From positions 1 through 39,797 of IMG/VR virus record IMGVR_UViG_3300034071_000198: a stretch of 39,797 bases of DNA. The stretch is one strand, 5' to 3'. This DNA comes from a virus. Positions within the stretch are counted from its first letter, which is position 1. Each line of letters begins with the position of its first letter. A program made the translations under genes and the position numbers. Of this stretch, positions 1 through 39,797 are shown piece by piece. Below the pieces are notes generated by a model. The model worked only from the letters and a program-made list of their open reading frames with translations. It was not told the origin of the DNA and searched no databases.

Positions 1-1543
1 TTTCTGTTGTTCCTTCTGGAATTGTCTGAAAGGCTATGTCAACGCCATCAATAACGCGGAACATATCTATGTCACCTTGCAGTACATCCTCAAGACGAAT
101 CTTGATACGCTTCCATGCCTTATTCTCAAAGGTATCAAAGCGGATAATGCCTGTTGTAATTTCACCAGACTCAACAAAGTTAGTCTGGGACTCAACCCAT
201 AGTCCAGAGTTCTCAACAGTAAATGCTTTGTGGTCATTAGCAAATGTAGCAATGGACCAGACTGCACCAGTTATGCCTGATGCATAAACATCCTTGGCAT
301 AGGCATACTTGCCACTACTTAGTGGCGCACCAAGGTTGATTCGGATAAGTCCTGAGTATCCATCTACTTCGCTATTGACACCAGCATAGATAAACTCATT
401 GCTTGCAGTAAAGGCATAGATGTCATAGTCAGATTCATAAACCAATGGACCGTAAGACAGATTACCTTCGGCATCGGCAATAGCAATACGCACGCCTCGG
501 CTAGTACCAACAGCAACAAATGTACCAAGGTATCCATATAGGGCTGTAAGTTTTTCTCCTCGTGGCAAAACAAGTACTGTTGTCATGGTGCTAAGAGAAC
601 CTGCATTATCTACAGCAATCTTAAGGGCTAAGCCTTCATCACCTGAGAATCCACCAACATAGATAGCAGCGCTAGACTCTGTAATACCCATGAATCTAAA
701 TCCAATAGGCAAGGTACTACTTCCGTTTACAGCGGTAAGTGTACTGATGTTAATGCTTGAGCCTGTGTTGCGTACCAACTCATAGACGAATGTGTTTCTG
801 GCTGTGTCTGTAAAGGCAAGCATAAAGCGTTGCTTGACATAGGCAATAAATGCAGAGGTAGCATTGGCTGTGTTGATAGCGTAGTCCTGATGTAGCGCAG
901 GGCTGACTGCATCAAATGAATAACGCCATACCTTTGTAGGTGTAACCAACATAAGGTCGTTACCACCCATGGTGCCATAGAGAATTTCTTCTGTGATTTG
1001 GGTGTTGTTAATAACTGTCGTTGTTGTGCCAGCGGTAGTAGTAAGAGTCACGCGGGCTGTAACGGCTGCTGAGCCAGTCACCTTGACGAGATACTCAATA
1101 CCACTAATGATGGTTGAGAACACGCCAGAGCGAGCAGTGGATGCCTGTGACAATGATGTTGAGTGGAGCAGTTGCAACTGTCCTGGTGTCCATGGGTCAA
1201 TGCCTACTGAGTCAGAAAACTGAAACTTAACCTCATCAGGTGTGCCAACAATAGGCTCCTGGTATGTGATGCCACCACCTAAGTGGAAGGATGACTGCGA
1301 GCGAATCCAGTAGCCTGAACCAGATAGTGATTGCTCACCTGGGTCACGGGCATTGTCAAAGCGCTGAGTACGAAACTCTGCAGTCTGTCGCTTGTACGGA
1401 GTCTGGTCTGTGATGGCATAGATGAACGGCATGCCACCAATAGCAACATCAAACTTGTATGTGGTTGGGTCATAGTAAGTAGCGGTCCGACCAGACAGGT
1501 CAATTATCACGCGCTCGGATATATCAGGTGGGCGACTTGCCAC
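1..1543 (-). CDS. Tail nozzle-like virion protein, N-terminal part (gene crosses the window ends)
   Basis: An open minus-strand frame begins at a GTG at 1543, with an AAGGAGA ribosome site a few bases upstream, and runs off base 1. It continues in the same sense at 39797-39230, giving one protein of about 655 residues. The part here is rich in beta-strand repeats of aromatic and glycine residues (YGYLGTFVAVGTSRG type), suggesting a beta-propeller. In podoviruses the nozzle protein (T7 gp12 class) has this size, fold and place beside fibres. Function is inferred from composition and context; a tail hub or receptor-binding protein is the alternative. It lies downstream of the fibre genes and upstream of the lysis cassette once the genome is circularised. 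Confidence 0.6.
   Translation of the reverse strand, partial: MASRPPDISERVIIDLSGRTATYYDPTTYKFDVAIGGMPFIYAITDQTPYKRQTAEFRTQRFDNARDPGEQSLSGSGYWIRSQSSFHLGGGITYQEPIVGTPDEVKFQFSDSVGIDPWTPGQLQLLHSTSLSQASTARSGVFSTIISGIEYLVKVTGSAAVTARVTLTTTAGTTTTVINNTQITEEILYGTMGGNDLMLVTPTKVWRYSFDAVSPALHQDYAINTANATSAFIAYVKQRFMLAFTDTARNTFVYELVRNTGSSINISTLTAVNGSSTLPIGFRFMGITESSAAIYVGGFSGDEGLALKIAVDNAGSLSTMTTVLVLPRGEKLTALYGYLGTFVAVGTSRGVRIAIADAEGNLSYGPLVYESDYDIYAFTASNEFIYAGVNSEVDGYSGLIRINLGAPLSSGKYAYAKDVYASGITGAVWSIATFANDHKAFTVENSGLWVESQTNFVESGEITTGIIRFDTFENKAWKRIKIRLEDVLQGDIDMFRVIDGVDIAFQTIPEGTTE
21..146. repeat. Terminal direct repeat, left copy (126 bp)
   Basis: Bases 21-146 are identical to 39672-39797 as far as the end of the window. 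The 20 bases before the exact match (1-20 versus 39652-39671) match at 15 positions. The repeat lies inside the tail nozzle-like gene, not near terminase, which fits overlap from a circular or circularly permuted assembly better than a functional packaged end. Confidence 0.9.
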
Positions 1544-1602
1544 TATGTCTCCTTAGTTAGAAAAGTAATTGAGCAGTTTAAACGCATGCTCAGGCGTAGA
1601 TA

Positions 1603-1842
1603 TTAAGAAAGGGCTGCTTTAAGTTCTTCAAGCGATAGACCAACTGATGCTAGTTTTTCAGCAACTGTTGGTTCGGCAGGAGGTGTTGGATTATGTGCAG
1701 CCAACACTGTTTCTGCTTCTTCCCTAGTAGAAGGACCACTTACTACTAAGTCCTCACCTTTTTGATATAAATCAAAACCTGTTTCAGATTTAAAAATATC
1801 TGAGTCAAGTCTTTTGCTTGGCATTTGAAATAGGTGTTCCAT
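1603..1842 (-). CDS. Small fibre-associated helper-like protein (79 aa)
   Basis: Start ATG at 1842 follows AGGAGCGTAATT, which overlaps the end of the upstream fibre gene. The protein has a short beta-rich start, then a segment ending in AHNPTPP, then a helical C-terminus LASVGLSLEELKAALS. It is a paralogue of the 92-residue protein at 3669-3947: both carry a SG-x-(S/L)T-(R/K)EEA segment, an AHNP motif and the same type of C-terminal helix. Both sit directly downstream of a fibre-like gene. A fibre chaperone or fibre-bound cap is a reasonable guess, but no named family is recognised. Confidence 0.6.
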   Translation of the reverse strand: MEHLFQMPSKRLDSDIFKSETGFDLYQKGEDLVVSGPSTREEAETVLAAHNPTPPAEPTVAEKLASVGLSLEELKAALS

Positions 1843-1844
1843 AA

Positions 1845-2462
1845 TTACGCTCCTAGGTAAGTCATATAAAATGCTGCATAAACTGTTGGTGATGCGGTAT
1901 TATCATTTCGTATTGCAAACTCAATGTAATCCCCAGCAACAAGATTTACAACTCTTGAACCTGTTATTGATTGATTATTGCTAGCCATATTTGCTGCTTG
2001 TTGCATAAATCCTTGGTTGCCGCCTGGAGAACTTCCGTTTTTGTAATAGAATAATGTGAAACGAGTGCTTGAACCAACATCTAAAAAGGCAGCACCAGTT
2101 AAAAGATACTTTCCACCCAAGCCGCTTGGCACGGTAAATCTTGTTGTGTTTGTTGAGTTGTCGTGGAAGTTATTAGTATCTGCTATTTCCGAAGTAAAAG
2201 GTACAAGCAAGTCCACATTTGCTGTCATTGAAATTGTGCCTGAACTTCTTTCGCACATAGCACCAACAAAACTAGGACTAGCAGGTGTAGCCCATTTAAT
2301 TCCACCAGTAACGCTAGAGTCAGCAGTAAGGACTTGGTTGTTGCTTCCTACGGCTACACGAACAGGTGTATCGGCAGCATTACCTGCAATTAAATCACCC
2401 TTAGCATCAATAAGTGTTTCTTGAATACCCGAGAATGGTACGGGAAATACGCTAGATGACAT
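1845..2462 (-). CDS. Fibre-like protein with jelly-roll-type C-terminal domain (205 aa)
   Basis: The start overlaps the upstream stop as TAATG, with GGAGATTAACTA as ribosome site. Residues about 15-60 form the recurring fibre motif KGDLIAG...VAVGSNNQVLTAD...IKWATP. The rest resembles the C1q/TNF-like jelly rolls of phage adhesins: FHDNSTNTTRFTVPSGLGGKY followed by beta strands and a final TYLGA. The same domain ends the 299-residue protein at 3947-4846. A trimeric receptor-binding fibre tip is inferred. The last codons (CTAGGAGCGTAA) also provide the ribosome site of the next gene. Confidence 0.7.
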   Translation of the reverse strand: MSSSVFPVPFSGIQETLIDAKGDLIAGNAADTPVRVAVGSNNQVLTADSSVTGGIKWATPASPSFVGAMCERSSGTISMTANVDLLVPFTSEIADTNNFHDNSTNTTRFTVPSGLGGKYLLTGAAFLDVGSSTRFTLFYYKNGSSPGGNQGFMQQAANMASNNQSITGSRVVNLVAGDYIEFAIRNDNTASPTVYAAFYMTYLGA

Positions 2463-2764
2463 TAGTTAATCTCCACTCCGCTAATATGGAAGTCAACTGA
2501 TGTAGATGATGCGCTTCCTTTGATTGTTTGGTTTGCAGGCAATACCTGCTTTAAGTCAAAAAATGCTGACGAGTTTGCTGACACTGCTACTGACCCTAGT
2601 AGGTCAATATCATTGAGCAATACGCTAGCAGTTACTGCTGATGTTGTTGGGTTGCAGATAACAATGTTAGTTATCACTGCTGTAGTTCCAGCAGGTGTTG
2701 TGTACACCGTTGTGCTTGTTGTTGCTGCTGCTGTACGAGCCAGCACTTTACTTACTGTAGCCAT
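2462..2764 (-). CDS. Small beta-sandwich tail protein (100 aa)
   Basis: This compact protein is rich in Thr, Ser and Val, with the pattern TTVYTTPAGTTAVITNIVIC...DLKQVLPANQTIKGSAS...VDFHISGVEI. Such domains are common as stand-alone proteins or fibre modules in phage tail loci and are predicted to be beta sandwiches. The exact role, whether decoration or receptor contact, is not known. It starts at ATG 2764 with AAAGGTAG upstream, and its stop overlaps the start of the next fibre gene. Confidence 0.6.
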   Translation of the reverse strand: MATVSKVLARTAAATTSTTVYTTPAGTTAVITNIVICNPTTSAVTASVLLNDIDLLGSVAVSANSSAFFDLKQVLPANQTIKGSASSTSVDFHISGVEIN

Positions 2765-2788
2765 TAGTTACTACCTTTCGTTATTAGA

Positions 2789-3001
2789 TTAGGATAAAAG
2801 AAGTTTTGCTTCGTCTGCAGTAATACCAAGACGAGCAAGTAAAGCAGTGCGAGCAATTTCATCTTGTTCACGCTTGGCTTGCTCTGCAATCAAAGATTCT
2901 TCTCGCGCTTGCATCTCTGCTAATTCCTCAGCAGTAAGTGGCACAAGAGTTTCTTCTCCTGTTTCACAGTTTACTTGTAGTGATTCCATTTTTATGTCCA
3001 T
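2789..3001 (-). CDS. Small helical protein paired with the upstream fibre gene (70 aa)
   Basis: The gene overlaps the end of the 225-residue fibre gene by 10 bases. Its first part carries acidic heptad-like segments (EELAEMQAREESLIAEQAKREQ), and it ends in ARLGITADEAKLLLS. That ending resembles the C-terminal helix of the other two small fibre-paired proteins (1603-1842 and 3669-3947). An alternative ATG lies at 2989; neither start has a strong ribosome site, so translational coupling is likely. A fibre-assembly or tail-assembly helper is inferred from position and the shared terminus. Confidence 0.5.
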   Translation of the reverse strand: MDIKMESLQVNCETGEETLVPLTAEELAEMQAREESLIAEQAKREQDEIARTALLARLGITADEAKLLLS

Positions 3002-3669
3002 CCGTATAGAGTTGCGCGAGTACCAGCAGCGTGATTGCCTGCATTTGAATAGAGTTTAATGCTTGTAATAGCAGCAGTATTTTTCCAACGACCCCAACCA
3101 GAACCAAAGCCAGGAGCATCAGTCCAAGAGCCACCAGTAAAAACCATTCCTTTATGCAGTGTTGTTGCCTTGTAATTAAAAAATGTCATTTCAATAGAAC
3201 TAAGAGAATTTGCTTGTGCTTGACCACACCAAATATTTCCTAGTTCAATTTGACTTTGAGAGTTTTGTCCTTCTAATGTGACCGTTGCACCTGGTCCTGC
3301 GTATTTTGACATAGTAGAAAAACTGTAATTTCCAGCAGTGTCACCATTTACTTGAACATAAAAAGCAGCACCATTAAATGATGCGCTAGCAGCAGTTCCA
3401 GAGATTACTATTTTTAAGTGATTGTATGTTGACGGGATAGAACTGAATGTAATATCTGCTGTAGATGTTGTTAGTGTTGTATCAGCAATCTGTGTCATTG
3501 CTCCACTTGAAACTGTAGCCCAAGCGGGAATACCACCTGAAACAGACAATACCTGACCAGTAGAACCAATGCCTAAGCGTGCTGGTGTTGCAGCAGCAGA
3601 GGCATAATAAGTATCACCCGTAGTTGTGAGTAACCCATCAATGTTTGCTACATCTCTACTGCGTGTCAT
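2992..3669 (-). CDS. Fibre-like protein (225 aa)
   Basis: The start overlaps the upstream stop as TAATG after GGGAGTAACTA. Residues about 10-50 contain the shared fibre motif (ARLGIGSTGQVLSVSGGIPAW). The rest is a widespread phage C-terminal domain with ADTTLTTSTADITFSSIPSTY near its start, NGDTAGNYSF in the middle, and a WKNTAAITSIKLYSNAGNHA stretch before a final ATLYGWT. This domain is typical of short tail-fibre or appendage tips. Function as a receptor-contact protein is inferred. Confidence 0.7.
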   Translation of the reverse strand: MTRSRDVANIDGLLTTTGDTYYASAAATPARLGIGSTGQVLSVSGGIPAWATVSSGAMTQIADTTLTTSTADITFSSIPSTYNHLKIVISGTAASASFNGAAFYVQVNGDTAGNYSFSTMSKYAGPGATVTLEGQNSQSQIELGNIWCGQAQANSLSSIEMTFFNYKATTLHKGMVFTGGSWTDAPGFGSGWGRWKNTAAITSIKLYSNAGNHAAGTRATLYGWT

Positions 3670-3947
3670 TAGTTACTCCCTAGTCCAAGTGCTTTAAGGT
3701 CATCTGTGGTTAAACCAAGCGCTGCAAGTTTTGCTTCTGCTGCAGCCTTTGCTGCTTGTGTTTCATTTTCTTTGATAATTGGGTCAGGCGGGTTATGAGC
3801 ATCTAACAATGTTTGTGCTTCTTCTTTTGTTAAATCTCCGCTAACCCATAAATATCCATCTTCAATATAAAGAGAACAATTTGGATTCTCTTTCTCAAAG
3901 AGTAAAGAATCAAGTGGCTTTGTAACTAAATCAAATGAGTGTTTCAT
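3669..3947 (-). CDS. Small fibre-associated helper-like protein (92 aa)
   Basis: This is a paralogue of the 79-residue protein at 1603-1842. Residues 1-50 share the DSLLFE...LYIEDGYLWVSGDLTKEEAQ pattern, followed by an AHNPPDP motif. An Ala/Lys-rich helix then leads to LAALGLTTDDLKALGLGSN. The start ATG overlaps the TAA of the 299-residue fibre gene, whose last codons (GGGAGCATAA) hold the ribosome site. Pairing with the fibre gene suggests a chaperone or cap, but this is inference. Confidence 0.6.
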   Translation of the reverse strand: MKHSFDLVTKPLDSLLFEKENPNCSLYIEDGYLWVSGDLTKEEAQTLLDAHNPPDPIIKENETQAAKAAAEAKLAALGLTTDDLKALGLGSN

Positions 3948-4846
3948 TATGCTCCCAAGTATCCTATGTCGAAGCGCCCTGCTTCTAGATTGCGCGAAGT
4001 TGTTGCTGTTTGAACAACCTGTAGTTGGACATAATCCCCAACTGCTAAATCAAGAATAGCCCCAAAACTAAGTTGAGTGCGATTTATGTTTGAGTCTCCT
4101 GTACCAGTTACATTGTAATAACCGTAACTTGACCCATTGATAGCGTTGCCATTCACATTGATTCTTGTGTAAAAATTAGGTACTACATCTACACCCAAAG
4201 TTCCAGTAACTAAGTACTTTCCTGCTTTACCACTTGGAATAGTCATTCGACTTGTGTTAGTTGATGTACTGTGAAAACCATCACTGTCAAAATTTTCATT
4301 GGCAAAGTCAACTGTTGTAAGTGTACTTGCAGTAATTGATTGACTGCCTGATACATAAGCACTTGCACCAACAAATGATGCTGCGGGTGCAGCACCCCAA
4401 GTAGGAACTCCACCAGATACAGTCAATAGTTGACCAGTTGAACCAACACCTAAACGACCTACCGCTCCAGCAGATGTACCAACAATCAAGTCACCATTAG
4501 CAGTTACGGTAGATAGTGGTACTGCTCCAGTTACAGAGAACGCATTGACTGTAGTAACAGTTGCAATGTCTCCAGCAACAAGTGCTGTTATGCCAGTAAT
4601 AGATGTACCGTTGGTTGCTGTGTAATCAGAACCTCTTACTTGCAGTACGCCGTTGATAAAGAATTGTTCCTGTCCTGGAGTATAAGCAAGAGTTGTAGAT
4701 GAGTCGCTACTACCAGTTAGTGATGTCTCACCACCTGATGCAGTCTTTACCCAAGTAGTAATACTTGAAGAAGTTGCTGCTGCTCCTTGAGCGCCTAACC
4801 CTGCGACAGTATCCCAGGAGGTTCCGTTATATCTTTTGACTGCCAT
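3947..4846 (-). CDS. Fibre-like protein with jelly-roll-type C-terminal domain (299 aa)
   Basis: The N-terminus begins MAVKRYNGTSWDTVAG, a small attachment motif found at the start of many modular phage fibres. Residues about 30-110 form a beta-rich shaft (FFINGVLQVRGSDYTATNGT). Then comes the shared motif GDLIVGTSAGAVGRLGVGST, and finally a jelly-roll-like domain with FHSTSTNTSRMTIPSGKAGKY that ends in GYLGA. That final domain is homologous to the one in 1845-2462. The ribosome site GGGAGCATACTAAT lies over the end of the upstream gene. An adhesin role is inferred. Confidence 0.7.
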   Translation of the reverse strand: MAVKRYNGTSWDTVAGLGAQGAAATSSSITTWVKTASGGETSLTGSSDSSTTLAYTPGQEQFFINGVLQVRGSDYTATNGTSITGITALVAGDIATVTTVNAFSVTGAVPLSTVTANGDLIVGTSAGAVGRLGVGSTGQLLTVSGGVPTWGAAPAASFVGASAYVSGSQSITASTLTTVDFANENFDSDGFHSTSTNTSRMTIPSGKAGKYLVTGTLGVDVVPNFYTRINVNGNAINGSSYGYYNVTGTGDSNINRTQLSFGAILDLAVGDYVQLQVVQTATTSRNLEAGRFDIGYLGA

Positions 4847-4847
4847 A

Positions 4848-6845
4848 TTAGTATGCTCCCATAAGTGTCATAGTGCGTAGGTCAGGGTCTGTTTCGCTAG
4901 ACTCATCAATCCACACATCGCCTGTTTCTGGAGATGATGGAGTTGTTGTTCCAACAAAGATTCTTTTTCCTGGGTCAGCATCTGTTACTGTGATTGGTGA
5001 AACTACAACAGTTCCAGTTGTTGCTGTGCTTGTACCCATTCCATCAAAGTCAATGAAATCATAAGTTGCAGCAGCGCCACCATCAATCTTGACTTGGCTT
5101 CCGCCTGATGGAGCAGCAATCCATTGCAATCCAGTAGTAGTTGCACTTGCTACAGATAGTAGATAACCATTGGTTGATGCCACTGTAAGAATTGCAGAAC
5201 TGTCTGCGCCTGTGCCAACAATCAAATCACCTTTGGCGTTTGTATCAAGTCCTAGAGTTACACTGCCAGATGTTCCCCCACCTTGCAATCCATTTCCTGC
5301 TACTACTGCGGTTATATCTCCAGTAGATGTAAAGACTTGCCATGATGATGAGCCACCATTCCAGACATACATGTTGTAATCTGTAGTGTTGTAATAGATA
5401 ACGCCATTGGTTAATGGGTTGCCATCATTGTCAACTGTAGGTGGTGTTGACTTTGGACCAAGGTAACGGTCATCAAAAGAATCCCAAGCAGCCTCTGCTG
5501 ATGTAGCACTTGCTGCTGCGCTTGTTGCAGATGTAGCCGCTGCTGTTGCAGATGCTGCTGCAGAAGTAGCAGAAGTAGCAGCAGCAGATGCAGATGTAGC
5601 AGAAGCCGTTGCCGATGAAGCAGCAGATGTTGCGCTTGTGGCTGCAGCGGTTGCTGATGCAGATGCGCTTGTTGCTGATGTAGCAGCATCTGCAGCGGAT
5701 GCTGCAGCAGCAGATGTAGAAGCAGCAGCAGAAGCAGCACTTGTTGCTGCAGCCGTTGCACTTGCTGCAGCGCTAGTAGCACTTGTTGCAGCAGCAGTTG
5801 CGCTGTTAGCAGCAGAGGTTGCATACCCTGCGATTGTTGCGACAGATGCAGCAGCAGTTGCAGCCGAAGCAGCAGCGCTGGTAGCACTGGTAGCAGCAGC
5901 CGTAGCAGATGCACCAGCGCTTGTAGCGCTAGTTGCTGCAGCAGTAGCAGAAGCCGCTGCTGAGGTAGCACTTGTTGCAGCAGCGCTTGCGCTGGTTGCA
6001 GAAGCAGAAGCAGATGATGCAGATGCTGTTGCGCTAGATGCAGCACTGGTCGCTGATGTTGCAGCACTTGTTGCGCTAACTGCAGCAGAGGCTGCACTAA
6101 TAGCAGCAGATGTTGCTGAACCAAGGATACTATCTACATAAATCTTAGGTGTAGCAGATGAGTCAACCATACCTGCGCTGGATAGACCAGTAATAACTGG
6201 ACTGCCTGAGATAGTAGGGCTAACAAAAGTTGCAGCAGATGCTGTGAATGAACCAGTGAATGTGCTAGTTGAAATAGTAGAACTTGTTATAGTTGCAGAT
6301 GTAACTGTTCCACCAGTAATAGTGGCAGTTGAAGTTACTGCTCCACTGATAGTAGCGCCAGCAATGATTGGTGTAGTAAGAGTCTTGCGTGTTAATGTCT
6401 GCTCTTTAAGAGTACCAACCACAACACCATCGCCAGTTTGAATACCGTGAACATGTGTCTGATTAGCAGCAATAAGAATTGTCTGGTCAATGTCATAACC
6501 ACGAGCAGCAATGTGATTTTCTGATTCACGGAAGTCGCGACCTGAAACACCATGTCTTACGACAGCACCAGCAGAGTGGGCTACAGCCTGTGTATTGTCA
6601 GAGCCACGAATTACACTAAGCGTTGTTCCACTACCAGCGGTTACTGTAACAACTTCTTCTTTAGATGTATCTGGGTCAACAATAAGAGTGTATGGGTAAT
6701 TAGTTGGGAAACCAGATACTGAACCAACGATAAACGAAGTGTTCGCCTGTCCCTGTGATTGTGCGGGAATTGATGAACCGAGCGCGGTTTCAACTGCTGT
6801 TGAGGAGTAGTACCGCGCTGGGGAGCCTGGGTCGCCTGCTGCCAT
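4848..6845 (-). CDS. Long tail fibre with Ala/Ser/Thr-rich repetitive shaft (665 aa)
   Basis: Residues 1-130 form a beta-rich N-terminal domain (PNYPYTLIVDPDTSKEEVVTV is typical of fibre attachment regions). Residues about 140-215 contain short beta-helix-like repeats (TISGAVTSTATITGGTVTSA). Residues about 240-450 are almost only Ala, Ser and Thr in SATSAAASATAAAT units, as in lambda Stf-type fibre shafts. A conserved module (AWDSFDDRYLGPKSTPPTVD and a YNTTDYNMYVWNG segment) follows, then the shared GDLIVGTGADSSAIL motif. It is the longest fibre and heads the fibre block, so it probably anchors the others. Start ATG at 6845 has AAGGCAG upstream. Confidence 0.8.
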   Translation of the reverse strand: MAAGDPGSPARYYSSTAVETALGSSIPAQSQGQANTSFIVGSVSGFPTNYPYTLIVDPDTSKEEVVTVTAGSGTTLSVIRGSDNTQAVAHSAGAVVRHGVSGRDFRESENHIAARGYDIDQTILIAANQTHVHGIQTGDGVVVGTLKEQTLTRKTLTTPIIAGATISGAVTSTATITGGTVTSATITSSTISTSTFTGSFTASAATFVSPTISGSPVITGLSSAGMVDSSATPKIYVDSILGSATSAAISAASAAVSATSAATSATSAASSATASASSASASATSASAAATSATSAAASATAAATSATSAGASATAAATSATSAAASAATAAASVATIAGYATSAANSATAAATSATSAAASATAAATSAASAAASTSAAAASAADAATSATSASASATAAATSATSAASSATASATSASAAATSATSAAASATAAATSATSAAASATSAEAAWDSFDDRYLGPKSTPPTVDNDGNPLTNGVIYYNTTDYNMYVWNGGSSSWQVFTSTGDITAVVAGNGLQGGGTSGSVTLGLDTNAKGDLIVGTGADSSAILTVASTNGYLLSVASATTTGLQWIAAPSGGSQVKIDGGAAATYDFIDFDGMGTSTATTGTVVVSPITVTDADPGKRIFVGTTTPSSPETGDVWIDESSETDPDLRTMTLMGAY
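5480..6130 (-). repeat. Ala/Ser/Thr-coding repeat tract of the tail fibre
   Basis: About 650 bases of degenerate GCA/GCT, ACT/ACA and TCT/AGC codons encode repeated SATSAAASATAAAT-type units in the fibre shaft. Low complexity on both strands produces long antisense open frames made of Ala/Val or Leu/Gln, which I treat as artefacts. The tract could expand or contract and so change shaft length. Confidence 0.75.
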
Positions 6846-6854
6846 TTATCTGCC

Positions 6855-7748
6855 TTATCTCTGGTAGTGGGAACGAAGTGGATGTTGACGGCGCTGGTTG
6901 TCCGCTACTTCATTTAAACGCTGCTGGTAAATGTTGTATAGGAATCTGGAAGCGTTCTGTCCAGAACCTACTGGTGTTACGCCATCAAAAATATCTGCTG
7001 CTGCAGATTGTGGACCAAGGCGTGATGGGTCTAAGAATGAAACCATACGGAAGGCTGCGCCATAGATGACGACATCTTCTGAGTATGATGGTAAACCTGT
7101 AGTTGTTGCGTAATCATCATCTTCATCTACTAACAATGTAGGGCGCTTCTTGTATGCCACATGCACTGTCTGTCCAGGAGTAATACCTGAGTAAATACTG
7201 ATGCTGCGAGCAGTTGCAAAAGCATCTGTGTCTGCTGTGTGGTCTAGTGTGTAGCCACGAACTGGAAACCATTCACGAGATGGTCCAACTGTTGAGTAAG
7301 ACACACCAAGAACTGCCTGGAAATCTGCTGGCAACTGGTAAGTAGTGCGTGCTGCGATGAAGGGGAAGTCAGTTGTGCCAGTGGCAAATACCATTGGGTA
7401 CATAGCATCAATAGTGTTATTGATTGCCTTCTTGATTTCTGCTCGTGGAAAGATTGGGCTGGCAATTACCTTTGCATTTTCTTCGTGTGCTGCAGGTGTG
7501 GTGCCACGCTGTCCACGACCCCATGGGGTAAGTGTCAATGTGTTGGCTACATTGTCTGTACTGTTGACAAATACAATTTCATCGTTAATCTGTACAAAGC
7601 CACGACCCATACCTGTTGCATCTGCAATAGATAGTGTTGTTGTAGTGGATGATGCAGGTGATGTTAGCCAACTGGTTGGCTCAACATTGTCTGTGTATCC
7701 ATGAAGAACTGAATCAACACGCTCAATTAAATCTAAATATGAACTCAT
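6855..7748 (-). CDS. Putative head-tail adaptor or tail tubular protein (297 aa)
   Basis: The protein starts SSYLDLIERVDSVLHGY, followed by a beta-rich domain containing WGRGQRGTTPAAHEENAKV (residues about 75-95). A helical segment with RAEIKKAINNTIDAMYP comes next, then a beta region (TTYQLPADFQAVLGVSYS). Its last 60 residues are helical with a basic end. Proteins with this mixture in podovirus neck regions act as head-tail adaptors or tail tube parts (T7 gp11 class). I assign it by size, position between head genes and fibres, and composition; no catalytic motif is visible. Confidence 0.5.
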   Translation of the reverse strand: MSSYLDLIERVDSVLHGYTDNVEPTSWLTSPASSTTTTLSIADATGMGRGFVQINDEIVFVNSTDNVANTLTLTPWGRGQRGTTPAAHEENAKVIASPIFPRAEIKKAINNTIDAMYPMVFATGTTDFPFIAARTTYQLPADFQAVLGVSYSTVGPSREWFPVRGYTLDHTADTDAFATARSISIYSGITPGQTVHVAYKKRPTLLVDEDDDYATTTGLPSYSEDVVIYGAAFRMVSFLDPSRLGPQSAAADIFDGVTPVGSGQNASRFLYNIYQQRLNEVADNQRRQHPLRSHYQR

Positions 7749-8020
7749 AGGTTAATGCTCCTCAATGCTACGACTCCTGATAATCCAGTGGTTCCTGCTA
7801 ACTCATTGCAGATAGCATTAAAGTCTTTGTAGTTAGTAGGCTGGCGAGTTGAACTTGCCTTGTAATTCAGGGCAGCAATAAGACCCAAGCCATTGGTACC
7901 AGCCCATGCATTGGCAGCACCTTGTTCAGATTCATATGCTGTCATTACTGGGTATGTACCACCATTGGCTAAACGATTGAGTTCGTCTGCTAGTGAACTT
8001 CCTGCTACTCCTGTTGCCAT
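7745..8020 (-). CDS. Small conserved virion-region protein (91 aa)
   Basis: The sequence LADELNRLANGGTYPVMTAY, followed by the Gly/Ala-rich AWAGTNGLGLIAALNYKAS, is a recognisable small-protein type next to neck genes in phages of uncultured aquatic bacteria. The function is unknown. Its ATG overlaps the upstream TAA (TAATG), and its end overlaps the next gene start by 4 bases. It is therefore tightly coupled to the neck gene and may be a connector or completion protein. Confidence 0.55.
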   Translation of the reverse strand: MATGVAGSSLADELNRLANGGTYPVMTAYESEQGAANAWAGTNGLGLIAALNYKASSTRQPTNYKDFNAICNELAGTTGLSGVVALRSINL

Positions 8021-8178
8021 TACTTAGCCTTTCTCTTTGCTGCTGCGTTATCCACGAGGTTTGGGTAAGGGCGACCAGCCTTCTTAGCAGCAGCCTTAGC
8101 CTTTGCCTTCTGTGCTGGTGTTAGTGGTGTTGACTTCTTCTTTGGATTTTTTGTATCCCAAAATGCTTTCTTCTTCAC
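8020..8178 (-). CDS. Tiny basic Lys/Ala-rich protein (52 aa)
   Basis: The start is a GTG at 8178 overlapping the TGA of the upstream gene, with AAGGTGA just before. The product starts MKKKAFWDTKNPKKKSTPLT, contains Lys/Ala repeats (AQKAKAKAAAKKAGR) and ends in AAAKRKAK. It is one of three short, very basic proteins encoded in a row between head and tail genes. A DNA-binding or condensing role in the head is plausible. No family is recognised. Confidence 0.6.
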   Translation of the reverse strand: MKKKAFWDTKNPKKKSTPLTPAQKAKAKAAAKKAGRPYPNLVDNAAAKRKAK

Positions 8179-8441
8179 CACTTCACCTTGTCTGCCCAAT
8201 ACGCTGCACTCATCTTGCCTTTGGCAATATTCTTTGCATGGCGTGCTTTGAACGATGCTTGACGGGCAGAAGGTTGTCTGTCTCCTGTAACTCCCTGTTG
8301 CCCAAAACGAATTGTCTTTACTTCCGAACCTGACTTAGCCACAACAACATGAGACTTTGTTGGATGACTTGGTGTGCGCTTAGGCTTGTTAAAGCCTGAC
8401 ACACCAGCACGGGCTAGGCGTGGGTCCTTCTTGGCTGGCAT
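8175..8441 (-). CDS. Small basic conserved phage protein (88 aa)
   Basis: This is a recognisable small phage protein type: PTKSHVVVAKSGSEVKTIRF, then FGQQGV, and a C-terminal segment ASFKARHAKNIAKGKMSAAY followed by WADKVKW. The same C-terminal signature occurs in proteins near capsid genes of many aquatic phages. Its biochemical role is not known to me. Charge and position suggest a minor head or DNA-associated protein. The ATG overlaps the TAA of the upstream gene (TAATG). Confidence 0.65.
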   Translation of the reverse strand: MPAKKDPRLARAGVSGFNKPKRTPSHPTKSHVVVAKSGSEVKTIRFGQQGVTGDRQPSARQASFKARHAKNIAKGKMSAAYWADKVKW

Positions 8442-8599
8442 TACTTCTTCTTCTTAGCCATCTTTGCCTCGCTCATAGCGATGGCAACTGCCTGCTTCTT
8501 AGACTTAACAGCGGGTCCACCCTTACCTGACTTGAGAGTTCCGCGCTTGTACTCGCCCATTACTTTTTCAACCTTCTTCATTGCTGCTTTTTTCTTCAT
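8441..8599 (-). CDS. DUF6496-like tiny basic protein (52 aa)
   Basis: Start ATG at 8599 with GAGGAC upstream. The sequence has a Lys-rich start, KVMGEYKRGTLKSGKGGPAV and then SKKQAVAIAMSEA, which matches the pattern I know for the DUF6496 family (a K-V-M-x-E-[FY]-K-x-G-x-L-K-S-G core plus K-Q-A-[VI]-A-I-A-x-S-E-A). These proteins occur in bacteria and phages and are of unknown function. It overlaps the next gene by one base. Confidence 0.65.
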   Translation of the reverse strand: MKKKAAMKKVEKVMGEYKRGTLKSGKGGPAVKSKKQAVAIAMSEAKMAKKKK

Positions 8600-8602
8600 G
8601 GT

Positions 8603-8773
8603 TTAGTCCTCGTCATCTTCCATCTCAAGGCGCTTGCCTGTTGGCACTTCGCCAATACGCTGAATAGGCTTGTTGTACTGAGCAACATTTGCTGCAGTCG
8701 GAGCAGAGTTAACTTTTCTCCCACCAACACCATATGGACTTACTGTTCCATAACATCCGCACTTAATGCACAT
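8603..8773 (-). CDS. Small protein with N-terminal CxxCxC motif (56 aa)
   Basis: I place the start at ATG 8773 because AAAGGAGT lies at normal spacing and overlap with the upstream peptidase gene is then only 11 bases; a longer frame begins at 8812. The N-terminus MCIKCGCYG carries three cysteines in a metal-binding arrangement, and the end is acidic (EMEDDED). The protein follows directly after the HslV-like peptidase. Function unknown. Confidence 0.55.
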   Translation of the reverse strand: MCIKCGCYGTVSPYGVGGRKVNSAPTAANVAQYNKPIQRIGEVPTGKRLEMEDDED

Positions 8774-9326
8774 TTCTACTCCTTTGGACTGTAACTTGTG
8801 TTTCTCCGCCAACAGTTGTGTTGTAGTTAGCAGAAATCTGTATTGCTTTTATAGCAACTTCTTCGGCATCTTTGATTGTCTTAGGACCAACCATTGCTAC
8901 TGCGCCAAGTGCTAAGTTGCCACCACCACCGATTGCATAGAACCCGCCATCATCGCGGGAGAAGGAGTAGTAATGGCTAATCTCATAAATGATTCCGTCA
9001 AAGGCAACGAGTGCATCAAAGCCTGCATCTCTATCGGCAGGGTCTGGGTTGTACCCATTGTCAATCATTGCCTTGCGAAGTGATGGCAATACCTTGCTCA
9101 TCATAAACTTATCTGAATCCATAACCCTGGATACTTTGGGTGGTACCCATAGGTACTGTGCGATATTGGCTGCCTGGTCATCTCCAGCAAAGGCAATTAC
9201 ATACTCACCTTTGGTGATAACCTTCTCAATACCTTTGGCTGTGTAGGGCTTATCGTTGTAGGTAATCCTTGAATCACCAGCGATAACTGCTGCGTTCTTT
9301 AACTGGATACCAACGATGGCTGTCAT
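8763..9326 (-). CDS. HslV/proteasome beta-like Ntn-hydrolase (187 aa)
   Basis: The sequence begins M-TAIVGIQ. After Met removal, Thr1 would be the N-terminal nucleophile, the hallmark of the proteasome/HslV peptidase family. AVIAGDSR places Asp at position 17, KGIEKV places Lys at position 34 (HslV has Lys33), and VIAFAGDDQAA follows as in HslV. A GGGGNLALGA segment near residue 130 matches the conserved glycine turn of the family. The length suits a single HslV-like subunit. No unfoldase partner is encoded in the phage. It lies between the capsid gene and neck genes, so a head-maturation protease is possible; degradation of host proteins is the alternative. Ribosome site AAGGGGTAAGC precedes ATG 9326. 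Confidence 0.8.
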   Translation of the reverse strand: MTAIVGIQLKNAAVIAGDSRITYNDKPYTAKGIEKVITKGEYVIAFAGDDQAANIAQYLWVPPKVSRVMDSDKFMMSKVLPSLRKAMIDNGYNPDPADRDAGFDALVAFDGIIYEISHYYSFSRDDGGFYAIGGGGNLALGAVAMVGPKTIKDAEEVAIKAIQISANYNTTVGGETQVTVQRSRNVH

Positions 9327-9328
9327 GC

Positions 9329-9586
9329 TTACCCCTTAGCGCCGTATGCTTTTCCTGTCTTTTGTGAAATATCTACTGCCTTCTGGACTTGCTTCATGCT
9401 TGTTCCATCTGGCTGAATACCTTGAGCGCGGGCATCTTTGTATGCCTTGAGTTCTGCATCCCACTTTGTAGTTGACATACTTACTTTAGAATTGGCATCT
9501 CCTACACCCATCTCAAGTGTAGAAACCTTGCAGCCAAAGCATCCTTCAACATACTCAGGATGTGTAGTTCGTCTGTGTAAACTCAT
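9329..9586 (-). CDS. Small conserved actinophage protein with CFGCK motif (85 aa)
   Basis: The N-terminus HPEYVEGCFGCKVSTL contains a C-x2-C pair. The C-terminal half has KWDAELKAYKDARAQGIQPD followed by a short helix and AYGAKG. This layout is typical of a small protein family widespread in actinobacteriophages near structural genes; its role is unknown. Start ATGA overlaps the upstream stop, and its end is two bases before the peptidase start, so the three are co-translated. Confidence 0.6.
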   Translation of the reverse strand: MSLHRRTTHPEYVEGCFGCKVSTLEMGVGDANSKVSMSTTKWDAELKAYKDARAQGIQPDGTSMKQVQKAVDISQKTGKAYGAKG

Positions 9587-9843
9587 GCTGGTGTGATGTA
9601 CTCCCCGTAGCCTTGGGCAGTCAAGGCATCTGCTGTTTCTTGTGTGATTACAGTCTTAGTGCCACCTAGGTAAAACTCACTAGCGGCATCAACATCTACT
9701 TGTGCTGGGTAACGATATGAGGAATAGATACCGTTAACTCTTAAGACAGAAACTCCTTTAATAATTTTGTAGCGTGAGAACAATGGACCATCACTCATTG
9801 GAGTTTCTTCAACGGTGGGTGTAGTAAAAATGTACTGTGTCAT
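9583..9843 (-). CDS. Small protein downstream of capsid gene (86 aa)
   Basis: Start ATG 9843 with AGGACAAT upstream. The sequence is beta-rich with a PLFSRYKIIKGVSVLRVNGI segment and ends in ALTAQGYGEYITPA. This pattern fits short head proteins that follow the major capsid gene, such as decoration or head-completion proteins, but no family is recognised. It is the first gene after the hairpin at 9868-9883. Confidence 0.5.
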   Translation of the reverse strand: MTQYIFTTPTVEETPMSDGPLFSRYKIIKGVSVLRVNGIYSSYRYPAQVDVDAASEFYLGGTKTVITQETADALTAQGYGEYITPA

Positions 9844-9867
9844 ATTGTCCTATTCTGTTGCAGAGGA

Positions 9868-9883
9868 TGGGGCTTTCGCCCCA
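9868..9883 (-). terminator. GNRA-capped hairpin after the capsid gene
   Basis: TGGGGC and GCCCCA pair perfectly around TTTC; in the minus-strand RNA the loop reads GAAA, a stable GNRA tetraloop. There is no U-run after it, so it is more likely an attenuator or an mRNA 3'-end protector that raises capsid mRNA relative to downstream genes. Confidence 0.5.
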
Positions 9884-9901
9884 CCCCCCGACAACTACTG
9901 C

Positions 9902-11074
9902 TTAGAGAGCAGCGATTGATGAACCTGATTCGATGCGGTATAGAGCAGCCTCGCGGTAGCGTGACCATCCGATAACACCGTACCATCCGATTGGACGGAA
10001 GCGCATCAACTTATCGGTGATTGGTCCGATAACAACTGATGGCTCTTGTGCAACAGCCTCAGCCAATGCTTGCTTTCCAGCAAGGATTGTGTCGAATACG
10101 CGAGTTACAGGTGTAACAGTTACAACAGTTGATACTGTTACTGCTGCTGAGTTAGCAACATCTACAGTAAGTGTTGTTGTGTTTCCTGATGTTGTGATTG
10201 CAGTAATCTTCGCAGATGTTCCTACGCCTGTTCCTGAAATCTTGTCGCCGACCTCTGCACGAGATGCGATGACTGATGTTGAAGCAACACCGAATGTGAA
10301 GCCTGCTGATGTACCAGCAACAGTTACGGCTGTTGTAGCCAATGCTGTCTGGTCTGCGCCTGCCTTGCTTGAGAACATGCGTGGGTTTTCAATGAAGAAA
10401 GCACCTTCGTATGTACCGATTGAGCCTGCGAATAGGTTGCCCAATGAAGCATCTGTGTGCTGGTGTGTGTCACGCCAGCCGATGTTTCCTGTCTCAGCAC
10501 GAAGGTCGTGTGAAACTTCTGGGTGGATACCTGTCCAGTATAGGCTTCCTGAACGAGGAACAGCCTTGTTTGTACGCAACTTAGCAACTGCCTTACGAAG
10601 GTTAGCAGATGTGAGTGTCATACCTGCTGTAACAGTTAGAGTTGATGTTGCTGTACCTGAATAGATAACATTCACACCGTTGACAAGCGCTTGCTGCGCG
10701 ATGTCATCGAGTGAGTCAGCCATGTTGTAAGCGATGATGTCAGCGATTGCTGGGTCAACATCTGATAGTGAGAGCAGTTCCAACTTGCGTGTTGCAAGTG
10801 CAGCGTTACCCTGTTCGTTTAGAGTAACTGAAACTGTTGAAACATCTGGTAGTGCTACTGCATCTACATCAGTTGTTTCTGAAAGAGCAGCAGTTGCTGC
10901 AGCCAAGTCATTGTAAAGTGAGAATACAACGCTTGAACCTGGCATCGCCTGCTGAACTGGGCGCTTATCCGCTACTGCACGAATCATCGGCGTATCGCGG
11001 AGGGCAAATTCTACATAACGGTCATAAGCGGTCTTTACAAGACCTGCCATAGACGAGGTATCTGTATATGCCAT
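9902..11074 (-). CDS. Major capsid protein, N4-gp56 type (390 aa)
   Basis: The N-terminus (SSMAGLVKTAYDRYVEFALR, then DTPMIRAVADKRPV) and the core (LADIIAYNMADSLD-type helix, GIHPEVSHDLR, FIENPRMF, RVFDTILAGKQALAEA) match the N4-gp56 branch of HK97-fold capsid proteins. Residues about 245-330 form a Ser/Thr/Val-rich beta segment (TAVTVAGTSAGFTFGVASTS and onward) inserted between FIENPRMF and RVFDTIL, probably an added surface domain. A strong ribosome site (AGGAGGTGAACCCAC) precedes ATG 11074. It lies just downstream of the scaffold. Confidence 0.9.
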   Translation of the reverse strand: MAYTDTSSMAGLVKTAYDRYVEFALRDTPMIRAVADKRPVQQAMPGSSVVFSLYNDLAAATAALSETTDVDAVALPDVSTVSVTLNEQGNAALATRKLELLSLSDVDPAIADIIAYNMADSLDDIAQQALVNGVNVIYSGTATSTLTVTAGMTLTSANLRKAVAKLRTNKAVPRSGSLYWTGIHPEVSHDLRAETGNIGWRDTHQHTDASLGNLFAGSIGTYEGAFFIENPRMFSSKAGADQTALATTAVTVAGTSAGFTFGVASTSVIASRAEVGDKISGTGVGTSAKITAITTSGNTTTLTVDVANSAAVTVSTVVTVTPVTRVFDTILAGKQALAEAVAQEPSVVIGPITDKLMRFRPIGWYGVIGWSRYREAALYRIESGSSIAAL

Positions 11075-11115
11075 GTGGGTTCACCTCCTGGTGATTGGTT
11101 AGTTGGTTGGGTTAA

Positions 11116-11568
11116 TTACAAACCAAGGAGTGCATCTAGTTCATCGCGTGACTTTGCCTGCAAGACTCGCGACATGGAATCTGTGTCAAGGTTTGGAGCC
11201 TGACCAGTAGCGACCATGTTGTTAATTCTTGCTTGAGCAGTCACATCGTGAGACTGTTGTGTTGACTGATTTTCAGCCTGGGTTACTGCACCAAATACAT
11301 CGCCGTATTCGTTAATCCAGTTATTGATTGCTTCCTCAGAAGTATCAATATCTGCTGGTACGAACGCTGCAATCTTTGGGTTGAAACCCTTTGCTTGTAG
11401 CACATCCTTGACAGTACGCTGACGGGTCTGTGACTTAAGACCTAACAACTCCTGTTCTAGTTCCTTTGCACGCTTTTCAAGCGCACGGTTTACTTTGCGG
11501 AGTTGATTGATGCCACCGTCTTGGGTGGTTTCATCATCTTCGTCATCGTATTCATAGTTGGTAGCCAT
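11116..11568 (-). CDS. Capsid scaffolding protein (150 aa)
   Basis: The protein has an acidic N-terminus (YEYDDEDDETTQDGG), a coiled coil at about residues 20-50 (LRKVNRALEKRAKELEQELL), and a helical C-terminus (MSRVLQAKSRDELDALLGL). Acidic, helical, about 150 residues and immediately upstream of the major capsid gene is the standard scaffold profile. No protease domain is present. Assigned by composition and position. Confidence 0.75.
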   Translation of the reverse strand: MATNYEYDDEDDETTQDGGINQLRKVNRALEKRAKELEQELLGLKSQTRQRTVKDVLQAKGFNPKIAAFVPADIDTSEEAINNWINEYGDVFGAVTQAENQSTQQSHDVTAQARINNMVATGQAPNLDTDSMSRVLQAKSRDELDALLGL

Positions 11569-11688
11569 CTACCTATCTCCCTTTGTTAGTTGTATTCGCA
11601 ATCCACAATGCAGTTAGGGGAAACTACATTGGCTATCACTACCAGTCTTTTACGCCCACCTAGGCTGGTCGGTTAAGTGGGGATTCTT
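11569..11688 (-). promoter_or_regulatory. Intergenic gap before scaffold/capsid with imperfect stem-loop 11607-11630
   Basis: This 120-base gap is the longest within the head genes. AATGCAGTT (11607-11615) and AACTACATT (11622-11630) pair over nine positions with one non-Watson-Crick pair around AGGGGA. A near-palindrome around CCTAGG lies at about 11660. It could hold a secondary promoter or an mRNA-processing site for scaffold and capsid. No convincing -35/-10 pair is visible. Confidence 0.3.
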
Positions 11689-13146
11689 TTATATTCCTTC
11701 TGTGTTTTTCAGCGAGGTACTTGTTACTCCAGAGCGACCACCGAAGCGACTCATTGTTTCTCGCTCAGCACGCTTTTGAGATGCCATCTGGCTTTGAATA
11801 TCTCTGCCAACGATTCCTTGAATCGCCTCATTCTGTGAGTAATTAGTTCCTTCAATACGAGCAAGTCGTGATTGCTGGTCTGCTAGAACCTTGGCTTGAC
11901 TAAAGGCTGTACGAATTGTCTGGTAATCCTGTTCACCAACAGCACCGCGTAATTCTTCTGCAGTAGATAGTGAAACACCAGTACCAAATCCAACATCCAT
12001 AGAAGCAGCACCAATCTCAGCAAGGCGTACCTGCTTCTTGATTATGTCCATGCCAACCATTGGATTAAGTAAATATGCAGTAAGTGCTGAGTTATCTACC
12101 TCTGGGTAGTAAGTCTTAAACTGTGCAATAACATCTGCATTATCTTTAACGCGAGTAGAAGCAAGATTGACTCGCTCCTCAAACTCACGAGGACTAACCA
12201 AGTTAGCAATGTAGGTACCTAGTTGTTTGCGGGAACCAAGGACACTGGTATCAACTCCATAAGCCGCTAGTGTTTGTAGGTAACCTCTCTCCATAGAGAT
12301 ATAGGTAGCCTCGCTAACAGCCTGACCAGCATCACGAAGTGCTTGCATGCCAGGAAATCTATTTTTGTAATCCTGTGTTTTAGGAAGTTCTAACTTAATC
12401 TGTGAGGCTGTGAAATCCTTACGAATTAAATCATCAACAGCATTTGCCAAGTCTGCTAAACCAAGTTCTGCAAGAGAAGCCTTGAACTCTTGTTGTGCTG
12501 TTCTTTTTGCAGTATCTTCTTTTACACCGTTGACATAGTTAACTCCACCAATGGTTCCAGTAAAGTTTACTCCGTTAAGTTTTAGCGGGTCGGTTGTTGT
12601 TCCGCCACCTGCATAGTTTGTTGTTCCAGCAGTGTTAAGTCTAGTAACTGTTGTATCGCCTGTGATTGCATTATCAACAGCAGTACTGTTTGAAATTAAA
12701 GGAGATGCGTTACCTATTTGTCCAGCACCAAATCCAATATCCCACCCAGCCTTAGCAAAACTTTGACCAGCGGCTGTTGCAGCAACTTGTGCTGCAGTTA
12801 ATGGATTTCCGTTTGCATCATAAAATGTTCTTTTATTTCCTTCAACACCAATGCTTTTTCTTCCATATGGGTCAACTGATGTATCTGATGTAATGACAGA
12901 TTTTTGAAAGACTCCAGGAGTTCCAGTTGGTTCAAGGACTTCCATGCCAATGCCTTGTCCACCGCCTGGCAAGAAGTATCCACCACTGCCAAATCCTACA
13001 TTGTTGAAACCAGATTCGCGAAATACCTCGTTTTGTCTTTCAACAATTTGCTCACGAAGTTTTCTTTTTTCATCTGCTGTTTTAGCGGTTGCAATCTGTG
13101 CTTCAAGTTTAGAAATTTTCTCATCTGGTTTTAATAACTCTGCCAT
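11689..13146 (-). CDS. Internal virion (ejection-type) protein (485 aa)
   Basis: The N-terminus is a short coiled coil (DEKISKLEAQIATAKTADEK), then a Gly-rich region to about residue 200. The C-terminal half is helical and contains TQDYKNRFPGMQALRDAGQA and YISMERGYLQTLAAYGV. That last pattern recurs in predicted internal core proteins of phages from uncultured aquatic bacteria. With the 468- and 133-residue neighbours and the 1943-residue protein it forms a set resembling podovirus ejection proteins. Start ATG 13146 has GGGGTAATC from the end of the upstream gene. Confidence 0.5.
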   Translation of the reverse strand: MAELLKPDEKISKLEAQIATAKTADEKRKLREQIVERQNEVFRESGFNNVGFGSGGYFLPGGGQGIGMEVLEPTGTPGVFQKSVITSDTSVDPYGRKSIGVEGNKRTFYDANGNPLTAAQVAATAAGQSFAKAGWDIGFGAGQIGNASPLISNSTAVDNAITGDTTVTRLNTAGTTNYAGGGTTTDPLKLNGVNFTGTIGGVNYVNGVKEDTAKRTAQQEFKASLAELGLADLANAVDDLIRKDFTASQIKLELPKTQDYKNRFPGMQALRDAGQAVSEATYISMERGYLQTLAAYGVDTSVLGSRKQLGTYIANLVSPREFEERVNLASTRVKDNADVIAQFKTYYPEVDNSALTAYLLNPMVGMDIIKKQVRLAEIGAASMDVGFGTGVSLSTAEELRGAVGEQDYQTIRTAFSQAKVLADQQSRLARIEGTNYSQNEAIQGIVGRDIQSQMASQKRAERETMSRFGGRSGVTSTSLKNTEGI

Positions 13147-13148
13147 GA

Positions 13149-14555
13149 TTACCCCATAAATCCAAACATCTTGGCAATATCAAGTGCTGTATTGCTGTAT
13201 GTTTCTTTAGCGTTTCTTGTGTACTGCCACAATGGGTCACTCTTAAGTTGCTTTGTAAAGTCTGCAAATGTACGAGCATTACCTGTAGTGTTATCAACAA
13301 CCTTACCCATCAAGTCGTTCCATGTAATAGCGGTTGAGTCAACCTCAAGGAGGTTAGCCATCTGTGTTCGATAACTGTTAGTTACTTCGTATAGGTTGCG
13401 ACCTGCTTGCAATGAAGCCAAGAATGGCTTGTTCTGCGGTGCATCGTAAGCCATATCCTTTACTGTCTTAATCCAGTAGTTTGCATCGCGACCATCTAGT
13501 GGGTCAAGCAATGATGTGTTAATTGTCTGCTTCATCGTTGCATCAAGAGGCACGCCATAAAGGTATGCTTGCTGAGCAATTCGGTCATAGAATGAACCAA
13601 GGGTTCCACCACCAGAGAAAATAATGCTGCTCTGTGTAGAAAGATACTGTTCTAGTTGGTCATCATCCCAGTTGTTTTCGATTGACTTAAGTGCAATACC
13701 CTTAACAAAGTCTGTGTTGTCAACTACCTTGCCAGTTGCAGGGTCAACTTGACGAACAGTAACACCCAAAGCCTCTAATTTAGCAAGCGTTGAGTCCATT
13801 GTGTTAGCCACTTTTTCAGCAAAAGTTGATGCCTTGCGTGGGTCATGTGTATCTAAGAAGAATTTGCGGATGCTTGGATAAGTTGCTTGCCACCATACGG
13901 TACCCTCAAGGGCATCCATAAAGGTATCTTCATCCCACTTCTCATCTTTAGCACGCTTAAGAAGAATATCAATCTCAGCCTTTTGTGTCTTATCTTCTAA
14001 AGATGCAAAGGTTGTGCGAAGGTATGAAACCCACAAATCTTTTATGTCTTGACCAGGAGTTGCTGGCGCAGGCGTAGGAGTTGGTGTAGGAGTTGGCTTT
14101 GGCTTTGGCGCTGGCTTTGGCGTTGGCTTATTTGGAGTTGCATCAACAGAATCTGGGATTCCATCGCCATCTGAATCTGCAGGCTTAGTATCCTTTTTAA
14201 GTGTTGGGTCAGGGCTTGCCGCATCAGCAGCATCATCAGCCTTACGAATTTTGTCACGGGCTTTTTGTGCAGCCTTTGCATCATTAAGCGCCTCAGCACG
14301 GGCTAAATCTTCCTCAGCCTCAGCCTTTGCTTTTTCAGCAGCAACCTTCTTAACCTTGTTGCGTTCTGCTGTTAATTCAGAATTTGCATCATTAAGTGCT
14401 TTACGCAACTGCTCAAGGTTTTTTTGTGCAGTCTTAAACTTAGCGCTACCAGGCTTTTCAGATTTAATAATTTGCTCATTTTGAGAAATGGCAATAGCAA
14501 TTTTACGGATGCGCTCCTGTGGAGTTTCAGGTATTACGGTTCTGCGGTCAACCAT
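13149..14555 (-). CDS. Internal virion protein with coiled coil and TSP3-like calcium motif (468 aa)
   Basis: Residues about 20-120 form a Lys/Glu/Ala-rich coiled coil. Residues about 125-140 read DSDGDGIPDSVDATPN, the thrombospondin type 3 / EF-hand-like calcium-binding consensus. A Pro/Lys/Thr linker follows (KPTPKPAPKPKPTPTPTPTP). The C-terminal 300 residues are helical (DLWVSYLRTTFASLEDKTQK) and resemble the helical part of the neighbouring 485-residue protein. A rod linked to a helical virion domain is consistent with an ejection or internal core protein. The ATG overlaps the preceding TAA. Confidence 0.5.
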   Translation of the reverse strand: MVDRRTVIPETPQERIRKIAIAISQNEQIIKSEKPGSAKFKTAQKNLEQLRKALNDANSELTAERNKVKKVAAEKAKAEAEEDLARAEALNDAKAAQKARDKIRKADDAADAASPDPTLKKDTKPADSDGDGIPDSVDATPNKPTPKPAPKPKPTPTPTPTPAPATPGQDIKDLWVSYLRTTFASLEDKTQKAEIDILLKRAKDEKWDEDTFMDALEGTVWWQATYPSIRKFFLDTHDPRKASTFAEKVANTMDSTLAKLEALGVTVRQVDPATGKVVDNTDFVKGIALKSIENNWDDDQLEQYLSTQSSIIFSGGGTLGSFYDRIAQQAYLYGVPLDATMKQTINTSLLDPLDGRDANYWIKTVKDMAYDAPQNKPFLASLQAGRNLYEVTNSYRTQMANLLEVDSTAITWNDLMGKVVDNTTGNARTFADFTKQLKSDPLWQYTRNAKETYSNTALDIAKMFGFMG

Positions 14556-14956
14556 TATCCTTGTGCCTCTCTTACATCTTGTGCAACGCGGTTGTAGATA
14601 GCATCCATATACTTATTTTCTTGACGAACAATAAATTCTCTGTCACCTTGAACCATGTCAACGATTGCCTGCTGACGACCAGTGGTGCCTGTCTCAGAAC
14701 CTTGGCTAAAGAAAATATTGATTGCCTTAGACTTCTCAGCACCAACAGCATTGCGACCAAGGAGTTGCTGGTAAACAGACTGAACAACAGCCTCGGCATC
14801 TTGCTTGGTGTATGTAGGACCTTTGTTTGCAACATCGCCACCTAGACCTGCAGCCTGGGCTTTTTCGATTAAGTCTGCTAAATTGATACCACTTGATGGC
14901 GTACCTGTACCCGCAGGAGTTCCTGACTTTGTATCAGGCTTTGTATCTTTAGCCAC
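14555..14956 (-). CDS. Small virion-region protein (133 aa)
   Basis: The gene starts with a GTG at 14956 immediately after the stop of the giant virion protein gene (ribosome site GGTGGTGTAA). The N-terminal 35 residues are Thr/Gly/Pro/Lys-rich and probably disordered. The rest is helical (DAEAVVQSVYQQLLGRNAVG then QAIVDMVQGDREFIVRQENK). Together with its two downstream neighbours it probably forms the internal core or ejection complex. No family recognised. Confidence 0.5.
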   Translation of the reverse strand: MAKDTKPDTKSGTPAGTGTPSSGINLADLIEKAQAAGLGGDVANKGPTYTKQDAEAVVQSVYQQLLGRNAVGAEKSKAINIFFSQGSETGTTGRQQAIVDMVQGDREFIVRQENKYMDAIYNRVAQDVREAQG

Positions 14957-17900
14957 TTACACCACCACCGTATCATTGATAAAATAACGATTCATAAATT
15001 CTTCAAACTCTGGGCTTTCTGCAATAAGTTGTGTGCGTACTTGGTCAAGTACAAATACAATATCTGCATTGCTTTTAGCCTCTAGCATGCGTGAGCCACC
15101 TGCTCGTTCACGCTGTTGTAGCAAGTTACCTAGTTGCTTACGGGCATCTAAGTACACAGCCATAGCCTTAACTACTGAACGATTGCCATTTTGTGCCATC
15201 CACTTTTTATCTGCCAAGGCTGTCTCAAGTACTTGCGCTCTGCGCTCATACTTGCCACGGTCTGGAGAAATGTATTCTGAGTACCAGTCAAGGTTATCCT
15301 CAGCCATCTGACGAAGCCATAGTTTCTTAGCAGCATTGACTGGCTTTAGGGCATCATCATTATCAGAAACGATTCCGTTCTGAATCTTGTAAGTGTTAAT
15401 CTGACCCATCAATGAATTGAACTGTGTCCAACCACGCTTGATGTTTGCATCGCGTAGCAATTCTTCTGGGCTACGGTTCTGGCGGTAAGTGTTCTTTGAA
15501 CCAGGGTATGCACCTTGACGGTACTGCCATTGGTATGCAGCCTGGCTAAATGTGTACTGACCATCAAAGTCATTAGCAAGGAAGCCAATAAGTTCTGGGT
15601 TGTCATTAGCCTCGGCATTAGCCATAAGGTTCTGGAACTTCTTAAGATTTCTAACAGTATCAATGTTAGCCTCAAGTCCACCTGGTGACTTAGATAGGCT
15701 TACAGTTGCCTCAAAGAAATCAGGGTACATCTCAAGGAACTTAGCCTCTGCTTCACCTGGACCATACTGAGTCATGAACTGACGGAATGTTTGTTGGTAG
15801 AAGTCAGTCTCTGGGCTAACTGCAACAGGCAATGAGATTGAACCCAATGCACGAAGCATAAAGAACTTGTTTGTCTTGTCTCTAATTTCATCCAGAGTTG
15901 GCTCGTCTGTGCGCTTACCGCTGTTAAAGTTGTAAGTCTCATAACGAAGCATCTGGTTGAATGTACGGACATATAGTTCATCCTGTGTCCACATAGTACG
16001 CAAGCGGCGTAGCGCTGCAGGTGTGAACAAGTCAAAAGCATTTTGCGGCTGACCAGCAGGGAACAGTGGTCGGAACGCATCCTCTAACTCTGGACGGTTG
16101 CGAACAATCAGATATGTTGGCAGTACAGCATAAGGACCAAATCCTGGGTTACCAGGCTGACCCTGTGTAATAACATCAAGAGATGAAAGCGGGATGCTTA
16201 CGCTCTTAAATGAATTCTGCGCTACTTCTCGCCATGCCTTTGGAAGTGAATCAATAAAGCCTTGTGGCACTTGGATAACCAAGTTAGCCATGCCTTCTTC
16301 TGATAACTTCTTAGCATCTGTAATGCGATTGCCATCTTGGTCAATAACTGTTTGACCATTAACAATCTGTGCAATGACACGACCTGCAGTTGCTACGGCT
16401 GTTGGGTTCTCAGCAATGATGCCAGACCAACGCTTCATTGTATTTTCGTAGGCTGCGAAGAATGGGAACATCAACTGCATTACTTGGCTAGATGATGCAC
16501 GGCTACGGCGAACAATGGTAAACAATGTACGCTCAACTTCACGGCGGGCTTCTTCACGAGCGCCACGGATGGCACGGTCAATTTCCTCAGCAGTTAACTT
16601 TTCAGTTCCCTTTGCTGCAGCCATTGCCTCAATATTGCCCTTGATACGCCTGTTGTATGTTGCTCTTACCAATGGGTGACGAGCAAATACATCTTCTGGC
16701 AGTGAGCCAAGGAAGCGCATAACACGGCGGTTAAAGGTATCAATCAGGCGTTCCTGGTCGCGGTACTCTTTACTTGTTGTAACAAGCAAGCCGTTAATCT
16801 CTGGAAGGCTCTCTGGGTTGCTACCGAATCTATCGCGCAACCAGTTCTGAACTTCTCCACCTGAGATGACTGCGCCATCTTCCTTGACTCGGCTGAGTAC
16901 AAGTGCAGTTTCCTCATCTGGAATATAAACTTTAACTGCGCCACGAGTGATGTTAATCTTCTCAAGCAAGTCCTCGTCTAGTTCGCCACCCTTAAGGGCA
17001 GTAAATCCAAATGACTGGCGTGGTGTTGTGTAAGTATCGTTAGCGTACTTACGACCTTCAAAGTTACGAGTCATCCAACCAAGGATGTCCTCATCTGTAT
17101 CACCGTCAAGAATCTTACGGACAACAGGGTCCATGATTCCTGTCTCAGGGTCACGGAAGTGCATGTTCAAAACATTTGCCCAGGCTTCAAAGTAGCGTGG
17201 GTCTGATGGCTTAACAGGGGCTACTGTACGAGCGCCAATGCCTGTTGTAAATGCCATCTCCTGAGTTGCAACCAGTGCGTTCCATGTGTCCTCGGCTGAG
17301 GTGCGACCCATGAACCATGATGCATCTTGGAATACTTCTGGAACATTGTACTTGTAACCGTTAGCCTCAATGTCCATGTAGCCATAACCTGTGCGCTGTT
17401 TAATTGCATTAGATTCAGCGCGAGTAATAGCAGCGCCAAGGCGCTCTGACATATCATCAAGGTGTGCATGTGAAAGTGTAAATAGTCGAGCAAGGTTTTC
17501 AGCAGCATCTTCTACGCCGTTGTTAATAGCAGCGTTAACATTGTCCTTGTTGTAGTAAGGAGAGATTGCATTGTTAGGACGGCGTGCTGCTTTCTTTGCA
17601 GCATGGCGTGCATCACGGCGCTCCTTTGGAGTAACCATTCTTGGCTCAAGACCAAGTTCTGGTAAATCTTCTGCTGCTTGAATTGCAGCGCGTTGTTCCA
17701 TCTCTGCAACGCTGCGAGCAACTTCGCGCTTGCGACCTGCTGCATCAACAGACTCTGGCAATACGATGTATGAAACTCCGCCAGCACGCTTGTCATCAAG
17801 TACTACAGCGTTGCCGTAACCATTCTCACGAAGGTACTTATAGACAGGTGAGTTCTGGTCTTGCCAGCCCTTTGACTTGTTCCATGCGTTAAATTCAGAA

Positions 17901-20788
17901 GCCTTGTTATTAAACAAAGCGCGTACATCCATTGGCAATTCGCTCCAACGGGTCATGAACAATGATGGTCCATAGACACGGATTGGCTGAACATTACCTT
18001 GAGAGTAGTTAACTCTGAACACTGGTCGGCGAGTCCAGTCTTTAAATAGAACAGTCTCTAAGTCATCTGACTCTGTAGCAAGAACCAATGTTCTGTAATC
18101 AATAGAGTTGACCTTACGCCATTTTCCAGCACGGTCCTTAATTTCAACCAATCTGCCAGCGTTAACAGCATCAATCATGTCTGTTTGCAATGCAATCATT
18201 GCCTCATCTTGCATGGCTCCACGCTTTTCAGCATAGGTAGCAGATGATAAAGCCTTTTTATACGCAGCATTTGCTTCTGTAAGAGTTTGCTTAAGTAATG
18301 GAATGTCCCATTGCGTTTCGCCAGTTTTTGCTAAATCACGCTCAGCCTTGGCAATGTTCTTTTGAATTTCATTTACTTTAGCGTAAGCAACCTCAGCATC
18401 TACATTTCCTAACTTTCCTGGCTTGCCAGTCTTAGTTGGTATGTACTGCTCAATGGAAAAAATTTGCCCACCTTCTGCGTAACGGCGAGCAATAGCAGGT
18501 GATGCTGACATCGCAATAGAGCGAGATTCGTCAAGTTTAAATGCACCAGTTGCTGAGCCATGGTAGAGAGTGATTGATTCTAAATCTGCAAGTACACCCT
18601 TAAGTGTACGAACTTCATCTTCAACAGTAAGCGGACCAACGCCTGGAGTAAAGCGTTGCTTAAATGCATCACGCTCTAGTTCACCAATGCGTGTCGAGAT
18701 AGCCTTAGCAAGTTGCTTACGGCTCATGTCAACGGCACGCAGTTTGTCAACCTCTGACATAAATGCATATTGCAAAGTTGGCACATCATCAATACGACCA
18801 GCGTTAATGTTTACCTGGTCAATTAGGCGAGTAAAGCCAACCTGACGGTTTTTAAAGAATCGTCCAACTGCATCCTTGCCACCTGCTGCAACCATCGCTG
18901 GCATAGCAAATCCCTTAGCCAACATAGATAGTTGTGCTTCGGTAATGTTACGAACGGTGTAACCAAGGCGCATAAGAACAGAAGTCTTAAAGATGTCATT
19001 GATAGTACCAAGGGCTGCAAGTCCCTTGTCTGTACGCATAGTTAAATCTTGAACATCAATGCCATCAAGCAACCCTGGAAGGATTCCTTCGTGTGCTTTG
19101 ATAGCACGGGCTAACTTACGCATGTCTGCGATAATTACAAAGTTTGCAGACTCGCGCTGTAACACTGGCGATACTGCATTGATAACTTGACCATTCTCAA
19201 GATATGAGACGAATCCTTGGTCGCGGTGTGCCTTAATACGAGAAGCACGGCGGTAATCAAAGATTGCATAAAGGCTATCAACAGTTGCCTGGTCGTAATT
19301 AGGAAAGAGAACAGAAAGCGCTTCTTTCTCAGCACGCTGGATAACTCCATTGCGCTCGCCTGCAGAGGCTGCACCTAAATACTGGTCAGCATAATATGCT
19401 GCTCGTGCGCCGAAGCCACCCTTAGATAGGTTATTAACCTCACCTAAGAAAGCATTAAACTCTGTGTATGAATCGCCATCGTTGACATTGAATACACCGC
19501 TTGGCATTTCATCTTTAAAGTAGTTAACTACCTTGATAATTGGGTGCAGGCTTGTCTTTTGTATTAAGACAGATTCTGGTTCTGCAAATGTACGGGCAGC
19601 CTTAGCCTTAGACTTCTGAGCAAGTTTGCCTTCCCAAGGTCCACGGCTGAAACCATACTTAAACTGTCCACCAGTTTGTACTGTCTCAAGTGCTACGCGG
19701 AATCGGTCATCTTCGGTACTAGCCCGTGAAATGTAGCCTTGTAAAACTTCATTGTACTTAGGCGAAGTAATCATGTCGCCTTCTGACTTACCCTCAAGAA
19801 GCATGCGGTGTGGGTGTGGCACATCGTTCATTGCATCAATGACTAAGCCAGCCTCATCATCCACATCTACAATCTTTGAGATTGCATCTGTGTCTTTAAA
19901 CATAACTGCACGGAAAGTATCTACTACTTCTTGGTCAGTTGTTGCGCGACCAAACAGATACGCCATGGCATCTGGGTTAGTTACTTTCTTTTTGCGCCAG
20001 TACTCATACTGTTCTCTAGCGCCTGAGTTAGCCAAGAACTTAATATCTGCAACTGCTTCGCCTTCGCCATCGAGTGCTTTTACTAGCAAACCATCAAGGC
20101 GTTCCTCTGTCATTGCAAACTTACCAAATACTGCACGAGCAGTTTTGCCAGAGATTGTATCTAGCATCGGAGCCTTAGCAGCAATGACTGCACCCTTGCC
20201 AATGAAACCTGTAAAGGTCAATGGGTCAATGATTGTTGATGCGGTGATGTCTTGAATACCTGAAAGAAACTTTCCTGTGTACTGATTCTTAAATGCAGTC
20301 TCACGGTCTGTTGGGTCAAACAGGTCAAAGCCAGCAGATAAAAACTTTAGGTTGTTATCTGTCCAGTCTTGTAACCATCCTGACTTATCACCAGAATTTT
20401 TACCAGGAGAAAGAATAGAAAGAGTCGCCTGACCAAGGCTGATGTTTTCTTTTTCGCGTTCAACGCGTGCTGTGTAGTCGGAGTATGACTCATTCTGATT
20501 CTTAAACTTGTTGTACATAAAAGGTTGGTCAAGGATTGTCTCAACACCTTCACGGCGTACCTTGCCACCTAATTCGTATGATGCTTCACCTACTGCAAGT
20601 AAACCGCCAACGGCAGCACGAACAGGTGTAGTTGAAACCTTGATTGTATTCTTAGCAAGGTTAATGCCATCTACATACCACGGGTCATCGTTAGAACCCG
20701 CAGTTGCTAAATCTTTAAATAGTCCAGGCAATCCAGTAAAGTCAACTGCTGACTTTGCCATCTTACCTAAGTTTTCAATCCAACTCAC
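14957..20788 (-). CDS. Giant virion protein with ADP-ribosyltransferase-like segments (1943 aa)
   Basis: This is the largest gene, placed between portal and scaffold, where podoviruses encode internal or ejected proteins. Residues about 740-775 (ITLYHGSATGAF, then SRSIAMSASPAIARRYAEGG) and about 980-1005 (LRENGYGNAVVLDD, then GGVSYIVLPES) resemble the start and end of ADP-ribosyltransferase domains of phage polyvalent proteins, with about 200 residues between. The C-terminal 500 residues are helical (TLFTIVRRSRASSSQVMQLM and onward). The start is a GTG overlapping the upstream TAG, so translation is coupled. Likely ejected into the host at infection. The enzyme assignment is tentative; a purely structural role is possible. 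Confidence 0.6.
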   Translation of the reverse strand: MSWIENLGKMAKSAVDFTGLPGLFKDLATAGSNDDPWYVDGINLAKNTIKVSTTPVRAAVGGLLAVGEASYELGGKVRREGVETILDQPFMYNKFKNQNESYSDYTARVEREKENISLGQATLSILSPGKNSGDKSGWLQDWTDNNLKFLSAGFDLFDPTDRETAFKNQYTGKFLSGIQDITASTIIDPLTFTGFIGKGAVIAAKAPMLDTISGKTARAVFGKFAMTEERLDGLLVKALDGEGEAVADIKFLANSGAREQYEYWRKKKVTNPDAMAYLFGRATTDQEVVDTFRAVMFKDTDAISKIVDVDDEAGLVIDAMNDVPHPHRMLLEGKSEGDMITSPKYNEVLQGYISRASTEDDRFRVALETVQTGGQFKYGFSRGPWEGKLAQKSKAKAARTFAEPESVLIQKTSLHPIIKVVNYFKDEMPSGVFNVNDGDSYTEFNAFLGEVNNLSKGGFGARAAYYADQYLGAASAGERNGVIQRAEKEALSVLFPNYDQATVDSLYAIFDYRRASRIKAHRDQGFVSYLENGQVINAVSPVLQRESANFVIIADMRKLARAIKAHEGILPGLLDGIDVQDLTMRTDKGLAALGTINDIFKTSVLMRLGYTVRNITEAQLSMLAKGFAMPAMVAAGGKDAVGRFFKNRQVGFTRLIDQVNINAGRIDDVPTLQYAFMSEVDKLRAVDMSRKQLAKAISTRIGELERDAFKQRFTPGVGPLTVEDEVRTLKGVLADLESITLYHGSATGAFKLDESRSIAMSASPAIARRYAEGGQIFSIEQYIPTKTGKPGKLGNVDAEVAYAKVNEIQKNIAKAERDLAKTGETQWDIPLLKQTLTEANAAYKKALSSATYAEKRGAMQDEAMIALQTDMIDAVNAGRLVEIKDRAGKWRKVNSIDYRTLVLATESDDLETVLFKDWTRRPVFRVNYSQGNVQPIRVYGPSLFMTRWSELPMDVRALFNNKASEFNAWNKSKGWQDQNSPVYKYLRENGYGNAVVLDDKRAGGVSYIVLPESVDAAGRKREVARSVAEMEQRAAIQAAEDLPELGLEPRMVTPKERRDARHAAKKAARRPNNAISPYYNKDNVNAAINNGVEDAAENLARLFTLSHAHLDDMSERLGAAITRAESNAIKQRTGYGYMDIEANGYKYNVPEVFQDASWFMGRTSAEDTWNALVATQEMAFTTGIGARTVAPVKPSDPRYFEAWANVLNMHFRDPETGIMDPVVRKILDGDTDEDILGWMTRNFEGRKYANDTYTTPRQSFGFTALKGGELDEDLLEKINITRGAVKVYIPDEETALVLSRVKEDGAVISGGEVQNWLRDRFGSNPESLPEINGLLVTTSKEYRDQERLIDTFNRRVMRFLGSLPEDVFARHPLVRATYNRRIKGNIEAMAAAKGTEKLTAEEIDRAIRGAREEARREVERTLFTIVRRSRASSSQVMQLMFPFFAAYENTMKRWSGIIAENPTAVATAGRVIAQIVNGQTVIDQDGNRITDAKKLSEEGMANLVIQVPQGFIDSLPKAWREVAQNSFKSVSIPLSSLDVITQGQPGNPGFGPYAVLPTYLIVRNRPELEDAFRPLFPAGQPQNAFDLFTPAALRRLRTMWTQDELYVRTFNQMLRYETYNFNSGKRTDEPTLDEIRDKTNKFFMLRALGSISLPVAVSPETDFYQQTFRQFMTQYGPGEAEAKFLEMYPDFFEATVSLSKSPGGLEANIDTVRNLKKFQNLMANAEANDNPELIGFLANDFDGQYTFSQAAYQWQYRQGAYPGSKNTYRQNRSPEELLRDANIKRGWTQFNSLMGQINTYKIQNGIVSDNDDALKPVNAAKKLWLRQMAEDNLDWYSEYISPDRGKYERRAQVLETALADKKWMAQNGNRSVVKAMAVYLDARKQLGNLLQQRERAGGSRMLEAKSNADIVFVLDQVRTQLIAESPEFEEFMNRYFINDTVVV

Positions 20789-21240
20789 TACTGAGCCTGA
20801 CCGTCTAGTTGACTACGAATGTAGCGGTACCAGTTGCGAGTTGCGTTAGATGCATTTGGTGATTCAGCAACCTTTGCATAGAAAGGCATATAAGCAGCGA
20901 GCGCAGCAATATCTTCATTGTTTTGCGCTGCAAGCATGCTTGGTGCTGCCATGATTTCTTCACCTGCGTTAGGTCCCAAGGCTGCGCCTGTATCTACTCC
21001 TTCTTCTGGGTAGAGTGTTCGAGCATCGAGAGGAACAATATCGCCAGTTGGAATCTTAGGTACAACAGGATTGCCTCTATTTGGCAACTGTACGCCAGAC
21101 TTTGACACTGGGGCTTGAGTTTGAAGTTCATAAAAATCTCCTGCGTTGTCAATACCTGCAACATATTGTGCTGCTTGTCCGCTTGAACCGTCTCCACCTG
21201 TAGCGGATACTTTAAAATTCTTATTTGCTTCTACTGCCAT
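20788..21240 (-). CDS. Small virion-region protein (150 aa)
   Basis: This Ala/Pro/Gly-rich protein has a probably disordered first half (SATGGDGSSGQAAQYVAGID) and a short helical C-terminus (NEDIAALAAYMPFYAKVAES, then TRNWYRYIRSQLDG). It sits between the portal/basic protein and the giant virion protein. No family is recognised. A head-associated minor protein is likely from position only. Confidence 0.5.
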   Translation of the reverse strand: MAVEANKNFKVSATGGDGSSGQAAQYVAGIDNAGDFYELQTQAPVSKSGVQLPNRGNPVVPKIPTGDIVPLDARTLYPEEGVDTGAALGPNAGEEIMAAPSMLAAQNNEDIAALAAYMPFYAKVAESPNASNATRNWYRYIRSQLDGQAQ

Positions 21241-21372
21241 GATAACCCCAATGCTAAATTAGCGTATTGAAAAATTGGTGAGCCTTTTAATGTCAAATGC
21301 TCAGGACTGTTTGATGTGTTAATCGCGGTTATCAACCCATTAACTCTGCGTTTTCGGCAGCCGACTGTTTAA

Positions 21373-21546
21373 TTACTTGTTCTTTGAACCGCGTGTACCT
21401 GATGGCTGTGCAGTCTGAAAGACCTTACCTCCCTTAGAGGATGCCTTCTTTGCTGTCATTGGCTTCTGGTAGTTAGGCTTTCCTGCTGAACCCTGGTTAG
21501 CAGGCTTCTTGCTGTAGCCCTTCTTAAGTGCTGATGCTTTTTTCAT
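21373..21546 (-). CDS. Tiny very basic protein (57 aa)
   Basis: This frame has the strong ribosome site AGGAGGTGAAAAA before ATG 21546. The product starts MKKASALKKGYSKKPANQGS and ends in PSGTRGSKNK, with about a quarter of residues Lys or Arg. It follows the portal gene directly. Similar Lys-rich miniproteins occur again at 8020-8599, so this may be another DNA-associated head protein. Function unknown. The 130-base gap downstream shows no clear promoter. Confidence 0.6.
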   Translation of the reverse strand: MKKASALKKGYSKKPANQGSAGKPNYQKPMTAKKASSKGGKVFQTAQPSGTRGSKNK

Positions 21547-21558
21547 TTTTTCACCTCC

Positions 21559-23388
21559 TTACACTGGTACTCGTCTGATGAGGGATGCCTGCAAATTAGG
21601 TTCGCCTCGTGCTGTTAAACTTGCTAGTAAGGATTGAACATCTGGTCTGCCACCTGGAGCAATCTGTCCTGGTGCCACACCTGTCATACGACCTGTTGGG
21701 CTTAGTCCTTCTGGAAGTTGCCCCTCACCTGGAGGGACCGCGCCTGCTTGCCCAAGTATCTCAGGACTTACACCATCAGGGGTCATCGCACCAGGTGGGG
21801 GATTCTGTGGTTTAAACGCATCAGAAACCGCAACCTCGATAGAGGTTCCCTTCTGGCGTGCATTGATAACGGATGAAAGTTTGTAAAGAATGTCAGATGG
21901 GTCTTGACCTTGAGATGCAAGGGCTGGAATAGCCTGTGCATAAGAAGCAATAGCCTGCTTCATAGCATCGCGTAGTTCTTCTGTGTCAACCTTTTCTTCT
22001 TCTTGTGTTGCATTGAAGGAGAATGGCATTTGACGGCGAAGGAAGTCGCGTGAAATCAACTTGTCACCGCGTGCTTGTAGTCCAAAGACCAAAGCGCGGT
22101 TAGGGTCAAGTCCAGCCATCAAACCATACTGAACATCAACAGTGTAATCACCATCAATATCGCGCATTGGCTTGTACTTAATGTTGTAAGGAGTACCGTT
22201 GCGTGTACCGCGTAGGTTCTTCTCTACATTACCAAAAATCTTTTCATCAACTTTGAGTGCAAGGCTGATAAGTTCTACGAAAGCACGAGCAAACATTGCA
22301 TGTGCTGTCTTAATCTGTGTGTCAAAGCCACCCATAAGTGCCTGAACACCACGACCTGTGATGATTGAAGCATCAATGTTACCTGTGCGAGACTCTGGAT
22401 AGCGTGAGCCTAGGCGTAATTCGCCTTCAAGTACCTGTTGCTGTGCAAATGTTCCACCAGGAATCTCAATAGATACACGGCGTACATCTTGTGGGCGCTC
22501 AGTTTGAATAACTGCATCTGGACCAAGTGCTAAATCGCTAACATCGCGTGGCACAACGATAGGTGCCTGTACTGCTTTAGTCGCAGCCTCAAGAGAAAGC
22601 AACGCATAGCGTGCCTTTGCTACCTGAATTGCTAGAACATCATCAAACTGTCCGCGTGATTGTGAATCAAGTGATGGTCGCTGTACAACACGAACCATAA
22701 CCTCACCAAGAGCGTTGGCTGCACGGTCAATAACAAGGTTGTTGCGTGATGGGATGAACAAAACATCCTGGTCTTTGTCATGATAACGAACAATCTCAAG
22801 TACAGAGGTTGTTGTGTTCTCATCTTTGTCAAAAATAATGTGGGCATACTCTGGGTATGCAGCCATTAACTCTGATACTGGCTTCTCAATGCGTTGGTAG
22901 AAGTACTGAACTCGACCAAAGCGGTCAATCATTGGGTATGAACCGTATGAATCTAAGAAACGGATGCGTGGCATCTGTGCTTCTAGGTCATACTCTACTT
23001 GTGCAGGTACGAATCCGTAGGTTACATAGCGGTCTGCCGCTGTAAACATCTGAGTTTGAATATCGGAGAAGTCAACAATGCCGTTGACAATCTCCTCGCG
23101 CTTATCTGCCTTCTTGCGTTCCTTCTCAGAAACCATAGTAGGTGAGTTGCAGTTAAACGCAGGCATAGGAGCAATGACTTCTGATAAGTCACGCGCTGAA
23201 ATGTCCACCATGTTTGCCACGATTGGGTTCTCGAAAGGACCATCTGGGAATAAGTCAGGGTACACATCGCGCATGCGACCTTTACGAACTAGGAGGACAT
23301 CTTCCATGCGACTATCGCGCTCAGCAAATGCTTGTTTGATAATGAGGAAGTTATTCTTAATTTCATCTACAGTTAGAATCGCACCCAC
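21559..23388 (-). CDS. Portal protein (609 aa)
   Basis: The size and position directly after terminase fit a podovirus portal. Recognisable features are a helical N-terminus with RDSRMEDVLLVRKGRMRDVY, then PIVANMVDISARDLSEVIAP, and RIRFLDSYGSYPMIDRFGRV, as in portals that start with a wing domain. Pro/Gly-rich residues form the last 90 (GGRPDVQSLLASL). The start is unclear: GTG at 23388 has GGAG with no spacing, whereas an in-frame ATT at 23379 lies at normal distance from GGAGGT. The terminase stop is only eight bases before the GTG. Confidence 0.8.
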   Translation of the reverse strand: MGAILTVDEIKNNFLIIKQAFAERDSRMEDVLLVRKGRMRDVYPDLFPDGPFENPIVANMVDISARDLSEVIAPMPAFNCNSPTMVSEKERKKADKREEIVNGIVDFSDIQTQMFTAADRYVTYGFVPAQVEYDLEAQMPRIRFLDSYGSYPMIDRFGRVQYFYQRIEKPVSELMAAYPEYAHIIFDKDENTTTSVLEIVRYHDKDQDVLFIPSRNNLVIDRAANALGEVMVRVVQRPSLDSQSRGQFDDVLAIQVAKARYALLSLEAATKAVQAPIVVPRDVSDLALGPDAVIQTERPQDVRRVSIEIPGGTFAQQQVLEGELRLGSRYPESRTGNIDASIITGRGVQALMGGFDTQIKTAHAMFARAFVELISLALKVDEKIFGNVEKNLRGTRNGTPYNIKYKPMRDIDGDYTVDVQYGLMAGLDPNRALVFGLQARGDKLISRDFLRRQMPFSFNATQEEEKVDTEELRDAMKQAIASYAQAIPALASQGQDPSDILYKLSSVINARQKGTSIEVAVSDAFKPQNPPPGAMTPDGVSPEILGQAGAVPPGEGQLPEGLSPTGRMTGVAPGQIAPGGRPDVQSLLASLTARGEPNLQASLIRRVPV

Positions 23389-23396
23389 CTCCAGTT

Positions 23397-25265
23397 CTAT
23401 GAATAGTTGTAGTCATTTAAATTAACGGTTATTTGTCTTGATTCGTCATACTTTGTATGAAACATATTCATACGATTGTGTGACTTGAAAAAATTTGTAG
23501 CACTTGCTAGACGGTCACGCACACCAAGTTCAGCAAACCAGAAAGCCATGACGGTATCTGTCTTTTGTGACTTAGGTGCATCTGGATACCAGGTGACGAG
23601 TTGTTCGATTAGTGTCTTAATACCTTCTGATGCATGCGTTGATGGAAACTCAATCAGAGCCTTGCCATCTTCCCATCCGTAAAAGAGGGTCGTCAGGGAT
23701 GCAACTCCGAAGTTGGTGTCCCATTTATTTTGACCCGTATGATGTTCGCGTAAAATTGCACCCCGTGACGACAGGTATTCCCGTACCTCACGGTCCTGAG
23801 TCAACATCGTTTGGAAAGCATTTTTCTCAACACGCCACTCAGAAATTTTATATTTGTCCGTCCAACCCTTAATGAGTTCACGAATCTCATCTGGCTTCAT
23901 TGCAGCCTTGTTAGATACATCCAGAAGATAACGCTTCTGTGTAGATACATCTATAGCAAGACAGACGGCAGCGGTATAACCAGAGCCTGCTGGGTCTAGT
24001 CCTGCTACAACAATCAATCCATCCATACCGTTGTAACGCACACCGTTCTTACCCCTTGGAATAATTCCAAAGTTACGAGCGCCATTGATAACACCCTTAA
24101 CTGCTGTGGTAGGAAATGCTGCATCTTCATGGACTTGCTGTTGCTGGTAAACCATTGCCCAAAGATTTGGGGAGATACGACTTCGCTTTTTGTTTAAGGC
24201 AGGTCCAGTCCACTTGTCATACAGCCCGTTCTCGTCAGGTTCTCCATTACCAGATACGGGTGGTATGTTGGTCTTAGCCCAGAGGGTTACCCATTTCTCA
24301 GGGTCCTCGTCAAATTCTAAAACTGCAGGTTGTGCAAAGTATGTCCATGGGGAAGTCTCATCTGGGTAGCGTGCTTCATCACGCAGTTCAGAGTAGAGGT
24401 CCTTGGGACGAAGGCGGGTACCAATAACCAGTAGGCGACCACCATCGTTGTCAATACGGGACATAACTTCCGACTGAATCCAGTCAATCTGTCGTTCGTA
24501 TTCATGGGCGTTGGTATGGTCAACACAGTCGTCCATGATGATTAAGTCAGCACGAGCGCCGTAGATATGACCACGGATACCGATAGCCTGGACTGTAGGG
24601 TCCTTTTCGCCAGAGTCGCGAGACTCAGAGGATAGATAAATTAAATCCTGTTTCCATGAATCAGACCCTTTTTGAAAACCGCCTGGAGGTCCAAAGGTTA
24701 ATTGGAGGTCCTGGTACTTAGGATGTGTCAGTCTGTTTTTGATGGATAACAGGAATTTTTGTGCCATAGCCTGTGTCTTAGACACAACCATGATTCTGAT
24801 ATTAGGGTTCTGGCAAATCCGATAGACCGCATAGTTGACCGTAATAGTCGTGGACTTTGCGTGTTCTGGTGGGGTATTGATAATAATCAAGTCAGGGGAC
24901 CCAGGTTCATGGGTAATGGCAGGATGGACATCCGAAGGTTCTCTACCCTCTAATAAGTCAATCCAATGCTCCTGATGTTTAAATACCCTAGTGCCTAAAA
25001 ATTTTTCTGAAAACTCAGGGAAGGGTGGTACTTCCCCTCTAGCCCCATTGATTTCTCCACGGGCGGTCATACTACGGACTTTATCTACCTGGGTTGAGAA
25101 CTCCTGGTCAACCTTACGGTAGTATTCATAGGTCTTAACACTTCGTCCTACGGCATCCATCGCCCGTTGGACAGAGTACCCCTCCATTAGGAATTCGATA
25201 ATTTGCCTTTTGATGGCATCGCTCTTATGGCTTGCTGCTGTAACTCTTTTTCTGTCCATAGGCAT
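23397..25265 (-). CDS. terL: Terminase large subunit with N-terminal helix-turn-helix (622 aa)
   Basis: This is the ATPase-nuclease that packages DNA into the prohead. The ATPase has a deviant Walker A (TPPEHAKST, residues 131-139) and a Walker B (LIIMDD, 241-246). The nuclease has an acidic first motif (AGLDPAGSG, Asp424) and a later DTVMAFWF with a conserved Asp. Residues about 17-65 (IKRQIIEFLMEGYSVQRAMD, then AVGRSVKTYEYYRK) look like the DNA-binding helix-turn-helix of small terminases. No separate small subunit is seen upstream, so the domain may be fused here. The ATG at 25265 (or in-frame ATG 25259) has no clear ribosome site and follows a predicted hairpin. Confidence 0.85.
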   Translation of the reverse strand: MPMDRKRVTAASHKSDAIKRQIIEFLMEGYSVQRAMDAVGRSVKTYEYYRKVDQEFSTQVDKVRSMTARGEINGARGEVPPFPEFSEKFLGTRVFKHQEHWIDLLEGREPSDVHPAITHEPGSPDLIIINTPPEHAKSTTITVNYAVYRICQNPNIRIMVVSKTQAMAQKFLLSIKNRLTHPKYQDLQLTFGPPGGFQKGSDSWKQDLIYLSSESRDSGEKDPTVQAIGIRGHIYGARADLIIMDDCVDHTNAHEYERQIDWIQSEVMSRIDNDGGRLLVIGTRLRPKDLYSELRDEARYPDETSPWTYFAQPAVLEFDEDPEKWVTLWAKTNIPPVSGNGEPDENGLYDKWTGPALNKKRSRISPNLWAMVYQQQQVHEDAAFPTTAVKGVINGARNFGIIPRGKNGVRYNGMDGLIVVAGLDPAGSGYTAAVCLAIDVSTQKRYLLDVSNKAAMKPDEIRELIKGWTDKYKISEWRVEKNAFQTMLTQDREVREYLSSRGAILREHHTGQNKWDTNFGVASLTTLFYGWEDGKALIEFPSTHASEGIKTLIEQLVTWYPDAPKSQKTDTVMAFWFAELGVRDRLASATNFFKSHNRMNMFHTKYDESRQITVNLNDYNYS

Positions 25266-25266
25266 A

Positions 25267-25409
25267 CCGAAACGAAAATATGGAAGTTTCGGGCTTATCT
25301 CCTAACCGAAGGCGTAGTCTAAACGAAGCCGAAGGTTAGGGCTTCCTTTAGGGTGCGACCCCAAGGGTCGCTGCTAGTGTGTAGAGAGGCTCCGATAATT
25401 TCGCCTCTC
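25267..25409 (-). ncRNA. Predicted structured 5' leader of the late operon (four hairpins)
   Basis: Four inverted repeats lie between a TATAGT box and the terminase start. Their coordinates are: 25384-25390 with 25403-25409 (GAGAGGC/GCCTCTC); 25355-25361 with 25365-25371 (GCGACCC/GGGTCGC, 3-base loop); 25301-25307 with 25334-25340 (CCTAACC/GGTTAGG), with an inner GGC/GCC pair and a symmetric GAA/GAA internal loop; and 25267-25273 with 25286-25292 (CCGAAAC/GTTTCGG). All arms are perfect. The last ends one base before the first terminase ATG and may control its translation. Such chains occur in antitermination leaders (HK022 put RNA). A coding role for the overlapping frame is unlikely. Confidence 0.55.
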
Positions 25410-25459
25410 ACTATACTATAGGTGTCCAAAAGGTCCTTAGCGGACACTTTTGTCCAAAG
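25410..25459 (-). promoter_or_regulatory. Candidate late promoter with TGGACA repeats
   Basis: On the minus strand TATAGTATAGT (25420-25410) gives two overlapping -10-like boxes just before the first leader hairpin. Upstream lie TTTGGACA (25458-25451), its inverted partner TGTCC, and TTTTGGACA (25431-25423). GGACA-AAAG-TGTCC is a small palindrome. No -35 box stands at 17 bases from TATAGT, so activation by a phage factor (sigma or WhiB) is possible. Farther upstream is an AT-rich stretch (25461-25477) and a hairpin TTTTGCC/GGCAAAA at 25474-25490. Confidence 0.4.
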
Positions 25460-25626
25460 TATTTTTAATATATTTTTGCCTGCGGCAAAAGTGCTGGTCA
25501 GAGGCTTATGTGACCCCAGAACTATCAAAGTTATGTGGGTAGATACACATACACATACACACCACGGATTTAACAATCCTGGGGTGAAGCATGCACGCTC
25601 ACTCACTTACTTTCAAGGCTAGGCGG

Positions 25627-25676
25627 ACAGGGCTTGCAGGTGATGCATTGCAATGCGAACAGGGCTAGGACAGGGC
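25627..25676. repeat. Three ACAGGGC direct repeats around a 12-bp palindrome
   Basis: ACAGGGC occurs at 25627-25633, 25659-25665 and 25670-25676. Between the first two lies the perfect palindrome GCATTGCAATGC (25645-25656). The cluster sits in the 650-base divergent gap between terminase and the early genes, and could be an origin, a packaging site or an operator array. No function can be read directly. Confidence 0.4.
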
Positions 25677-25700
25677 AGGGCTTTAACTCTTGCAATCGCT

Positions 25701-25740
25701 CCCCCTTAATCCCCCGCATCCCCCCGCATGCTTGCCCCCC
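25701..25740 (-). other. Four-run G tract, potential G-quadruplex on the minus strand
   Basis: The plus strand has C-runs at 25701-25705, 25711-25715, 25720-25725 and 25735-25740, so the minus strand carries four runs of 5-6 guanines separated by 5, 4 and 9 bases. This matches the usual quadruplex pattern. It lies in the divergent control region next to direct repeats, and the flanks repeat GCTTGC and CACGCT. Confidence 0.55.
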
Positions 25741-25763
25741 GCTTGCTCACGCTCACGCTTGCC

Positions 25764-25780
25764 GTCTCACATGTTGAGAC
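25764..25780. promoter_or_regulatory. Operator-like palindrome GTCTCA-N5-TGAGAC
   Basis: Perfect 6-base arms GTCTCA and TGAGAC surround CATGT in the divergent control region, about 25 bases upstream of the CRP-like site at 25804. It has the geometry of a dimeric repressor or activator site. The binding protein is unknown. Confidence 0.35.
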
Positions 25781-25789
25781 ACCTAGCCC

Positions 25790-25880
25790 CCTCACGCTCG
25801 CGGTGTGATGTTCATCACATTTTGAGGATTGAGCGTGTTAGGTGCTTGACACCGCATGAATCACGCCTGTACCTTTCGGG
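25790..25880 (+). promoter_or_regulatory. First early promoter with CRP/GlxR-type palindrome
   Basis: TGTGA-TGTTCA-TCACA (25804-25819) is flanked by a second inverted repeat, CACGCTC (25793-25799) and GAGCGTG (25831-25837). Downstream, TTGACA (25846-25851) and TACCTT (25870-25875) are separated by 18 bases. The 14-mer GCTTGACACCGCAT recurs at the promoter at 28635-28690. It would drive the SprT-like gene. Confidence 0.5.
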
Positions 25881-25922
25881 TATTAAGTCAAGGCGACTTA
25901 AGACATGACAGGAGATAAGACC

Positions 25923-26564
25923 ATGACAGCATCAACAGCAGGCAAGACAGCAGGCAAGGCAAGCAAGGCGGAGGCACTTAGCACCATCACCCGCGCCCTT
26001 GAGCAGGCTCACGACATCATCAAAACCGAGACAGGCGCACCTCGTGCAACTCTGCTTGTGACTCGCGACCTCAAGGGCAAGAAGGGACATTTCACCCCTT
26101 ACACACCATGGCAGAACGGCGAAGAATCCTTTAACGAAATCGCCTTTAACCTTGAGCACTTTACGACACCAGAAGAACTATTGAGCACCTTGTTGCATGA
26201 GGTGGCGCACTCAATGAATCACATGAACGGAATCGAAGATTGTTCTTCGAATCAATATCACAATGTTAAATTCAAGACTCAGGCGGAGGCGTTAGGTCTT
26301 AAGACCATCGAAATCAAGGGCAAGGGACACGCTGCAACAGAACTAACCGAACTAGGCGCGAAGCGCTGGAAGAAGGCGCTCACGATTCTAACGAACGCGT
26401 TCGACATCACCGCCCTAGGAGGCGAACAGGCGAAGAAGAAGGGACGAAATACGAACCTCCTCAAGGCTCAATGCCCATGTGAGCAGGTAATCCGCGCCTC
26501 TCGTGGCGTGATTGAGGCGGGCGTATCGTGCGACATGTGCGGAGGGAGATTTAACGAGGCTTAA
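25923..26564 (+). CDS. SprT-like zinc metalloprotease (213 aa)
   Basis: The motif LLHEVAHSMNH (HExxH, His92 and His96 from the chosen start), followed by a third candidate zinc ligand in NQYHNVKF, is the SprT/Spartan-type active site. The C-terminus carries a zinc ribbon (CPC near residue 190 and CDMC near 205). Start ATG 25923 is chosen because AGGAG lies nine bases upstream; an in-frame ATG at 25905 lies inside the TTAAGACATG repeat. SprT-family proteases cut DNA-bound proteins, and phages of actinobacteria often carry one. As first early gene it may remove host DNA-bound proteins or aid host takeover. Confidence 0.8.
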   Translation: MTASTAGKTAGKASKAEALSTITRALEQAHDIIKTETGAPRATLLVTRDLKGKKGHFTPYTPWQNGEESFNEIAFNLEHFTTPEELLSTLLHEVAHSMNHMNGIEDCSSNQYHNVKFKTQAEALGLKTIEIKGKGHAATELTELGAKRWKKALTILTNAFDITALGGEQAKKKGRNTNLLKAQCPCEQVIRASRGVIEAGVSCDMCGGRFNEA

Positions 26565-26572
26565 GACTTAAG

Positions 26573-26638
26573 ACAGCCCCCGCACCTAAAGCAGGCGCAG
26601 GCTCACGACCTAGCGGGGGCACGAGTTAGAGAGAAAGT
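26573..26638 (+). promoter_or_regulatory. Structured intergenic element, copy 1
   Basis: Outer arms GCCCCCGC (26576-26583) and GCGGGGGC (26613-26620) pair perfectly. An inner stem AGG/CCT (26599-26601 with 26609-26611) surrounds a loop containing TCACG. The element follows TTAAGACA directly and is homologous to the elements at 26872 and 27790. A separate hairpin AGAGAG-AAAGT-CTCTCT follows at about 26628-26644. There is no U-run, so it is not a typical terminator. It lies 62 bases before the next start. Confidence 0.6.
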
Positions 26639-26682
26639 CTCTCTGACTTAAGACATAACGAAAGCGACAGGAGACAGGCAAA

Positions 26683-26841
26683 ATGTTGGTGAAAGTTTAT
26701 GCAGAGATTTTTTATTCTGTGGATGGTCATAACTGGTCAGAGGTTGAGGGCTTTCTCAATGAGGCAGACTTCTCAGGATACCTTAAGCGGAACCACGACC
26801 GAATCAGAAAGTTCAAGCGAATCAAGAAAGTCATGGCTTAA
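26683..26841 (+). CDS. Small early protein (52 aa)
   Basis: Start ATG 26683 has AGGAG in GACAGGAGACAGGCAAA. The product (MLVKVYAEIFYSVDGHNWSE, then a basic helical tail NHDRIRKFKRIKKVMA) has a beta-rich start and a positively charged end. No family is recognised. It ends in GCT TAA GACA, part of the repeat family, and is the only gene between structured elements 1 and 2. Confidence 0.6.
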   Translation: MLVKVYAEIFYSVDGHNWSEVEGFLNEADFSGYLKRNHDRIRKFKRIKKVMA

Positions 26842-26855
26842 GACAGAAGAAAAAA

Positions 26856-26920
26856 TGTGAGGTAACTCACAGCCCTAAATCCTTGACAGGGGGCGCGTGT
26901 TCACGACACGATTAGGGCAC
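26856..26920 (+). promoter_or_regulatory. CRP/GlxR-type palindrome plus structured element, copy 2
   Basis: TGTGA-GGTAAC-TCACA (26856-26871) fits the actinobacterial GlxR consensus TGTGANNTANNTCACA. It abuts outer arms GCCCTAA (26872-26878) and TTAGGGC (26912-26918) and an inner stem CGTGT/ACACG around TCACG (26896-26910). TTGACA occurs at 26883, with CACGAT 18 bases on as a weak -10. The whole 65-base block aligns with copy 3. Confidence 0.6.
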
Positions 26921-26970
26921 GACATGAAGCGGGAAATCCTCGCTCATGTATTAAGACAGGAGATAGAAAG

Positions 26971-27339
26971 ATGGCAACAAGAAGCACGATAGGTATTAAG
27001 TCAGAAGATGGCACAGTCAAAGCGATTTACTGCCATTGGGACGGATATCCTGCGGGGGTAGGTCTGGGCTTGATTGAGAACTATAACAGCAAGGCACAGG
27101 CAGAGGCGCTTATCGCCCTTGGCGGATTCTCCTCACTCATGGAGACACTAGAGGAGACAAAGGCTGGAGCCTATGGCACCGAAAGCGACAGCGCCCGCAC
27201 ATTTACAGGTGAGAAAGACTGGTTCGAGAACTTCAACGCGGGCGAGGAGTACTTCTACCTATACACAGAGGGCACAGGATGGCTTTACTCACAGGGTGGC
27301 AACTGGTCAGGTATTAAGACAGAAAGCGAGGTCGCATAA
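26971..27339 (+). CDS. Conserved early phage protein (122 aa)
   Basis: The N-terminus MATRSTIGIKSEDGTVKAIY, followed by CHWDGYPAG and a LIENYNSKAQAEALIALGG segment, is a recognisable phage protein type widespread in early regions; its function is not known to me. Later aromatic residues (EKDWFENFNAGEEYFYLYTE) suggest a compact alpha/beta fold. Ribosome site AGGAGA comes from the repeat copy at 26950. The C-terminal IKTESEVA is encoded by another copy (27313). The stop overlaps the next ATG (TAATG). Confidence 0.7.
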   Translation: MATRSTIGIKSEDGTVKAIYCHWDGYPAGVGLGLIENYNSKAQAEALIALGGFSSLMETLEETKAGAYGTESDSARTFTGEKDWFENFNAGEEYFYLYTEGTGWLYSQGGNWSGIKTESEVA

Positions 27340-27491
27340 TGCAAGGCACATGCGATGACTGCGAAAGCGTTACCCGTATCGCACTCACCCCTTACGGCAC
27401 CCGATTTATGGCAGAGATTGCATGCCCTAAGTGCGGTGTGTCTTACGACACAAACTTAGATGATGCAGACATGAGAAAGGTTAGTGCTTAA
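27339..27491 (+). CDS. Zinc-ribbon microprotein (50 aa)
   Basis: Two cysteine pairs, CDDC (residues 5-8) and CPKC (29-32), are spaced as in a zinc ribbon: MQGTCDDCESVTRIAL, then MAEIACPKCGVSYDTN. The ATG overlaps the preceding TAA. The gene ends in GCT TAA GAC ATG, so the next start is in the same frame one codon after the stop. Such small ribbons often bind nucleic acid or a host enzyme; the target is unknown. Confidence 0.65.
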   Translation: MQGTCDDCESVTRIALTPYGTRFMAEIACPKCGVSYDTNLDDADMRKVSA

Positions 27492-27494
27492 GAC

Positions 27495-27644
27495 ATGAAA
27501 ATCACTTACGAAATCTACAGCAAGCGCGGAAGTTTCTCAGGCTTGAACACCACCGACAGCATGGAAAAGATGGCACAAATCAAAGCCATGCTTGAGGCTA
27601 ACAAGCAAGCCTGCACCATCGTGAAGATTACAGAGGAGGTGTGA
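27495..27644 (+). CDS. Small early protein (49 aa)
   Basis: The start ATG at 27495 is part of TTAAGACATG and lies one codon after the preceding TAA in the same frame. The closest purine-rich stretch (AAAGG) is too far upstream to be a normal ribosome site, so reinitiation is likely. The product begins MKITYEIYSKRGSFSGLNTT, then a helix (MEKMAQIKAMLEANKQA) and a beta end (CTIVKITEEV). This beta-alpha-beta pattern is compact and plausible. Function unknown. Confidence 0.6.
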   Translation: MKITYEIYSKRGSFSGLNTTDSMEKMAQIKAMLEANKQACTIVKITEEV

Positions 27645-27652
27645 CTTAAGAC

Positions 27653-27751
27653 ATGACAATAAAATGTTGGAGTTGTGATTCTTTACTTAATACAGAAGAA
27701 GGCTATCACCTCGTAATGGGAGCGCCAACCTGCTCAGATTGTGAGGATTAA
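27653..27751 (+). CDS. Zinc-ribbon microprotein (32 aa)
   Basis: The ATG lies inside the TTAAGACATG repeat copy at 27645. The product has CWSC near the start (MTIKCWSCDSLL) and CSDC near the end (APTCSDCED), a minimal treble-clef or ribbon-like metal site. Its length is at the lower limit of a folded domain. It is supported by position within the co-oriented cluster and by the cysteine pattern. Confidence 0.5.
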   Translation: MTIKCWSCDSLLNTEEGYHLVMGAPTCSDCED

Positions 27752-27773
27752 AACTTAAGACAGAAAGAAAACA

Positions 27774-27837
27774 TGTGATGAAAATCACAGCCTCAAATCT
27801 TGGAGAAAGCGCGGTGTTCATGGCACCATTGAGGCAC
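27774..27837 (+). promoter_or_regulatory. CRP/GlxR-type palindrome plus structured element, copy 3
   Basis: TGTGA-TGAAAA-TCACA (27774-27789) abuts outer arms GCCTCAA (27790-27796) and TTGAGGC (27829-27835) and an inner stem GGTGT/GCACC around TCATG (27813-27827). Compared with copy 2, several paired positions change on both sides and pairing is kept. A TTAAGACAGAAAGAAAA stretch precedes the palindrome, as in copy 2. Confidence 0.6.
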
Positions 27838-27879
27838 TGGTAACAATCCCGTTACCTACAAGAACAGGAGATGCACCAA

Positions 27880-28398
27880 ATGAAGCGAGCCGAACTAATC
27901 ATCGGAAAGAACTACTACATGCACGAATCTGCCAACTGGAGAGACAAGCATTGGGTGGAGGAATCTTACGCAAAGACTGCGGAAAGATTAAAGTTCTACA
28001 AAGTAACCATCATCGAGACACAACTTAAGACAGATTTTGACAAGTCACGGCGCACCCGTGATGTCTTAATACAGAATTACAAAGGCGAACTCAAGTGGGT
28101 AGCCCTCAATCACATCCGTTGCACATTTATTGAAGCGGTCAAGATGACAACAGATGACCGCAGACAGCGCAAAGGCTATGACGACCCAGGCAACCGCTAT
28201 GCCCGCCACCTACAACGCAAGTTTGCCCGCGAGCAATACACCCCTGCACTCAAGACTTTAATGACAGAGATTTCACGAGTGACAGGCGAGCAAGTTTATT
28301 CATGGGAAAAGTTTGAGAGTTTAGACATCAAGACAATTCAGATTCTAACTCAAGCAATCTCAGGTATTAAGACAGAACTAACAGCGGTGGCATCATGA
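27880..28398 (+). CDS. Early protein of unknown function (172 aa)
   Basis: ATG 27880 is chosen over 27871 because AGGAG stands nine bases before it. The protein opens MKRAELIIGKNYYMHESANW. A middle section, KGELKWVALNHIRCTFIEAV, matches small fold patterns of phage early proteins. The C-terminal half is basic and helical (DDRRQRKGYDDPGNRYARHL). Repeat copies inside encode QLKTDF and SGIKTEL. No family is recognised; nucleic-acid binding is possible from its charge. Confidence 0.55.
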   Translation: MKRAELIIGKNYYMHESANWRDKHWVEESYAKTAERLKFYKVTIIETQLKTDFDKSRRTRDVLIQNYKGELKWVALNHIRCTFIEAVKMTTDDRRQRKGYDDPGNRYARHLQRKFAREQYTPALKTLMTEISRVTGEQVYSWEKFESLDIKTIQILTQAISGIKTELTAVAS

Positions 28399-28469
28399 CC
28401 GAGACTATCTGCGGAGACTGTCTAATCCCACTCAACCAATGCCAACATGCCAAGGAGTACAAGCGATGA
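28395..28469 (+). CDS. Cys-containing microprotein (24 aa)
   Basis: The ATGA overlaps the preceding stop and the next ATG overlaps its TGA. The product, MTETICGDCLIPLNQCQHAK plus EYKR, has a CGDC pair and a C-x-H that could bind one zinc. Very short; the overlap on both sides is the main support. It also holds the ribosome site AAGGAG of the next gene. Confidence 0.4.
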   Translation: MTETICGDCLIPLNQCQHAKEYKR

Positions 28470-28627
28470 AACTCACACGCCGAGGCAAGCAGGTCAGAGC
28501 CGTAGTTATTTATGTCTTAATACTCAGCGCGTTCTATGCATGGACAGTTTCACTAGGAGTCTGGGAGATTCCTGAGTCATGCTTAGTCGAGCAAGTCGGG
28601 TGTCCTGCTGGTCATCCTCTGCCTTAA
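28466..28627 (+). CDS. Small single-span membrane protein (53 aa)
   Basis: AAGGAG lies eight bases before ATG 28466. A basic N-terminus (MKLTRRGKQVR) is followed by one hydrophobic span (AVVIYVLILSAFYAWTVSL) and a short tail with two cysteines (ESCLVEQVGCPAG). The positive-inside rule puts the N-terminus in the cytoplasm. An early membrane protein could modify the host envelope or exclude other phages; this is a guess. Confidence 0.6.
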   Translation: MKLTRRGKQVRAVVIYVLILSAFYAWTVSLGVWEIPESCLVEQVGCPAGHPLP

Positions 28628-28634
28628 GACATAA

Positions 28635-28690
28635 TGTGACCAACATCACATGCAAAATGCTTGACACCGCATAGGTGGCGAGAGTTAAAT
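28635..28690 (+). promoter_or_regulatory. Second promoter with CRP/GlxR-type palindrome
   Basis: TGTGA-CCAACA-TCACA (28635-28650) lies 10 bases before TTGACA (28661-28666), with TTAAAT (28685-28690) after an 18-base spacer. The 14-mer GCTTGACACCGCAT is identical to the first early promoter. A TTAAGACA copy lies 3 bases upstream of the palindrome. It would serve the gene cluster from 28722. Confidence 0.55.
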
Positions 28691-28721
28691 ACAACTACCA
28701 ACTACAGACAGGAGAAACACA

Positions 28722-28907
28722 ATGAGATACGAATCAAAAGATGGCAAGTACTACATGCATGGTGAGTACTCAGGAGGCAACTCAAAGAAACGCTACTCAA
28801 TCGGTATGCACACCGACCAAGGTGACCAGCACATCGAAGATGTATTGGGATACAGAGAAGCCAAAGCATACTTAAAACAATTACTACTTAAGACAGGAGA
28901 AAAATAA
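28722..28907 (+). CDS. Small early protein (61 aa)
   Basis: AGGAGAAACACA precedes ATG 28722. The product (MRYESKDGKYYMHGEYSGGN, then KKRYSIGMHTDQGDQHIEDV) is hydrophilic and beta-rich, with a short helix ending LLLKTGEK, which is encoded by a repeat copy that also holds the ribosome site for the next gene. No known family. First gene after the promoter at 28635-28690. Confidence 0.6.
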   Translation: MRYESKDGKYYMHGEYSGGNSKKRYSIGMHTDQGDQHIEDVLGYREAKAYLKQLLLKTGEK

Positions 28908-29095
28908 TGGCAACATGGACACACAGCAACGGCGACATCATCGTCACCGAAAGCACCACATACACAGTCACTCGCAACGGCGTGACTCTTACTACAAATG
29001 TAGAGCGCTGGACTACCAGTGCCGAGCAATGGATAGCCAACGACATCAAGGCTGGCTACTACACAGGGTTCGTACTTAAGACAGGAGATAACTAA
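28907..29095 (+). CDS. Small early protein (62 aa)
   Basis: The ATG overlaps the preceding TAA, with the ribosome site in TTAAGACAGGAGAAAAATA. The product is Thr-rich and beta-like (NGDIIVTESTTYTVTRNGVT), then helical (SAEQWIANDIKAGYY), ending FVLKTGDN. This last part is encoded by the repeat copy at 29075, which again provides the next ribosome site. Function unknown. Confidence 0.6.
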   Translation: MATWTHSNGDIIVTESTTYTVTRNGVTLTTNVERWTTSAEQWIANDIKAGYYTGFVLKTGDN

Positions 29096-29096
29096 C

Positions 29097-29390
29097 ATGC
29101 CACTACCAGAACACACACTAGAAGCATTAACCAACGGCGCTAACAACATGTCTTTCAATGAGAACGGAGAGATGACCAGCGCAAGCGGGTCAGGCGTGGA
29201 CTTGTATGTCCTCTTGTCTCTTGTCTCATGGATTAAGTTAGAACTTAAGACAGGTATGAAGATGACCCGTCATGGAAGCACGCTTAAGAAGGCTAACGAA
29301 ATGCTGGGTACAAACTACAAGCGCAAGCAACAGGCACTTGACCACCTTGAAGCACTGCTCTCAGTACTTAAGACAGAGGAGGCAAAGTAA
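29097..29390 (+). CDS. Small early protein (97 aa)
   Basis: Start ATG 29097 follows AGGAGATAACTAAC. The middle region KMTRHGSTLKKANEMLGTNY reads as a basic helical segment, followed by KRKQQALDHLEALLSVLKTE. The first half is acidic and Ser/Gly-rich. A small DNA- or protein-binding role is possible. Two TTAAGACA copies lie inside (29244 and 29367), encoding ELKTG and VLKTEE. It overlaps the next ATG. Confidence 0.55.
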   Translation: MPLPEHTLEALTNGANNMSFNENGEMTSASGSGVDLYVLLSLVSWIKLELKTGMKMTRHGSTLKKANEMLGTNYKRKQQALDHLEALLSVLKTEEAK

Positions 29391-29554
29391 TGGCTAAAGA
29401 TTACACAACTTATTGGTATGTATGCACCTCATGCGATACCTCAATGGAGGTAACGACAAGACGAACAGTTAATCGTGCGCCTCAATGCACATGCAAGCAC
29501 AGCCATGTAGTGCTATGCCAAACCAGCCCTGCTATCAAGAAAGATGTGGCTTAA
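29390..29554 (+). CDS. Zinc-ribbon-like microprotein (54 aa)
   Basis: The ATG overlaps the preceding TAA. Cysteines C12, C15 (CTSC), C33 and C35 (CTC), plus nearby histidines (KHSHVV), form a likely metal site. The product starts MAKDYTTYWYVCTSCDTSME. Its stop lies in GCT TAA GAC ATG, with the next start in the same frame one codon later. Function unknown. Confidence 0.6.
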   Translation: MAKDYTTYWYVCTSCDTSMEVTTRRTVNRAPQCTCKHSHVVLCQTSPAIKKDVA

Positions 29555-29557
29555 GAC

Positions 29558-29710
29558 ATGAAAGATAAATGGTTACTTACGATTGAGGTAGATACCTATG
29601 ACGGCGACCCTCGCACATGGGATTGGAATCACCCTGAGTTTAAGTTCGATGACTCAACAGTTAAAGTTCTTACATCAGAGTTCAAGGGGCGAGTGCTACC
29701 TAATGAATGA
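29558..29710 (+). CDS. Small acidic early protein (50 aa)
   Basis: The start is the ATG of the TTAAGACATG copy at 29550, in frame with the preceding stop. No ribosome site stands at normal distance, so reinitiation is likely. The product (MKDKWLLTIEVDTYDGDPRT, then WDWNHPEFKFDDSTVKVLTS) alternates beta strands with acidic and aromatic residues, a pattern seen in small phage inhibitors, though no function can be assigned. Confidence 0.55.
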   Translation: MKDKWLLTIEVDTYDGDPRTWDWNHPEFKFDDSTVKVLTSEFKGRVLPNE

Positions 29711-29864
29711 TAAAGAACTTAAGAGATTACACAGCGCAATAAAGAGAGCAAGGTCACAGCGAAATGCCACGACTAATAACGAGGACTTCGACTACTGGCA
29801 TGGCATAATGGAACATCACCTAGAAATACTGGGTGTATTACTTAAGACAGGAGAAAAGAAATGA
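29703..29864 (+). CDS. Small helical early protein (53 aa)
   Basis: The chosen ATG 29703 overlaps the end of the preceding gene; a longer frame to 29598 is unlikely. The product MNDKELKRLHSAIKRARSQR, then YWHGIMEHHLEILGVLLKTG, is helical and basic in its first part. The final LLKTGEKK comes from the repeat copy at 29841, which contains the ribosome site of the next gene. The stop overlaps the next ATG. Confidence 0.55.
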   Translation: MNDKELKRLHSAIKRARSQRNATTNNEDFDYWHGIMEHHLEILGVLLKTGEKK

Positions 29865-30106
29865 ACCACACAATTACAACTGGGGCTATGAGCAAGTCAG
29901 TCACAGCCTACGACAAGGACTTCGACCTCACCATTGATGGCGTAGAGATGCGAGTTATCCTGCATTGGGATGACCACGATGGCTTCGAGACTACATGGCT
30001 GGACAAGGAAGGTAGATTCATTACATCACCTGACTGGCTTGATAAGGTAGAAGATTTCTGTCTTAAGTTAGATGGCACAGAACCACACAGCAAGGTGTCG
30101 CTATGA
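29861..30106 (+). CDS. Small early protein (81 aa)
   Basis: The ATGA overlaps the preceding stop, with AGGAGAAAAGAA as ribosome site. The sequence contains VTAYDKDFDLTIDGVEMRVI and LHWDDHDGFETTWLDKEG, an acidic beta-rich protein. A reverse TGTCTTAAG copy at 30059 encodes FCLKLD. No family recognised. The next ATG overlaps its TGA. Confidence 0.55.
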   Translation: MNHTITTGAMSKSVTAYDKDFDLTIDGVEMRVILHWDDHDGFETTWLDKEGRFITSPDWLDKVEDFCLKLDGTEPHSKVSL

Positions 30107-30270
30107 TAATCATGGAGTGCAGAAGTTGTGGTGCCACAGTAGAGAATCCAAAGACTATGAACTACATGACCGAACGCTGTACGCCTTGTGAATTAAGACA
30201 CAGGGAACTAGCCAACCGCGCTATTGATACATACCTTGACAGCATACGAGAGCAGGAGTTAAACAAATGA
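30103..30270 (+). CDS. Zinc-ribbon plus helix microprotein (55 aa)
   Basis: MIIMECRSCGATVENP contains CRSC (residues 6-9), and TERCTPCELRHRE contains CTPC (26-29), so four cysteines could bind one zinc. A helical tail (LANRAIDTYLDSIREQELNK) follows. Short ribbons with helical tails occur in transcription-associated phage proteins. The ends overlap both neighbours (ATGA), supporting a real gene. Confidence 0.6.
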   Translation: MIIMECRSCGATVENPKTMNYMTERCTPCELRHRELANRAIDTYLDSIREQELNK

Positions 30271-30701
30271 AAAGCATCCACCCTCATGCACGCATCTGGA
30301 TTGCAACTGCCGTAGGTCTAGCCGTAGCGCTGGTAGTTACACAGCCTACAGTCTTGACACATCATCCAGAAGGTAGAGTCATTGCCCACTACGAGAACGA
30401 CTACCAACGCTATGCCATTGATGAACTGACCAAGCAGGACAAACTTGAACAGTGGTCTTGCTTGTATGAACTATGGAAACGCGAGTCAAACTGGCGACCA
30501 AAAGCCAAGAACAAAACATCTAGTGCCATGGGTATTCCACAGTTACTGGACAGTACATGGGAGAACATCGGTCTTAAGCCAACCTGGAATGGCAGGAAGC
30601 AGATTGATGCTGGGCTTGTCTATCTGGAACACAGATACGGCAAGTCAGGCAACAACATCTGCCGAGCATACGCTCATCACCTTGCCAAGGGTTGGTATTA
30701 A
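30267..30701 (+). CDS. Membrane-anchored lytic transglycosylase-like protein (144 aa)
   Basis: An N-terminal membrane span or signal anchor (IWIATAVGLAVALVVTQPTV, residues about 10-29) is followed by an SLT-type transglycosylase core: LWKRESNWRPKA with Glu73 as likely catalytic acid, then SSAMGIPQLLDSTWE (the conserved S-x-A-x-G-x-P-Q-L block) and AGLVYLEHRYG. This enzyme would cut peptidoglycan outside the membrane. It is in the early block, away from the lysis cassette, so a role in wall remodelling or local lysis is possible. An endolysin role is less likely because the late M15 enzyme fills it. Confidence 0.8.
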   Translation: MKSIHPHARIWIATAVGLAVALVVTQPTVLTHHPEGRVIAHYENDYQRYAIDELTKQDKLEQWSCLYELWKRESNWRPKAKNKTSSAMGIPQLLDSTWENIGLKPTWNGRKQIDAGLVYLEHRYGKSGNNICRAYAHHLAKGWY

Positions 30702-30704
30702 GAC

Positions 30705-31055
30705 ATGAAGCCTGAGTACCATGAAATTATGGGCGTAAGAATAATGGGCAAGCGCCATGGCAAAACCATCACCCGTTATTTCTTAAGATACAACCCAAGA
30801 ATTATGAGCAAGGGTAAGTGCCGAGGCATAGACACCGAAGTATTTTACCCACCAAAGGACTTGTTCACACGCGATGAGGAGCGCATGATTGACAAGATGT
30901 GTTCCGACTGTCCGATAAAGCAGGCGTGCCTGGAGTGGGGCTTAGCCCATGAAAGGTACGGAGTATGGGGTGGCACCACACCTGCGATGCGTACCCGTCT
31001 GCGTAGTCGTGTCGGTTGGGATGTGACAGACCCAAACAATAACCCTGTGTTATGA
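30705..31055 (+). CDS. WhiB-family iron-sulfur transcription regulator (116 aa)
   Basis: The four conserved cysteines are C39, C66, C69 and C75 (GKCRGIDTEVFYPP, then MCSDCPIKQACLEWGL), and GVWGG (residues 86-90) with a basic tail (TPAMRTRLRSR) completes the WhiB signature. WhiB proteins bind a [4Fe-4S] cluster and the primary sigma factor. They are limited to Actinobacteria and their phages, which identifies the host class. It is the last early gene. The start is the ATG of TTAAGACATG, one codon after the transglycosylase TAA. A role in host or late-gene control is inferred. Confidence 0.9.
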   Translation: MKPEYHEIMGVRIMGKRHGKTITRYFLRYNPRIMSKGKCRGIDTEVFYPPKDLFTRDEERMIDKMCSDCPIKQACLEWGLAHERYGVWGGTTPAMRTRLRSRVGWDVTDPNNNPVL

Positions 31056-31062
31056 TTGTCTA

Positions 31063-31124
31063 GCACATAAGCGATAAGTTTATGTGCATAGAAAAGCCCA
31101 GCGATTCTCTCCTGTCTCGCTGGG
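31063..31124. terminator. Bidirectional terminator between convergent operons
   Basis: CCCAGCGA (31097-31104) pairs perfectly with TCGCTGGG (31117-31124). It has an A-rich 5' flank (GAAAAG) and a T-rich 3' flank (TTTCTCT), so it can work from both sides. A second perfect repeat GCACATAA (31063-31070) with TTATGTGC (31080-31087) lies just before. WhiB ends at 31055 and the dNMP kinase ends at 31137. Confidence 0.75.
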
Positions 31125-31136
31125 TTTCTCTATGTA

Positions 31137-31673
31137 TTAAGCCAGGTCAAGTTCCTTAGCAAGCATAAACACTTCATCACTTAAGTCATCAAGAGTTCCA
31201 TCGTTATAGATAACATGATTGAACATGTAGTTATCCATTGCATGCTCTGATGGGTGTCCATTGACAGCGCTATGGTTGTGGCGATTGATGCGCCAGACAG
31301 TACCACCAAGATTCTTGATTGCTTGTGCCTCATTAGGAAAGCGCACATCAGATACAACAACTTTATCTTCTGACTTAATACCTGACAATGCAATCTTAAT
31401 CCAGAAGTCATCACCAAACATCTTGCGCCCAACATCTGTACCTAGTACCTGCAATAGACGGCGCACCTCTGGGTCACGCTTAGTTACATCCCAGCCATAG
31501 TCATCAACACGATGGGCTATGTGTGTGATGCTATCCAACTTAGGATTCAATCTCAGTAAAGCCTCACGCATAGGGTCAGCGAAAGCGATACGGCGATAGC
31601 CGTAATTAAGACACAACAATTCTGCCGTGCTGTCCTTGCCTGATTGTGCGTATCCACTTAGTCCAATAATCAT
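31137..31673 (-). CDS. Deoxynucleoside monophosphate kinase (178 aa)
   Basis: The N-terminal P-loop GYAQSGKDS (residues 7-15), RIAFADPMREAL and the LGTDVGRKMFGDDFW block are characteristic of phage dNMP kinases (T4 gp1 class), which phosphorylate dNMPs for DNA synthesis. WVVSDVRF-like KVVVSDVRFPNEA (residues about 104-116) is also typical. It is the last gene of the replication operon, overlapping the 29-residue protein upstream (shared TTATGA). Confidence 0.85.
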   Translation of the reverse strand: MIIGLSGYAQSGKDSTAELLCLNYGYRRIAFADPMREALLRLNPKLDSITHIAHRVDDYGWDVTKRDPEVRRLLQVLGTDVGRKMFGDDFWIKIALSGIKSEDKVVVSDVRFPNEAQAIKNLGGTVWRINRHNHSAVNGHPSEHAMDNYMFNHVIYNDGTLDDLSDEVFMLAKELDLA

Positions 31674-31759
31674 AAGTCCCCCATCGCTAACTTAATCAAC
31701 ACGATTAAAAGTACAAACTCAATCAATACTATAATCCGTATTAGTTTCTTCTTAGTCAT
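31670..31759 (-). CDS. Single-span membrane microprotein (29 aa)
   Basis: MTKKKLIRIIVLIEFVLLIV followed by LIKLAMGDL is a basic start and one hydrophobic helix. Its ATG lies within the sigma-factor gene end, with AAGGAAC at normal spacing, and its TGA overlaps the dNMP kinase ATG. It links the two genes by overlap. It may act on its own or simply couple translation. Confidence 0.5.
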   Translation of the reverse strand: MTKKKLIRIIVLIEFVLLIVLIKLAMGDL

Positions 31760-32417
31760 TGTTCCTTACTTCCTCTCGTGCTTGTGCATTACTGCGCTTG
31801 CGCCTGTTCCATACTGGTTGCTCTCCACCAAGTCTGTCTTGTAACTTAGTCAATGCACGCTTGACTCTCTTACGCATTGCTTCTTCTGTTGTGCCGTAAA
31901 CCTCAGCCAATGCACCTAACTCCATACCACCTGCGTGATAGCGCATCTTAAGTAAGTCTCTATCTGCTTCTGATAGTTTCTCCAGCCCAGCCATAACATC
32001 TGATAGCAACGCCATGCGATTGCCACCCTCACTTGGCTTGCTTGAGCGAGTAACAAATTCATTACTTAAGTCAGGAGTATCTGACCATCCTTCGTGTGTC
32101 CACACATCACGCAATAGTTCATGCAATACCTCGTGTGAATAATAGAAAGTATCTGACATAGGAGAACGCGATGTTCTCTGTCTCTCCTTAGCCACATACT
32201 TCTGTGCTTCATTGAAGAAAGTCTTACGCAACTTGTACTTAAGACTCTCCTCCTGTTGCCACTGTTCTATCTTGTGCCAATGTTCCAACGCCCACAAAGA
32301 TAGGTGTTGGTACATGTCATCAGTAGTTACTAGCCCACGATGGATGCGACCTGAACGAGAGGCTATCTGTCTTGCGACAGAATAAATCACATCCCATACT
32401 TCGTCTTGCTTATCCAT
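31752..32417 (-). CDS. RNA polymerase sigma factor-like protein (221 aa)
   Basis: Residues about 141-196 form a sigma region 4: LSEADRDLLKMRYHAGGMEL, then GALAEVYGTTEEAMRKRVKR, a helix-turn-helix that recognises -35 boxes. Residues 1-85 are helical with TTDDMYQHLSLWALEHW, resembling region 2 of ECF-type sigma factors. A poorly conserved linker lies between. With WhiB it is a candidate for phage-directed transcription, perhaps of the late promoter. The start overlaps the upstream gene by 8 bases. Confidence 0.75.
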   Translation of the reverse strand: MDKQDEVWDVIYSVARQIASRSGRIHRGLVTTDDMYQHLSLWALEHWHKIEQWQQEESLKYKLRKTFFNEAQKYVAKERQRTSRSPMSDTFYYSHEVLHELLRDVWTHEGWSDTPDLSNEFVTRSSKPSEGGNRMALLSDVMAGLEKLSEADRDLLKMRYHAGGMELGALAEVYGTTEEAMRKRVKRALTKLQDRLGGEQPVWNRRKRSNAQAREEVRNND

Positions 32418-32817
32418 CTACTGTTTCCACCTTCTCATTCTTTAACTTCCGCATTGCCGTGAGTAAATCATCTACTGTTATGAGGTATCCCTTACTCTTA
32501 TTCGGGGGTATCTCACATGTAATCTCACGCCCAAACTCTTTGATGGCATACAACACATGGCTTGTAGGTACCATGAGTACACCTTGTTCCAATACAAACG
32601 CCCAGTAAGCAGCCTCAGTAACCATAATACCTGATGGCTCCCATGATTTAGACTTCATGTACCAGCACTCAACTTCAATGTAAAGATTGTTAGTAACCCA
32701 CCACTTGCGGTCACGCTTAACCTCTACAGTCTTGCCTTCGGTAAGGAGTTCTTCTACTAACTTCTCACCCTTTCTGCCGTACCCAAAATCTAAATCAAAA
32801 CTGGAATTTTTAACCAT
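32410..32817 (-). CDS. PD-(D/E)XK-like nuclease-fold protein (135 aa)
   Basis: FDLDFGYGRKGEKLVEELL, then VEVKRDRKWWVTNNLYIEVE, gives the acidic residue, E-x-K and following strand of a small restriction-like fold. The C-terminal half is less typical (HVLYAIKEFGREITCEI). The start lies in TTAAGACATGG, an early-type repeat copy on this strand, one codon after the TAA of the primase gene. A DNA-repair or recombination nuclease is likely; the exact family is unclear. Confidence 0.6.
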   Translation of the reverse strand: MVKNSSFDLDFGYGRKGEKLVEELLTEGKTVEVKRDRKWWVTNNLYIEVECWYMKSKSWEPSGIMVTEAAYWAFVLEQGVLMVPTSHVLYAIKEFGREITCEIPPNKSKGYLITVDDLLTAMRKLKNEKVETVDG

Positions 32818-32820
32818 GTC

Positions 32821-33441
32821 TTAAGACCCAACGCGTTTGCGTAAGCCTTCTGCCCCTTCTTGTAGGTAAACATCATTGACATCACAGTTGTCTGGCATGA
32901 ACACAGGGAACACATTGTCTAACTCTCGTGTTATGTTCTTCGCCATCTCTCTACCTGCATTGTCACCATCACAGAACAACATAATCTTTTCCCAGTCAGC
33001 CAATACCCGTGAGTAGAATGGCTTCCAGTTATTAGCACCTGGCAACCCGACTGCTGCGAACCCTACTTGTGTTGCGATAATTGTATCAATCTCTCCCTCA
33101 CAAATTACGAGAACATCAGCATCAGTTTGTAATGCCATGACATTGAAGATGTGTGTGGTTGCACCAGGGCGAGAGAGATACTTCGGTCCACTGTCATTGC
33201 TTAAACTGCGGAAGCGTATGTCAATGACACCCGATGGTGTGATGTAAGGGATAGCCAACTTACCTGAGTAAGGTTCATGTCCCGTCTCAGGATTCGCCAC
33301 GAAGCCGAGGCGGAACATACGCGCCGTTGCTTCCGTTATACCGCGACTCTCCAGATACGGAAGAACCTCTGCTAGGCTTTGCTCGTAGTTCTCCGTGGCT
33401 TTCGCCAGTAATTCTCTCTGCGATTTTGACAGCCTCGCCAT
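32821..33441 (-). CDS. Primase TOPRIM subunit (206 aa)
   Basis: VLVICEGEIDTIIATQ (Glu115), then LPGANNWKPF and MLFCDGDNAGREMA (Asp158 and Asp160), form the TOPRIM catalytic site of DnaG-type primases. The N-terminal part (YLESRGITEATARMFRLGFV) is the usual primase linker. The ATG 33441 has its own strong ribosome site AAGGAG seven bases upstream, although it lies 155 bases inside the zinc-finger gene, in a different frame. The primase is thus encoded as two overlapping polypeptides. It makes RNA primers for host polymerase. Confidence 0.85.
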   Translation of the reverse strand: MARLSKSQRELLAKATENYEQSLAEVLPYLESRGITEATARMFRLGFVANPETGHEPYSGKLAIPYITPSGVIDIRFRSLSNDSGPKYLSRPGATTHIFNVMALQTDADVLVICEGEIDTIIATQVGFAAVGLPGANNWKPFYSRVLADWEKIMLFCDGDNAGREMAKNITRELDNVFPVFMPDNCDVNDVYLQEGAEGLRKRVGS

Positions 33442-33661
33442 ACTTGACTCCTTCTTTCTTCATAATCAATGAGTACACATCTCCTGCCATGTCACAGGCG
33501 AAACATCTAAAGCCACCCTTATCAATGTTGAGTCGGGCTGACTTAACTTTGTCATTGTGAAAGGCACAGCGGACTGTTACCCATCCAGTTCTGACAGGTA
33601 TAGTAAATCCGTAATGCTCTAAGACTTTAACGATGTCATGCTTAGAGTTTTGGGAGGACAT
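33287..33661 (-). CDS. Primase CHC2 zinc-finger subunit (124 aa)
   Basis: VRCAFHNDKVKSARLNIDKG, followed by GFRCFACDMAGDVYSLI, gives C32, H35, C53 and C56, the CHC2 zinc finger of DnaG-type primases that contacts template DNA. The C-terminus after residue 85 is Ser/Gly-rich and ends in a different frame from the TOPRIM subunit. I use ATG 33661; a longer frame reaches 33691 but would overlap the upstream gene more. The two primase parts may associate as a complex. Confidence 0.85.
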   Translation of the reverse strand: MSSQNSKHDIVKVLEHYGFTIPVRTGWVTVRCAFHNDKVKSARLNIDKGGFRCFACDMAGDVYSLIMKKEGVKYGEAVKIAERITGESHGELRAKPSRGSSVSGESRYNGSNGAYVPPRLRGES

Positions 33662-34007
33662 TGCTGAGCCTTTGAACAACATAAGCATCACCTGTTCCCT
33701 TGTTACTTGCCTTGATAATTACCAATGGTGATGGTGCTAGTAGTAATCTCTTTGACAAGCGGTAATTCTCTGCTTCAATATCTGCCTCACGCAACCAACC
33801 TGATAGGTCAATGCGACCATCACGCCGTGGTGCCTTGGCTTCAATGACATAAGAATCATTTGCTGTCTTAAGAAAGACATCTCCAATGTCGTTACGCCCA
33901 GCGCGAGGTAGGCGTTGTGCTTCGTAATCTAACTCAACAAAGAAGTCTGCCAGGTCTATCTCCCAGCCTGCACCTCTACGCTTGTTGGCTATTTGCTGAT
34001 TGCTCAC
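33642..34007 (-). CDS. Holliday junction resolvase-like nuclease (121 aa)
   Basis: The pattern KRRGAGWEIDLADFF, then LPRAGRNDIGDVFL and SYVIEAKAPRRDG, gives the Glu16, Asp43 and E56-x-K58 catalytic set of archaeal Hjc-type or phage resolvases of the PD-(D/E)XK fold. It would resolve branched DNA before packaging. The start is GTG 34007 with AGGAGAGAGC upstream, overlapping the glycosyltransferase end by 32 bases. Confidence 0.75.
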   Translation of the reverse strand: MSNQQIANKRRGAGWEIDLADFFVELDYEAQRLPRAGRNDIGDVFLKTANDSYVIEAKAPRRDGRIDLSGWLREADIEAENYRLSKRLLLAPSPLVIIKASNKGTGDAYVVQRLSNVLPKL

Positions 34008-34710
34008 GCTCTCTCCTTTCGGCTATCTCTACTGATGCCCAGTACAGGTTGTAGTACCCATCATCTAAAGCAAAGCGCTTCATGTGCTTGACTAAGGCTG
34101 ATGTATTTGCATAGACTTGTATGCCTGCTGCTTTAACCTTGCGGAAGAAGGCGATGTCCTCACCAATGAACTGCTCACCGCTTGCGCTGTTCTCAGCAAA
34201 TACAAAGTCTGTCTCACCAAACTTGTCATGCAATGCTTTGATAACAGACTTATGCATTAAGACCAAACCTAAGCCAGCGCTGTCAACCTTGATGACTTGA
34301 TTGCGTGGCAGTGGGTGGTGATGTTTAATCTGATACTCGTTCTCACCCTCATCAAAGATAGCAGGCATAGGTTGCATCAGTGTGTTCTCCATCTGCTTAG
34401 AGATAAAGTACACGCCACTTACAACTGGACGAGCAATCTTGTCAGCGGTATCCCATAGAGCCTTGACAACCTCCTTGGTAAGTACGATGTCAGAGTCAAC
34501 CCATAGCGCCCAGTCAGTACCCACCTTATTCCACATCTCAAAGGCAGCCTGTCGTTGGCGTGCAATCTGGTTACCCTGCACACGAATAGCATTGTGGAAT
34601 GGAACATCACCAGTGATGATGCTATACACCAAGCCCTCTGTGAACTTGCCATCTGTGTTTCCATTGTCACACCAGATAACAGATAATGTTTCTTTATTAC
34701 TATGCGCCAT
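33976..34710 (-). CDS. GT-A-fold glycosyltransferase (244 aa)
   Basis: WALWVDSDIVLTKEVV contains the D72-x-D74 metal-binding motif of family 2-like glycosyltransferases. NGNTDGKFTEGLVYSIITGD and FIGEDIAFFRKVKAAGIQVY are typical of the type phages use to modify DNA or surface sugars. I use ATG 34710, which has AAAGGTG upstream, rather than a TTG at 34716. Substrate unknown: hydroxymethylated DNA is not supported, because no hydroxymethylase is seen. Host wall sugar or virion glycosylation is possible. Confidence 0.75.
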   Translation of the reverse strand: MAHSNKETLSVIWCDNGNTDGKFTEGLVYSIITGDVPFHNAIRVQGNQIARQRQAAFEMWNKVGTDWALWVDSDIVLTKEVVKALWDTADKIARPVVSGVYFISKQMENTLMQPMPAIFDEGENEYQIKHHHPLPRNQVIKVDSAGLGLVLMHKSVIKALHDKFGETDFVFAENSASGEQFIGEDIAFFRKVKAAGIQVYANTSALVKHMKRFALDDGYYNLYWASVEIAERREREQSANSQQA

Positions 34711-35116
34711 TTTCAAACACCTTTTCTGATTGGTCGAGTACTTCCATTGAACCTTCGGCTAAGTCTTTCCATGAGTCAGCCATGATTTTCAGGTTGATTC
34801 CGACTTGTTCTGTACATTCTGGTCCGTGGTTGTCGAGGAGGTGTTGAGCCATTTGGCTAACATAATCAGCAAACTGTAAGCACTCCAGCCATACTGCGGA
34901 AGGGTCGAAGATTTTTCTTGTCGCCTCATCAATATGTTCCATAAACTCTGGAAGTTCACTGAGTATTGTCTCCTTCATTTGAGGTGTTAACTTTGCTTTC
35001 ATCACTGCTTCCGTCAACATCTCTGGTGTAAGCGACAACTCCTTCATTAAGGAGTGTTGTGTACTCATCCTCTGATAGGTCTTTGAGGTTACCCGTTTCT
35101 TCTTCCTGCCAAACAT
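34700..35116 (-). CDS. Helical protein of unknown function overlapping its neighbour (138 aa)
   Basis: The protein is helical and Met/Glu-rich (SLMKELSLTPEMLTEAVMKA, then LPEFMEHIDEATRKIFDPS). Its first 160 bases overlap the previous gene in another frame. Several internal ATGs (35068, 35047, 35002, 34978) could shorten it, none with a strong ribosome site; 35116 has TGGAAG upstream. No family recognised. The true start is uncertain. Confidence 0.45.
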   Translation of the reverse strand: MFGRKKKRVTSKTYQRMSTQHSLMKELSLTPEMLTEAVMKAKLTPQMKETILSELPEFMEHIDEATRKIFDPSAVWLECLQFADYVSQMAQHLLDNHGPECTEQVGINLKIMADSWKDLAEGSMEVLDQSEKVFENGA

Positions 35117-35279
35117 AAGACTTCCACCCTACTGTCCATGAAAAATTCTTTGGTATGTATTTCAACTGCGCTTGTATGTCATCGAATAGTGTCTTAGTTG
35201 GCACAGATAATTCCTCTGCTGAGGCACTACCTTTTATGTCACCGTGATTTTCAACTACTCTTAGTTGCCATTTATTCAT
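34956..35279 (-). CDS. Small protein of unknown function (107 aa)
   Basis: Start ATG 35279 overlaps the helicase TGA (ATGA); a longer frame to 35330 is rejected because it would overlap the helicase deeply. The first half (MNKWQLRVVENHGDIKGSAS) and SWTVGWKSYVWQEEETGNLK suggest a beta-rich domain, and the end is acidic and Ser/Asn-rich. Its last 160 bases overlap the next gene. A replication accessory is possible from position only. Confidence 0.5.
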   Translation of the reverse strand: MNKWQLRVVENHGDIKGSASAEELSVPTKTLFDDIQAQLKYIPKNFSWTVGWKSYVWQEEETGNLKDLSEDEYTTLLNEGVVAYTRDVDGSSDESKVNTSNEGDNTQ

Positions 35280-36055
35280 TGTTGTATTAAGTCCAAAATC
35301 TGCATACTTGCAGGGTCGTAGGACAACCACACAGGTGAGCCACCCATGGCATCGGCTGGTCCGTATCTATTTTTAACTGCACACACACCCATAGATGCTA
35401 TCTGTCCGTGTACTGTGAGTATCAAAGAAGGAGTCTGGGCAATCTTTCCATGCAACGCAGAGCGTGGCGGGCAAGGATTACCAGGAACACCTTCACTGGT
35501 GTGATGGCAAACGACAACTGCAGCGCCAGTATCTCTAGCCCACCACTTGAGTTCACGCATGAGTGTGCGTAGTCCGCCGTACTCATCCTGTCCATCAATG
35601 GTTACATCAACTGCGTTGTCAAGAACAATCAGTTCAACATCTCTACCTAAACGCTCACGACTTGCAAGGACTGCATCCTCTACATCTTTAAGCGAAGGTG
35701 CTGAATCAAACTCCCAAAGGATGTGGTCGGCAGACTTAAGCATCTGCCCTGCCCACTCCCTATCCATTTCCATCAGCGGTTCAACTTCGTTCTGTGGTTT
35801 ACCAGTAAGCATTGCAAGCAATCGCAAACTCATCGTGTGTGAGTGTGTGTCTGCTGAAATGTATAGGGTAGGAACACCAGCATGTACTGCAAGAGATAAG
35901 GCAAGTGTTGATTTACCTGCGCCTGGTGGTCCTGCAATCATGCTGACTTCACCCCGTCTAATTGCTATCTGCTGTGCTGCAAGGGTTTGCCACACTGTTG
36001 GAAGCGTGGCTCCGCCCTGCGATGCAGTCTTGATAGCACGGGATAGAAGGCGCAT
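35276..36055 (-). CDS. RecA/DnaB-type P-loop ATPase, likely helicase (259 aa)
   Basis: Walker A is GPPGAGKST (residues 42-50) and Walker B is VELIVLDN (residues about 140-147), followed by an AAVVVCHHTSEGVP switch-like segment. This is the core RecA fold of the DnaB/RadA superfamily, without the N-terminal domain of full DnaB helicases. It likely unwinds DNA with the nearby primase subunits; a recombinase role is the alternative. The start has no clear ribosome site (TAATCC before ATG), so coupling to the gene upstream is likely. Confidence 0.75.
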   Translation of the reverse strand: MRLLSRAIKTASQGGATLPTVWQTLAAQQIAIRRGEVSMIAGPPGAGKSTLALSLAVHAGVPTLYISADTHSHTMSLRLLAMLTGKPQNEVEPLMEMDREWAGQMLKSADHILWEFDSAPSLKDVEDAVLASRERLGRDVELIVLDNAVDVTIDGQDEYGGLRTLMRELKWWARDTGAAVVVCHHTSEGVPGNPCPPRSALHGKIAQTPSLILTVHGQIASMGVCAVKNRYGPADAMGGSPVWLSYDPASMQILDLIQQ

Positions 36056-36058
36056 GGA

Positions 36059-36478
36059 TTATGGCTGTGCCTTATGTGAGCAAGCCTGACCTTGTGGCTT
36101 AGGACATGCATAGAAGGCACGGTATGGCTTGCCTGTTGACTTAGAGATACCTGCTGCAACAAAGCGCATTGGTCCACCACCACATGCACACTCAGGTGCT
36201 TGTCCTGGAACTGATGCTGTTGGTGCTGGTCGTTGTACTGCACCTTGGTTAACTACCTGTGCGCCAGGAAATGAATCTGCAACTGTGTTAGTTGCCCCTG
36301 CTGCACGAGCCATTGATTCTGTTGTTGCTTCAAGGTCAACCAATGTAGCAAGTCTCTGACTTAATTCATCAATCAGCAAATCAAGTTCTGCACCTGATGA
36401 TGCACGAAGGTTGATGAGCATGCCATCCTTCTTGGTTTTCCAGTTAATCTGGATTGGTGTGTTTTCAGTGTTACTCAT
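36059..36478 (-). CDS. Zinc-ribbon DNA-metabolism protein (139 aa)
   Basis: The N-terminal 60 residues are helical (ELDLLIDELSQRLATLVDLE). A Pro/Ala-rich linker follows, then a C-terminal zinc ribbon (ECACGGGPMRFV, then YRAFYACPKPQGQACSH) with four cysteines. Such terminal ribbons bind single-stranded DNA in some phage proteins. It lies between the nuclease and the helicase, overlapping both neighbours closely; ATG 36478 has AGGAG. Confidence 0.65.
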   Translation of the reverse strand: MSNTENTPIQINWKTKKDGMLINLRASSGAELDLLIDELSQRLATLVDLEATTESMARAAGATNTVADSFPGAQVVNQGAVQRPAPTASVPGQAPECACGGGPMRFVAAGISKSTGKPYRAFYACPKPQGQACSHKAQP

Positions 36479-37310
36479 TTGATTCTCCTAGTTCTGGGTA
36501 TAGATGTGAGTTCTTTCCGTTTACTGCATAGCATGCGTGGTTGACTGAACAAGTACCACACATAAACCCTGGTTGAGGTATGAAGATATTGTTATCAACT
36601 GCAATCTTAAATCCCTTGACATGTGCAGCCAAGCGATTCTCAGTGTAGTGGTCTAACTCTACAGGTTCTGTCATCTCACCTGTGCGAGCCATCCAGTATG
36701 CACCCTTGGTTGGGCGTACTCCCAAAATCTTTTCAACAAGGATTGCATAAGTACCCAACTGGGTGTATGTAACTGGTGGTTTGCTTGATGTCTTAATATC
36801 AATGACCGTCAGTTCTCCGTCTGGTGACACCATCAAGCGGTCAAGAAAGCCCTTGATATTTACGCCACCAACTTCTGTATTAAGTTCTGTTTCTACAGCC
36901 TTGGCTCCATCGGCTAGTTCGTACAGTGTGTACCCACCAACCTCACGGAACTGTACCCAGAAGTCAAGCATCTTGGGTCCATTGTCTAGCCACCAAGTAG
37001 CATCTTCTTTGTTTGGATATGCAGTTGTCTTGCGACCACCAGCACGGAACGGCATGCCATTGTCTGCAAGTTTGTAGTTCTCAATCCAGCGCTGTCTAAA
37101 GACATCGCTTGCATCAAACGCTTCTCCTGGTTTCAGGGCATCATAAACTTCTGTACCCTCATGCAAAGACTTGCCACCTACCAGCCAGTAGGATGGATTC
37201 TCCTGCACTTTCTGCACACGAGTGAGGTAGAATGACCAGCCACAGTTAAGCCATGTTGACATGGCGCTGTGGGAGATATAGTTCTTCCCCGTCTTTTCTT
37301 CTAGTGTCAT
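36471..37310 (-). CDS. Cas4/RecB-like PD-(D/E)XK nuclease with Fe-S cysteines (279 aa)
   Basis: H50 (GGKSLHEGT), D157 (GFLDRLMV), D171-x-K173 (VIDIKTS) and the QLGTYA helix form the RecB-type nuclease site. C23 (STWLNCGWSF) with C251, C254 and C260 (FMCGTCSVNHAC) match the four-cysteine iron-sulfur cluster of Cas4 and AddB. It likely resects DNA ends for recombination or degrades host DNA. The start ATG 37310 has AAAGGAAGTAAC and is preferred to 37325. It heads the operon. A reverse TTAAGACA-type copy encodes the IKTS motif. Confidence 0.85.
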   Translation of the reverse strand: MTLEEKTGKNYISHSAMSTWLNCGWSFYLTRVQKVQENPSYWLVGGKSLHEGTEVYDALKPGEAFDASDVFRQRWIENYKLADNGMPFRAGGRKTTAYPNKEDATWWLDNGPKMLDFWVQFREVGGYTLYELADGAKAVETELNTEVGGVNIKGFLDRLMVSPDGELTVIDIKTSSKPPVTYTQLGTYAILVEKILGVRPTKGAYWMARTGEMTEPVELDHYTENRLAAHVKGFKIAVDNNIFIPQPGFMCGTCSVNHACYAVNGKNSHLYPELGESNE

Positions 37311-37411
37311 GTTACTTCCTTTCAATAGAGGAGACTACTACACAATGTCTCTCCTATTAGGAATGACACGCTTGTAATTCATCGGCGTGTCGCGTTGCGA
37401 ATTGTTTTGAT
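37311..37411. promoter_or_regulatory. Divergent control region
   Basis: This short gap separates divergent genes. GACACGC (37365-37371) and GCGTGTC (37385-37391) form a perfect inverted repeat. GGAGAC and GTCTCTCC around 37330-37354 form an imperfect second one. TATGAT at 37411 might be a -10 box for a leaderless plus-strand gene, or contain its ATG. No convincing minus-strand promoter is visible. Confidence 0.4.
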
Positions 37412-37654
37412 ATGATTAAACTCCTGTTCGTGCAGAACGGGTTAAGTATAAGAAGGCTCTGGCGTAAGCCAGAAGCAAAGGCTAACTATAGAGGTGTGCC
37501 TACTCATGCTTGCCCATGTGGTGAAAAAGTATTTATTATTTATGCCACCTTTGATGACTATGAAATTTCAATGTACGGTTTAAATGCCGAGTGTAGTGCC
37601 TGTGGCGCTCTACTTACTGCTCCTTGTTTGGTGGATAAAGATGCCGAAGTATGA
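37412..37654 (+). CDS. Small zinc-ribbon-like protein (80 aa)
   Basis: A basic N-terminus (MIKLLFVQNGLSIRRLWRKP) precedes CPC (residue about 34), then a beta segment and CSAC near residue 62, with another Cys at 70. This is a possible zinc ribbon. There is no ribosome site; the ATG sits in TATGAT, so either it is leaderless or the start is downstream. Function unknown. Confidence 0.5.
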   Translation: MIKLLFVQNGLSIRRLWRKPEAKANYRGVPTHACPCGEKVFIIYATFDDYEISMYGLNAECSACGALLTAPCLVDKDAEV

Positions 37655-37817
37655 CTTTAAATGCACAGCCTGTGGTGTAGTATCAGAAATGCTACTCGCC
37701 ATCAGCGAGAGTCATGTTCCACCTAAGTGTACTTTGTGTGGCGGTGATACAGTCCGTGTGTACACGCCACCTGCAGTACATTTTAATGGACCAGGATTCT
37801 ATAAGACAGGCGGATAG
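37641..37817 (+). CDS. FmdB-family zinc-ribbon protein (58 aa)
   Basis: MPKYDFKCTACGVVSEMLLA, then PPKCTLCGGDTVRVYTPPAV, is the FmdB/CxxC-CxxC pattern of small regulatory zinc ribbons. ATG 37641 is chosen over 37584, because the added N-terminus in the longer frame is not typical for the family. It overlaps the upstream gene by 14 bases. It is followed by a terminator and may be expressed with the upstream gene as a mini-operon. Confidence 0.75.
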   Translation: MPKYDFKCTACGVVSEMLLAISESHVPPKCTLCGGDTVRVYTPPAVHFNGPGFYKTGG

Positions 37818-37818
37818 G

Positions 37819-37892
37819 TTTCTTAACTGTAGGGGAAGCGGTTAAGGAAAAACAAAAAAGCCCCCGCTAACTAGATTTCTCTAGCGCGGGGG
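37819..37892. terminator. Bidirectional terminator at the end of the late operon
   Basis: CCCCCGC (37861-37867) pairs perfectly with GCGGGGG (37886-37892), and an inner CTAG (37871-37874) with CTAG (37881-37884). On the minus strand a U-rich tail (CTTTTTTGTTTTTC) follows, a strong terminator for the late operon. The plus side has TTTCTTTG. A second hairpin, TTTCTTAAC (37819-37827) with GTTAAGGAAA (37841-37850), lies on the plus-strand approach. Confidence 0.85.
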
Positions 37893-37912
37893 TTTCTTTG
37901 TGTCTTAATACA

Positions 37913-38098
37913 TTACTTGGAGCCTCGACCGAACTCAGTTGCGGATGGGTCAAGCCACTTAAGTAGTGGACCTGCAAAGCCTGCAAGGGCTGCAGCACCC
38001 AATGTCTTAAGGTCTGTCTCGCCAGCAAGGTAAAGTGCTACCGCAGCAGATGCCGCAGCACGGAACCATGTCAGTCCGAGTTGCTTAAATTGTTCCAT
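37913..38098 (-). CDS. Holin-like small membrane protein (61 aa)
   Basis: Start ATG 38098 has the strong site AAGGAGGAAACA. The sequence (GLTWFRAAASAAVALYLAGE, then DLKTLGAAALAGFAGPLLKW) has two short hydrophobic helices and matches a common phage holin-like type. It follows the endolysin and is the last gene of the late operon. Holins form the membrane lesions that release endolysin. Confidence 0.7.
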   Translation of the reverse strand: MEQFKQLGLTWFRAAASAAVALYLAGETDLKTLGAAALAGFAGPLLKWLDPSATEFGRGSK

Positions 38099-38108
38099 TG
38101 TTTCCTCC

Positions 38109-38612
38109 TTATTTTTTTGTACCGTGCAACTTGCAACATGTACAAACTTCTGTTGTGTATGCCTTCTTAGCAGGGGCAGGTACAACTTTTGCGATTACTT
38201 GATTAACAATCTTAGGTTGACTTATCCACCAAAACCACGGAGAAGTATCGGTAGCCATAGCGGGTTCAATAGAAATATGCAGATGCTTGTTGTGAGGATT
38301 AGACCCTGTGTACTTCCTGTTTCCTTGCTTAGCCTTTTCCTTAGACCAGATTTTGCCTTGGAAGATAAGATAACTAACACGCTTATCCTCTTTAAGTTTC
38401 TCAAAAATTTCAACACAATCAATTCCCTTCTTAGGGTCGTGCGTTAAATCAACTGCAAGTCCTGTGTTGTGGTCAGAGTTAGGACTTGCTTTGATATGAG
38501 CAGCACTGGGAAGCAGACCATCGCTTGCCTTCTTGCGAGTTGGTGCTATAGCCGTTGCTTGCTTGAGAACAGCAAGGGCAGCAGGTGTGGCTTTCTTGAC
38601 TACAGGTTTCAT
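38109..38612 (-). CDS. Endolysin, M15-type peptidase (167 aa)
   Basis: SDHNTGLAVDLTH (H48 and D55) and NKHLHISI (H110 and H112) are the zinc ligands and catalytic region of M15 D-Ala-D-Ala carboxypeptidase or L-Ala-D-Glu peptidase endolysins. A C-terminal tail with VCTCC (residues about 157-161) is unusual and may bind metal. There is no cell-wall-binding module. It lies between two holin-like genes in the lysis cassette. It cleaves peptide cross-links or stems of peptidoglycan. Confidence 0.85.
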   Translation of the reverse strand: MKPVVKKATPAALAVLKQATAIAPTRKKASDGLLPSAAHIKASPNSDHNTGLAVDLTHDPKKGIDCVEIFEKLKEDKRVSYLIFQGKIWSKEKAKQGNRKYTGSNPHNKHLHISIEPAMATDTSPWFWWISQPKIVNQVIAKVVPAPAKKAYTTEVCTCCKLHGTKK

Positions 38613-38884
38613 TACTCATCCTTTTTTTCTTTCGGTTTAGATTTCAATCCATTTCCTGCAAGTACGCCAGCAAGAGAACCAGTAAGAAACACGCAAAGGG
38701 TACTAACAAGGTCAATAAATGCAGCATCGTTAGGTGCCTGTTCTCCTAGTGGTTGGGTAATAAATAGCAATGCATACAGCAGTGCAAATACAGAACCAGC
38801 AAACACAATGGCAAGTATGATTCCGATAGTTACAATCAGTCGTGCGTGTAGTTCTTCTGGGCTTAACTTATTTCTTGGGTTCAT
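38612..38884 (-). CDS. Holin-like membrane protein with two spans (90 aa)
   Basis: Helix 1 (VTIGIILAIVFAGSVFALLY) and helix 2 (DLVSTLCVFLTGSLAGVLAG), with a basic C-terminus (KSKPKEKKDE), fit a two-span holin. AGGAG precedes ATG 38884, which overlaps the lipoprotein stop. Either this protein or the 61-residue one is the lethal holin; the other may be an antiholin. Confidence 0.7.
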   Translation of the reverse strand: MNPRNKLSPEELHARLIVTIGIILAIVFAGSVFALLYALLFITQPLGEQAPNDAAFIDLVSTLCVFLTGSLAGVLAGNGLKSKPKEKKDE

Positions 38885-39089
38885 CTAATACTCCTGGAAG
38901 AATGTCTTTAGTACAGGTGCCAGTAGGTAAGCACTGAGGAGGATTACACTCAGGCTTATTCCAGTTCTCGTACTCTTGGCATGGGTATCTCACCCATCCT
39001 TGATAACCGCAACTACTCAGTGCGCTCGCAGAGAATACGATAGATGTCATCAACACGAGCCTCAAGGCGATTGACTTGGTCTTTAACAC
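38868..39089 (-). CDS. Small lipoprotein, nested start in the upstream membrane gene (73 aa)
   Basis: I choose the GTG at 39089 because GGAGGT lies four bases upstream and because it gives a textbook lipoprotein signal: MLKTKSIALRLVLMTSIVFS, then ASALSSCG with the lipobox cysteine. The mature part is Cys/Pro-rich (YPCQEYENWNKPECNPPQCL). A longer frame reaches 39116. The gene starts inside the end of the membrane-coiled coil gene, the architecture of Rz/Rz1-type spanins. For a host without an outer membrane the function must differ. Confidence 0.6.
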   Translation of the reverse strand: MLKTKSIALRLVLMTSIVFSASALSSCGYQGWVRYPCQEYENWNKPECNPPQCLPTGTCTKDILPGVLDEPKK

Positions 39090-39213
39090 TTCCACCTCCA
39101 TTAGGGCGTAGTTCATAGAGATAATGTTTTACTAACCATCTAACTGCAACACTAAAGCCAGCAATTAAAGTCATTACGGATACGGCTATACCAGCCCACT
39201 CAGCAGGAGTCAT
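39013..39213 (-). CDS. Small membrane protein with coiled coil (66 aa)
   Basis: One membrane helix (WAGIAVSVMTLIAGFSVAVR, residues about 6-25) is followed by a basic segment and a coiled coil (VKDQVNRLEARVDDIYRILC). ATG 39213 has AAGGAAAATAA. Its 3' end overlaps the lipoprotein gene by 77 bases. Similar small proteins occur in lysis regions of actinophages. A holin accessory or spanin-like role is inferred. Confidence 0.65.
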   Translation of the reverse strand: MTPAEWAGIAVSVMTLIAGFSVAVRWLVKHYLYELRPNGGGSVKDQVNRLEARVDDIYRILCERTE

Positions 39214-39229
39214 TTATTTTCCTTATATT

Positions 39230-39797
39230 TTAGACAACAGTACGAGCAACAACGGTAACAATTCCTCCATAGCCAGAGAACCCAGACTGTGGTGGAGTTG
39301 TTCTTGTAAATGTAACTTGTTCGATAATAGATTCTGTAGGCTCTCCGCCTGCAGTGAAGTCCTGGATGATGACAGTTTCACCTTGTGCTTCTAGTTGCTC
39401 AAGGGCTTGAAGGCGGGCTAGTGCATAGCCATCGTAGCCAACAATCTGTCGGTTTCTATCTGTCTCTTTATCAAACAAGAAGATAGGAATCTGCAGTACG
39501 CGAGCGCGAGTAGGTGTAGGCAAAGCCTTGACTGAGTATCCGTAGATGATAGCGCCCTTTGTGGGGTCAGTATCATTTCTGTTTAAACGGAACTTGAACT
39601 GTGCTTCGGCTGATACCTCTGGAAATACTGAGGCTAGGTCGTAGTCATAGATTGCAGTCGTTCCCTCTGGGATTGTCTGAAAGGCTATGTCAACGCCATC
39701 AATAACGCGGAACATATCTATGTCACCTTGCAGTACATCCTCAAGACGAATCTTGATACGCTTCCATGCCTTATTCTCAAAGGTATCAAAGCGGATA
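39230..39797 (-). CDS. Tail nozzle-like virion protein, C-terminal part (continues at base 1)
   Basis: The frame enters at 39797 and continues the gene seen at 1-1543, and the shared 126 bases encode the same residues in both copies (ENKAWKRIKIRLEDVLQGD and onward). The C-terminal part has PTKGAIIYGYSVKALPTPTR and YDGYALARLQALEQLEAQGE, and ends in TPPQSGFSGYGGIVTVVART. It may contact the tail or the fibres. Just beyond the exact repeat the two copies differ (PEGTTE versus PEGTTA), suggesting two strains in the assembled population. Confidence 0.6.
   Translation of the reverse strand, partial: IRFDTFENKAWKRIKIRLEDVLQGDIDMFRVIDGVDIAFQTIPEGTTAIYDYDLASVFPEVSAEAQFKFRLNRNDTDPTKGAIIYGYSVKALPTPTRARVLQIPIFLFDKETDRNRQIVGYDGYALARLQALEQLEAQGETVIIQDFTAGGEPTESIIEQVTFTRTTPPQSGFSGYGGIVTVVARTVV
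39672..39797. repeat. Terminal direct repeat, right copy (126 bp)
   Basis: This is identical to 21-146. The repeat identifies the window as a complete, circularly closing contig. See the left copy for the divergence of the flanks. Confidence 0.9.

Follow-up and report, generated by a model that had tools for sequence, protein, structure and literature searches.

Gene organization of the fibre island

The window, by which we mean the whole stretch of 39,797 nucleotides analyzed here, carries eight genes (H, G, F, E, D, C, B and A) on its minus strand between an SU10-adaptor-like gene and gene T. The adaptor-like protein (6855..7748, minus strand; Pfam SU10_adaptor, E 1.9e-9) is a conserved anchor upstream of the variable region, and T, a virion/tail protein (2..1543, minus strand) that continues at the other window end, is the conserved downstream anchor. 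The two ends of the genome share 146 bp, 126 of them as an exact match and the first 20 with 6 mismatches.

The operon's first fibre is H (4848..6845, minus strand), a long tail fibre of 665 aa (phrog_38058 tail fiber, E 4e-171) with a shaft of Ala/Ser-rich repeats and a GDLIVGT motif; it lies outside the range 1603–4846 covered by the initial annotation. Fibre G (3947..4846, minus strand) matches phrog_38058 residues 503–686 and consists of a GDLIVGT...GSTGQLLTVSGG linker followed by an LGA-class C1q/TNF-like tip. Its stop is overlapped by the start of F (3669..3947, minus strand), an AHNP-type helper that ends in the LAALGLTTDDLKALGL hairpin; the two genes are read in different frames. Fibre E (2992..3669, minus strand) bears a YGxx-class tip ending in LYGWT, and its end is overlapped by D (2789..3001, minus strand), an NxETGE-type helper with the RLGITADEAKLLL hairpin. 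Between the last two cassettes lies C (2462..2764, minus strand), a 100-aa protein (phrog_1276, E 5e-6) that is constant in many relatives' cassettes. The short fibre B (1845..2462, minus strand) has a GDLIAGN...NNQVLTAD linker and a C1q/TNF-like tip ending in YLGA, and is followed by A (1603..1842, minus strand), an AHNP-type helper with the LASVGLSLEELKAAL hairpin. Fibre stop and helper start overlap by 1–10 nt in G/F and E/D, and are separated by 2 nt in B/A.

This layout bears out what the initial annotation had observed: three fibre-like genes (E, G and B), each with a small neighbor (D, F and A) ending alike; two small proteins that are paralogues, A and F being about 38–39% identical and both carrying AHNP; a GDLIVGT-type motif in four fibres; and a C1q-like tip common to two of them, those of B and G, which are 34% identical. 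The GDLIVGT...GQxLTV stretch is found in G (residue 118), H (residue 539) and B (residue 22), and is degenerate in E (residue 18).

The fold of the B tip was examined in an AlphaFold model of residues 60–205 (pLDDT 85.8). The model matches 9eul (phi812 central spike) with Z 17.1, 5hba with Z 15.1, C1q-family heads with Z about 15 and the TNF-family EDA with Z 14.0, with 124–135 residues matched across structures, and so confirms, at the level of a predicted structure, that this tip is a C1q/TNF-like jelly-roll. The model of helper A (pLDDT 75.5, about 63 in the hairpin) shows a beta-alpha-beta-beta-alpha order and then two short helices. The only fold matches it gave, to KH-like and reverse-transcriptase fragments, have Z 4.5 or less and carry no meaning.

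Virus, host and comparative set

The genome carries a WhiB gene (E 1.5e-15) and shows DNA and protein similarity to OX376640/OX376641, which places it near phages E7 and F5, whose host is 'Ca. Planktophila' (PMC10202952). We consider it likely that the region is the receptor-binding cassette island of this phage of freshwater actinobacteria.

We compared the region across 299 IMG/VR loci, for which the scan queries were the adaptor, the conserved protein downstream, helpers F and A, and fibre B; loci L001–L059 were retrieved partly by the hairpin peptide itself. Relatives hold 4.0–6.3 kb and 4–10 genes between the two anchors, in many combinations. L213 and L218–L220 show the AHNP pair in phages of other backbones, where minor tail protein genes lie on one side and lysin/peptidase genes on the other. 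No family in Pfam or NCBIfam covers helpers A, D and F. A tblastn search of INPHARED returned no matches for D-type helpers and two marginal ones for the XkdW type, although an HMM search detects one D-type helper in E7. No relative was found with profile A1 in 84,980 bacterial and archaeal genomes, in a single-pattern and hence weak scan, and no helper was found in Streptomyces phage Immanuel3, which nevertheless has a related fibre N-terminus.

A C-terminal hairpin shared by small genes behind fibres

An HMM built from the last 26 residues of the helpers gave 233 strong matches when searched against 5144 ORFs. None of these lies in a gene longer than 140 aa, and 232/233 are C-terminal, so that by profile the similarity of the helper C-termini is beyond chance. 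The consensus, LGhTxDEhKxLL, is common to all helper types. After removal of duplicates, the gene immediately upstream has 120 aa or more for 150 of 154 hairpin genes, and in most of these the start overlaps the upstream stop. A fibre with the GQxLT linker is found upstream of 90/153 small genes with the hairpin, compared with 16/1453 without it. We also sought a helper–fibre fusion as proof of interaction and found none; the hairpin is absent from every gene longer than 140 aa among the 5144 ORFs.

Helpers that agree in a hairpin amino acid use different codons for it in 54% of cases, against 66% expected at random. This codon diversity indicates that it is protein sequence, not DNA, that is conserved, and on this ground the hairpin was rejected as a mere DNA repeat. 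A trailing GGN/GSN is nearly confined to helpers with an overlapping next gene (22/23 versus 75/123, p 6e-4) and probably encodes the ribosome-binding site of that gene. The hairpin is not indispensable, since a few LGA tips have helpers without it downstream (L005, L231). A resemblance to the 'CAP repeat' of PDB 8vd6 was set aside: its score is summed over five repeats, none of which is significant alone (i-E about 30).

Helper type follows tip class

Upstream of the common hairpin, eight clusters of helper N-domains can be distinguished: NxETGE with 83 members (including D), XkdW-like with 37, AHNP with 16 (including A and F), TRDEII with 10, TSKEINL with 6, and others that are smaller. With clusters made by BLAST and tip end classes set after seeing the data, all 16 AHNP helpers stand with one tip cluster (C1q-like, ending in LGA), 34/37 XkdW-like helpers with tips ending in EIGA, and five of the six TSKEINL helpers with tips ending in (L/M)GS, while NxETGE helpers stand mostly with YGxx-ending tips. 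The association between helper cluster and tip cluster has an AMI of 0.50, reached in 0/1000 permutations; pairs are not independent observations, and this and the following permutation counts are guides, not exact probabilities.

Homology of the helper N-domains is accompanied by homology of the upstream tips in 50% of pairs versus 9.9% otherwise (875 pairs, against a maximum of 350 in 1000 permutations). The stem of the same upstream fibre gives no significant difference (54 vs 48%), and the association with the downstream gene is weak (22 vs 17%). Even among AHNP pairs alone, more distant helpers come with more distant tips (Mantel r 0.39, 0/10000). The relationship can also be read from the fibre side: each of the 19 non-redundant fibres that end in an LGA-class tip has a small gene behind it, and of these small genes 15 have the hairpin, two consist of the AHNP domain only and two are XkdW-like.

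Tip and helper are exchanged as a block

A near-identical relative, L067, shares 89–99% DNA identity with the window outside two exchanged blocks. In the G–F cassette, identity stops at 4382, just after GDLIVGT...TVSGGVPTWGAAPA, and returns at 3757, at QAAKAAAEAKLAALGLTTDDLKALGLGSN. Inside this block the window has a C1q tip and an AHNP helper, where L067 has a YGVN tip and an NxETGE helper; tip and helper N-domain have thus been replaced as one block. The 5' boundary is marked by the GDLIVGT...TVSGGVPTWGAAPA stretch of G (4382..4495, minus strand), and the 3' boundary by the QAAKAAAEAKLAALGLTTDDLKALGLGSN hairpin module of F (3669..3757, minus strand), with 89% DNA identity to L067 over 3757–3646. 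Unlike this module, the rest of F is not homologous to L067. In the B–A cassette, identity stops at 2317 (...NNQVLTAD) and is back at 1611, in the last codons of A, so that here the tip and the whole helper have been replaced. Gene C, between the cassettes, is 100% identical in L067 although the flanking tips differ, and is not exchanged with them.

Among 652 pairs with near-identical fibre stems, tip and helper were both kept in nine and both changed in 614; the helper was kept while the tip diverged in 29, and no pair combined an unchanged tip with a changed helper. Tip and helper thus seem to move between phages as a single cassette. The aligned loci strongly support the initial proposal of an adhesin-plus-helper cassette exchanged as a unit, both by the tip-specific pairing and by the L067 block swaps, and its expectation that the small genes would be inherited with the adjacent fibre held. 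Because homology resumes at the linker and at the hairpin on either side, these two elements are probably the recombination points.

The part of the proposal that is not supported is the origin of the repeats by duplication of a cassette. Between B–A and G–F, identity is only 34% in the tip and 38% in the helper N-domain; B–A and the pair in L134, by contrast, are 61% identical in both the tip and the whole helper. In situ duplication was rejected on this ground, and repeated acquisition from a shared pool fits these identities better.

Models for helper function

A chaperone-or-cap role is the most likely one in view of gene position, coupling, the tip-specific pairing and the block exchange. 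We think it probable that each small protein is an assembly chaperone or cap cognate to its tip, carried in a tip-specific exchangeable cassette, and from the same evidence we infer binding to the tip. In this model the exchangeable fibre consists of a conserved stem, the GDLIVGT...GQxLT linker and a variable tip, and is translationally coupled to its small cognate helper. The helper N-domain, of several unrelated types that each go with one tip class, would grip the nascent tip, and the C-terminal hairpin may trimerize the helper such that three tips fold in register. Afterwards the helper could depart or remain as a cap. Phages appear to trade the tip and helper N-domain as one block.

A different possibility is that the helpers are structural and stay on the virion fibre tip as receptor-contacting adhesin caps, like the T-even gp38-type adhesins. 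Tip-specific co-inheritance would fit such proteins equally well, chaperones have been seen bound in mature Mu and Ur-lambda virions (PMC9608196), and those of A5/V22 have been proposed as transient caps (PMC10579305). However, the helper N-domain is not hypervariable but goes with the tip class, and the common hairpin, the stop/start coupling and the occurrence of a Phage_tail_APC protein in the same slot suit assembly better, which leaves a receptor-contacting role conceivable but doubtful. The exact resumption of L067 homology at the hairpin raises the alternative that the hairpin persists chiefly as an anchor for DNA recombination in cassette exchange and does little as protein. The GGN/GSN tail codons, linked to an overlapping next gene and consistent with its ribosome-binding site, and the helpers that lack a hairpin would agree with this, but the codon differences at identical amino acids and the confinement of the hairpin to genes of no more than 140 aa make it improbable.

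Slightly less probable still is that the small genes are passengers that move with the tip by adjacency and do not interact with it. Adjacency alone yields some co-inheritance, and the downstream gene does give a weak signal, but downstream fibres, although just as adjacent, correlate far less with the helper than the upstream tip does, the upstream gene's own stem is uncorrelated, tip-class pairing is nearly exclusive, and the pairs persist in unrelated phage backbones.

We would put at even odds the view that the helpers form a widespread and hitherto unnamed superfamily of very small fibre chaperones, with a universal C-terminal hairpin and interchangeable tip-reading domains, in which the helper predicts the tip class and the linker and hairpin are the standard joints by which unrelated phages acquire new receptor-binding tips. 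Receptor-binding genes are poorly understood in phages of the abundant, hard-to-grow freshwater actinobacteria. The rule linking helper type to tip class would offer a route to find and classify tips that are too variable in their own sequence, and would tell which gene to co-express for tip folding.

Comparison with known systems

The closest setting is the 5-kb variable island at the tail fibre already noted in Nanopelagicales phages E7 and F5 (PMC10202952), the same phage group and the same variable region as here. In E7 a single D-type helper follows a fibre with a YGxx tip, as in our E/D pair; the accessible portion of that paper describes the island as variable and does not include a helper or a pairing rule.

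Among characterized proteins, the helpers share their layout with gp25 of cyanophage Pam3, whose variable N-domain binds a TNF-like tip while its conserved C-terminal helical domain trimerizes (PMC9608196). As with gp24–gp25, the fibre tip is TNF-like and the genes are adjacent, and the helpers have the gp25-like arrangement of a variable N-domain and a conserved C-terminal module, the hairpin being predicted as two helices. They differ in that they are only 70–97 aa long with a hairpin of roughly 25 aa, and in that several N-domain types occur in one phage family, with up to three pairs per genome. Profile and fold searches, the latter with a small, low-confidence helper model, gave no match to gp25; more broadly, the helpers matched no solved chaperone by sequence profile or, with this small model of middling confidence, by fold.

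The helpers also resemble the tail fibre assembly proteins Tfa/Caudo_TAP (PF02413; phage Mu, lambda) in being small genes directly behind a fibre and co-inherited with its tip. They do not appear to be Tfa members by sequence: A, D and F do not match the Caudo_TAP (PF02413) profile, and the best of 24 D-type members reaches E 0.029. XkdW (PF09636; PBSX, Bacillus phages; PMC8190038) is likewise a small gene next to a tail fibre. Its profile weakly matches the N-domain of EIGA-class helpers (3/20, best 5.6e-4), with L214 at the cut-off (2e-5); A, D and F are unmatched, and XkdW-type helpers occur only in relatives. XkdW differs in having no known function, and most helpers here bear the extra hairpin. 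In L096 the slot behind the fibre is occupied by a protein of Phage_tail_APC (PF16778; 2e-17), a family named as tail assembly chaperones, although PF16778 does not match A, D or F. Pairs of fibre and chaperone are of a known kind, but the present helpers, with one short C-terminal hairpin on several different front domains, are absent from Pfam and NCBIfam.

Exchange of fibre–chaperone pairs between phage families is known from Alteromonas phages A5/V22 (PMC10579305), where modules of a fibre and a DUF4376 protein resemble those described here in that the pair is common to unrelated phage families. DUF4376 is unmatched here, and our cassettes differ in that exchange takes place below the gene level, its joints falling in the linker of the fibre and the hairpin of the helper. 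The alignments show a functional pair being exchanged at definable joints within genes.

Variation within the fibre island

In loci L194 and L195, the stems and the helper N-domains are identical, and yet the fibre tips share only 42% identity, which makes exchange within the tip itself possible. Fibre H, which has an Ala/Ser-rich repeat shaft (4848-6845, minus strand), comprises 665 amino acids in the window as compared with 613 in its homologue from the near-identical relative L067; the number of shaft repeats may therefore vary. Gene C (2462-2764, minus strand; phrog_1276), which lies between two fibre-helper cassettes, is 100% identical in L067 although the flanking tips on both sides have been swapped, and it is an invariant cassette member in many relatives.

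A further set of tiny proteins with a C-terminal EQSTPNLP or similar end follows fibres in L065/L067, L096, L101 and L117 and may constitute a second helper family that lacks the C-terminal helical hairpin. A protein of 100-128 residues with the motif MAHFAxxDxNNxV recurs in the fibre islands of L079, L080, L094, L106, L126, L129 and L300; the L106 copy has no Pfam match. In some relatives (L083-L086), a 69-residue membrane-like protein (RSFSKSLSYRIFGTLSSF) immediately precedes gene T, the conserved downstream virion/tail gene.

Genome completeness and host

Gene T runs across both ends of the window. These ends (1-146 and 39652-39797) overlap by 146 bp, with 126 exact positions and 6 mismatches within the first 20, and the record is therefore probably a complete circular assembly. 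The phage also encodes a proteasome-subunit-like protein (8763-9326, minus strand), whose Pfam Proteasome match (E = 2.7e-5) is just above the cut-off and limited to the N-terminal 50 residues. A WhiB transcription factor gene (30705-31055, plus strand; E = 1.5e-15) points to an actinobacterial host.
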